Of a stretch of DNA of 64,000 nt, positions 1 to 64,000 are shown one piece after another. The notes under the pieces are model-generated. The model was not told where the DNA came from. It did not search any database and saw only the letters and a list, made by a program, of their open reading frames with translations. The first letter of the stretch is position 1. The number at the start of each line of letters is the position of its first letter. Source of the DNA: Aspidapion aeneum (Eukaryota; Arthropoda; Insecta; Coleoptera; Brentidae); assembly GCA_963576565.1 (NCBI GenBank), contig OY755048.1, positions 1,742,501 through 1,806,500 of the forward strand, given 5' to 3'. Both the position numbers and the translations under genes were made by a program.

Positions 1-451
1 TTATATTATTTAATTAATAGATTGGGCTTGGAACATATTTTCCAAAAATACCCGACATGCCGTAGTTTAGAGCCATAGTTCCTGAGATATTAGCAATAAT
101 TTTTAAAGTGATAAAAAGATAACAGTACAATGTTTAGTATCCTTATTCCAAATTATGTTAGTCCCCATGTATTAACAGTGACAATAATAATAATAATAAA
201 CTTTGTTGTCGTTACCGGTTGTCATTTTGAGCGTCATTTAAAAAAAATATTTGTCATTGTCACTGTTTATACATGGGGACTAACATAGTTCGAAATAAGG
301 ACACTGAAATTAACACAAAAGTGGCAATGTTATTTTTTTATCATTTAAAAAATTATCGCTAATATTTCAGAAACTATTTATCAAAATTGCGACATATGGG
401 GTATTTTTGGAAAGAATATTCCAAGCCTAATCTGATAATTAAATAATATAA
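1..451. mobile_element. Foldback (long inverted-repeat) element
   Basis: The two halves are imperfect reverse complements. The left edge TTATATTATTTAATTA (1-16) recurs inverted at 436-451, and the arms stay alignable for about 190 bp each (for example the block around 155-180 against 262-290). The short central part is AT-rich. No coding capacity is visible. The element begins exactly at the window edge, so its left boundary and any target duplication cannot be judged. A non-autonomous TIR/foldback element is the simplest reading. Confidence 0.75.
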
Positions 452-659
452 GGAGCATCCAATTTACAAAAACTATAAATTTGAGCGCTTGTCCAATATG
501 GTAACCATCAGGAATAAAGTCAAAATGCAAATTAAGAGTAAAAATTTCGCGACTTCGAACACAATTTCTTTTATATTCCTATATCAATTATTAATGGTCT
601 AAAAGGGTGGAAAAAAATATAAAGAAACACCCTGTTTGTACCTTTGAGTATATGACCAA

Positions 660-916
660 TATACTGCCGTCCTTAGTAAGACCCACCTATCTACGTTTTC
701 ACTTATTTCGAGAAAAGCGAGTTTAAAGTTTTAATGCTTGCTAAGATACATAGTAATATTTTTTTTGTTTTTCAAAATAAAATACTTCCGAACAAAAATG
801 TTGGTATTTTTCTTAAAAAACAGATGAAAGTAACCTATTTGAAGCCATTTTCGGTCCTAACTCATTTTTGATTTTTTTTGCAGATAGGTGGGTCTAAGAC
901 TAAGGACGGTAGTATA
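660..916. mobile_element. TIR MITE, ACTGCCGTCC family, copy 1
   Basis: The ends are inverted repeats of about 33 bp: ATACTGCCGTCCTTAGT at the left and its complement near 900-914, both running into a GACCCACCT motif. TA flanks each end, as expected for Tc1/mariner-type insertion. The interior is AT-rich with no ORF. A second family member with the same outer 16 bp lies at 3589-3810. Confidence 0.75.
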
Positions 917-938
917 GAGGTGCAACCGGCGAGCTTTA

Positions 939-1138
939 ACATATCGATGGTCAGATGACGCTGAAATAAATTCGTCTAGTACGCAATATTCAGGGACTTC
1001 TAGTACGATTTAGTTGCATGTGCGAGTTCCGAGGTTCATGTCTATCATACAAATGCCATTAGATCGTAGTAGTTGTCTCTGAATGTTGCGTAGTAGACGA
1101 ATTTATTTCAGCGCCATCTACCCTTCAATATGCTATGG
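939..1138. mobile_element. Small foldback element
   Basis: An approximately 200-bp palindrome: the block GCTGAAATAAATTCGTCTA near 960 is matched in inverted form near 1100-1120. The arms remain complementary almost to the centre (about 1035), where a GAGGTTCATG-like segment sits. No ORF. It is distinct from the MITE that ends at 916. Confidence 0.65.
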
Positions 1139-1569
1139 TTTCTAGAAATACCTGAAAGCCCCTCAAAAACATTACATTTTGGACACTCTGTAAGTTTGGG
1201 TTTGGGTTAGTACATAATATAAAGCAGTTAGCGTAATAAAGACAAAACATTTAAGCATAATATCACAAAATATCCTACGAGGAGAGAATCAAGAATTCAG
1301 TTAGTGACATCATTTTTTATTTTTAAAATTTTATTATGCCTTGACAAGAAAAACACACAAAAACTTTTGGTCAGAAGTAGGTCTCGTTATTTTATATATT
1401 TTACCCACAATTCGCTGTTTGTCATTAATTTTAGCAAAGACAGTGGCGTTTCTAGCTCGGTACTGTAACAGTGGCGTATAAAATAACTTCCCAAAGAGAT
1501 TATTTTTGGGTGAATATTTGATAATACTGTTTTCCTGCTTTGTATGTAATAGGAGAACTTTGAAGTGAT

Positions 1570-2020
1570 ATTTTTATTGAAACCAAAAAAAAATTAATTT
1601 TTTTCTTCATCATAACTTTTGAACTATATTATGGATTTTAATGGTACACACTGTACTTGGTAAAGAATTTATCAGAGTTTTGACCAAATATATTTTTTGT
1701 GCACCGTCTCAAAATCCCAGATGGCGGACGAAATTAAATTGTATCCTTCAAACGTTTATACTTGTGTTGCGAACATGTTTTAGTTGTTTTTTTTAAATCA
1801 GTAAAAAAGCTGCATTTTTGCCACGCACAACAAGGTGGAAACCAGCAAAATCGGTTTGGTGGTTCTAAAAAAATATATTTTTGTTTCAACCATTGTTTTG
1901 AATATTATACGATTGCCTTGCCAATCATGTCTGCATTTATTTCCTTATAAATTCATTACTACTGAACTGATTTTAATGAAATAAAAAACATCCTAGTGAG
2001 AATTGATTGCTTTTGAAAGA
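1570..2020 (+). repeat. Single arm of the TACCGGGTGG-type foldback family
   Basis: The stretch resembles the arms of the large inverted-repeat element at 44979-46342. It shares the order: 'aactttngaactat', 'gattttaatgg', an 'aaatggcggac' segment, 'cccttcaaa', 'gtaaaaaagct', 'cacgcacaacaaggt', then an 'aaatcggttnngtggtt' segment. Only one arm is present. Short ORFs here (for example 1762-1950) are not credible genes. Confidence 0.55.
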
Positions 2021-2830
2021 TCATGATCAAAATTTATCGCTTTCTTAAAATTCAAAATACCGGACAGGGTGGTCCCCCCCTTAAATATTATTTTAAATTT
2101 TTTTCTAACAAACCGAAAAATGTCATAAAAACATTTAGGGTTGGGACCACCCCCCCTCCACCAAGAGTAGGCGGATGGATCCCCCTCGTTATATTATTGG
2201 GGGGAGTATATTGTATATCTATACCAAGTGTGTTGCTTCTCTCATTAAACGTAGTGTGTGTATTAATACTGTTCCAACATGGTTGTCTTAAATGAAGATT
2301 CAAGTGCATATCAAATTTGACCATTTGTGGTGCGTCTATGCTAGATCTACCGCTGCCTTGAGGGGGTAGTGATATACATCGTTGAAAAGGAAATTTCTTC
2401 AGCTTTAAAAATAAGTTTTAAAATCAGACATGTGGGACAGTAAAATTTAAGAAAATTTAAAACAACAAGTTGTTTCCACATTTCCTATAAAACGTGCGCC
2501 ACTGATGTAAGGGGGTTAGAGAGGACTTTTCATCAGCCTTAATAATTGTTACTCAGTTGTTTTTTGCCAAGTTAAAAGTTTGCAAATAATTGGGAAAATA
2601 CTGTAAGATAGCACTTTTGAGGGGGGCGAGAGGGGGGATGCCCCTTCACCCCCACTTTAAAGAAGGTTAACTAGAAAAAGTCAGTTTTAAGTTATTACTA
2701 ACCAAAAATAATTTTTTACTCACTCTCATTTCTATTTACACATTTATTTTTATCTCAAAGCGGCTATTTAAAAAAAATATGTCTAGCTTAATAAGTATTT
2801 AACTGTATACAATGGGCTTTCAACCAAAAA
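2020..2830 (+). repeat. G-rich interspersed repeat, family G, copy 1
   Basis: Contains the hallmarks of a dispersed family: runs of G/C next to TTAAA, a segment reading 'ctataccaagtgtgttgcttct' in spirit (2220-2240), and a 'gtgcgccactgatg' block (about 2494). The 2490-2720 part matches 62690-62930, and the end near 2240 matches 4110 and 9170. No coding sequence is supported. Confidence 0.6.
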
Positions 2831-2867
2831 TATGTTTTTGAAATGAAACTAGTGCTGAGTATACACA

Positions 2868-3440
2868 ATACCACAAAAAATACTCTGCCAATATATGGGC
2901 CCCTAAGCTCACACTAGGTACTATAGTTATAGTGTACGTGTGAGCTAATATAACTAAAAACTGAAATATATTTTATTCAACTCCACACTAAATTAGCTTT
3001 TGTTTGATATTACACAAGCCATGTTTTGACTTAAACTCAAATTTTTGAAATCCACCCCCACCCTTAAAAAAACAAAAACTAACATGTATTTTGTTAAACT
3101 CCGGACTCAATTACCTTTCGTTTGATATCACACACGCCATATTTTCACTTAAACTCTAATTTTTGAAATATACCCCACCCTTTTTTTAAAATAAATTAAA
3201 ATGTATTTTTTTTTAACTCCAGACTCAATTACCTTTCGTTTGATATCACACACGCCATATTTTCACATAAACTCTAATTTTTGAAATCTATCCCCACTCT
3301 TTTATTTAGTTTCTGTTCGGTGAATTTTGTTCATTTTTAAATGGGACCATCTCGACCCAAGACCCAGCCTAGGTACCAAATTCATTGAAATCGGCCAAAC
3401 GGTTTTTGAGTTATGCGCGTTGGTCGTTACAGACAGACAT

Positions 3441-3474
<34 letters not shown>

Positions 3475-3835
3475 GGCGCAACAAAAAAGTTTCAAAATCA
3501 TCTGAAACGCAAAGATATATAAAAAATTTTGAAATCGGAGCAACTTTTTTTTTCTCGAAAAAATTAGGATCACCATAGCTCACACTACTATACTGCCGTC
3601 CTAAGCGTAACCCCCGTATTTGAATTTTATATGAAATGGAGTAAATCGCGTTTGAATGTTTGAAAATACACAGTGCCTTATGCTTTTGTAGTTTTTTGAT
3701 TTGTTACATTAGTATACACAATAGAGTATATTATTATAATTTGTCTTAACCAACAATCGCATTTTTGGATTTTTTTCAAATACGGGGGTTAGGCTTAGGA
3801 CGGCAGTATAGTATAGTATATGTGTGAGCTAATAG
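2868..3835 (-). mobile_element. AGCTCACAC hairpin-ended element, copy A (interrupted)
   Basis: Inverted copy of the element seen at 30003-30592 and 52853-53686. Each end carries a short hairpin built on AGCTCACAC/GTGTGAGCT (about 2908-2936 and 3578-3835). The interior holds three tandem units of about 118 bp (2990-3300) and a GACA tetranucleotide run (3434-3475). The outer hairpin at the right is split by the MITE at 3589-3810, so that MITE is younger. ORFs reading 'DRQTDRQTD' or 'SVCLSVCL' are products of the microsatellite. Confidence 0.7.
3589..3810. mobile_element. TIR MITE, ACTGCCGTCC family, copy 2
   Basis: Near-perfect 36-bp terminal inverted repeats: TATACTGCCGTCCTAAG at the left and its complement at 3793-3810, continuing into an inverted AACCCCCGTATTTGAA. 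It sits inside the terminal hairpin of copy A of the AGCTCACAC element and has TA at both edges. It is AT-rich inside and has no ORF. The pattern fits a Tc1/mariner-type non-autonomous element. Confidence 0.8.
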
Positions 3836-4165
3836 ATAAAAGAATATTTTAAAAATTTTCCAATTTTTTCGTAAACTAATGGAATGCGCACCACTGTCGT
3901 CAGAGGGTACTGAGGTACATCGTTGGAAAGGAAATTGTATCTGCTTGAAAAATGATCTCAGAAGATTTTTGAAAAAGTTGACTGTTTTCGAGTTATTAGC
4001 AAAAAACTATCAAAAAGCACGTTTAAGGGGGGGCAACCCCCTGCCAGGGGTGGGGGATGGTTCCCTTTCGTAAAATGTTCGGGAGAGTCTTATGTGTATC
4101 CAAACCAAGTGTGTTGCATCTATCATTAAACGCAGCATATGGCTAGAATCTCGGATGTAGGGCCT
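3836..4165 (+). repeat. Family G repeat, copy 2 (partial)
   Basis: Matches the right half of the complete family member at 8310-9220. It has a 'cgagttattagcaaaaaact' block, a run of G before CAACCCCC, 'aaaatgttcgg', 'accaagtgtgttgc' and the terminal 'ctcggatgtagggcctgaact'. The same blocks occur at 63240-63330. Confidence 0.6.
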
Positions 4166-5035
4166 GAACTAATATATTATGGTTATTCGCGATATTCATC
4201 ACAAACAGAAGATTTGAATGAACTGCGAGAAGGATAGTAAGAGAAAGACCATTAAGAATATGAGAATAAAGTGATTCGGTTTGGCGAAGAATCATACCAA
4301 AGGCTCTGGTTAATAATGTAAAAAAAATCAAAATAATGTCAATAGATCTTGAAGAAATTTGGAATTATGCCAGAAAATTCCAAATACACAAAAACAGACA
4401 AAAATTTAAACAAAATAGGACCAAATAATTATAGGGAGTGGGAATTACACTTGAGTACGCCTGTGAGCGAAACAAGTAGATACTTTTTGTACAACTCGAG
4501 TAAGTACCGTTCGTAGAGGTGATAATTACCACACAAGTCACGTTGATCTGACTTAATTTTATTCCAATCAGTCACAAACAATACTAATGGTCTTAAGACC
4601 TACATCCATACTTAATTACTTAAATGACAAAATATTAACCATATGAAATATGTATGTAGGTTCCTAGGTAGGGGATATCTGCTGTGAGGAAAGCGCATTT
4701 AAATTATTTTATTTTTTAATTTATTCAGCAAAAGCTTTTTCCGGATTATTGTTATTATTTTTACATCGAAAAATCCCACAAGTAGTTTATCTTACTGAAA
4801 CATCTCTAACTACCATCAAAATGGTTTTTGCATTTTGCAATGTCTTGCTATTTTACAATTATGTAACTGCAAAATCATCATCATATGGGTAAATAATATA
4901 AGTGGGCAGTTAACAATCACCCACGAAAAATTCTATGTATTACAAAGATCCTTTTAAGACTGTTTTTTTTTTCATATTTTTAGCGTATTAGAAAAATAAA
5001 TGGCCAAGTCTGGGGACGTCTCATCTAACTTTACC
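4166..5035. other. No gene or repeat recognised
   Basis: AT-rich unique-looking sequence. No ORF has a recognisable motif, and no clear inverted or tandem repeat was found by eye. Confidence 0.5.
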
Positions 5036-5039
5036 ATTT

Positions 5040-5772
5040 GAAATCAAGATTTAGGAGCATAAAATATGGGAATCTATAGAACATGAAAAGTTTTTCATTT
5101 ATAATGTAGAATTCTCACGATTTTTAAATTCTGCTAAAAAAATCGTCAGTTTTAATAAAAATCTGAAGAGAAAACCGTACCATTTTGGAAAGAAATTACC
5201 AAGGTGAAAATAAGAGATTCGCTAAATGTCTTAAGCTTTAGAGAGGATATTCTTCCAAATCAATCTGATTAAAACACAGTTTCGCAATAAATTAAAAACA
5301 AAAATAAATAGAAGGTCTTTTGTATACAAAAAGTTTTATGGAAAATATGACACAATTTACTTTGAATAAAAATGTTATCAAAAAACTCGGTAATAGTAGG
5401 CTACTATATTTAGATGAAACAGAAAGTAAAGATCCCAGCGATTCCGAATCGTCTTCATAAAATAGTTTTAAAATATAGGTAAACCTAGTTATGTCCGTAT
5501 GTCGCTCTGTATTTATTTTATTTATTGTTTTAAAAATAACAACGTTGTATCAGCATTTATAAAAATAAAAAAAATGATGTATTATGTTGTCTGTCAATTT
5601 GATATCGCAATAGTTCTTTTTGATAAATAATAAGTACTTTATTACTTGTTTTTATGTAGATATTTTTGAAAATGAAGATATTCCCCATTTTCGCGACTTT
5701 ACACGATTTTACACGATTTTTGGCAGCAGAATTACACGATTTTCTCCGCACTTCACCTGGGAACACTGCGAA
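5040..5772 (+). pseudogene. Decayed hAT transposase 3' end, copy 1
   Basis: Collinear with the better preserved relic at 14603-15363. It keeps a fragment encoding 'PFWKEI.K', then 'ALERIF'-like remains near 5238-5255, the 'GRSFVYKKFYG' region, and the same 3' untranslated part ending in CACCTGGGAACACTGC (5755-5770), a damaged hAT-type terminal repeat. Frameshifts and stops make it non-functional. The left boundary is not clear. Confidence 0.55.
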
Positions 5773-6094
5773 CAGCCATGCCTAACACCTAGTCATTCTG
5801 GGTGCAAACATAGCTTTATTTTTGTTGAAAATGAAATTTTGAATCAATTTATGGAAACTACGTTACTCTAGCTGCTGTCGTTTTTGTGATATACATAATA
5901 TATAATAGTCTTTTTTCAAAAATTTTGTTGAAAATGTACTTACTATTCTGGCAAACTTTAACGACAAATATTGTTGAAATTATAATTATTAATCTAAGGT
6001 CAAAACCTCGTTTTGTTAGCTGCTCTCGAATTATGATTTTTTTAAAATATTTGACCCCCTACGAAACCCTTTTAATGCCTGATCTACGATTACC

Positions 6095-6250
6095 GTAAAA
6101 TTTTTGTAACAAATTTGGTCTCAAACGGTTTTTGAGTTATCGTGTCCCAAACAGACAGACAGACTAACAAAATTTGGTAGTTAGGCTTTTTTTGAGTGAA
6201 AATAAAAAACTTTTTGTTGATCCCTCCGTACCCTCATGGCTAAAAATTAT
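6095..6250 (+). repeat. Fragment of a dispersed 'GTTTTTGAGTTAT' repeat
   Basis: Contains ACGGTTTTTGAGTTATCGTG followed by three GACA units and AAAATTTGGTAGTTAGG. A second, diverged copy lies at 31700-31850 in the last pAbp intron. The order (conserved 20-mer, tetranucleotide run) parallels the AGCTCACAC element, but the flanks differ. Confidence 0.45.
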
Positions 6251-6572
6251 TTCTATATCTTTGAGACCCTATCGGAGTAAAACTGCAAAAATGCATTCTC
6301 AAATTTTGTTGGATATAATTCGCATTTTTTGTGAAATCGTCTAAAAAATCAGCATGATTCAGAAAAATTCTGATGAGAATGTTTTAACAACAACAATATA
6401 GGACTAAATATTACAAAGAAAATGCAAAAGAATCGAAATTATGCCAAGAAATCTTGAATAATATACCAAAAAAGGATTTAAATGCTAAAAAATTTTAAAT
6501 ACCTACCCAAAAAAATGCGAAAAATGCAAAAAAATTCCCAATAATGCCAACAATTTTATTTTAAATCGTAGC

Positions 6573-6749
6573 AAAACTCCGAAAATATTTCCAAAAACTC
6601 TAAAGAATACTGCCAAATATCCAAAATTTGTAAAAAATAATAATCGAAAACTATTGTCAAAAAACTCCGAAAATATTTCCAAAAACTCTAAACAATACTG
6701 CTAAATATCAAAAATTAAAAAAAAAATTATATCGAAAACTATTGTCAAA
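6573..6749. repeat. Two-unit tandem repeat of about 88 bp
   Basis: The block starting AACTCCGAAAATATTTCC and ending in CGAAAACTATTGTCAAAA occurs twice in direct order with about 90% identity. The surrounding 6400-6570 sequence is low-complexity and contains looser versions of the same words. Confidence 0.7.
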
Positions 6750-6782
6750 AAATTAAAATGTTATACAAAACAAACCTAATAA

Positions 6783-7185
6783 CAGTGACATGTTTCCTAG
6801 CACCAGTTGACACACCAGGATGACAAACGTCCGATACCGTCACCAACCGACTGATATGTTGTTTCCTCGTGGTGCAAACCACCCTAATCCTTTCTTGTTG
6901 AAACCCCGACCTTCGCACCCTCAAAATCGACCTGTCAGTGCACATGTCGTTCACGGAGGTGACAATGTGTTGACCGGCCGTTGGTGCAATTCGCGCAGGG
7001 GAGTTGTGCCGGCCGCCAGCGCCAGGTACGTAACGATAGTACCCTTGGGCGATCGGTATTGGTGTCGGGGACGGAGATAAATGAGACCTTGAAAACTTTG
7101 AACTTCGATCTGCCGACGCCGAGCGGGAGTAATGATGGGGTAGAATTCCGTTACCATTGTGTGAGGCACTGTTATTACTCCGCAT
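6783..7185 (-). CDS. Possible exon of an unidentified gene
   Basis: A minus-strand reading frame from an ATG at 7185 stays open for 146 codons in the only GC-rich patch of this region. The first 65 residues are Ser/Pro/Arg-rich (for example SRSASADRSSKFSRSHLSPS and a PTPIPI segment), like a low-complexity regulatory tail. The last third is less protein-like. GC content falls sharply near 6785, where ATTAG|GTTTGT could serve as a weak splice donor. Other frames through the patch are also open, so the frame is uncertain. I do not recognise the family. It might belong to the same minus-strand gene as the coiled-coil exon at 18091-17895, but nothing in the sequence proves this. Confidence 0.3.
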
Positions 7186-7765
7186 TATAAAAAATGTTAA
7201 AAACTTTTTTGATAAATCAAGTTATTCCCGTACGAATAATTCAACTGACGATGCGCGCTACACTCCCGATCCTCATGTTTTTCTTTCCGACGACGCCGAC
7301 GTCGACGCCGCGATGACGGAAATAAACAAGACACTTTAAAAAGACACTAATATAACATCTTGCTCCAGAAACGCAAATTGTGTTTACTTTTTCCATATGT
7401 AGGGCGATATAGTTGTACACAGCACAGAAAACGAACACAATCAACTAGTAGAAACCACTTCAACAACCGAAGCGACGATTGCAAATCCTTGAATTACATC
7501 ATAAAGGCGGTTTTCTATTACAAACTAACATTTAATACGCCGTACCCGACACAAGTATCAAACGTAAACTAAGTCTAGTTGTTGGAGATCGCGAATAAAC
7601 TTAAGCGGTGCGCTATATTGATTGGGTGACCATACTACTTAATGAACGTCGGCGTAGGATACCGTTTGCGCATTCGACGAAAATTTAAAACAGAAACATT
7701 TAAAAAAAAACAATTTTCAGGCAAACAACCGGTTATTAATTTTGTTAAACTCCTTTCGAAAGTTC
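7186..7765. other. CpG-richer non-coding stretch
   Basis: CpG is more frequent here than in the surrounding sequence (for example around 7250-7320 and 7560-7690). If the 7185 ATG is real, this would be its upstream leader and promoter. No TATA box or initiator stands out. Confidence 0.3.
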
Positions 7766-7766
7766 A

Positions 7767-8140
7767 ACAAAATGCGGGGATTTTACTGCTAAGCTCTGAA
7801 AGAATGGAGGTAACGAAGTAACTATAAGTCTGTACAAAGTTATAACTTTATTTGTGAGCCAGAGCCGATTCCAAAAGAGTGGGAAATTGGTATAATCCAA
7901 ACATTAAACTCTGTGGACAAAATATCGGCCAATAATTTCACTCATTGTCGCATATAAGATATTAAGGCAGATTATCTGGATAATATAAAGGAAATACTAG
8001 TAGACAATTAAAGCAGATTTATAGCAAACGGATCAACAAAAAATAACATTTTATTATCAATCATACAGACACAATAAAAATCCTTCGAATATGAAATAGC
8101 ATCCGATAGTCTATTTAGAAAGTATGCAAACCTAAAAAGT
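7767..8140 (+). pseudogene. LINE reverse transcriptase relic
   Basis: Translation across one stop and two frameshifts gives the ordered signature of a non-LTR retrotransposon RT. First comes a 'KNGGNEVTISLYKVI' segment (7783-7835), then 'PIPKEWEIGIIQTL' (7861-7905), and, after a gap where the N-Y-R-G motif should be, 'GFIANGSTKNNILLSIIQ' (8008-8065) and 'KSFEYEI' (8080-8100). These match the conserved G..E/L..LY.LI, IP.EW..G.I and GF....S..D.I blocks of LINE RTs. The copy is short, broken and inactive. Confidence 0.65.
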
Positions 8141-8309
8141 GATACAATAGCTGGGTCCCAACAACAAAATCGTAGAAAGGCCACAAATAAAAGGAAAATG
8201 GTATAACAGTCAAATGTCAAAAACGGAATTATTAAAAAAACATCATTGATCAAAACAAGACATGAGCAAAATTGTCCGCGGTCAAAAAATAATTTGTAAT
8301 AATCAGGCA

Positions 8310-9220
8310 AAAACAGAATCTATCTGATACTGCGTTTAATGATAGAAGCAACACACTTGGTATGGATCTTAGGGTCGGTTTATCAATGGAGGGATACCCC
8401 TCGAGTTAGAGACAGCCCGGGGTTAAATTTGTCAAAAATGTTTATCCATCCAAGGTTAACTGCAAACTCGAGGGTTAACCCTAGGCTAACTTGGTAAGAG
8501 TAATAAAAATAAGGTATGGATAGACATAAGACTCGCCCGAACATTTTACGAAAGGGAACCACCCTCCCAACCCGGGCAGAGGGGTCGCCCCCCCTTAAAG
8601 ATGCTTTTGGACGGTTTTGTGCTAATAACTCGAAAACGGTCAACTTTTCTAAAAATATCTCAAAGACCATTTTGCAAGAGGATAAAATTTCCTTTTTAAC
8701 CATGTACCTTAGTACCCTCTAAAGGCAGTGGTGCCCATTCCATAGGCCTACGAAAAAATGGGAAAATGTTTAAAATAAGTTTTTTTTTATTTTTCTTGCG
8801 GCATTTTGAATCCTTAACACATTGTTCTTTTCAAAAAAATATTTTTGTAGCTGCCTTGAAATAAAAATAAATGTGTTTGTAGAAATCCTCAAATCAAAGA
8901 AAAATTTTGTTCATATTTGTAACTCAGTAAATAATACTCAAGGCAGTAAAAAAATATTTTTGATTAGTATTAACTTAAAACTTAAATTTTCGAGTTGCAT
9001 TCATTTAAATTGGGGGGGAGGAGGCATCCTCCCTCTCGCCCCCCTGAAGAGTGATCTTATACAGTATTTTTGGTTGCCCCCCTAAATGTTTTTTTCGACA
9101 TCTTTTATTAATAATTCGAAAAGTATCAACTTTTTTTAAAATGTTCGGACGAGTCTTATGTCTATACATACCAAGTGTGTTGCTTCTATCATTAAACACA
9201 GCATATCGCTTGAATCTCGG
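8310..9220. mobile_element. Family G repeat, copy 3: complete inverted-repeat form
   Basis: Both ends carry the same sequence in opposite orientation: GATAGAAGCAACACACTTGG at about 8341 and its complement at about 9170-9190. In the left arm the continuation includes ACTCGCCCGAACATTTTACG and a C-rich run; in the right arm TTTTTAAAATGTTCGGACGA. Arms are about 150 bp or more around an AT-rich centre. This copy shows that the partial family G pieces at 2020, 3836 and 62560 derive from a TIR element. Confidence 0.65.
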
Positions 9221-9245
9221 ATGTAGGGCCTGAACTATTGAGCTC

Positions 9246-9912
9246 GTTCAAGTGTTAACCACTAGTTTTCATGAAAATCTCACGAAAATTATTCCAGCGG
9301 TTATAACACATTTTTGGCGTTTTTGATCGAAAACAATAAATTTTCTGGCTTTGCGGTACGGAATGTAAAAAAAATTACGCCAAATGCATGGAAGCCAAAA
9401 AATAGCAATAAACAAAGTCATTAATGTATGTAATTGGTAAAACGCCAAAATTTTACAAATAAAACACATTTAAGTAAAAAGTTGTCGAAATTTACTTCCT
9501 GCAAATATATTGTTAAAAAATCCAGAGTTTTATTTATTTTCAATAACAAGAACCTAATGTAATACATATTACGATAACAGTAGGTAAGTAATTATTTTAG
9601 CCTCAGGATATCCGTTCACTTTCCCTTATTTAGAAATCAAGTCAAATACGGTGTGAAGCAAACTTATAAGACCTAATATAAAGAACCTGCAAAGCAAAAA
9701 TAAAGGAAGTCCTATAGTGAATTATTGGCCGTTAATTGGTAAACACGGATCTGGGACAAAAGCTATAACCGAAAAAATATTTGTAATAAAAAAAAATTCT
9801 AGGGTAATTACCCCGTTATCCCCTCAAATCCGCGATTGTAATCACCGGTGACCATTAATTTTCTATCCAGATGGCGACGAGCCTCTTCTCCAGACTAGAA
9901 CGGAAGAAGACC
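9246..9912. other. No gene or repeat recognised
   Basis: AT-rich sequence without a plausible coding region. It includes the 12-bp palindrome GGGTAATTACCC at 9802-9813. Confidence 0.45.
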
Positions 9913-11796
9913 TATACAGCGTGTCTTAATTTGCTATCTCGTTAACTCTATGAACTACAAGGTTGTTCAAATTAGATAATATGAGCAGTTTTTAGGGGAA
10001 ATTAAAAATCTGGTTTCACATTTAAAACAAAAACTATTATATCCCGAGCTACGGTGGTTTTTCGAAAAATTGCTCAAATCTATTTTATTAAATATCTCAA
10101 AAACTATAGTTTTCACAAAAAAATCGTTAATAATTTTTTTTTGCATTTTTGACGTTCTTCAATACGGTATTTTTAAAGAAAATTTACCACGCCTAGTTTT
10201 CGAGATATTACCATTAAGTAACTGTTTTTAGATACGGACCTGTATTTTTTATTCCATTTTTTAAAAGAACTTTTTTTATGATTATAACGATGTATAACAT
10301 GTCCATATTTATTTGTATTTTAATGCTAATAGACATCTGAGCCCTGAAGGGGAGAAAAACTAGAGATATCCCAAAAAAAAATAACCCCAAAATTAAATTC
10401 GCCCCGCCTGGGAAAACAGAGTCTATTAAACTAAAAAACAAAGGAAAAAATCGGCAACACGCTAGAAGCTTACCTTCTGTAATTCTGTAGCAGTCCCAAA
10501 ATTTCACTGGCGGCCGCGGCCCTTTCTTGCGACTGGAATTTCGGTCTTCAACCCAAAAACACGTGTGACTTCTATCAGTTTTTTTGTCGGAAGTGATTTC
10601 TTCATTCCCCTGTCACACACAGGGTGGCGCTTCAAACTCCCAGCGTGAGCAAAAAACGCGCATGATTTTACCAAAATGATCAGGTGATCAAAAAGAAAAT
10701 AACTTTCAACAAAGAGAGAAATTATCACCTGATCGGAATTTTTCCCAAACAGGACTTTCTTTTTTGAAGGTTTTTGCAGAAAGCCCAAAAATATCAATAC
10801 AAACTTTAAGGTTAGGTTTTCCAAAAAATTCAAAATAAAGCAATAAAGTAAAATAACTGGCAGCATTAAACAGCTAAAAAAATGGCATTTAAGTTATTTG
10901 GTAATTTTACCGTTTTAGCTTTTTGACAGCAAAAAACAATTGTTTATAAAAATCTATGATGCGTAATACATCTGTTAAATTTCGTTTGGTTACTAAGACG
11001 CCGGAGGCGTGATATTGATATTTGCAAAAAAAATGACTTGACTCCCCTGGATTTTTCCATATGGGGTCTTATCAAAGATAAGGTTTATAAAACTGGTCCT
11101 CGAGATTTGGAGGACCTACTTCATAATAAATAAGGCAAGCTTGTAACCAAATCAACCCTAGGATTCTAAGCAAAATCCAAAATAAAATAACCAAACAGGC
11201 GCACCTCTGCTTGCAACAAAATGGTGGACATTTCCAGCATTTCGATAAGTAAGCTGTTTTTTTAAAAAAACGTGTCAAAATAAAAATAAATATTTTTAAA
11301 TAAGTTTAATTTAATTAATCAGTAAAAAGTTTAAATGTTTTAAAAGTTAGTAAACAGTTTTTTTTATTAGTCTGTTTGTTTATTAAACAGTCAATTGTTT
11401 TGTTGGTCTTAAATCTAATTTTTCATTATTGAAATACGCTGCCATGTTGGTTTAAACTAAATTTAACACATGTATTATTAAGCAATTGTCTTTTTGCTGT
11501 CCAAGCCACCTATGATAAAACGGTAAAAGTGCCAAAAAACATAAATAACATTTTGAAGAACGTCAAAATTGCAAAAAAAATTCTTAACGATTTTTTTGTA
11601 AAAACTATACTTTTTGAGATATTTAATAAAATAAATTTGAGCAATTTTTCGAAAAACCCCCGTAGCTTGGGTTTTTTTTAAACGTGAAATCAGATTTTTA
11701 ATGTCCCCCTAAAAACTGCGCATTTGAACCACCTTGTAGTTCTTATAGTAACCGTGATAGCAATAGTAACCCATGGCAATTAAGACACCCTGTATA
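9913..11796. mobile_element. 1.9-kb element with long terminal inverted repeats
   Basis: The outer 260 bp or so at each side are reverse complements: TATACAG.GTGTCTTAATT at 9913 is mirrored by AATTAAGACACCCTGTATA at 11778-11796. The matching continues inward through 'aactacaaggt', 'gcagtttttaggg', 'tttttcgaaaaattgctcaa', 'ttattaaatatctcaaaaa' and 'gacgttcttcaa'. The 1.35-kb centre has no recognisable transposase. ORFs at 10214-10507 and 10504-10866 lack motifs and are not called. Confidence 0.7.
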
Positions 11797-12089
11797 CCGA
11801 AGATGCCACACTGGGATAATTTTCTTTGTTTGTGCTGGGGGTAGTCAGCATAGTTAGGAACCGTTTATACATAGTTCACCGCAGTTTTTGTACCGCCAAA
11901 CAAAAATTTTTTATAAAAAATTTGAAATATGTAATGAGGTAATTGTTATTTTTTTTTTATTAAGTTGATACTGCATGTTTTTTAGTTTTAAAAACGATTT
12001 AATGTAAATAATTACTTACCCACCTACTTACAAGCTTGGTAAACTAGGACCTAGCTTAAAAAAATAGTGGTTGGAATGTTATTTCATTA

Positions 12090-13035
12090 TTTCTAACGAC
12101 GCACCAAAAAAAAAATAAATAAAAGCGACAAAATTAATTTTTCCACAAATAATTAACGACTAATTAACGGTAAATTATTCACCAAGACGCGGTCCATTTG
12201 TAACGAGGGTGCATCTTCAACAAAATATTAAGTTAGCGAAGCAATCGAAAAAAGACAAAAATAAAAGCGACAAAATCAATTTATCCACAACTAATTAACG
12301 ACTAATTAGCGGCAAATAATCCACTGTGTTTGATTTCAATAGGTGATGTCTCAAGCCATTTTTGACGAGGGTGCTTCGTTAAATTCATATGAAGTGAAAG
12401 ACACAAATAGAAACGCGACAAAATCAATTTACTTACAACTAATTAATGCCTAATAAAAGGCAAACTATTTCGATAGGCGATGTCTAAAGCACACAAAAAA
12501 ACGGTCAAAACTAAGAGCGACAAAATTAATTTTTCCACAAATAATTAACGAGTAATTAGCGGCAAATTATCCACCTAATTCGATTTCCAAAGGTCATGTC
12601 TAAAGCCATTTTTGACGAGGGTGATTGTCAAAAATAAGAGCGACAAAATTAGTTTATCCACAACTAATTATCAAGTAATTAGCCGCAAATTATCCACCAT
12701 ATTCGATTTCGATAGGTCATGTCTAAAGCCATTTTTGATGAGGGCGTTTTGCTAACTTCATATGAAGTTAGCGAAGCACCCAAAAAACGGTCAAAAATAA
12801 GGGCGACAAAATTAATTTTTACACAACTAATTAACGAGTAATTAGCGGCAAATTATCCAACATATTCGATATCGATAGGTCATGTCTAAAGCCATTTTTG
12901 ACGAGGGTGTTTTGCTAACTTCACATGAAGCTGGCGAAACACCCAAAAAAACGGTCAAAAATAAGAGCGACAAAATTAATTTTTCCACAACTAATTCACG
13001 ACTAATTAACGGCAAATTATCCACCTAGTCGCGAT
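12090..13035. repeat. Tandem array of about seven units (100-165 bp)
   Basis: The marker word GCGACAAAAT(T/C)AAT begins at about 12124, 12267, 12415, 12517, 12640, 12803 and 12967. Each is followed by a 'ccacaactaattaacgantaattagcggcaaatta' type block, and most by 'ggtnatgtctaaagccatttttgacgagggtg'. Unit length varies because internal segments are lost. The best units contain a 22-bp perfect palindrome (12751-12772) centred on TTCATATGAA. Confidence 0.8.
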
Positions 13036-14103
13036 TCGATTTGCTACCAAACCACACCATCAGATCAAATAGGTAGCTACCAGGGAAACCTGAAAATTTA
13101 TCAGTCATTGTAGCTACCAAAAAACTATGGTACTAGCTATGATGTTGCCAAACTTCTCATTGGATTTCAACTGTAAGTAAGTTGATTTGTTGATTAGAAA
13201 AAATTTTTTTTTGGCAATTATTAGGCAATGGCCAGGCCAGTGCATGAGCTTCAAAGTCATTGGGTCATTTCAACCTTGATTGATCCTCGATATATTTTTA
13301 CTTAACCCGTAACTGGTTACATAAAATTGTAATAACATATTTGGTGTAATCATTTGTTGTAGCTTTCTTCATGTGACACAATGCAATCTGACCAGTATGA
13401 AGTTTTACTTCTAGGCTGTTTATTGCTTTCTTTATCACTATAATGTAACATGGCCCAACCTTCTTTAATGGAATAACCTTTAATTACTGAACTAGAGTCA
13501 TATTTCAAGTAAAAAAATCTGGATCTTGTATACCTACTGCCATTGGCACAGTTGACAAGATTTTAGTATGATTGCACTACTTTTGGTGAAGCAGCCACTA
13601 CTAATTCAAAGAAATTTGAAAAATCACTGAAAATTCAAATGAGCAAACTTAAGTCTGCATGACATAACATAACATTACAGAAGGAAAATTGCTGTTCATA
13701 CAAAAAATATAACATGACATAACAGAAAAGCTTGGTTCAATGACAGTTTGACTTTTGTGTATGCAATTTTGGAACTTTCAGCTGAATTGACTGAACAGGT
13801 GCAGGGCTTCCCTGCCCTGTATGTACAACAAGAAAGACAAGGATTCTTCATCCATCTAAAAGAATAAAATAATACCACCTATGAAAATACCCAAACCACC
13901 ACAGGTATTATACAGATAAGCCCCAATTAAAGCAGGGTTTATACAGAAACAAAGCATGACATAAGACATAGTATGACATAACACAACAGAGTTGAGCTTA
14001 TGATAAAGCCAGTTGGTGTTTCTACCAAATACAATAGAGCATAAATATGGGGCATACCCATGCATTCTCACATGCGATGCTTGAAGCCAGGACTGCTATT
14101 TAA
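13036..14103. other. Non-coding, with dispersed ATGACATAACATAACA words
   Basis: No gene. The words ATGACATAACATAACA or close variants occur at about 13660, 13710, 13955 and again at 14427. Inverted versions occur at about 16450-16490 and 16890-16915. The 13940-14000 stretch, including GTTTATACAGAAAC, is mirrored by 16445-16502, which suggests one disrupted inverted-repeat element around everything between. Confidence 0.45.
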
Positions 14104-14164
14104 TTCTTAATCTTAGAGTAATAAAAATATATAATAATATATTTTATTACTCTAAGTTCTTAAT
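14104..14164. mobile_element. 45-bp palindromic insertion with 8-bp target duplication
   Basis: TTCTTAAT occurs at 14104-14111 and again at 14157-14164. Between the two copies lies an almost perfect 45-bp palindrome (14112-14156) that starts CTTAGAGTAATAAAA and ends with its complement. A direct duplication exactly bordering a palindrome is the footprint of transposon insertion, but the insert is no longer than two terminal repeats joined. A related insertion lies at 15810-15855. Confidence 0.75.
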
Positions 14165-14602
14165 GTTCCTTTTTCGGGTAGACAGGATTTCAGTTACTGC
14201 ACATGCGTCAGTTTTGGTGGTTTTGGAACATACTCTGTTATGTCACTACATTATTTGACAATTGTCAAATGTTTAGGGTTATGTCAAATATTTTTTTCTA
14301 AAAACTAGTTGATTGGGTGAAAATTTCTCAAATTGTGGATTAAAAATTGTAGATTTTCCGAGAGTTTTTCTAAAACTATACTCCATATTATAATTTTTGA
14401 GATGTATTTGGTTTACAGAAAAATAGCATGGCATAACATAACATAACGCGCATGACCGCGACGTCATTATTTACGATTTTCCACCATAACCCTATTTTTT
14501 TATAGTGTTTGGATGGTTTTGATGTTTTTTTTTTTAAACTAATTAGGAAAAAAAGGTGGCTGTCCATTAATGTTGCAGTTAATTGGAGCCAGAGTGTTGC
14601 CA

Positions 14603-15363
14603 GATTACATGATTGATCATGTAACTACATGATTTCAGTTCTTTTTACATGATTCCATGCATCAAAGGCCAATTATCATGATTTGAAAATTCTGCTAAAG
14701 AAATCGCCACTTTTAATGAAACTCTGAAGAGATTGCTAAAAAATTATGAAGTAGATAATACTGAAAATGATGTTGTACCATTTTGGAACGAAATTGCCAA
14801 TGTGAAGATAAAAGATTCACTAAAATTTCCAAATTCAACTAAGTTTGTTTTTCAAGTTCTTTGTTTGCCTTATTCTAGCGCGGCTGTAGAGAGGATATTC
14901 TCCAAACAATAGAAGGTCTTTTGTACACAAAAAGTTTTATAGAAGGCAAGACTTATTAATTTACATTGATTAAAATGTTACCAAAAAACTCGGTAATGGT
15001 AGACTACTATATTTAAGTGAAACAGAAAGTAAAGACTCCAGTGATTCCAAGTCGCCTTCATAAGATTTTTCATATATAGGTATCTAGTTATGTCCGTATG
15101 TGGCTTTGTATTTATTTTATTTGTTATTTTAATAATAATAATGATGTATTAGCATTTACGAAAATAAAAAAATTATGTATTAAGTATGTTGTCTGTCAAT
15201 TTGATATTGCAATAAAGTTTTTTTCAATAAATAATACGTATTTTATTATTATACTTGTTTTTGTGTAATTTTGAAATTGAAGATATTCAACATTTTCACG
15301 ACTTTACACGATTTTTGGCAGCCGAATTACACAATTCTCTCCACACATCATCTGGCAACACTG
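14603..15363 (+). pseudogene. hAT element relic with transposase C-terminal dimerisation domain
   Basis: The terminal repeats AGTGTTGCCAGAT (about 14608) and ATCTGGCAACACT (15350-15362) are of hAT type. One frame, 14682-14912, encodes 76 residues. It contains 'VVPFWNEIANVKIKDSLKFP' and then 'LCLPYSSAAVERIFS', the hAT-family C-terminal dimerisation motif. A TAG follows at 14910-14912, although homologous sequence continues ('GRSFVHKKFY'). The N-terminal catalytic part is absent. A second decayed copy is at 5040-5772. Confidence 0.75.
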
Positions 15364-15809
15364 CTCAGCCCTAATACATGTAGTGATATATTTAAAAATC
15401 AAAAGCAACTTACTATTTATGGCATTTTGATACTTGAGGCGGCTATGTTTGTAAGGAGAAACAAAAGCAAATTCCCAACAGTTTCATCAAGTCATACTAT
15501 CATACTAGGCAAACAAGTAAAATCTTGATACCAAATTTTCAGTTTTTAGGAAAAGTCCAAAATGTTTTGCTAGTTATGTAATAAAATTCCTAATGAAATA
15601 AATAATGTCACATCAGAAAAACAGTTCAAAAAAAGACTACAGAGCTACCTTATTAAGAAATGTTTCTATAGCATTAATGACCTTTTTGATCATTGACTAG
15701 AGTTAAATGTTCAATAAAGAATTGAATTGAATTGATGGCCCTGTGGTTACTTTCATAGGTGGTGTTATGCACCTGTTCAATCAATTCAGCTGAAAGTTCC
15801 AAAAACTTT

Positions 15810-15855
15810 TATAAACCCTTAGAGTAATAAAATATAATTACTCTAAGTAGAAACC
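15810..15855. mobile_element. 30-bp palindromic insertion, same family as 14104-14164
   Basis: The palindrome 15818-15847 (CTTAGAGTAATAA at the left, its complement at the right) is bordered by TATAAACC (15810-15817) and TAGAAACC (15848-15855). This is an 8-bp duplication with one mismatch. The arms are identical in sequence to those of the 14112-14156 insertion; only the centre is shorter. Confidence 0.65.
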
Positions 15856-15860
15856 CAAAC

Positions 15861-16396
15861 AAGGAGCCTCTAGGCTATAATAAAATACTAATCTGGTCCC
15901 CCAACCCGCTCTGATAGTCTAGCAGAATGACCCAAAATACACGATTTAAATTATAAACAAAAAAAAATCACAAAAGATTGAAGACAATTTTGTTTCACCA
16001 AAAATCTTTATAGAATCAAAAAATGAGTCTCTAAGCTATAATTTAATACTAATCTGATCCCCCAACCCCCTCTGATAGTCTAGAAGAGTCCGCCAAAACA
16101 TATGTTTTAGTGATTTTTTTTGTTAATAATTTAAATTGCATGTTTTGGGTCATTCTGCGAGACTATCAGAGGGAGTTGGGGGACCAGATTAGTAGTAGTA
16201 TTAAATTATAGCTTAGAGACTCTTATTTTGATTTTATAAAGATTTTTGATAAAACAAAATTGTCTTCAATATTTTGTGATTTTTTTTTCTGTCAATACCT
16301 ACCATAAAAATTACTTGTTTTGCTTTATTCTGCTAGACTATCAGAGGGGGTCAAGGGACCACATTAGTATTAAATTATATCTTGGACACTCCTTTT
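15861..16396. mobile_element. Foldback element with doubled arms
   Basis: A core that includes CTAATCTGGTCCCCCAAC and CTCTGATAGTCTAG occurs four times: forward at about 15890 and 16050, inverted at about 16150 and 16335. The outer edges (AAGGAG.CTCTA.GCTATAAT and its complement) are also inverted. The arrangement is plus, plus, minus, minus, giving a large palindrome centred near 16120. Confidence 0.7.
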
Positions 16397-16429
16397 TTTG
16401 TTTTTGTAGTGATTTTTTAGTATAAACAT

Positions 16430-17160
16430 TGTTTTTTCATGTAATGTTACGTTATGTCATGCTATGTCTTATGATATGTTATGTTTCTGTATAAACCCAG
16501 CTTAACTGCAATAATAATAAACAGCCTACCTACTATATGTACCTACCTAAATATCAAAGCTTGCATGTTTTGTTTACCTTTTATGCCTAATTAGTTTTTT
16601 TAAACAAAAAAAACATCAAAATTATCCAAACACAATAAAAAAGTAGGGTTATGGTAAAAATCATAAATAATGATGTGGTCAGGCACCTAATGTGATTTCA
16701 TAAAAGTTGGGCATGTTCTTATTTCTCATGTTATGTTACAGTTCATTTCATTATTTCTGGGACAACTTTATGTTATTCTTATGATATCTAACTGATAACT
16801 GTCAAAAAGTTATCTCAAAAATTATGAAATGGACTGTATGTCAAGTTATTTTTCTGTATAAACACAGGTAAACAGGATTTGTCACAAGCTTAACTCTGTT
16901 ATGTTATGTCATGCTATTGTAGAAAGTAAGATATTACTCCAGCAGCAATAGTCTAGAAATAACATGCATTTTTAAATAACTGTTAGTCTCCTTGACCCAT
17001 GGTCACCAGTTAAGGGTTAAATGAGAAAAAAATAGACCCCATATCATTATTTTTGAGACAACTTTTTACAACTTTTTTTCGTTGGCCTATGCTATTTGTT
17101 ATGGTAAACAGCTGATAACTGTCAAAAAGTTATCTCAAAAATTATGATATGGAGATTATA
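16430..17160. repeat. Hairpin-rich non-coding stretch
   Basis: Two short palindromes of the form 'atcattatttttgagacaactttt...aaaagttatctcaaaaattatgat' lie at about 16745-16835 and 17037-17156. The 16445-16502 part is the inverted partner of 13940-14000. No ORF of interest. Confidence 0.5.
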
Positions 17161-17165
17161 TAGTA

Positions 17166-17770
17166 AGTAGATCAGGGCTATCAAAATGGACGGGCCACGA
17201 TCCTCCACTTTGTTGACATCACATCCAGGGCTGATTTTTTTTTGATGGTCATGTTACGACACAGCTGATTGTCTTTAACATATTAAAGTTGGAATGACGG
17301 TTCATGGATATTTGATTTTTTTTTTTAATTTTTACTATATTCTTGCAGAACAATTTTTTTTAAATGTATAGTAAGCCCTAATTTTTCATAGCCGCTTCAT
17401 TAGCTCACACAAAAATTAAGTTTAAAGTAGAAGCAAATGTGACAATCACATATGACAAAGTCAAATACATGTCAAATATAACAGTTGGCATGTGGTACAT
17501 GGCGGGTAATTTGAATTCAAAATAAGGAATGCTAAATCTTGAAGATTTAAACCTTTTAATCATTTGCTTCCTTACAAACCTTTGGTGGAATATCGGGATG
17601 GTGTCTGAGAATATTTCACAGAAATTTTGTGGAAATCTGTAGTGCCATTTTGAAAATATCATAAAAAAACGTCTGACCTCCCATAAGACCCAATGTAAAA
17701 TTCAGCCCCCAGAGAACAGCTGATTTTTTCAGGGTTGTGGCCTCTATTTTTGTGTTGGCCTTGAGTAGAT
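17166..17770. mobile_element. CAGGGC TIR element, copy 1, with 7-bp target duplication
   Basis: The element 17173-17763 (591 bp) starts CAGGGCTATCAAAATGG and ends with the partial complement ...TGTTGGCCTTG. Subterminal GGCCACGATCC and GGGTTGTGGCC are also inverted. AGTAGAT flanks it perfectly on both sides (17166-17172 and 17764-17770). No transposase; ORFs inside (17405-17662 minus) recur in every copy and are not gene-like. Confidence 0.8.
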
Positions 17771-17894
17771 AAGTACTCACCCGGTTGCCAAGTTGATCAA
17801 AAAAATATTTTTACAAGAGAAAACGGCTGTGAAAATTTTCTTCACTACACAGAAGTAGCAGTGAAATATATTTTTTGAAAATGGAAATGTTTAC

Positions 17895-18091
17895 CTTTCT
17901 TCCTGTAATCTTTCCCTTTCCACCATTTCAAGTTCCAGTCTCAGATTGCTATTTTCACATAGAAGGAGGTCTCTTTCACAGGCTACTCCATCCAATTCTC
18001 GTTTCAGACGTATAATTTGTTCATTCTGTTCTCTTATAATTGCATCCCTTTGGGCCAAAAGGGCAGTAAAGTCTATAGTAGATCCAGCCAT
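17895..18091 (-). CDS. First coding exon of an unidentified coiled-coil protein
   Basis: The ATG at 18091 opens a 65-codon frame that ends at a good splice donor, AAAG|GTAAAC (17895|17894). Read-through would meet TAA at once, which supports splicing. The peptide starts MAGSTIDFTALLAQRDAII and continues as a highly charged helix with heptad Leu/Ile spacing (for example REQNEQIIRLKRELDG and SNLRLELEMVERERLQEE), so it should form a parallel coiled coil. The design resembles the N-terminal dimerisation helix of several signalling proteins, but I cannot name the family. Downstream exons must lie at lower coordinates, below 17.8 kb; none was identified with confidence. Confidence 0.55.
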
Positions 18092-18099
18092 TGTTTAAG

Positions 18100-18570
18100 G
18101 CCTCCCACTAGCGAAATTTTACACACAATTTAATAATCCGTCTTGCAAACAGTCCACAGGGCGCCACTTATCTAACATCACTAACCAACACGTATTATCA
18201 TTACTACATTTAACAGAGATACATAAATTTATCATTCGCATTATTAGAATAAGTTTGATTTTACATTTACCTACATTGAGCGCGCCATGTTATTGTTTGG
18301 CTCTAATATGGCATTGACGGACCATGACGTCATTCTTGTCAGCGTTTTAATTTGTGCACACCAGATGGCACTTTACCAAAGATGTAGTCACGTACGTCTC
18401 AATATATCTGTACTGGGAAAGGGCCTCTAAAAATAAACAAATATAAATCATGACAAAAACATTTCATGTAAAAAAGCCAAGTACGCGAAAATGCTATTCC
18501 TTAACACGGTCCGTAAATAAACCGGTTGTCTGGTAACTGCCAGCCAATAAGAACTCGGCAGCCTATGACG
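18100..18570 (-). promoter_or_regulatory. Candidate promoter region of the coiled-coil gene
   Basis: Just upstream of the 18091 ATG the sequence turns CpG-richer. It holds a perfect cAMP-response-type octamer TGACGTCA (18325-18332), a GAGCGCGCCATG segment (about 18277) and a CCAAT box in AGCCAATAAG (about 18542). No TATA box is at an obvious place. Assigning it to the minus-strand gene is inference from position. Confidence 0.4.
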
Positions 18571-19488
18571 CGGCAATATTTTTTTTGTATTTATTTTGTA
18601 TTTATTTATTCAACACAAAATTGCACATACTACATATCACATACAAAACTTAGTTCGCCAAATTTATTTATTTTCTTTAGTAGTGTTGAGCAGAGGAACT
18701 TAATCCTGTGTTGCTTGTACATTACAACAAGAAAATAAATTTACAGAAATTTAACTTAAAATAAATATAAATTTTATACAAAATTTAACTTAGTTACATT
18801 TTTGAAACATAGTTTTAGAACAAATACTAATCTTATTTAACCTAATCTGTGGAACAAATTATAGCCTAGATAAACTGAATAATGCTAATTAATAGAAAAA
18901 ATGGTTTACTTCTTACTTTGTATAGGTTGTTAATTTTTATCAAATGACAAAGAAATTTTAGTCAGTAAATGGTACATTAAAAGGTCTTGATAAAATATTA
19001 ATATTCAGATTTTGAGTGATAAAAATTTTTAGGTTCTTAATGAAATTTTTTAGAGGTTTTATTTTAATAGAAAAGTGCCTGCTACACGATCAATAAAGAG
19101 AGACGTATACGTTATATTATGAGAGAAATAAAGATAGATGCCGTAAAAATACCAAAATTTATTAAAAAATTAAATAATTTAAAAATTTATGATAAAAATA
19201 ACACGATTATAATTACTTTTCCTAAGTTAATTCGACTCTCTGCAATATTGATTTTTTTTGTGGAAAGGAGGTAATTAAAATGTGTTTTTTTTTTGAGAAA
19301 TTTTATCAAAAAAATTATAAGAAAGGAAATTGAAATGACTTTAAGTCAATGACAGCAAGGGAACATTCATAAATTACATAACTCAAAGATTCAGGATTTT
19401 TGATCCCCCCTTTTTAACGCATTTCAAGAAAAATATAATAAAAGTACATTGACTGTAACGCTAATATTCCTTCCCTCCTACTTGAGCC
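18571..19488. other. No gene or repeat recognised
   Basis: Very AT-rich; ORFs such as 18526-18738 carry no motif. Confidence 0.45.
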
Positions 19489-19737
19489 TTATACAGGGTG
19501 TTCCAAGTTGAGTGTCCGCCATTGCTAACTTCTTTATTATCATTAAGATGCTGATTTATGCTCTTTAAGATGCTCAAATAAAAAAAAATCAAACATTGAG
19601 TTTTCGAGTTTGTTCAAAAAACATAAATATAATTTTTTTAAATTCTACCAGTTTGCCAATTAAAATTTTTTTCTATTTTTAATAATAACAAAGTTAGCAA
19701 TATGGTGGACTTTTAACTTGGAACACCCAGTATATAA
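19489..19737. mobile_element. ACAGGGTGTTCC TIR MITE
   Basis: TATACAGGGTGTTCCAAGTT at the left is mirrored by AACTTGGAACACCCAGTATA at the right. The complementarity continues inward through GTCC.CCATTGCTAACTT and TTATTAT for about 50 bp. AT-rich centre, no ORF. Confidence 0.75.
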
Positions 19738-20140
19738 TTTAAGAATGGTCCTCATCAGTTTTGTTTTTAAATCATAGTGCAAGTAACAAAAAACTATGCC
19801 TATCTCATTATAGAATAGTTACAAAATAATTTTCTTTCACTTTTTTACTGTTTTTCGACTCTCATCAGTCCCAGTATCAAGCTTTCGTTTCATTGTGGAT
19901 TAATTTTGCTTTTTGCTATTTAAAAATTTGATTCTTATCATCACTCTTTGTTTTACAAATAAATTTACTAATTTATATGTAATAGAAACTTTTTTAAATA
20001 TAAATTTAGTGGATCGCTTCACAATATTTGTTTTAATAAATTTAAAATTAGCACCATGCAGTTTTATGAACCATTTGTCCATTTTGTTAACATTTTCTTT
20101 CCATGATGGTGAAGGCTCAGTTAAGCCTCCACAAGAAGTC

Positions 20141-20748
20141 CAGGGCTATCAAAACGGACGGGCCACGATCCTCCACTTTGTTGACGTCACATCCGGGGCT
20201 GATTTTTTTTTGATGGTTACGTTTCGACACAGCTGATTGTCTTTAAAATATTGAAGTTGGAATGACGGTTCTCGAATATTTGATTTTTTTTAAAATAAAG
20301 CCGATTTTGAGATTATTTTTACTATATTCTTGCAGATTTTTTTTTTAATGTATAGTGATCCTTAATTTTTCAGAACCGCTTCATTAGCTCACACTAAAAT
20401 GAAATTTAAAGCAGAAGCAAATGTGACAAACACAGATGACAAAGTCAAATACATGTCAAATATAACAGTTAGCATGCGGTACATGGCGGGTTATTTAAAT
20501 TCATAATAAGAAATGCTAAATCTTGAAGATTTTAACCTTTTAATCATCTTGCATCCTTACAAAAATTTGGTGTAATATCGGGATGGTGTCTAAGAATATT
20601 TCACTGAAATTTCGCGGAAATCTGCAGTGCCATTTTGAAAATATCATAAAAAAACGTCTGACCTCCCGTAAGACCCAATGTAAAAGTCAGCCCCGGGAGA
20701 ACAGTTGATTTTTTCAGGGTCGTGGCCTTTATTTTTTTGTGGGCCTTG
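20141..20748. mobile_element. CAGGGC TIR element, copy 2
   Basis: Collinear with copies 1 and 3 over its full length (608 bp), from CAGGGCTATCAAAACGG to ...GTGGGCCTTG. No matching 7-bp duplication is seen. Instead the right end runs directly into a second, internally deleted piece of the same element (20750-21014). The subterminal part contains TGACGTCACATCCGG (20182-20196). Confidence 0.75.
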
Positions 20749-20749
20749 A

Positions 20750-21014
20750 GTAATCCTTAATTTTTCAGAGCCGCTTTATTAGGTCACACTAAAATTAAAT
20801 TTAAAGCAGAAGTGAATGTGACAAACACAGATGACAAAGTCAAATACATGTCAAATATAACAGTTGGCATGCGGTACATAACGGGTAATTTGAATTCAAA
20901 ATAAGGAATGCCATAAAAAAACGTCTGACCTCCCAAAAGACCCAATGTAAAAGTCAGCCCCCGAGAACAGCTGATTTTTTCAGGGTCGTGGCTTGTATTT
21001 TTTTGTTGGCCTTG
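20750..21014. mobile_element. CAGGGC element, partial copy fused to copy 2
   Basis: Begins within the internal GTAATCCTTAATTTTTCA motif and then follows the family order. It lacks the segment between 'aaggaatgc' and 'cataaaaaaacg' and ends with TGTTGGCCTTG. The join to copy 2 at 20748-20750 has no intervening host sequence, so it looks like recombination between elements or a tandem insertion. Confidence 0.65.
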
Positions 21015-21202
21015 GTTTGGGTTCAATCAATGTTTACAAGACTGGGTCGGTTCGGAGTTATATAATCAAAGGTTCAATTTAATCCAATATGGCGGAACGC
21101 TTGTAGCAGTAATTTTCCATTAATAGTTTTAATACGCTTTAGCGGTACAGATATATTTAAGACGTACGTGGTTGGTAATTACCAAACAAGAACGGTACAT
21201 TC

Positions 21203-22098
21203 CTGAAGCGAATTCTTTTGAGAAAGATGCCACTCGTGGGCCACTGACACTGTTTTGGTGCTGTCAAAAAATTGCCCCAGTGCAGTTTCAAAAGAATACA
21301 AAATTGCACTAGTGCAACACGAGCTCGGAGAGCCCGTGCCAAAAAACGTGCACTGAGTGGAGCACTGAGCTTGTCAGTGGGTCAAAAGAATACAAAAAAT
21401 TGCACTAGTTTACCCAGGGCTATCAAAACGGACGGGCCACGATCCTCCACTTTGACGTCACATCCGGGGCTGATTTTTTTTTGATGGTCACGGTACGACA
21501 CAGCTGATTGTCTTTAAAAAATTGAAGTTGGAATGACGGTTCATGAATATTTGATTTTTTTTTAAATAAAGTCATTTTTGAGATTGTTTTTACTTTATTC
21601 TGGCAGAACAATTTTTTTTAATGTATAGTAATCCTTAATTTTTCATAGCCGCTTCATTAGCTCACACAAAAATTAAATTTAAAGCAGAAGCAAATGTGAC
21701 AATCACAGATGACAAAGTCAAATACATGTCAAATATAACAGTTGGCATGTGGTACATGGCGGGTAATTTGAATTCAAAATAAGGAATGCTAAATCTTGAA
21801 GATTTTAACCTTTTAATCATGTTGCTTCCTTACAAACCTTTGGTGGAATATCGGGATGGTGTCTGAGAATATTTCACTGAAATTTTGCGGAAATCTGTAG
21901 TGCCATTTTGAAAATACCATAAAAAAACCTCTGACCTCCCATAAGACCCAATGTAAAATTCAGCCCCGGGAGAACAGCTGATTTTTTCAGGGTCGTGGCC
22001 TCTATTTTTTGTGTTGGCCTTGGTTTACCCAAAAGAATACGAAAACTGCACTAGTGGCGAATCAGTGCTGCACTTTTTTCCCAAAAGAATTCGCCATT
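21203..22098. mobile_element. GCGAATTCTTTTG MITE interrupted by CAGGGC element
   Basis: GCGAATTCTTTTGAGAAA (about 21208) is mirrored by AAAAGAATTCGCC (about 22083). Inside, the words AAAAGAATAC and TTGCACTAGT recur on both sides of the insertion at 21415-22022. The host copy without the insert would be about 280 bp. Confidence 0.6.
21408..22029. mobile_element. CAGGGC TIR element, copy 3, with 7-bp target duplication
   Basis: The element 21415-22022 (608 bp) is flanked by GTTTACC at 21408-21414 and 22023-22029. It is the most intact copy, with both termini and the inverted GGCCACGATCC/GGGTCGTGGCC subterminal pair. It carries TGACGTCACATCCGG at 21453-21467. Confidence 0.8.
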
Positions 22099-22507
22099 AG
22101 AAAAAGAAGGGTGGGTCCGGTTCGGTTCATTCTTCTTTTGTTCACACCACAGAAGACCACGGTTCGGTCCGCTTTGCAGAGTCAATATGTTATGGTTCAC
22201 ACGTGTGGAATAAACAGACCCTCTCATATCTCTGTCTCATATCTCTGGGAATAAATTCAATAATTGCTATCCTTTTAGGCACCATCTAGTGATTTTAAAA
22301 TTAATTAGCAGAAAAATAATTTCTGAAGAATCTCCAGAAACTACCAAAAGCAACTTTTGTTTTGCTCTATTTTCTAGAAAATCGGTTATTAAATTCGTAT
22401 TTATGCTTTTAAAACAATAAAAATTTCAAAAAATCGTTAAAATATTGCCTTTTTTTCTTTCAGTACGCCAGAAATAAATTTTAAAATGATTTTTAAATAG
22501 CTTTGAC

Positions 22508-22583
22508 ATGGCGGCTAGCTTTGACATATGACGTCACATCCGGTAGGTTATATAAAACGCAGAAGCACGTCTTCCTGTGCTCC
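22508..22583 (+). promoter_or_regulatory. pAbp core promoter (CRE, TATA, candidate TOP start)
   Basis: TGACGTCA (22529-22536), followed by CATCCGG, lies about 20 bp upstream of a TATA box, TATATAAAA (22549-22557). A start about 30 bp downstream of the first T falls at 22578-22582, where the sequence reads GTGCTCCATTTTG. A second pyrimidine run, CTTCCTG, starts at 22571. A C followed by pyrimidines fits a 5' terminal oligopyrimidine (TOP) mRNA, as known for vertebrate PABP mRNAs. The exact start is inferred. Confidence 0.6.
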
Positions 22584-22648
22584 ATTTTGTTAAAAGTAGT
22601 GGTGTGAGCGTGTGGTTGTGTCCGTGTTTTACACACACAACCCACTTA

Positions 22649-22752
22649 ATAAAAAAAAAGTGAATATATTTCCAAGAAAAATCCAAAAAAATAATAAAAA
22701 ACCATATAAAAAATCCAAAAAAATCGAAAAAGTGTAAAAACCCAAAAACGAT
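22649..22752 (+). promoter_or_regulatory. A-rich 5' leader of pAbp, likely autoregulatory
   Basis: The presumed 5' untranslated region contains a series of A tracts (for example AATAAAAAAAAAG, CCAAAAAAATAATAAAAAAC, AAAAAATCCAAAAAAATCG) separated by CC or T-rich spacers. In known PABP genes an oligo(A)-rich leader binds PABP itself and represses translation. The placement and composition here match that arrangement; function is inferred. Confidence 0.6.
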
Positions 22753-22838
22753 ACTTATAATTTTGTTTCGTTTGTTATGGGAGCATAGCTGTTTTCTGTG
22801 TATTTGTCTTCTAGAGAAACTGATCAATCAAAAAGTAA

Positions 22839-32428
<9,590 letters not shown>

Positions 32429-32475
32429 GACAACTACAGCTGCAAATGCACAGAAAAATTAAGATACCCTACTAA

Positions 32476-32932
32476 AATAAATATATATAAAAAATAAAAA
32501 AATTGCAAACATTATAAAGACAAAAAAAAGTTAAAACAAAACGAAACACTACCGATATCTTAGGTAATATTTTGTTCAGTAAAAGAACAAAATCAAAATT
32601 TGTTTTGACATTCATTCTTATGTTTTGTAACTTTTTGCTGCTCGTCTCATTTACTGTTTTCTAACAGTTATTTACTTTTGTGTTTCGCATTTTGACTAGT
32701 TGAAATATTTTTAAAATGACTATAAATATTTTGCCTCAAACCAGTTCACATTAGATATTATTATTATAATAGTCTTTCCAAAATAATTTCCCTTATAACT
32801 GAAAAAAAAAACGCTGAAATTATTTGGTAAAGATGCTGTGGAACATTTTTTAGTTCAAGTTTATTAATTTGTACTAGATATTACTTTGTTTAATGAAATT
32901 TGGTTTGTGGATTATTTCTTTGGGATAATAAA
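32476..32932 (+). terminator. pAbp polyadenylation signals
   Basis: Two AATAAA hexamers follow the stop codon: 32476-32481 (48 bp after it) and 32927-32932 (about 500 bp after it). The second is followed by TTGTATTCAT and a T-rich run (32950-32961), a more typical cleavage context. Alternative 3' ends are possible. Confidence 0.55.
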
Positions 32933-32947
32933 ACTTGTATTCATAAA

Positions 32948-33200
32948 AGTTTACTTTTTATTTTCTATCCACTTGTCTCCTGTTATAAGTTTGTCATAAA
33001 AATTTAAAAAATATAATAACAATAATATACATATAATAATTTAATGGCGGATAAAAACGCAATAAGCGTTAATCTGGCCTGAAAGGCAGAAGTGCTGTCG
33101 TAGGTCATGGATTAGTTTATTTATTTTTATTTGTAATCAATCTTTTTATTGATCGATTTGTATAGCAGTTTATTTTCGCCTGCTCTTCTAGTTTCTCTCG
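32948..33200. other. pAbp 3' flank, nothing recognised
   Basis: AT-rich sequence downstream of the likely poly(A) site, with no ORF or repeat seen. Confidence 0.4.
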
Positions 33201-33304
33201 TATCTCGGTAGATGGCGCTTCTTGCGAAAGTTTTCTCACTATTTACATAGGATTAGAGACAAAACCGTCTAATTTACTTCGCAAGAATGTTACATTGACC
33301 AAGC

Positions 33305-33352
33305 AGTGTTCTGAGGAGTCCTATAAGGACGAAACACTTAACTGTCAACACT
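33305..33352 (+). ncRNA. Type I hammerhead ribozyme
   Basis: All conserved core elements occur in the correct order. Helix I 5' strand AGTGTT (33305-33310); core CTGAGGA (33311-33317, matching CUGANGA); helix II GTCC/GGAC (33318-33321 and 33327-33330) closing loop TATAA; core GAAA (33331-33334); helix III ACA/TGT (33334-33336 and 33343-33345) with loop CTTAAC; cleavage triplet GTC, cut expected after C33346; helix I 3' strand AACACT (33347-33352), perfectly complementary to the 5' strand. No core position is substituted. Very short helix III type I hammerheads are typical of Penelope-like retroelements and retrozymes. A 10-bp inverted pair TTCTTGCGAA/TTCGCAAGAA lies just upstream (about 33211 and 33279). 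Confidence 0.85.
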
Positions 33353-33628
33353 TATTAGAGGTCCATTAGATCTTAGACCCCCCCGTTAAGCTTTCGAGCT
33401 ACCCACGGAAAAATATGAGAGAAACAAAAACTCCTTTTTACCCGATTAGCCACAAAACTTGTTTGATTTTTAAATTCACGGGTACTAAATTTCACGTTTG
33501 TTAATATAATATTAGTTGACTTTGTGGAAACAAAAATTATTTTCACAAATATTGACTGTAAATTGGGAGCAGCATGAGTTATTTTGTCTTGCAGTTAAGT
33601 CAATCAAATTTATATCTAATCACATATT

Positions 33629-34390
33629 CAGGGCTCTCGGGCACCTTCATATTTTATGCAAATGTTCATATTTTTTTCAGACTTCATAATTTTAGAAAAA
33701 CCTTCATATTTTTCCCCAATGAAGAAACTTCTGTCATAGAATAAGTGTGGAAATTTTCAATATTTTTCCTAATCTTGAATTTTGAGTTCCTTTTAGTTTA
33801 TTAATAGTTTGTTGCCTCTGAGAAAGTAGCCTTTTGTTTTATTATTCTTATGTTTGTTGCATTTTTTATGTTAGTTGTTTTGGTCATCCGTGGTTAGTTC
33901 TGAAAAAGTCTAATTGAGCAGGGCTTTTTCAGAAATTTATTATTTTACTCTGTAATGTTGAGTTTTTTTAAATGTTTGAGCTCGGAATAGGTATTTAAAG
34001 TATACCAATTATATCGAGTATACTTAAGTTTTCTGTGTTACTAGTTCTGTGTACTGGGTGTTTTGGTAAATTTTCACAAACGACTACTGCACTTATTTCA
34101 AAAGAGAGAAAATAGGGCATGGACGCACCCAGGAAAATCAAGAAATATATATTTTTGCTTAGTAAAAGTTTTCCTAAAAAAAAGTTGGGTTTGACCATTG
34201 ACTTCTAAAGGGCCTTATTCAAATCAATTGATTTGAAATAACAAGCCATTTGGTAGAGGTCCCAAAAAAAACTTAATTTTTTATTTATATCTCCTTCATA
34301 TTTTGTTTTCTTAATTTCATATTTTTCATAATTTTATTAAAAAAGTTCATATTTTTCATATTATTTTGCTGTTTATCTGATGAGAGCCCT
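33629..34390. mobile_element. hAT-like non-autonomous element (CAGGGCTCTC ends)
   Basis: CAGGGCTCTC at 33629 and GAGAGCCCTG at 34381-34390 are perfect inverted repeats starting with CAGGG, as in many hAT elements. CATATT occurs next to both ends (33623-33628 and 34391-34396), a possible remnant of an 8-bp duplication. The interior has 'ttcatattttt' words at both ends and no transposase. Confidence 0.65.
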
Positions 34391-34676
34391 GCATATTAAC
34401 AATACAGTCAATTGTGGAAACGACAAAAATTTAAAAAAATTGAAAGGATTTATCTGCAAAATATAAACTTTTAAAAATAAAGTTCTTTGTTCAAACATGG
34501 CAAAAAATGGTATAAATAAAGAGCCTTAGTAAACAGGATTTAACTTATTTTGTTAAAAAAGTAAAAAAACCTGGGAAAACAGTAGGTTATATTTTATTTG
34601 TAGAAAAATACAAAATTTATTAAATTTAAACGAAAATTAATTACAAGATAAAATAGGTTTGAAAACACCTAGAAAA

Positions 34677-35058
34677 TTATTTTATACTTTTAACAGCTCT
34701 TTGAGCAGCATCATCCAAATTTTCAGCAGTCTTAATATCTAAGCCTGATTCCTTAATGATCCTTCTGGCCTCTATTGCATTTGTACCTTCTAACCTCACA
34801 ATCAACGGTATTTTGAGGTCCATATTTTTAAGAGCTCCAACTATACCATTAGCAATAGTGGCACAATTGACTATACCACCAAATACATTAACTAGAATAG
34901 CTTTTACTGAAGGATCAGAAGTAATAATGTTAAATGCCGCTCGAACTTGGTCCTCTTTGACTGCTCCTCCTACATCCAAGAAATTGGCTGGTTCACCACC
35001 ATATAGCTTGATTATGTCCATTGTAGCCATAGCAAGGCCAGCACCATTTACCAAACAC
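34677..35058 (-). CDS. Suclg2: Suclg2 coding exon 4
   Basis: Residues 288-414, the CoA-ligase domain from [14 protein letters not shown] to ...[10 protein letters not shown] and TAA. Acceptor TTTTTAG at 35059-35065. Confidence 0.95.
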
Positions 35059-38000
35059 CTAAAAACATAATTTATTTAAATATTCCATTGAATTTATAGA
35101 CCTTTTTAAAAGGAAAAAAATTATAAGTTTACACTTGAAAACGGTTAGAGATACTTACTAACCGAAACGTTGTGTTTAAAATAAATACAGACAATGGAAG
35201 TCCAAAATTTTGTTTCAAGGACTAACATATTTTATTTTGATTTTCAACCTAAACAACATTTTCACCCAAAAATGACCAAGGTTGGAGGCCAGTTTAAAAA
35301 AAATAGGGGTAATATATTTCGTCCATTCGTTTATTTTTAGGTGAAAAAATAAACATCACTATGAAAATATTTGTCAGAAAATGCGTCAATGAAAATCAAT
35401 AATAACACTATGAGATGGAATTTGCTATTTTTTTAACCAGCTTAAATTCTGTTTTCTGGCAAATTTTTTCCTAGTGATGTTTTATTTTACACCATTGTTG
35501 AAAAAAAACTACTTTCAGAACTTGGGCACTTTTGGTTTTAGTTTATTACCCAATATTTCCAGTCATACCAATGTAGTTCAAGTTATATTTGGCAGCTTCT
35601 ACTTCTCTGGGGTCACTTTCTGTAACATCCTCCATGGAAAATATATCTTTTTGTCTAAACTTGGCATTGTCATCAAAATTTAGTTTAGCATCAACTGAAA
35701 TTACTTTTCCATCATCAGTTTCAACAAGAGGGTTAATTTCAATTTGAGTGGCATCAACTGCTACAAAAAGATTCCACATTTTCTTTAATTCTTGAGCAGC
35801 TTTATTCTTTAGATCGCCTTTAAAGTCAAGAAATTCTGCTAACTCATTTGCAGCGTTATCTGTAAGGCCTTCTAAAATGTCAATTGGGATCTTTTTTAGG
35901 AGATGTGGAGTTTTTTCAGCCACTGCTTCAATATCCATACCTCCTGCAGGCGAAACAAGTATAACAGGACCATTCATTTGTCGATCCATGGCAATGCAGA
36001 CATATGTTTCTCTTTTAATATTTACACTTTCAGCAATCATGATTTTTTTTACTGGAATACCTTCCTTTGGTGTTTGCTTAGTGATAAGATTGAAACCCAA
36101 CATTTGTTTAATAAGTTTGGGAATTTCCTCTCTTTTTTCAGTAATGTGGACACCACCTTTAAATCCATTATTAAAATGACCTTTACCTCTTCCACCAGCC
36201 AAAATTTGGGCCTTAATGACATATTCTTTAGCAGCTAAAACATAACTTGGTATGATATACTTTATAAATAAAAGTTTGAAGTTTAAAAATAAACTTCTTT
36301 ATAAGTAAAGTAGGTGTGATTTGAATGTTAAATCCTAGGGCCATAAGTATTTTTTTTAAAATTAGATCTAAAATTTCGAGTTATCATATGAAATCAATAA
36401 CCAAAAAATGAGGGTTTGGACCATAAAGGGGTTGCAAATTACAAAATTAAAATTTTTTCTGATAAGTAGTTTTTGTTTTAATTAAATTTTGGCTAAAATG
36501 TACACTTAAAAAATTAAGAGATCTCAAGAACTACTTACAGCAGAGTAGTGTTATGATATGGCTTATTTAAAAGGTCTTTAAAATACTTTTTGAATATGGT
36601 ATTATGGACATAAGTATTTTTTTAAAATTAAATCTTAAATTTATTTATCATATGAAATCAATAACCAAAAAATGGGGGTTTGGCAGACCATAAAGGTGTT
36701 ACAAATGACAAAATGAAAAAATTTTCTGATAAGTAGTTTTTGTTTAATTAAATATTAGCTAAAACATACACTAAAAAAAAATTAAGAAGATATCTCAAGA
36801 AGTAGTGTTATAATATGGCTTATTTCAAAGGTTTTTAAAATACTTTTTGAATATGGTATTATATTTTTCTTTTACATAATAAACAAAACTCAAATTTTTG
36901 AAAAAAAAATAATTTTTTATAAAATTATTTTAATTTTTTTCAAATAAATATAATTTTTTTCCTTAATGTTTTAGCAGAAACGAGTATATTATGGTTTTAG
37001 CAAGATTCTTATAAAATTTCAAGATAGAGAAATGATGGGTTCATGAAATAAAAAAATGTTGACCATAAAAATCAATGGAAAAATAGTAGGTATAGGAAAA
37101 GAATCAATTTAAAAAAATGCACAAATTAGATATTTTAGAGAAAAAATAACTAAATTACTTTAATCATTGTGACACATTATGTTGCATTTTTTAGCAAGAT
37201 TCTCACTAAATTTCAAGATGGAGATATTTTATAAACAATGTTAATAAAAATCCATGGAAAAATAGTATAGGAAAAGAATATATTTTTTGAAAAAATAAAC
37301 AAAACATATATTTTAGAGAAAAAATAACCAAATTATTTTAATCATTGTGACACATTAGCCAAAATGAATACAAAAAACATATCAAAAAAATACCTATTTG
37401 TATTTTTTATGATTTCATATTTTTCCTTAAAGTAATAGCCAACACTGGTAAACTTAACACTGTTATTTTTTCTCTAAAATGTCTGTTTTGTGTATTTTAT
37501 TATGAAAATTATAATTTTCTCACTCTTTTTTCCATGTATTTTTATTGGTAACATATTTTTTTTCAACATGAACCCATTTCTCTATCCTGATATTTGGTTA
37601 GATGTTGCTAAAAAAATAATTTATTTTGATTTTCAACAAAAATTGATCATGTGATACCTCATTGGAAATGTAGTAAAGACCTTTTAAATAAGCCCTATAT
37701 CACTATCCTGGATTAGGTAGTTCTTGAGATAGGTATCTTAAAGTCAAATTGGCAGTTTCTTTTATTTTCAAAATTTAATTAAAAAAACCCATATAACAAA
37801 ATTTTGAAATGTGGGATTTTTTATCCTATTTATGGGTAGAATAAATGTACCAAAAATTATCAAAATCGGTGAGATGGTTTGCCAAATCCCTGGTTGATTT
37901 GGTATGAAATGATGCCTACCAAAACTAATAAATGTCTATAGGCAGTAAACACTTACAAAATTTGTTAAGCTGACTGGAGCCAGTTTCATCCACCATACAA

Positions 38001-38199
38001 AAATCTTGAATTGCTACATTATTTTTCCTTAACAAATGTTTACTTTGATATTCCAGCAAGTTTAAGTATCGAACTGGAACCTAAAACAAAACACATTTAT
38101 AGGTTAGGAATCTGAATGGAAATATTTTAAAATTGTTAAGCTTACCCTTGAAACATCCTGGGGTGAGGCACATTTTCTTACACAATACCAAAGGGACAT
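34677..38199 (-). CDS. Suclg2: Succinyl-CoA ligase [GDP-forming] subunit beta, mitochondrial, complete 4-exon gene
   Basis: Exons 38199-38146, 38080-37957, 36234-35550 and 35058-34677 (minus) join in frame to 414 residues; the human protein has about 430. The enzyme makes GTP and succinate from succinyl-CoA in the mitochondrial matrix (TCA cycle) as a heterodimer with the alpha subunit. The short N-terminus [18 protein letters not shown] is a plausible import signal. Then come NLLEYQSK, the ATP-grasp nucleotide site ([10 protein letters not shown]), [11 protein letters not shown] and [13 protein letters not shown] (metal-binding Asn and Asp), the [12 protein letters not shown] signature and [10 protein letters not shown] of the ligase domain. 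The IVNCA.IANG and VRLEGTN motifs favour the GDP-forming over the ADP-forming isoform. The stop lies at 34677-34679, with possible poly(A) signals just beyond (34616-34621, 34593 region). Confidence 0.95.
35126..35190 (+). repeat. Degenerate hammerhead-like sequence in Suclg2 intron 3
   Basis: Helix II-like GGTTAG/CTAACC followed by GAAACGTTGTG (35163-35173), with TTGAAAA where CUGANGA is required (two core changes). Helix III would be the self-complementary AACGTT. Probably an inactive relic of the same type of retroelement ribozyme. Confidence 0.4.
35550..36234 (-). CDS. Suclg2: Suclg2 coding exon 3
   Basis: Residues 60-287, starting [18 protein letters not shown] and ending at YIGMTGNIG. 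Holds the whole ATP-grasp fold. Acceptor TATGTTTTAG, donor ATTGG|GTAATA. Confidence 0.95.
36335..37620. repeat. Duplicated blocks in Suclg2 intron 2
   Basis: A block of about 260 bp starting CATAAGTATTTTTTT and containing TATGAAATCAATAACCAAAA occurs twice (36340-36600 and 36605-36870). A second block containing ATCAATGGAAAAATAGTA... and TTTAGAGAAAAAATAAC occurs at about 37015-37170 and 37205-37350, and inverted at about 37455-37600. No coding sequence. Confidence 0.65.
37957..38080 (-). CDS. Suclg2: Suclg2 coding exon 2
   Basis: Residues 19-59, the N-terminal strand [20 protein letters not shown]. Acceptor TTGTTTTAG, donor TTTT|GTAAGT. The split Ser codon is completed by exon 3. Confidence 0.9.
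38146..38199 (-). CDS. Suclg2: Suclg2 coding exon 1
   Basis: Eighteen codons from ATG 38199 to the AGG|GTAAGC donor, encoding the basic, acid-poor start of a mitochondrial targeting peptide. The short exon is supported by the phase-0 join to exon 2, which gives [17 protein letters not shown]. Confidence 0.8.
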
Positions 38200-38726
38200 T
38201 TTAAAGTTTTGCTTGTTTAAATTTTATTCCATCCAAAGTCCAATTAATTCTATAATTAGGTAATTTCTTATCTGGGAAATAAATAAATGTTGCTGATTTT
38301 CTACTTAAAATTACAAGTTAAGAACTTGAATATGGAATATAAGAAAAATATGGCAAAACACAATTTTAAAAAACTTAACGAAAAAATAAAAAAAAAACAC
38401 TATGGGATTAAATGTTTACTTTATAAAATCACCTGCTTTGTGGATCAGTTCTCTCTGCATGAGAACAAAAACAAAAACCTTGAAAATCTTACTGTAGGCA
38501 ACCCAACAAAGCATATTTTAGATAATTGGTTTGTAACTGCCTGCCTATCTACATCCAGTGTAGGTTTTTATACTTATTTACTTAAGGCACTTAAACGCGA
38601 TTATGGGTTTAATCGCGATTAAGTCCTTGTTTGTCACATACAAAACAACAAAGAGCGAGAATGGATTAGCTAAGCGTTGTTACGGTGCATCTGAGGGTTA
38701 ATCTGTGAGTGTAGGTACCTATTTAC

Positions 38727-38756
38727 CACGGATCACCTTTTGTTAGGTGATCCGTG
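38727..38756. repeat. Perfect hairpin CACGGATCACCT, copy 1
   Basis: A 12-bp perfect stem, CACGGATCACCT/AGGTGATCCGTG, with a 6-base loop. The same stem core (ACGGATCACCT) with a 2-base loop occurs at 59555-59578; both are preceded by TAC. It lies between Suclg2 and the esterase-like gene. Confidence 0.7.
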
Positions 38757-38789
38757 TATTTACCATAAACATTCTTTCTACAGATTCAG

Positions 38790-38950
38790 CAGTGGCGTAC
38801 CCAGAAATATGTCTTGGAGGGGGGGCCCGAAGCCTCATGATGTCGCATTTTAACCTATTTTTTCATGAAATATGTAGAAAATATGTAAACAAATCTAAGT
38901 CTTGGGAGGGGGGCGGGCCCCCGAGGCCCCCACCCCTGGGTGCGCCCATG
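38790..38950. mobile_element. hAT-like MITE (CAGTGGCGTACCCAG)
   Basis: CAGTGGCGTACCCAG at the left and CTGGGTGCGCCCATG at the right are inverted repeats with a few mismatches. GATTCA borders both sides (38783-38788 and 38951-38956). G-rich and C-rich subterminal runs; no ORF. Related fragments occur at 25240, 26505 and 28377. Confidence 0.65.
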
Positions 38951-38975
38951 GATTCACAAACAAATAATTACAAAA

Positions 38976-39324
38976 CTAATAATCGAAATTAATTTCTGTG
39001 TCCCTTTCACGAAGTCTTTTTTTTAGCAGGAAAATACAGATAGCTAATATGACCAAGAGAGCAGCTACTAGGGCAATTAAAGAAAACATCGCATGCTTAA
39101 AGTTGGTATTATTGGCTTCTCTGAATTTTGGTAGCTGGTTGGGAACATCCAACTTTTTATAGGCAGCGACTTTTGGTAATAATTGGTTCCAAAAAGATAT
39201 CCGCTGTAACTTTTCTTTAGATGACAGTTTGGACGTCATTTTAACATAGAATTCTTCAACATAAGGATCAAAAGATGTATATTTTCGCCATAGTCTTAGT
39301 CGATTTGTTTGAGGGGTTGGATTT
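38976..39324 (-). CDS. Esterase-like gene, coding exon 4
   Basis: Residues 496-611, from NPTPQTNRLRLW to the TAG at 38976-38978. Contains the transmembrane helix and cytosolic tail. Confidence 0.9.
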
Positions 39325-42300
39325 CTAAAAAAAATCATTTATTAAACGGCATGCAACAAGGAGCTTGTTATCAATGTTTTCGAGGAGAAACAGAAAAAAA
39401 AACCGGACCGAACCTTTATAGGAAACTTACCCGAAATTAATAAAATCAATCCACAAATTCTTGACGTAGTTGCTCAATCGAGCTTCATTTTTTGTAAATC
39501 TACGGGTTTCAGTGTCCTTAAACATTGTGGGGCCAAAAAGTAGAAACAAATCAGTAGTTATCGACTCTTCTGTTGAATTTAGACGAAGGTCAGCTTCATC
39601 CATAAAATACACAAATATGGGTTGGACATAGGAACTTAAATATGAAAGTTGCAAATAATGTGGAGCTTCAACTTTTGCTTCGAATTCCATAGTTCGCATT
39701 TCATCGAATAATTTAGCATTTTCGTTTGACAAAAAATATTTCCAGTTGATAAGTTCCAGTAACAAATCAAAACTTTCTGAGTCTGTCACTCGGTACAGCT
39801 TTAAAATTTCTGGTATTTTAAATTTTTCCAAAAAATATTGGAAGTGTTGGGAGTCCTGATTTAAGTCAAAGTATGTAATTGATTTTGCGACGCCAGATAG
39901 CAGAGGTACTTGGGCAAATTGACTTTGTTGGAAAGCCTTTGTAGGTTCCATAGGTAAGTATCTGTTATTTTCTGACAAAAAACTATCTACTACTGGTAGA
40001 AACATATCTTGATGATCAGTGTCAACATTCTGGGAGTACTCTCTGAGCGCTTTTAAAATATTATCCGTGGTTTTGGCTCTCAGGCATTTAAAATAGGCAT
40101 TAGGATGGTAGACACTACATCCTAAAAGAGTTAAAAGCTGCTTTGAGGCAGCTATCGGGTCATTCTGAGTTTGCCAAGGGCTAACTGCACTGCCTGAAGA
40201 AATTATTGCTCTTTGAAAAAGACCTACAACAAAACAAACATGAGGTCGTGAAGAGAGCATATCAGAGGTGTCGCTTATAAATTCAAAAAAATCTATAAAA
40301 ATTAAAGGGTTTTTTGAGGGGGAGAGGGAGCGAAAGGTAGGAGGACAAATTGTTAAAATCTTATTTCGTCTAAAGTGGTCGTGTAAAGTGATTTCTAGGT
40401 AATTTAGTATTCTAAACCAAAATAAATATTAATTGAGTCAATACTGTCAAAATGATATGTCAAAAACTGACAACTTAATCTGTTTTTACGCCAGGAATTA
40501 TTAAAAATACCTGACCAAGCCTAATTTAATAAAATTTGATTACTTAAATAAAAGTGGAATCAAATTTCTAGAATTTTTAATTTTTAACATAAATTGCCAA
40601 CTCTTGGGCACCAAACTCGGCACCAAAGCATACACTTTTAATAAAATTACATAATTGCATCCTGTTTGAGATTGGTTGTCAGTGTGATAATTAAATAGAT
40701 ATTTGAGAAATAATGATATTATACATTATGTGAAAAATATTTTTTTTTTAATTAAAATTATTGTATTTCAAACTTACTTAAAAAGAAAAAGTCATAAGAC
40801 AGCTTTTATTTATATATAAAAATTTGTATCGATTGCTGGTACTGTATACTATCTGTATAATTATTTTTTTACTATAACTCACCTACGCGTCGTTTAATTT
40901 TGTTCTTGTTCCACTAATTTAGTTGGCGGAAAAAATATTAACATTTTTCCTAATTACTTAACAGACCTTGTAGTTTTGATAATAACAAAGTTAACAATAT
41001 AAATTTATATAAGTATAAATATAAAGTCTCTAACCTACATAGGGATTAACAGTTTACAAAAGAATCGCCCTGTATTTTCTTACAATTACAAAGCTAAGTA
41101 AAACAATGTACACCGTATAACAAGGGCGTTCTTCTAGTTATAACAAGTAGTAAAATTAAGAAGGTATCTTAAACTGCATAAGCGGTATAAACCAAAGTTT
41201 GAGACTACTACTTTTTACATGATTTTTTAAATATCAACATGTCTCTTTCAGCATATTAGAAAATTACAAAACTTAAATTTTTGTCTCATATCATGTAATA
41301 AGCCGACAAACTGTGTCAAGTTTCATTGCAAAATTCCTATTAACGCAGTAGCTACAATAAATAATGTAAAAAAAACAGTAAAAATGTCAGCAAAGTTGTT
41401 GTTGCCCAGTATAGTGAAACCTCTCCTTGCAGACACCTCTATTAAGCGGATACTCCCTTTAGGAGGACAAATTTGTTGGAACCAAGCTTTTCCCAATTTT
41501 TTTACATGTAAAATTCACTCCTATAACTGGACACTCTAATAACCTGACTTCTGACAACGGGACGGAGCGCTGCACGACATGTTCATAAATATTGTGTAGT
41601 ATGTTGGCAACAACGCACTTTTCATCTGGGGAATTACCTCTTTGCGTTTTAATGCGGAAACTAAATAGTTCTGTCGTATTTACAACATATTTTATTCGGC
41701 GGGAATGCTGAGTTTTATTTTTATTGTTCAGTTGGGTAGGGAACGTCCGTAAATTACGTAAGTAAAAAAATCAGGATTTTTGACCCCCCCCTCCCACCTG
41801 GTAATTCCTGAGAATACTTGAAAATTCTATGACATATCTTGAGAATCTTTAAAATCCGCTTCACAATTCGTGGAAATCTTTAAAAAACCATTAGAAAATC
41901 TTAAGTTGTTCCTGAAATTCTTTGGAAATCCCCTGGTAATTCCTGGAAATATTTAGAAATCCCATAGTAATTCCTGAGAATCTTTGGAAATCCTATGGAA
42001 GCCCTGGAAATCTTTGGAAATTCCATGATAATTCATGAGAATCTTTAAAATTCCCCGGAGTCTTTGGTAATTCCTGGAAATTTTTAAAAAACCTATTGAA
42101 ATCCTATGGCAATTCCTGAGAATCTTTGAAATTTCCATGACAATTTCTGAAAATCTTTGAAAAGTCCACAGTTAATCCTGGATATTTTTAATACTTATAG
42201 CAAATCCCAAGAACCTTCGGAAATCCTATTGCAATTCCTCAGAATCTTAGAAATTCTCCTAACAACAAAAACTCATGGCAATTTTCTGAAAATCTTTGCA

Positions 42301-44670
42301 AAGCACATACTAAATTTTGTAGTTCTTTTAAAAGCCCATTCTAGAATCTTTGCAAATCAGATAGTAGACCTGGAATTTTTTGTAAATATCCTATCCTGAA
42401 AATCTTTAAAACTTCCATGTTATTTCCTGTGAATCTTTCGAAATCCGAGGACAATTCCTATTGCAGACCTAAGAATCTTTGCAAATCAGATAGTACTCCT
42501 GAAAAATCTTTGTAAATATCAGTTTTTAAAATTCCAATTTAATATCTTTAAAAAACCTGACAATTCCTTAAATCCTACGGAAATTCTTGAGAATCTTTAA
42601 GATTCCCATGACAATTTCTGAGAATCTTTGGAAAGCCCATGGTAAATCTTAGAAATCCTAGAAAATTCCATTTTAATTCCTATCTATCTTTAAATATTCC
42701 ATGATAATTCCAGGAAATGTTTGGAAAATCTATAGCAATTCCTATGACAATTTTTGTGATTCTTTGGAAAACCAAGGCAATTTATGGCAATTCCTGGAAA
42801 TCAGTGAAAATCCTCAATCAGTTGGCTTCAGTTTCCTATCTTACAGTGTAAGTGGTGACCTTAAAAAAACGTATTTTTCTCCTAAACTATCAAAACACAA
42901 AGAAGCACCACCATCAAAAGTTAATTTTTGATCAAGAAATTTTACTTGTTTAATGCTGATTTTATTACCTCTCTATGATGCGTATTTAATATTAATAAAA
43001 AAACATGGTATGTTTTTAAAAACTCACCTGCAGTTCTTGGAGAGATCATGTGAAAAGCAACACTGGTGGCTCCAGCAGAGTGGCCAAAAAGTGTTATTTT
43101 ACCAGGATCGCCACCGAACTGTTTAATATTGGATTTCACCCAAAGTATTGCAAAATACTGATCCAAAAGTCCCAAGTTGCCCCTGGCCTCGCCATTTCCA
43201 AGGCAAAAAAATCCAAATATGTTTAGTCTGTAATTAACGCTGACTATCACTACTCCTTCTGTAGCAAATTCTTGTGTTGATATAGGTGGAGTTGTGCTCG
43301 TATAAAAATTAAATCCCTCGAAGAAAATCACCACAGGAAGTAAGCTATAGAGGTTTGCCCCAGGATAAGCATTTTGGAGTGGGACAGGCGACCAGATATT
43401 AAGGAACAAGCAATCTTCTTGGCCAGAGATACCACCATTGGAAGTTAATTGAGCACAATTTACACCGAATTCAGTGGCCTTGTAAGTGCCATTCCATCCT
43501 GGGTGTTTTTCAGGGGGTAAGAATCTATGGGTGCCTACTGGAGGAACTGCATAAGGTATTCCCAAAAAACTGTTGACTATTTTGTTCGATGTCTGAGTGA
43601 CAACAGTGACCTAAAATAATAAAACAATATATATATTTATCGGTTTCACAACGTTCTACGTCTTCCGATACCCAATCTCCACTCGTTTCTGTTTGCCCAT
43701 AATTGATCATCTAGGCCTCTTATTCTTATTTCACTGTCTATTCCTTCTCTCCAGCTTCTCCTTGGCCGTCCTCGTTTTCTTCGGCCAGTTGGTTTCCATT
43801 GTAGTATTTGTTTAGGTAGTCTTTCATCATTCATTCTTTGTACATGTCCGTACCACACCAGTTGCTTTGTTCTTATATCATCCACTAAAGTACGTTCCCC
43901 CACTGTCATAATTTCTCTTATTCTTTGATTTGTAACTCTCTCTTTTTGATTTCCCTGCTGCTCTTCTCCAATAGTCCATCTCCGTAGCGGAAAGCATTTT
44001 TTCTGTTCTATCCTTGATTGGCCATACTTCTGAGCCGTATGTAATAATACTTTTTACAATGGTGTTATATATAAGCTTTTTGTTATGTTTTGATATACTT
44101 TGGTCCCAAATTATTCCATTTAATAAAGTTATTGCTTTTCTTCCTTGTACGTTTCTATCTTTTATAGCTTTGTCTAGTGTTCCGTCAGCTGTAATTTTTA
44201 GACCCAAGTATTTATACTCATCACAGGACTGAATTCGCTGCCCAGTATTTAAGATTAGATTCTGTTTCATTCCACCGATACACATATACTCTGTCTTATT
44301 GAGATTAACCTCTAGTCCCCACTTATTGTGCTCTTCTATTAGTTCTCGTGTCATATATTCGAGGTCATCATAATCCTGAGCCACTACTATCTGATCATCG
44401 GCGAAACATAAAGTATACAAACTACCTGCAAAAAAATCAAGGTGCTCCAATAAATTGTTTTTAAAAGTTAATTTTAGAGTATTTGTCGTAGGTTTTTGGA
44501 AAAACCGTTAATTACGTTGATCTTAGCTATCTTTAATTTTTTTTAGCATATCTACGTACCCCTTCTATAGTTCCTTGTTGAATTCTAACCAAAGGTTTTT
44601 TTTCTTGCCACCTTTGACAGTAACCATATTTAATAACAAACACATCCACTAAAATAGCCACAAAAAACAT
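38976..44670 (-). CDS. Esterase-like type I membrane protein, probable pseudoenzyme, complete 4-exon gene
   Basis: Exons 44670-44560, 43610-43028, 40223-39431 and 39324-38976 (minus) join in frame to 611 residues. Signal peptide 1-18 (MFFVAILVDVFVIKYGYC), then VRIQQGTIEG and LGIPYAVPPVG, the usual start of carboxylesterase/cholinesterase folds, GQEDCLFLNIWSP (family signature) and the nucleophile elbow FGHSAGATSV. However, the oxyanion-hole motif HGGGF is replaced by FEGFNF, the acid position of G-V-x-x-x-E-G reads GVAKSITY, and the histidine position before LFG reads SITTDLFLLFG. A single hydrophobic helix near the C-terminus (FSLIALVAALLVILAICIFL) and a short basic tail KKRLRERDTEINFDY follow. 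Family knowledge suggests a cholinesterase-like surface protein (as neuroligin or gliotactin are) rather than a hydrolase; the exact orthologue is not recognised. Confidence 0.85.
39431..40223 (-). CDS. Esterase-like gene, coding exon 3
   Basis: Residues 232-495, from LFQRAIISSGSAVSPWQ to NLWIDFINFG. Acceptor TTGTTGTAG, donor TTCGG|GTAAGT. Covers the region where the acid and histidine of the triad would be. Confidence 0.95.
40224..41779. other. Esterase intron 2, left part
   Basis: AT-rich sequence without genes. A GTATAGTGAAACCTCTCC stretch (about 41408), followed by TTAAGCGGATACTCCC, looks like the edge of a decayed pogo/Tigger-like element, but no inverted partner was found. Confidence 0.35.
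41780..42830. repeat. About 1 kb of degenerate 31-bp minisatellite in esterase intron 2
   Basis: Roughly thirty diverged units of the form 'gaatctttggaaatcccatggcaattcctga', 30-33 bp each. The best-ordered run is at 41910-42060. Unit edges vary and some are fused or deleted, so the array is old. ORFs here are products of the repeat. Confidence 0.75.
43028..43610 (-). CDS. Esterase-like gene, coding exon 2
   Basis: Residues 38-231, from VTVVTQTSNKIVNSFLGIPY through EDCLFLN, the altered oxyanion loop and GHSAGA to ISPRTAG. Acceptor TTATTTTAG, donor GCAG|GTGAGT. Confidence 0.95.
43635..44430 (-). pseudogene. LINE fragment in esterase intron 1 (RT palm to C-terminus)
   Basis: Minus-strand reading from about 44430: SLYTLCFADDQIVVAQDYDD with the catalytic FADD, KWGLEVNLNKTEYMCIGG, YKYLGLKITADGTLDKAIKD, then after one frameshift near 43905 TKQLVWYGHVQRMNDERLPK, GRRKRGRPRRSWREGID and a C-terminal GIGRRRTL. 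Only the part from the FADD box onward is present (5' truncated). Same orientation as the host gene. Confidence 0.85.
44560..44670 (-). CDS. Esterase-like gene, coding exon 1
   Basis: Thirty-seven codons from the ATG at 44670, giving a hydrophobic signal peptide and then KKPLVRIQQGTIEG. Donor GGG|GTACGT. Exon 2 joins in phase 0 to give IEGVTVVTQTSNK, the expected start of an esterase fold. Confidence 0.8.
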
Positions 44671-44978
44671 AATTTTAACAAACCTACCGAACTGACTGGT
44701 CAAAATTCACATAATATAAAAAAAATAGATTTAACATAAACTTCCGGCATTACGGTTCGCTTTTGTTTTGATATCCGGCAATATCATGTGGTGCTTTATT
44801 TTTCTCATTTCTAACTCTGCTTATAAAAAATTAATTTTAACGAAATCTCTGAAAATCTTCGGCATTACATATTTAAATATCTTTAAAAACCCTAAAATGT
44901 TACAATTTTTTGGTAATCTTTGGCAATGCAAAATTTTGAGCTTCTTTAAAAGCATGACCTTAGACGTTTTTGATCCAC

Positions 44979-46342
44979 TATACCGGGTGGGCCAAAAAAC
45001 AAACTGTTTTTATTATAACTTTCTAACTATAACATTGATTTTAATGGAAAAAAAACTGCACATTGCAGGGAATTGATCAGACTTTTGAGGAAAAATATGT
45101 TCGTCACCTTAAAATCCAAAATGGCAGACAGAAATAAACTTGACCCTTCAAAGAGGCTCGTTTATTCTTATGTTTTTTGAATTCGTAAAAAAGCTTTATT
45201 TCCATTACGCGCAACGAGGTATGAATCATTGAAATCGGTTCAGTGGTCCCCGATTTTTTAAAAACCATTCTTTAACCAATAATACGGTTACTTTCTCAAT
45301 TTTGTCTGCGTTCATTATCACATAAGTTTATTTTTACTGAACCGATTTTAATGAAATCAAAAGCATTGTGCTAAGGATCGACTGCCCTTTAAAAACAATT
45401 ACCACAATTTGCCTCCATCTTGAAATCAAATCAAAGATGGCGGACTAAATCAAGTTTTTCTTGTGTTGAGAGACATCTTTTGATCCCTATAAAAATTTTT
45501 GTAAATGATTTATGCTCGCCACACACAACAAGGTACCAATCATAAAAATCGCTTCAGTAGTTCTCGAAATACTAGTGTTTGTTCTAACAATTTTTTGCAT
45601 TTTATACACTTGCTCTCACAAAACGATTTTTTTGAAATACTAACGCTTTTTATTTGATTTGATTGATTGAAATCGGTTCAGTAATATTACATTTGTAAAG
45701 AAATTAATGCTGAAAGAATTGGCAGTTCAACCGTATAGGCTGTAAAACAATGGTTAACACAAAAATTATTATTTTGGGAACCACTAAACAGATTTGTATG
45801 ATTTTTACCTCGTTGTTTGCGCAGGACAGAGCCTTTTAATGAATTTAAAAAAAAATACATTTTTTTTAAACATAAAAACAAACGACCCTCTTTGAAGAGT
45901 CATGTTTGATTCTGTCCGCCAATTTGGATTTTACGATGACGGCAAATTTCGATTGTGATTATTAAAAAACTAGTTCAGTAAAAATTATTTTATGAGGAAA
46001 TGAATCCAAACAAAATTCAGAAGGCAATAATTGGTAAAACAATGGCAGAAAAAAAAACATTTTTTTGGGAACCATTCAACCAATTTTAATGATTCATACC
46101 CCGCTGTGCGTGGCGTGGCGGAAATAGAGCTCTTTTACAAATCAACATAAGAATACACGAGCCTCTTTAAAGGGTCATGATTGCCATCGTGGAATTTAAG
46201 ATGGCGAACAAAAAAAATCTGTTTGCTAAAAAGCCTGATCAATCCTCTGCAAAGTGCAGTTCGTTCCATTAAAATCGATGAGATAGTTCAAAAGTTAGAA
46301 ACAAAAACATTTTGTCTGGTTTTTTTCGTCCAGCCGGTACAC
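44979..46342. mobile_element. 1.4-kb foldback element (TACCGGGTGG ends)
   Basis: TATACCGGGTGGGCCAAAAA at the left is mirrored by a ...TCGTCCAGCCGGTAC right end. The arms stay alignable for at least 300 bp: GATTTTAATGGA, CTGCAC.TTGCAG, TTGATCAG.CTTTT, 'aagaggctcgt.tattcttatgtt', 'gtatgaatcatt.aaat.ggtt'. No transposase. A single arm lies at 1570-2020. Confidence 0.75.
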
Positions 46343-47291
46343 TTGAATTTTTCCAAGAGAAGTTTTTCAAAAAATCGCGCACAAGCTGAACCAAGACTGT
46401 TTTTTGTGGAAAAAATATTCAAGGTTACTTCAATGTCATTCATCTAAAATGCTAAACTAGAACTTGAGTGACAGCTCTAGAGATTTTTTTTTGTTTGGGG
46501 ATTTCTGGAAATCTTTAGCAATTTGTTGGGAATATTTTTTATACTTATCTGCTAGCTTTGCTGAACTTTTGATCAAGACACAATAAACTGAACAAACAGT
46601 TAATGACCTCCAAAGTGGGTTATTATTATTGATACTTGGGCTGTGAATCAATTATTATACATTTTACCAACAATAAAATGTAAATGATCACAGCAAAACA
46701 TGGGGGTAAAGGCATTTCGTAACTATAAAAATTTACATCATTAATATATTAGGGGTAGTATGTGGTCGAGACCAATTTAAGACCGGGTACTTTCAAGCCG
46801 TTATTTTCAGAACATTTGGTTTAGAGAAATATGGCAATTAAGTATGTGTGAGTAATCAGAAATGACCTAAAAATAAATCTCGTTTAAATCCTTATTTGGT
46901 ATCAAGACTGTCTTAGTAATACCAGAGAACATATAACATTATTTCTTCGATGGTAATACGCAACATATGTTATAAATTTAATTACAGAACGCGATTTTTT
47001 TGCATTAGTAAGGGGTGCGATCATCTTTACCATTGTTTCTCTTCGCATCTAAGCTGAAAAGAAACTTAAAAATCAAAAGAACAGCAAAGTTTTACATATC
47101 GTTATAAAAGAAATTGTTTTATGGCATTTTTGTGAAATGCCTTGTACAGGGTGAACCATATTGGGCTAAATTTTAACTCTCGCTTTTAGGTTTTGAAAGA
47201 TTATATTTATAGATGGAATGACCTTTTTAAATCTTTGTATTTTTTACATTTTAATTTGTTTAGTTACAGCAAATAAGGAAAATATTCAAAA
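46343..47291. other. No gene or repeat recognised
   Basis: AT-rich; contains TGTACAGGGTGAACCATA (about 47151), which resembles ACAGGGTG-type MITE ends, but without a partner. Confidence 0.4.
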
Positions 47292-47861
47292 ATAATATAC
47301 ATGGTGTTTCACGAACATCGAAACAGAGGCCTTTTTGGGTATTTTGAAATTCTTGTAGCACGAACCCCCTTCGAGGGGTATACTTTACTCCTATATTTTG
47401 AATACGGAAAGTGGATCTAGTGATACCTTGTTTTGAAGGCCTTTTGAATGTCCTTACAACCGTGTAAAAATTTCAAAAATCTATCCATTAGTTTTTGAGA
47501 TAATTGCCTTCAAACTTATAAATTTAACATGGACTTATAAAATAAAAATTTATTAATTTTTCGGATTTAATTTTTATTTTATCATTCCATGTTAAATTTG
47601 AAAATTTGAAAGCAAATATCTCAAAAACTAATCGATGGATTTTCGAAATTTTTACACGGTTGTAAAGATATTTAAGAGAGCTTCACAACAAGATATCACT
47701 AGACCCACTTTCCCTATTCAAAATATTGGGGTAAGGTATACCCATCAAAGGGGGTTCGTGCTACAAAAATTTCAAGATGTCCGAGCGTTTCTTCAAATTC
47801 GCACTCTAAATACACGAAAAGGCCTCTGTTTCGATGTTCGTGAAACACCGCATATAATATA
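47292..47861. mobile_element. Near-perfect 550-bp foldback element
   Basis: The outer GGTGTTTCACGAACATCGAA (47303-47322) is perfectly mirrored at 47829-47848. Arms of about 270 bp match almost throughout ('gtagcacgaaccccctt', 'gtgatatcttgtt', 'acaaccgtgtaaaaattt', 'ttagtttttgaga'). ATAATATA occurs at both edges (47292-47299 and 47854-47861), a possible 8-bp duplication, although it is AT-rich. No coding capacity. Confidence 0.75.
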
Positions 47862-47869
47862 AAACATAT

Positions 47870-50810
47870 CTAATAAAAAAGTAAGGTAGGTGATGGGTAT
47901 AGGGCCCACCTTATTTTTAAGAACGAATTATTATTATGTGAAAACAAATGTACAAGCTCTGGTAATTTTCAAAGCTTTATAGACATTTAAACACATAGAA
48001 ATATTTAGAAAACAAATTATAGCACATTGGGATTTAATATCGGATTCGTAATTATAGGGATATGATTAAAACACATTAAATAAGGCCTAAACATTTTTTT
48101 AACACTTATATAATTTTTGTCATACGAAAATGTTATTTGGGTGTAAATAATAAAGATAAACGCAACAAGAATATATTTCTTCTTATTCTACTCTGGAAAG
48201 TTAAGGGAAATTGGTATCGTAAATCTTGTGGCTGCTTTTCTTTGGAATAACTTGCTTTACCTAACGTCAAACCATTTCCGTTTTTTTTATCCTGCAAAAA
48301 ACTGCTAAAAAATCATTTATAATAAGGCCCACTCTTTACTGGGCCTTATAAGCGGACGACTCTTTGGGCTTTACAGCAAACAACCAAGTTTTTTTGTTTA
48401 TAATCATATAATATTATAATGACGCAATGACTGTAGAAAAAATACGTAATGACTGTAGAAAATAAAAGTAGTAGTAATAAAAAAATATATTCTTCTTTTC
48501 CCTTTCAAACCCTGTCACACATACCTGATTTTTATAATATTATAAATTTGTTTAACAAAAAGCGTGGTAACTACTGCTGCGACATAACATGCAGACCAAA
48601 CGTGACGGATTTTCGCGGGACATCACATACCTCACTTAAGTGAATTTTAACATGTTGCCAGATTTGGGATTGCGTACTTAGTTTCTTAGATACGATGGGT
48701 GGGCCTTATTAAAGGGCGGGCGTTATAGCCCTCACCCTTATAAAAACTAATAAAAAAATTAAATAAACAAACTTTGAGTGTACTGTCTTATTTTAAAGAA
48801 AATTGTACTTTATTTAACTTTATGTAATATCACAAAAACTAAGAAGCCCCTCTAAAAATGCAGATTTTTTTGAAAAACCTCGTAGCTGAAAAACGACTTA
48901 CTATATCAATATGCGCTTTGCCTTTAAGCTTCTTTGGAAATGGAGTCAATTGTCGGTCAGTTTTTCTCTACCTCCTCCAGAAATACCAAAAAACCCTCCA
49001 AAAAGATCGAACTTAGGACACCATGTACATTATATTTTAAAACACCCTGTTTTTGTCAAATTAACGGTAGGTAAGGTTTCTTTCTTTGAATAAGTTCATA
49101 TATGTAAGGGTGAATTTATGTATTTAAAAGAATAAAGCACCCTGTACATGCGACTTGTTTTGGACTGGGGTATCCAAATTTTGTGAAATGTAGTATTGTT
49201 TTAAAAAACTGGCTGAAGCATACAATTTAATTTCACTGGTGGTCATTTGCTAAGTGGCTTTTGAAAAGTATTGATAAAAAAACTAACTATACTTAAATGG
49301 AACATCAACTAAAGTGAAGAGTGGGGTTTCGCCTTAAAGATAAATCTATAAACAATATTAACTCATGGACTGTGTCTGTTCTATTCTTAGTCTTAAGTCT
49401 GAAAAGCGCACATTTTTCTCGAGCCTCTATACTTAACGAGGTTCAAAAAAACAGTGTATGTGTAATGATTTTTTGTATAATTCTATAATTTTCTTGATTT
49501 GAAAAAGTTGAGGTAGTGTAACTTTAGTTCATTTAATTTTTGTTGTGTTTTTGGTTTGACCATTGCATAAATTTGCAGCTTAAAAAAAATTGTGGATGAA
49601 TTTGGTGTCATAGTGTGATAAGAACGCGTTCAAATTGTAAAATATTTGTATTTTTTTAAAAATAGTTTCATCAACTGATACGATATTTTTATAAATGTTA
49701 TTGGGAGTGAAGTTCTTGACATTTGAGTCTATTTTTGGCGCTTTGAGGACAAAACAAATTCAGGTGTATGTTGGTACACCTCTATAACTAAAAATATCTT
49801 CAGTAAACTTAAATTTTATTAAAAGTTAAATGTTTTTTAAATAATATACCAGAAATTTCTGGAAAAAAAAATTAAAGGTAAGTTTAAAAATTTAAAAAAA
49901 ATGTGGTAAATCTTATTCACGATATTTTTGTGTGATTTAAAATAGGCATGCCTACTTATTTTTCCACATGATTAATCATTTATTTATTAAGTTTGAAATC
50001 ATGATTAAAACTTTTTTGAATCACTCTTTGTTTATTTTAAAATGAAATAACAATTCATTCTGGTTTTTTGAAAAACAAAAATCTATGAAAAATGTATTAT
50101 ATTAAAAAGGACAAGAATTTTCAAAACCCTAACTTTTCCACCATATCAGATATAAAATTTAGTTTTTGAGATTCAATAATAAAAAAATAATCTCTTTTAA
50201 AAACAAAAGTTGACTCAATGCTTTTTATACTTTTCTTAATTATTTATTTATAACGATGTGACCTGATAAATTTTGAACTACAAATACAAGTCTTTTGATA
50301 AGTTATTTTGACTTAGATTCAATCATTGCATTTGGTTAGTGTCATTTAAACAGAATGAGTAAAAGATTTTAGAAAAATAATGAATAGTGTGCTTGCAACA
50401 AAACGTTAAAAAAGCAGTGTAAAAAAAGTAAGTTTTGTTGTGTGAGAGATATTATAAGCGATCATATCCCATTTTTGCTCTCTGACCTTTTTTGAAATAC
50501 ACAGGTGGTAATTTATAAAATACATACCTACCAAATACCTTTCGATTTAAAAAAAAACACTTTTTAATTTTTTTATCACAGCCGCAGAGACATTTTTTTT
50601 AAAGAATAAAAAAGTTTTTAGCCAAAGCAAAAGATTTTTTTTGTTTTTTAAAATCCACCAGAAGAGCACCGCAAAAAAGTTCAGGGGGAGAAAAATGAAC
50701 ATGGATCCCTGAAAAATATCCCTCTGTACATTGTAACCTAAATTCCAAATTTGAGTCAAATGTTTTAAAATCTACGGGAGGTATAAACAAAAACCTTAAA
50801 TAAATTTTGA
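47870..50810. other. Gene-free stretch upstream of filamin
   Basis: AT-rich. AGGGCCCACCTTATTTTTAAG (about 47901) and GGGTGGGCCTTATTAAAGGG (about 48698) suggest the ends of an 800-bp TIR element. The 48780-49150 part contains ACACCCTGT and CACCCTGTACATG words typical of MITE ends. No ORF has a recognisable domain. Confidence 0.4.
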
Positions 50811-50814
50811 TTAA

Positions 50815-51395
50815 GGGATAACATTACTTATATACTCAAATTTGAGGCGAACACCCGGCAACTTACAATTAAGTGATCCATCACCAATCTAGATCGATTA
50901 GGTAGTCGAAAACTTTTTTGCTCAATTTTAAATTTTTATAATTTTTTAGTATTTAAAAAATACCAATATCTTTTTTGTTATTGAGATATAAATTATTAAC
51001 GACAATTAAATTGTTATTCTATTTTTCTGTAAAATTAATGTGGCAGAAGTTTGTAAAAAATATGGGAAAAATCGCAATTTTGGATTTAGGGCGTCACACA
51101 GGCGCTCTTACTCAAATTTGAGGCAAACACCTGGCGACTTAAAATGAAATGATCCAGAACCATATATCTAAAGTCTAAAACTTCAATCCTCCATTTTTTT
51201 TGGTAAAAAACGTTTTTTTTTAGTATTTATATTTTCTTTAATATAAGTGTTGTTCTATTGCAAACAGAAAACGGTATTACAGTTTTTCTGTAAAACTAAT
51301 TCAGCAAAGTTCGTGAGACAATATGAAAAAAACCGCCATATCTTGGATTTACACAGGCCCTCTTACTCAAATTGGAGGCAAATACGGGCTATCAT
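50815..51395. repeat. M-family MITE pieces upstream of filamin
   Basis: Contains CTCAAATTTGAGGC.AACACC, GTGATCCATCACCAATC, GGATTTAGGGCGTCACACAGG and TGGATTTACACAGGCCCTCT, all family M words, in at least two partial copies. The CRE octamer is lost in these copies. Confidence 0.55.
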
Positions 51396-51752
51396 AGGCA
51401 ACTTACCTATATTGTAAAAACTTTCTTCAGCGGTGCCATTTTTTCAAAAAATTACAATATTTCTAAAATGTTACCCTATGGCTCATTTTTTTTTCGTGTG
51501 ACTACAAATGTTTTTCTGTGATGAATTTTTTTTCCAAAAAATTGTTTAATATTTTAAAGCCTGAGCCTAAAAACTCCTAAAAAACCCGACTTTTTTTCTA
51601 GTCATTTTTTTGGCGTATCTACAAACTTTTTCTGTGCAATTTTTTCCCAAAAGTTGTTGCCCCCTAAAATAACCCGGCTTTTGGCCCTTCCTGTACTCCC
51701 CTAACAGTAAACCCTGGCATCGCGGCTGTCTGAATTATTGAAATTCTTTTAG

Positions 51753-52281
51753 GTTCAGGGGTGGAAAGCCGCAGAACTTGCAGCTAACGACAGAATCTTG
51801 CAAGCAATAATCGAACCCAAAGCAACAACGTAAAGGAAAGGAATAAAGATGAGCCAATTACCCTACCAATGCGACACCGGTTTCGGCCCGGTCTCAGGAG
51901 TAGCACCGCAGCAACAAGCGCAGCAGCAAAACATTTTCGACCGTGATGCGAGAGAGTACTGTGATCAGTTAGATGACGAGGACGACGAAATGGTGACAAC
52001 AGAACGTGAATTGGCCGAAGATGCACAGTGGAAAAAGATACAGCAAAACACATTCACGCGATGGGTGAACGAACATTTAAAATCAGTATCGAAACATATC
52101 GGTAATTTGGAAACTGATCTCAGTGATGGCCTGCGCCTTATCACACTTATCGAAGTGCTTTCGCAAAAGAGACTGCCCAAGTATAACAAGAAACCGTCGT
52201 TTCGGATGCAAAAACTCGAAAATGTTTCTGTAGCTCTTAAATTTCTTCAGGATGAGGAACGAATCAAAATCATCAATATAG
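51753..52281 (+). CDS. cher: Filamin (cheerio), first coding exon
   Basis: The ATG at 51849 opens 144 codons plus one base, ending at ATAG|GTAAGC (52281|52282). The leader probably begins at a spliced acceptor (ATTCTTTTAG, 51743-51752), so a 5' non-coding exon lies upstream. The peptide has a Gln-rich start, an acidic stretch ([10 protein letters not shown]), then the first calponin-homology domain of the filamin actin-binding region: [40 protein letters not shown] and [16 protein letters not shown]. Filamins cross-link F-actin and anchor membrane proteins; in Drosophila this gene is needed for ring canals. The second half of the actin-binding domain and all Ig repeats must lie beyond 64000, so intron 1 of the coding part exceeds 11.7 kb. 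Confidence 0.93.
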
Positions 52282-52852
52282 GTAAGCATTTAGTATTAAA
52301 TTATTATTTTTCCTGTTATTTTATGTATGGGAAAGTTGGGCAGATTGAATTCAAAAATAAATGTACAGTCATTTTTCGATTTTGCAGGGTTTCCCAAAGA
52401 GGACATGAAATGGTACTTTTGCATCCATGGTCCAAAAATAACTATTTTGATACTGCTGAAAATCGTTTATATTCCTGTTACACCAAACACCATGTAAAGT
52501 AAATTAAATTAGTTTAAATATTTGGTTTTAAAAAAGATATATTATTGTTGTCGTGTTTACTATTTCAACCTGGGAAGTCGAATCAACAAAAACATTAAAT
52601 GTTTAAGATGAACCATTTTAAAAATAAAATAAAAAATTAATTTATAATAATTACTTAATTATATTATCTATTGTACTTCTTTTATTATAAATAAAAATCA
52701 AATCAGGTTAAAGTTTGTTAAAATTTAAAGAATATATAAAGTAATAAATAGTGCACATCAATCTCTAAAATACGCTGCTAATTTATTTATTATTATTAAT
52801 TATTTAACCCCCCACTGTAACACCACTAAACAAAACTAACCTTAATGTATTT

Positions 52853-52991
52853 TAGCTCACACATATACTATACTATAGTAGTGTGAGCTATGGTGATCCT
52901 AATTTTTTCGAGAAAAAAAAAGTTGCTCCGATTTCAAAATTTTTTATATATCTTTGCGTTTCAGATGATTTTGAAACTTTTTTGTTGCGCC

Positions 52992-53025
<34 letters not shown>

Positions 53026-53038
53026 ATGTCTGTCTGTA

Positions 53039-53121
<83 letters not shown>

Positions 53122-53686
53122 GTGTCTGTATGTCTGTCTGTAACGACCAACGCGCATAACTCAAAAACCGCTTGGCCGATTTTAATGAAATTTGGTACCT
53201 GGGCTGGATCTTGGGTCGAGATGGTCCCATTTAAAAATGAACAAAATCCACCGAACACAAACCAAATAAAAGGGTGGGGATAGATTTCAAAAATTAGAGT
53301 TTATGTGAAAATATGGCGTGTGTGATATCAAACGAAAGGTAATTGAGTCTGGAGTTAAACAAAATACATTTTAATTTATTTAAAAAAAGGGTGGGGGTAT
53401 ATTTCCAAAATTAGAGTTTAAGTGAAAATATGGCGTGTGTGATATCAAACGAAAGGTAATTAAGTCCGGAGTTCAACAAAATACATTTTAGTTTTTGTTT
53501 TTTTAAGGGTGGGGGTGGATTTCAAAAATTTGAGTTTAAGTCAAAACATGGCTTGTGTGGTATCAAACAAAAGGTAATTTAGTGTGGAGTTGAATAAAAT
53601 ATATTTCAGTTTTTAGTTATATTAGCTCACATAACTATAGTACCTAGTGTGAGCTTAGGGGCCCATATATTGGCAGAGTATTTTTT
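52853..53686 (+). mobile_element. AGCTCACAC hairpin-ended element, copy C, with expanded (TCTG)n
   Basis: Left hairpin AGCTCACAC...GTGTGAGCT (52854-52889), right hairpin about 53623-53655, then GGGGCCCATATATTGGCAGA. The tetranucleotide tract spans about 52992-53142 (roughly 37 units, mostly TCTG with a few TATG or TGTG), against about 11 and 3 units in copies A and B. Three internal units of about 118 bp follow (53268-53600). Confidence 0.8.
52990..53145 (+). repeat. (TCTG)n microsatellite
   Basis: About 150 bp of TCTG units with rare interruptions, inside copy C. Four overlapping ORFs in both strands reading CLSVCLSV or TDRQTDRQ arise from it and are not genes. Confidence 0.95.
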
Positions 53687-53689
53687 TTC

Positions 53690-54007
53690 TTCATGCACAG
53701 TTACCTTTAAACAAGTCATGTTTTAGGTTATGTCCTAATTTTTTAAATCTATCCCCACCTGTCTGGTATATTTTATTCGTTTTTAAACGTGCCGAATTTC
53801 ATTAAAATCAGGCAAGCAGAATTTGAGTTATACGAGTTGGTCGTTACAGGCAGACAGACATACAGATAGACACAAAGATGGTGTGACAAACAAGTTCCAC
53901 ATCATCTGAAACGCATAGATAAATTTTTGAAATCAGAGCAACTTTTTTTTTCTTATTTTTGACACAATAGCTCACACTATTATAGTTATAGTATGTGTGT
54001 GAGCTAA
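53690..54007 (-). mobile_element. AGCTCACAC element, copy D (inverted, diverged)
   Basis: Reverse-oriented, shorter and more diverged: GGCAGACAGACATACAGATA, 'acatcatctgaaacgca.agat', 'gaaatcagagcaactttttttt', then the terminal hairpin AGCTCACAC...GTGTGAGCT at 53969-54005. Together with copy C it makes an overall inverted pair (52853-54007). Confidence 0.7.
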
Positions 54008-54009
54008 AA

Positions 54010-57000
54010 TGGGCAGCAGAAAATTGGTAGTAAATCTAGTTCATTGTCTACTAGTAGGTACTGGAAATTGAGTTTTAATAAAGTGATCTAACCTACCCCA
54101 CCTACGTTTTTTTTTATTTGATCAAATTATCTCGAGCCAATTACAAATATCATCCTTAATATTACACATTTCGATAGTCAATTTATACAGAAATATTTCG
54201 TAAACAGTCCAAAACCATCAAACAAAACATTTTTTGCATTAATCAAAAAACTAAAATATAAAAAATTTACTTTTCTTGCCTTAAAACACATATCTGCCCA
54301 CTTTGACGCAAATACTTTTAAGCTGGTTATGAGGTTAACGTGACTATTGGAAGAGCTCAGCTGCTTTCCAACATATAAATCACACCTTTAAAATTGTTTA
54401 TGAAGCGTAGGAAAATTGAAACGTGCCCTGTGTTTCAACCTACCCCACTTTCCCCTACTGCAAAGGTTATTAGGGCAGCTGGTATCTTTCTAGATTGTGA
54501 TTTAAAAAAATAACAAAATCCTTTTTTTATTACAATAAATCATAAAATCATTTAACTGCGTCAGAATTGTCATTTTCCTCTCTAAATATGAGTGATGAGA
54601 GGAGTCAAAAGTATAAAAATATTCATACATATAGCTCAAAACTCTTTTGTTGTTTAGATACACAGGAACATTAAAGTTGACAATTTTTTTAACCATTTTG
54701 GTTCTAACTTTTCTAAAAAACGCAGATAAAATATTAAATTTGGTAAATTCGTGTATTAGAAAATTATTTTGAAAAAAATGATGCGGTCAAATAAAAAAAG
54801 TTTTTTTTGATAAAGTTTGTTGATCTTAGAGTAATAAAAACTTGTTATTACTCGAAAGTGTAGACAGTGATTATTTATTTTATTTATATTTTGGCCCACT
54901 CTATCACTCATTAAAATAATGTGCATCAAATCGTTAAGATTTGTTAAGATTATGGGATAAAAATGACAACTTTGACTACTTTTATGATTTATTTTGATAA
55001 AAAATTGTTTATGTTTTTCGAAAAAAAAAGTTTGGAAGATACACGCTGTCCTAACAACCTTTGCAGTAGATAAAATACTGGTTTTTGAAGTTCATTAAAA
55101 AAAAACTAAGAATTTTTGCAAAAATTATCACAAAAAACTTTTTAAAAAGGAAAATTACTTTTAATTATTATTATTTACTTCAATTTCGATCTTTCTTTCT
55201 CAAAAACATTTTTTAAAGAAGCTATAAAACGTTTTTTTTTGGAGCTCTATTTTCACCCTAATCTATAAGAACGATAATTTTAAATCACATTAAAAAAATT
55301 CAATGACAAAAAAATCAACAACAAATTTGTTTTTAATTTATTTACAAAATATTCGAGATAATTTTTTATCAAAACTATTTTGTTTTAAATGATTGACGCC
55401 GTTGACAAAATAATTCTAATTTCTTTTTATTAATTTTTTTGAGAATTATAAATAAAATAACGTTTTGTGGGTCACACAAACAGAAAACCGTAAATTTTTT
55501 TGAACAAAATGATGTCAGTTATGTTTTCCTTTTTTAAACAAAACGATTTACATAAACAATAAAATAAGCCCTATCGTTTGGTTAGTTAAACATAAATTGG
55601 TCTTAATAAATGTTGCCAGGTCAAAATCGTAAACCATCTTTTACATTACATTACACATTTTTCAATCAAATGTTTTGAATTACCAAAATCTAATTCTAGG
55701 CGAAAATTGAATTTTGTTAATAAAACATTTTATGTGAACTTCTGTTACACGGTACCAACATTTTAAAATTAAAAATGACCTCATAATATGATTAGGTTTA
55801 TAACTAGGTACTTAAAGCAGTGTTTCATAAAAAAATTGGAAAATTTATAAAACAAAACATATTTTATTATTACACATCCATAATACAAGAATTTATTGTA
55901 AGCACAATGTATGTATGGGTACATATTTTGTTTAGTTACCGATTAAGAAATAGCAAACTTAACAAAAAGGAACGAACAGCATACTATTTCCTGTTAGCAA
56001 TTTTGTTGATACTGTGATTCAAGGAAAAATTTGATATATATAAAAAACAATACTTTGTAAGTTTTAAGATCACTTTACTTGATTGGAACAAAATTTATAC
56101 AAACTCAATAAATAATGAAAAACAAGTTTTAGGAGATTTAATGAACATAATTCCATTTGCATATTAATAGCAATATTTTAAAAAATTTAGTTTTTTAAGA
56201 AAAATTCTAATTGCTTGAAATAACGATACAATATCCGTAAGCATTACTGTATATTTTCCAAGAATAAGAACTGAGGTAATTAATTGTACAGTTGACCATC
56301 GGTAAACCATCTGTCAATTCCAAATGGATTATTAGCGTTTTTCTCAAGACGCGAATATAGTGATAAAACCGAGAAAAAAACGAGTCATTATATATAGTTA
56401 TTTCATGCTTATTTAAAGATATTTTTGTCATAAATATGCAAACATTGTTGTTGTTATCGCTGTCTAATTTACGAAAATATGTACATTTTATCAGGGACGT
56501 GTATAGGTAATGGCTTGGTGGGTCTTCCTCTTCTCACGCCTTATTTCGACTATATGCAAAAATGTTTGATATTTAAAATTGAGAGATCAGCTCAGACGGG
56601 GATTTAATTTATTAAAAACTGACTTTTAAATATTATTAAATTAATTTAAAACTCATTATAAATTTAGTAGGTCATTTAAAATATAAATTTATGATAAATA
56701 TGCCAACTAGAAAAAATTGCCCCATTCAAAGAAATTTTCTAAATTCGGCACTGACATTATTGTAAAATATTTTATTTACTAATACTTAGCAGAAAAGTGC
56801 AAAAAACGGTCGATCCAATCAAGATAAGACTTTCAAATATTTATAAAAAATGCAAAGGTCTAAAAATAGAATACTTATTTATATTATTTATGACAAATTT
56901 AAAAAGAATTAAAACTATAAACAACGAATATTTGTGTTAACACCAATTCTGGACAATGATGTCATCCCATAATAAAACATAGTTTAACTTTAATATTAAG

Positions 57001-57760
57001 TTTAAAGTAGGTAATTGTAATCAATTAAAGAGATTCTGTCTGCTGTGGTCATGAATCGTGACAAAAAAACTTTTGTTTACATTGCATTGAAATTTTGAAT
57101 TAAATTTCACGGGCTTGTACTTGTAAAGACAATGGCAATTATAACATTTATGCATATATGCATACATAGAATTTTTGTGAAGAACAATTTTTAAAAAATG
57201 ACTCACACGTAACAAAAGGGCATATCCATACACTACTGTAGCCAAAGATTTTTTGTTTAACTTTCCTTAAACTAGATAGTACTAATTTATTTTTGTACAT
57301 TTCCATATGGCGCCATTTTGATCTGATAATAATGAATTTGACAATTTTCGTGGATCTTTTAAAATTTTTGTAGCAGAATATTCTTCTCAAAAACATTATT
57401 AATGGTTTTAACATAAAGAAAAATATTTATGGTACGCCACTGTATATAATACGGTGGCCTGCTCTCCGTTACAGAACAAACTAAATTCTTGGTGAAAAAA
57501 CCGGACCAAAATCTTCAAGGTTTCGGCTATTCAACATCAGCAAAGAGGCATCTAGCGATACACCGCAGTCTGCTAATATTATTATTTTACTATATAAAGG
57601 TTTTTGTGCATGTATTTTTCTATCAATTTTAAAAGATTTAATACAACCGACTATTAAAACTCATTTTGTAATACTTAAATTAACTCCACACACATCCTAT
57701 GAATAAGCATCCCTTTATGCCCAGAAAAATCGACTAATACGCAAGAGCGGTTCTGGAACA
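54010..57760. other. Filamin intron: no gene recognised
   Basis: AT-rich; ORFs of 60-90 codons lack motifs. It includes CTTAGAGTAATAAAAACTTG...TTATTACTC at 54835-54854, a third, damaged relative of the small palindromes at 14112 and 15818. Confidence 0.4.
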
Positions 57761-57767
57761 AAAGTCT

Positions 57768-57905
57768 GGGGCTGGGGGGGGGGGGGTAATGGTGAAACAG
57801 TGACCCTAAATAAACGCACAGGAAAAAACGCGCAAGAAAAAAAACCTACACAGAAAAGCGCACACTAAAAAAGCGCACAAAGAAAAAAGCGCACAGGGAA
57901 ATCAA
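57768..57905. repeat. Poly-G run and AAAAGCGCACA repeats
   Basis: A run of about 12 G (57776-57787) precedes several spaced AAAA(G/C)GCGCACA words. Inverted versions (CCGTGTGCTTTTTTCC) occur at about 59420-59450, suggesting ends of one 1.7-kb element. The boundary is uncertain. Confidence 0.35.
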
Positions 57906-58163
57906 ACAAAGAAGAGTTTTAACGTGTGAAAAAATCATAATGAAATAAATGCAAGTCTTTAGATTTAGAATGGTACCTATTGTTACAGGTTACTTGATCA
58001 TTTTAATTTTGCTCACAAAAATAGAGTAGTATACAAGGTGTCTCACTTTAGAGGTCATAGGGCAACTCTGTCGAGATACAAAGCATTGGCGATTTTTACA
58101 CTTTCTTGATAATAGCTTTTTAAAAAGTCGTGTATTAGAACAAGAGCAATAAGTGGAAATAAA

Positions 58164-58318
58164 ATAGCCAGATAGTTTTTTAAAGTCTTTATTTTCCCAC
58201 AGTCTGTTTAATAAATTGCGGCGACCGGTTTCGGGATAGCTCCCATCCTCAGGCCAGACTTACTTTAAATAACCGTCGAAAAAAAACTATCGAAAACTTT
58301 AAAAAACTATCTGGCTAT
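58164..58318 (-). ncRNA. 155-bp inverted-repeat unit containing a degenerate hammerhead-like motif
   Basis: ATAGCCAGATAGTTTTTTAA at the left is mirrored at 58299-58318. On the minus strand the centre reads CTGAGGA (58252-58246), a 4-bp GGGA/TCCC helix with one unpaired T, GAAA (58232-58229), the self-complementary ACCGGT and the triplet GTC (58225-58223). GGC/GCC could form helix I. The core residues are right, but helix III has no loop in a monomer, so only a dimer could fold, as described for some retroelement hammerheads. Activity is doubtful. Confidence 0.45.
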
Positions 58319-58319
58319 T

Positions 58320-59550
58320 CTATAACAATCCCACATAATGGATAACCTGGAAGAAGTGGAAATAAAACTTAAAAAAAAAATTATGCGGTCAATTTTTTTT
58401 AGAAAAACTATATTTTTGGAACAGTTTTATAATGCCATAACGCATTGTTTTTCTTGAAATTTTTTGTTAATAAAAATAAGTCTCTACGGGGACATATTAA
58501 TAAAATATGATTGATATTTTTTTTAAAAATAAGTAAGCAAATATTTTTTTTTTGATTTTTATTTTTTATACGTTTGTGGAGGTTATTTGGACCTCTATGT
58601 CCTTAACTTGTAATTTTATCAAAAAAGGAAATAATACATTTTTGGATCACAATTCTAGCTAAGTATTAATTTGACTATGACAAATTTTCTTTATTTTTGC
58701 AAAACCTTTTTCCCTCACTCCTCTAACCTCAAAAAGTCTTGATCGACCCTCATGTTATATAAACTTTTTTATTAAAAATAACTTCCTCTATCACCTGCTG
58801 CACTATGGCTCCTAAGTTGTTTTTTAAAATTTTTAAAATATTTGATATTATTTTGAATATTTTTTAGAATCTTGAAAATATTTGTAATTTTTTTATTACT
58901 ATTCATAAAAACTAAAAATTATAGGAATATTTAAAACTTGAAGATTTTTTATTATTTGTGAGAACTATTTTAATATTTTTAAAAACTTTTGGAAATTTTC
59001 GTAGCTATAAGTACATTTTATTTAAAACCTCTTATGATTCACGTCTGGGTTCATAATTATCTTAAGAGCATAAATGAACGATTAAACTAATATTATTGGT
59101 AGGTCGTAGGTAATATTTACACCGATAAATAAAATAAAAAAATAATCTGTATATTTGATCAAACCTACTTATCCAGGGTCTTTATAATATAAAAATGTTG
59201 CAATTTTTAGTAAAAAGTAAATTGATTTGATTGAAAATGTACCATTTTCGCAACTTCACCGTGTAATATTGCAATATTTTGATCAAGTTTTTTACAATTT
59301 ATTCGAAATTTTGGATGTGTAAAGGCAAAACAAACCTCGTATTTAGATTCGGTGCATCGAGATCTTGAGACTACTTTTTTGTGTTTTATTTGGAGAAGTT
59401 TATTGTTTAAGTTTTTTCTCCGTGTGCTTTTTTCCGTGTGCACTTTTTCCACATGTGATTTCTACCTGGAGAGCTTTTCTGATAAAGCCAGTGAACGAAA
59501 ATAGAATTTTTTTCAGCCATTAACTTACCTGTAGTAGCCATCCGCGCTTA
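58320..59550. other. Filamin intron: no gene recognised
   Basis: AT-rich low-complexity sequence; the minus ORF at 59207-59452 shows no domain. Confidence 0.4.
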
Positions 59551-59554
59551 TACC

Positions 59555-59578
59555 ACGGATCACCTTTAGGTGATCCGT
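59555..59578. repeat. Perfect hairpin ACGGATCACCT, copy 2
   Basis: An 11-bp perfect stem ACGGATCACCT/AGGTGATCCGT around TT. Same stem as 38727-38756. Confidence 0.7.
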
Positions 59579-59739
59579 ACTTATACTTTATATATTTTGT
59601 CGGGTTCTGGGGGGTAATTACTCCCTTTACCCACCCCCATCCGTAGAACCGCCAATGCCCTTACGACATATTGAATTTTTCCTAATACCTGACCTGACCT
59701 AAACAATACATATGACCTTTAACCGAGGGGTCATCAGCT

Positions 59740-60105
59740 TTCAACAGTACTGTACAAATTTCACAACAGTACCCGACAGTACCACGACAGGATCCAACAG
59801 TACTCGACAGTACACGACAGTACTCAACAGTACTCGACAGTACCACGACAGGACCCAAGAGTACTCGACAGTACACGACAGTACCCAACAGTACTCGACA
59901 GTACACGATAGGACCCAACAGTACCCGACAGTACACGACAGTACCCAACAGTACACGACAGGACCCAACAGTACACGACAGTACCCAACAGTACTCGACA
60001 GTACACGACAGGACCCAACAGTACTCGACAGTACACGACAGTACCCAACAGTACACGACAGGACGCAACAGTACACGATAGAATCCAACAGTACTCGACA
60101 CAACC
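59740..60105. repeat. 10-bp-unit minisatellite, block 1
   Basis: About 36 units of ACAGTACNCR or ACAGGACCCA (for example ACAGTACTCG, ACAGTACACG, ACAGTACCCA) in near-perfect 10-bp register. Period breaks occur at a few extra bases (59780, 59840). Confidence 0.9.
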
Positions 60106-60143
60106 CTCTTATCCGAAACAGTGGCGTAGATACAAAAAGACAG

Positions 60144-60475
60144 GATGACCTTTTTTTTTTTTTTTTTGGTCGTAAGTTTTTTGAGTGCGCGCTAAGCGTG
60201 GCGCGGGTCCCCAAAAATGATGACCTTTTTTTTTTTTTTTTTTTAGTCGCCAGTGTTTGGAGGATGCGCTAAGGCCCTATCGGCCTTTCCGGATGACCTT
60301 GTTTTGGTCGCAAGAGTTGTGAGCGCGGCGCGGTTCCCCAAAGATGATGACCTTTTTTTTTTTTTTTTGGTCGCAAGATTTGTGAGCGCGGTGCGGTTCC
60401 CCAAAGCTGATGACTTTTTTTTTTTTTTGGTCGCAAGATTTGTGAGGGCGCGCTTTGTCCCTGTCGGACCCCCCC
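60144..60475. repeat. Five-unit array of T-run/GC-rich blocks
   Basis: Units begin GATGACC/T at 60144, 60219, 60292, 60346 and 60409. Each is followed by a T run (up to 20), GGTCGCAAG-like, TTGTGAGCGCG-like and GGTTCCCCAAA-like segments. Unit length is 54-75 bp. The unit start GATGACC repeats the end of the element's own terminal repeat. Confidence 0.8.
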
Positions 60476-60483
60476 AAGGCACG

Positions 60484-60675
60484 ACGACAGTACTCAAGAG
60501 GACCCAACAGTACACCGACAGGACCCGACAGTACACGACAGTACCCAACAGTACACCGACAGGACCCAACAGTACTCGACAATACACGACAGTACCCAAC
60601 AGTACTCGACAGTACACGACAGTACCCAACAGTACTCAACAGGACCCAACAGTACACGTCAGGACCCAAGTCCTG
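60484..60675. repeat. 10-bp-unit minisatellite, block 2
   Basis: The same ACAGTACNCR/ACAGGACCCA units as block 1, about 19 units, in the same orientation. Confidence 0.85.
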
Positions 60676-60724
60676 TTGGACGCTGTACAAAATTTTAGGG
60701 TGCCGATGACCCCTCGCCTTTAAC

Positions 60725-62560
60725 GCTCCTAAGGAGAATAGATTCATACGTTTTAACTCGAGTGTGAAGAATCGTTTTTAAAACTAATAAAACGATATTT
60801 TAAAAATATCAGGTCTTTATCAAAGTCACTGCATATCTCCATGAGATTTTTTTAAATCTAGTTCAAGACCCACTTTAATACCGGCCACTTAACATTATGC
60901 CTTTTATAGAAATTAAGCATTAAGATGTTTTGTATTGCACACACAAACATACATACAGTGAGGGCTGATACAGGGAGGTGAACAGGGCAGTGCCCTCCCA
61001 AAACTAGACAGCAAACAGTATTTTTAATTGATATATTTAAACAAAGTTAAATCTTCCCTTACGAAATGATCGTCTAGTTCTTTTTATTATCTATGGTTAA
61101 CATCAAGTGATTAATTGGGTGAACTACAAGCCGGCAGCGCCGCGCGGGGCAAGATTTCAATTTCACTCGATTTTCTGAGGGTATGGGTAGATGTTCTCGA
61201 GTGGGGGCGGGAGGAATGTGTGTTTTAGTTGAAGTGGGCCGTCATTATCGTGCGTAAACGTCCGTTGCCCTTCTACATGATGTCGGTTCTATCCTTAGCG
61301 AAGACGTAGAGTTTGTTTTGATTTGGGCTATGTCAGTAGTAAAAAGCATTGCCGGTGGCGTGTCATTGTTTTTGTTATCGTTTGTTTATAAAATGGAAAT
61401 AAATACCGTCGATTACATAATTAACTGTACAAATTTAAATACGTTGACATATGAACTTCAATTACTAATAAAATCTTTAGGGTCACATAGACCGGACCTA
61501 AAAATGAACTAAAATTTTAGTGTAAGTAATGCGGGGTGTTCCATAAAAACCAATAATAGAAAATTTAATAAAAAATTATACCATGCTAAAAACTGGTTGT
61601 GCAGGTTGTGAAAAAATAAATGCCTTTTTTTTGCTTTATTTGTCTTGTTATGAACAATCCACGTGCAAAGGGAATCTGTGATATCAAGCGCTTTAGTGAA
61701 AAGTGTAAAAGACACAAATTAAGTGGTATTCATTTAAATAACCACATATAATTTTCTATGCTAGGCAAGATCTTAGCATTAGTTGACTAATATTAGGTGC
61801 CAATTGAATAGTGCCTATAGACAAAACATTACCGAACATAATGAAAATGTGACAAAAATTAGACATATACTTAGTAGGTTAATAGACTGTTTAAAATTCT
61901 GTGTGATTTTTGAGGTTGCTCTACGGGGCCATAAAAAAAGAAAGACGAACGGACTCTATCTATAAACAAATAAACTAAAAACTACACCAAGTAGCTGTTT
62001 GTTTGGAAAATACTAAAATAAAAATGTTTCGCTAATTTTTTTTATCTCATTTTTCATGCAATTAAAATTTCTGCCCCCCCCCAATTTATAACGTCACCAG
62101 CCGCCACTGCATACATATACTCTCTCCAATAACAAAAAAAATCAGTAAATACTTCATGTAGCACAGTTTTATATTAGAACATAAAACAGATCTTTTTCTA
62201 AAGAGGCATATTTGAATTGTTTCAGATTCCACACACATAGTTGATTGTAAATTGAAGCTTATCTTGGGGTTAATATGGACGCTTATCTTACATTATTCAA
62301 TATCAATGCCCATATGGGAAGGAGAAGACGATATGACCAATGGAGGAACCGAATCTACACCAAAGCAAAGGTAAAACCACGTAAAACGCTCTCTGTAAGA
62401 CATTCTGGTTAAACAAAATCTATATGTTTGGGGCGGATTCATTATTAAGGTTTTTTGTAAAGTAAGAAACTACAGCGTTTCTCCTAGAAAAAGAAAAATC
62501 ACTAACTTTTCAGTGGTTTATTAGAAAAAAATATTTGCCTAACAAAATTTGAAAACAACC
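60725..62560. other. Filamin intron with a small GC-richer patch
   Basis: Mostly AT-rich. From 61130 to 61400 CpG is locally frequent (GCCGGCAGCGCCGCGCGG at about 61131), followed by a 39-codon frame starting MEINTVDYIINCTN (61393-61512). This might be the start of a lost transposon or gene exon, but nothing confirms it. Confidence 0.3.
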
Positions 62561-63345
62561 CCCTCTGGGAAAGTAATGTATATTGTTAAAAAGGAAATTT
62601 TTTCAGCTTAAACAATAACTTATAAAAGAAGACAAGACTACAAAATAAAAAATTAAAAAAATCCGCACCTTCAATTTCTTAAAGTGCCTATAAAAGGTGC
62701 GCCACTAACGCAAGGGGGGCGTGTGGCACATCGTTAGAGAAGACTTAATAACTATTTCTCAGTTATTTTCCGCGAAGTTAAGAGCTTGCAAACAATTAGG
62801 AAAAGAAAATACTGTCAGAGAGCACTTTTAAGGGGGTGAAAGAAGAATTGCCCTCCAACCCCACTTTATATAAAGCTAAGTCGAAAAATTGAGTTTCAAG
62901 TTATTATTAACTAGAAATATTTTTTTACTGAGTTTAATTTTTTATTTCTTGAGTTACAAAAATGAATGTTTAATTTTTGATGGATTTGAGTGGAGTGTTC
63001 CTAGAAATATATTTATTTTAATTTTAAGGCGCCTATTTTCGAACTATATATCTAACTTATAAAATATGTTACTGTATACAATGGATTTTTGACTAAACAT
63101 ACTTTTTTGAGAAAAGCCATTTGTTAGGAATAAAAATAACCACAAAAAAACAAATTTAAATTTAAAAAATTTTACCCTTTTTGGTACGTCTATGTGTGCA
63201 CGTGCACCAATGCGTTTAGAGGGTAGAAAAAATGATCTCTAGAGGACTTTTAGAAAAGTTGACAGTTTTCGAGTTATTAGCAAAAAACTGTCAAAAAGCT
63301 CGTTTAAGGGAGTCGAACCACCCCCCTGCCATGCCAGAAGTTTAT
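62560..63345 (+). repeat. Family G repeat, copy 4
   Basis: The 62695-62930 part matches 2490-2720 (GTGCGCCACTAACGCAAGGG, 'agcacttttaaggggg.gaaag', 'ccaaccccactttat'). The 63235-63330 part matches 3950-4060. The two halves are separated by AT-rich sequence. Confidence 0.6.
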
Positions 63346-63371
63346 TTATACATTTTTTTTTTTATTATTAT

Positions 63372-64000
63372 GTCGGTTTAGAACGTTTTTCTACGTTGTC
63401 CGACGCCTATTCTCCACCTCCTTCGATCCTGACAGTCATCCTCTGTCAGATTCTTTTGACTCATTGATCTTTAGATTGACTGTTGCAATTCTAGTTTAGG
63501 ACGCCCTCTTTTTCTGCGCCCTATTGGTTGCCATTCTAGGACCTGCTTTGGTAATCTTTCGTCGTTCATCCGTTGTACATGGCCGTACCATATCAGTTGC
63601 CTTTTAGTGATGTCATCCGTTATGCTTCCCTCGATTCCCATTATTTCTTTTATGATCTCATTTCTTATGTGATCTATTCTAGATATTCTCATTGATCTTC
63701 TTATTGCATCCATTTCGACACTTTCCATTTTTGTTTTGTATTTTTCTGTTACGCGACATGTCTCTATTCCATACAACAGCGTGCTTTTGACCATTGTTTC
63801 ATATATGTTAAATTTTACATTCTTTTTTATCTCTCTGCTCCATAAAATACTGTTAAGACATCCAATAACTTTTTTTGCTTTTACTATTCTTTTTTCCAAT
63901 TCTTTACAGTCTGTTCCTGTCTTATCAAATGTGACACCCAAGTATACATACTCATTGCATGGAGATATTGTTTGTCCATTTTCTAGTACTAACTCACTGG
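63372..64000 (-). pseudogene. LINE fragment running off the window (RT C-terminal region)
   Basis: Minus-strand frame open from the window end to 63471: SELVLENGQTISPCNEYVYL and GVTFDKTGTDCKELEKRIVK, NIYETMVKSTLLYGIETCRV, DDITKRQLIWYGHVQRMNDE, GRRKRGRPKLELQQS. After one frameshift the C-terminus continues to about 63372. Better preserved than the 25520 copy of the same subfamily. The upstream RT core would be beyond 64000. Confidence 0.85.

Follow-up and report, generated by a model that had tools for sequence, protein, structure and literature searches.

RESULTS

A complete type I hammerhead in the window

What kind of element has left a hammerhead ribozyme between two genes of this beetle, and which enzyme moved it there? 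The motif lies in the window, by which we mean the whole 64-kb stretch of DNA that was analyzed, and is described by two features.

33305-33352, + strand: type I hammerhead ribozyme, core and helices read from the sequence, expected cut after 33346
33334-33345, + strand: helix III and its loop, ACACTTAACTGT; compared with the family form ACAGTTAACTGT, the C at 33337 abolishes both the fourth pair and the palindrome

The preliminary description had read this locus as a complete type I hammerhead, and that reading holds base by base. The core consists of CTGAGGA (33311-33317), GAAA (33331-33334) and the cleavage triplet GTC (33344-33346), and around it lie helix I (AGTGTT/AACACT, 33305-33310 with 33347-33352, a perfect 6 bp with strands 36 nt apart, just as had been stated), helix II (GTCCT/AGGAC, 33318-33322 with 33326-33330, 5 bp) and helix III (ACA/TGT, 33334-33336 with 33343-33345, 3 bp). 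The invariant core and the three helices in type I arrangement by which a sequence belongs to Rfam RF00163 are all present, and the cut predicted earlier, after 33346, agrees with the position of the triplet.

That such a motif would very seldom arise by accident in 64 kb, as was also claimed, is supported by simulation. A strict descriptor (Watson-Crick helices of at least 6, 5 and 3 bp), which matches 33305-33352 in the window, found nothing in 1.6 Gb of simulated order-3 Markov sequence, and with G-U pairs allowed there were two matches in 1.6 Gb, or 1.6e-4 per 64-kb window; across the window this looser descriptor has 33305-33352 as its sole match on the + strand and none on the - strand. 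The bare core pattern is weak as evidence, since 18 of 100 shuffled versions of the window contain it, and the remaining CTGANGA...GAAA stretches of the window were rejected as hammerheads because their helices do not form.

Two results would nevertheless suit a hammerhead-like motif that arose by chance. The Rfam Hammerhead_1 model, although covered over its whole length, gives 33305-33352 a score of 23.0 bits (E of 0.0091, computed over 1,201 bases and 4227 families), which does not reach the gathering score of 34, and in a gathering-level Rfam scan of the window the hammerhead is absent. By the letter, a covariance score below threshold is what the preliminary description had set down as counting against it. 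In addition, the bare sequence prefers another fold: in single-sequence folding, with energies that leave out tertiary contacts, the active structure lies at -7.9 kcal/mol against a minimum of -10.7 kcal/mol for the window copy and at -9.8 against -13.5 kcal/mol for the family form, and these calculated energies do not speak for strong hammerhead activity. The covariance shortfall is not decisive, because it is outweighed by the related copies in the genome, where the family core recurs in 16,049 places. These thousands of copies, with the empty strict simulation, rule out a chance motif, to which we assign a vanishingly small probability. As read from its bases, 33305-33352 is a genuine ribozyme fold.

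The preliminary description had also seen here the 3-bp helix III of a small type I hammerhead. Three pairs are indeed what this copy has, but it is damaged, and most copies have four: position 15.4, the C at 33337, is G in 38 of 42 aligned copies, and the family-form helix III has four pairs around a TTAA loop. Being palindromic, this form can pair between two molecules. Judged against the aligned copies, the window copy has a helix III shortened by damage, which is no family trait, and with one pair lost it probably cleaves poorly.

The ribozyme belongs to an abundant non-coding repeat

Around the hammerhead, a longer repeat can be delimited in the window.

33041-33507, + strand: retrozyme-like repeat copy, ~90% of one ~512-nt unit, 84% identical to an array-internal unit of locus L061
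33219-33228 and 33278-33287, + strand: inverted pair TTCTTGCGAA / TTCGCAAGAA, inside the repeat
33031-33038, + strand: candidate target-site duplication on the left, ATATAATA, which recurs at 33504-33511; the surrounding DNA is AT-rich and the assignment tentative

The repeat is located between a pAbp-like frame (+ strand, ending at 32428 and followed by AATAAA at 32927-32932) and Suclg2-like frames (- strand, 34677-36298); the names pAbp and Suclg2 come from the preliminary description and presumably fit these neighbors. The inverted pair, which had been suggested to be part of the hammerhead's element, does fall within it; a repeat search with a 12-nt minimum did not report the pair. Relative to the array unit the window copy is 5'-truncated, and its 3' end (33503-33507) coincides with the distal of two end sites described below. 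No further copy of this first family, nor any of a second family or of a Penelope-like element (PLE), was found in the 64-kb window.

Elsewhere in the window we observed the remains of a reverse transcriptase (RT) at 43646-44507 (- strand), which we take to be of non-LTR retrotransposon type and which has similar frames in locus L001; a repetitive stretch at 59682-60777 whose two strands both carry long, overlapping frames, probably a minisatellite; a tRNA gene at 25372-25444 (52.9 bits in Rfam); and a carboxylesterase-like frame at 39427-40428, for which there were two matches at E ≤ 1e-5, both from beetles (Exocentrus adspersus and Brassicogethes aeneus, 48-49% identity).

A search of the genome for related copies had been proposed, and it found them in great number. 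In the host assembly (1.286 Gb, 149 contigs), of which the window is C11:1742501-1806500, the 36-nt family ribozyme core with up to 3 mismatches accounts for the 16,049 places mentioned above (7,995 + 8,054), a count that takes in fragments and damaged copies, and the reversed pattern gave no match across the whole genome at the same tolerance. Prokaryote contigs held no match to the family core. On viral contigs, 29 stretches (L075-L103) carry the exact core CTGANGAGTCCNNNAAGGACGAAAC, which is looser than the family core. Searching with window 33040-33480 gave at least 60 places (40 of 5,958 candidates scored), the best copy other than the query itself being 92% identical. When the genome was searched with Rfam Hammerhead_1, at least one place lay above the cut-off (74 of 155,298 candidates scored); it is a different hammerhead, yet its locus, L001, carries an 88% copy of window 33207-33466.

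The unit is ~512 nt long and non-coding. Copies are solitary or stand in head-to-tail arrays with a period of 497-512, where units adjoin directly with no ORF between them, and monomers and fragments lie on many contigs. These comparisons place the hammerhead in a single, decayed copy of a non-coding repeat that is very abundant in this genome. Across 42 copies, which were chosen on overall similarity and not on the ribozyme, conservation is 0.970 in the ribozyme (49 nt) and 0.956 in the rest, and the uninterrupted core is kept in 27 and missing in 15. With the ribozyme barely more conserved than its surroundings, single copies appear to decay almost neutrally. A diverged subfamily (a nine-unit majority, L037, L038, L045 and L051) is 76% like the ruler unit used for comparison, and the two are identical over a 75-nt block (r317-391) that comprises the ribozyme and 35 nt downstream of it, the second-longest stretch of identity being 23 nt, although the comparison is biased because L037, L038, L045 and L051 were fetched for an exact core. 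The core is broken by one base in 4 of 5 counted L051 units.

The tandem arrays, and the near-equal conservation of ribozyme and remainder within copies, would also suit ordinary satellite DNA spread by unequal exchange, with the hammerhead as a passenger; the pDo500 hammerhead sequence of Dolichopoda cave crickets (PMC2808323), set beside the first family here by its description, is described in the available part of that paper as satellite DNA. We regard this explanation as very improbable for the beetle repeat, given the monomers and fragments on many contigs and, as detailed in the next section, the recurring 3' ends, the inverted 5' junctions and some flank repeats.

The repeat has instead the features of a retrozyme, namely a non-coding unit, one type I hammerhead and tandem as well as dispersed copies. 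Type I hammerhead retrozymes of metazoa have been published, with insects among the named groups (PMC7229834), and the first family resembles these non-LTR retrozymes, as the accessible part of the paper presents them (Cervera and de la Pena 2020), in being non-coding, in having a GC content below 50% and one type I hammerhead per unit, and in its thousands of tandem and dispersed copies. It differs in its unit of ~512 nt, in that its insertion ends have been mapped and in being known here from DNA alone. The same source reports units of 150-450 bp and ~170-400 nt, and the period of 497-512 falls outside 150-450 bp, which is a reported range and no criterion of mechanism.

Most insertions end at two sites downstream of the cleavage site

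The 3' ends of other copies define two zones, given here in window coordinates.

33459-33493, + strand: proximal end zone, +113 to +147 from the cleavage site (indels not counted), with 36 of 88 3' ends
33498-33518, + strand: distal end zone, +152 to +172 (indels not counted), with 32 of 88 3' ends; the window copy ends at +157 to +161

We used the natural array of L061, in which the region of interest is internal, as a ruler and delimited 74 insertions in 56 of the 61 loci L001-L061; five overlapping loci were omitted, and the window's own copy (L002) was counted in. Outer 3' ends numbered 95, and after 7 that reached the end of the ruler were dropped, 88 were measurable. Of these, 68 fall at two sites with a spacing of ~34 nt, between 113 and 172 nt past the cleavage site, and are most frequent near +125 and +160. 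The 20 ends outside both zones include six at +190 to +200, ~34 nt past the distal site, which may mark a further end site or may result from the alignment. The cleavage site itself, with 6 nt to either side, is free of these 88 ends, and 5' ends do not cluster immediately downstream of it (1 of 53 against 1.2 expected, with 17 of the 53 cut short by the ruler). With L017 as the ruler (67 insertions, 63 measurable 3' ends), the range +118 to +136 held 21 ends and the range +144 to +169 held 22, and both peaks appeared again with L014 (66 insertions), a ruler that clips because L014 itself ends near the distal site.

Almost a third of the insertions (22 of 74 with the L061 ruler) are head-to-head composites, in which both outer ends are 3' ends and 5'-truncated arms meet; the other two rulers gave 25 of 67 and 25 of 66. 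One proximal and one distal end are combined in 11 of the 22 composites, mildly above chance (7.1 expected by shuffling, P 0.037). Identical flanks of 7-12 nt border 7 of 14 well-delimited composites, those with both ends at the sites, where 1.3 would be expected, and across 67 insertions there is a weak excess of flank repeats of at least 7 nt (6 versus 3.2 expected). The flanks are slightly richer in A+T (0.71-0.72) than DNA 500 nt away (0.67).

This anatomy recalls that of PLEs. For Poseidon, a PLE of Anolis, the available text of PMC11167929 reports that the RT begins synthesis at two neighboring internal sites, which delimit a 30-40-bp tail, that both DNA strands are cut and extended, and that AT-rich DNA is favored; the start lies 111-118 bp into the ORF and the hammerhead cut at 26, which by subtraction places the start about 85-92 nt past the cut. 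Penelope elements of Adineta, according to the accessible part of PMC3846280, have inverted pseudo-LTRs (pLTRs), one of them with an optional 31-bp tail at its 3' end, mostly head-to-head junctions and, in some copies, target-site duplications of 8-10 bp. The first family shares with the PLEs of these two sources the two 3'-end sites ~34 nt apart, which bound a tail of ~30-40 nt, the inverted copies joined head to head and the position of the hammerhead upstream of the 3' end; short target-site duplications in some copies are a possible further parallel. It is unlike them in its ORF-less unit and in the 4-bp helix III of most copies, where PLE hammerheads are described as minimal in the available part of PMC7761336. 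From the insertion ends we infer that the moving enzyme is of Penelope type.

The tail, the inverted composites and the position of the hammerhead upstream of the 3' end are at the same time traits of PLE pLTRs, and the repeat might therefore be a pLTR, solo or in tandem, of an autonomous PLE yet to be found. On this point the coding sequences near the copies are informative.

Penelope-like coding sequences and their relation to the repeat

With the L074 frame (described below) and five PLE proteins as tblastn queries, and loci taken with ~1.5 kb on each side, so that an ORF farther away would be missed, PLE coding sequence was found neither in the window nor in the 12 second-family loci L062-L073. 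Decayed PLE remnants are present in 2 of the 61 first-family loci (L034 and L053), and in neither does the unit enclose an ORF. At L034 (1150-3026) a retrozyme composite stands between two PLE pieces that share one orientation, as if it had inserted into an old PLE; at L053 (637-1331) a GIY-YIG-type PLE piece lies ~430 nt downstream of a retrozyme copy. Inspection by eye of the 45 longest frames in 28 loci recognized no PLE ORF. The proposed search for a Penelope RT next to copies thus turned up decayed remnants in two loci, but none is bounded by a unit and none lies in the window. An ORF for RT and GIY-YIG within the unit, as in a PLE, was not found, and since the inspected copies bound no PLE RT, the repeat looks non-autonomous from its sequence.

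GIY-YIG profile matches occur in at least 147 places of the host genome (150 of 633 candidates scored), and one of them is a PLE with an open frame.

C10:42329600-42334900: PLE (L074, L104) with an open 912-aa RT/GIY-YIG frame

Scanned in parts, this frame scores 26.8 bits for GIY-YIG (cut-off 22.6) and 29.6 bits for RVT_1, equal to the cut-off; a Pfam scan of the undivided frame named neither. Its relatives at E ≤ 1e-10 number at least 157 among 8,000 scored, and those with names come mostly from insects such as Diabrotica and Coccinella, and relatives are annotated with PF00078, PF28514 and PF26215; a search of solved structures with the frame gave no useful match. Read by eye, a minimal hammerhead-like motif stands upstream of the ORF and again near the 3' end, which lies 99 nt past the cut site of the element's own motif, and on the 5' side a 99% inverted copy of 1.2 kb amounts to another pLTR, with a hammerhead-like motif of its own. 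An Rfam scan of L074 did not detect the motif. Compared with this one PLE, the first-family unit has no significant sequence similarity, and the flanks of the L074 ORF are unrelated to it.

The pLTR explanation thus has in its favor, beside the shared anatomy, the decayed coding remnants in L034 and L053. Against it, array units adjoin without an ORF, the remnants are confined to 2 of 61 loci viewed with ~1.5 kb per side and include no ORF enclosed by a unit, and the L074 PLE has unrelated flanks and, by eye, a minimal hammerhead-like motif. We consider it unlikely, and prefer to see in the repeat a retrozyme that is moved in trans.

A second retrozyme-like family

The hammerhead above the Rfam cut-off in L001 belongs to another repeat.

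L062-L073, and L001 1411-1709 (- strand): second retrozyme-like family, 333-nt unit, type I hammerhead CTGATGTGTCCCAAAGAGGACGAAACACCGGTGTC

Its hammerhead in L001 scores 40.6 bits, and the L001 copy is ~34 nt short of a full unit. Like the first family, it has a type I hammerhead, tandem units, a palindromic helix III (ACACCGGTGT) and a sharp 3' end downstream of the cut; unlike it, the unit is 333 nt, and the sequence is unrelated save for short matches. Homology stops at or near CCCTATTATTTTA in 10 loci viewed by eye, with variants in L063, L066 and L071, and in the two measurable loci the 3' end is 96 nt (L001) and 94 nt (L069) from the cut. Two further observations concern both families. 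Twelve identical bases, TTCGAGCTACCC, occur at window 33393-33404, after the first-family ribozyme, and at L001 1495-1506, right after the second-family cut, which may be chance; and a first-family-type hammerhead variant, CTGAAGAGTCCCTTAAGGACGAAACAGTTAACTGTC, lies near a second-family copy at L070 2389 (- strand).

DISCUSSION

The preliminary description had proposed that the hammerhead marks an unannotated retroelement of Penelope or retrozyme kind, and this is supported by the number of core matches, the arrays and the Penelope-like insertion ends. In our judgment the repeat is quite likely a metazoan retrozyme, an abundant retroelement whose ~512-nt unit is non-coding and non-autonomous and is moved in trans by a Penelope-type RT/GIY-YIG protein.

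On this reading, the hammerhead would cut transcripts of tandem copies once per unit, and the products would be ligated into circles, as in the published retrozyme model. A Penelope-type RT/GIY-YIG protein, provided in trans, would then copy an RNA that includes the cut site, either such a circle or an uncut multimer, and would begin cDNA at one or the other of two internal positions that are ~34 nt from each other and about 120-165 nt past the cut. Starts from one or both target strands would yield the monomers, partial tandems and head-to-head inverted composites whose anatomy is described above, and the window copy would have ended at the distal site and been 5'-truncated. The 3' ends are found past the cut and copies continue across it, which requires a template that contains the cut site; our data are compatible both with the circle of the retrozyme model (PMC7229834) and with an uncut multimer, which according to the available text of PMC11167929 a lizard PLE enzyme used in vitro. 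As the retrozyme and the L074 PLE share no significant sequence, the helper is not pinned to L074.

Type I hammerhead retrozymes, including those of insects, and PLEs as their proposed helpers are already published. In the accessible part of a 2020 review (PMC7761336), PLEs and Terminons are named as likely helpers, and metazoan repeats are described as lacking a conserved motif that would reveal the helper. Among the papers listed in a search by title and the start of abstracts, in which subscription literature is thinly covered, none dealt with beetle retrozymes or with PLE-type ends of retrozymes. What is added here is evidence that bears on the helper. With somewhat less assurance than for the beetle repeat itself, we lean toward the view that animal retrozymes are moved by Penelope-type enzymes, in which case the hammerhead and the stretch that follows it, together the 75-nt block, may act as a signal for borrowing the PLE machinery.

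Hammerheads are common in animal genomes, and what moves their carriers has so far been a guess. With the end pattern the proposal of a PLE helper becomes testable: a single assembly offers ~16,000 copies of the ribozyme, insertions whose ends are sharply placed and also a PLE whose frame is open, and the guess could now be put to the test by counting and by biochemistry.
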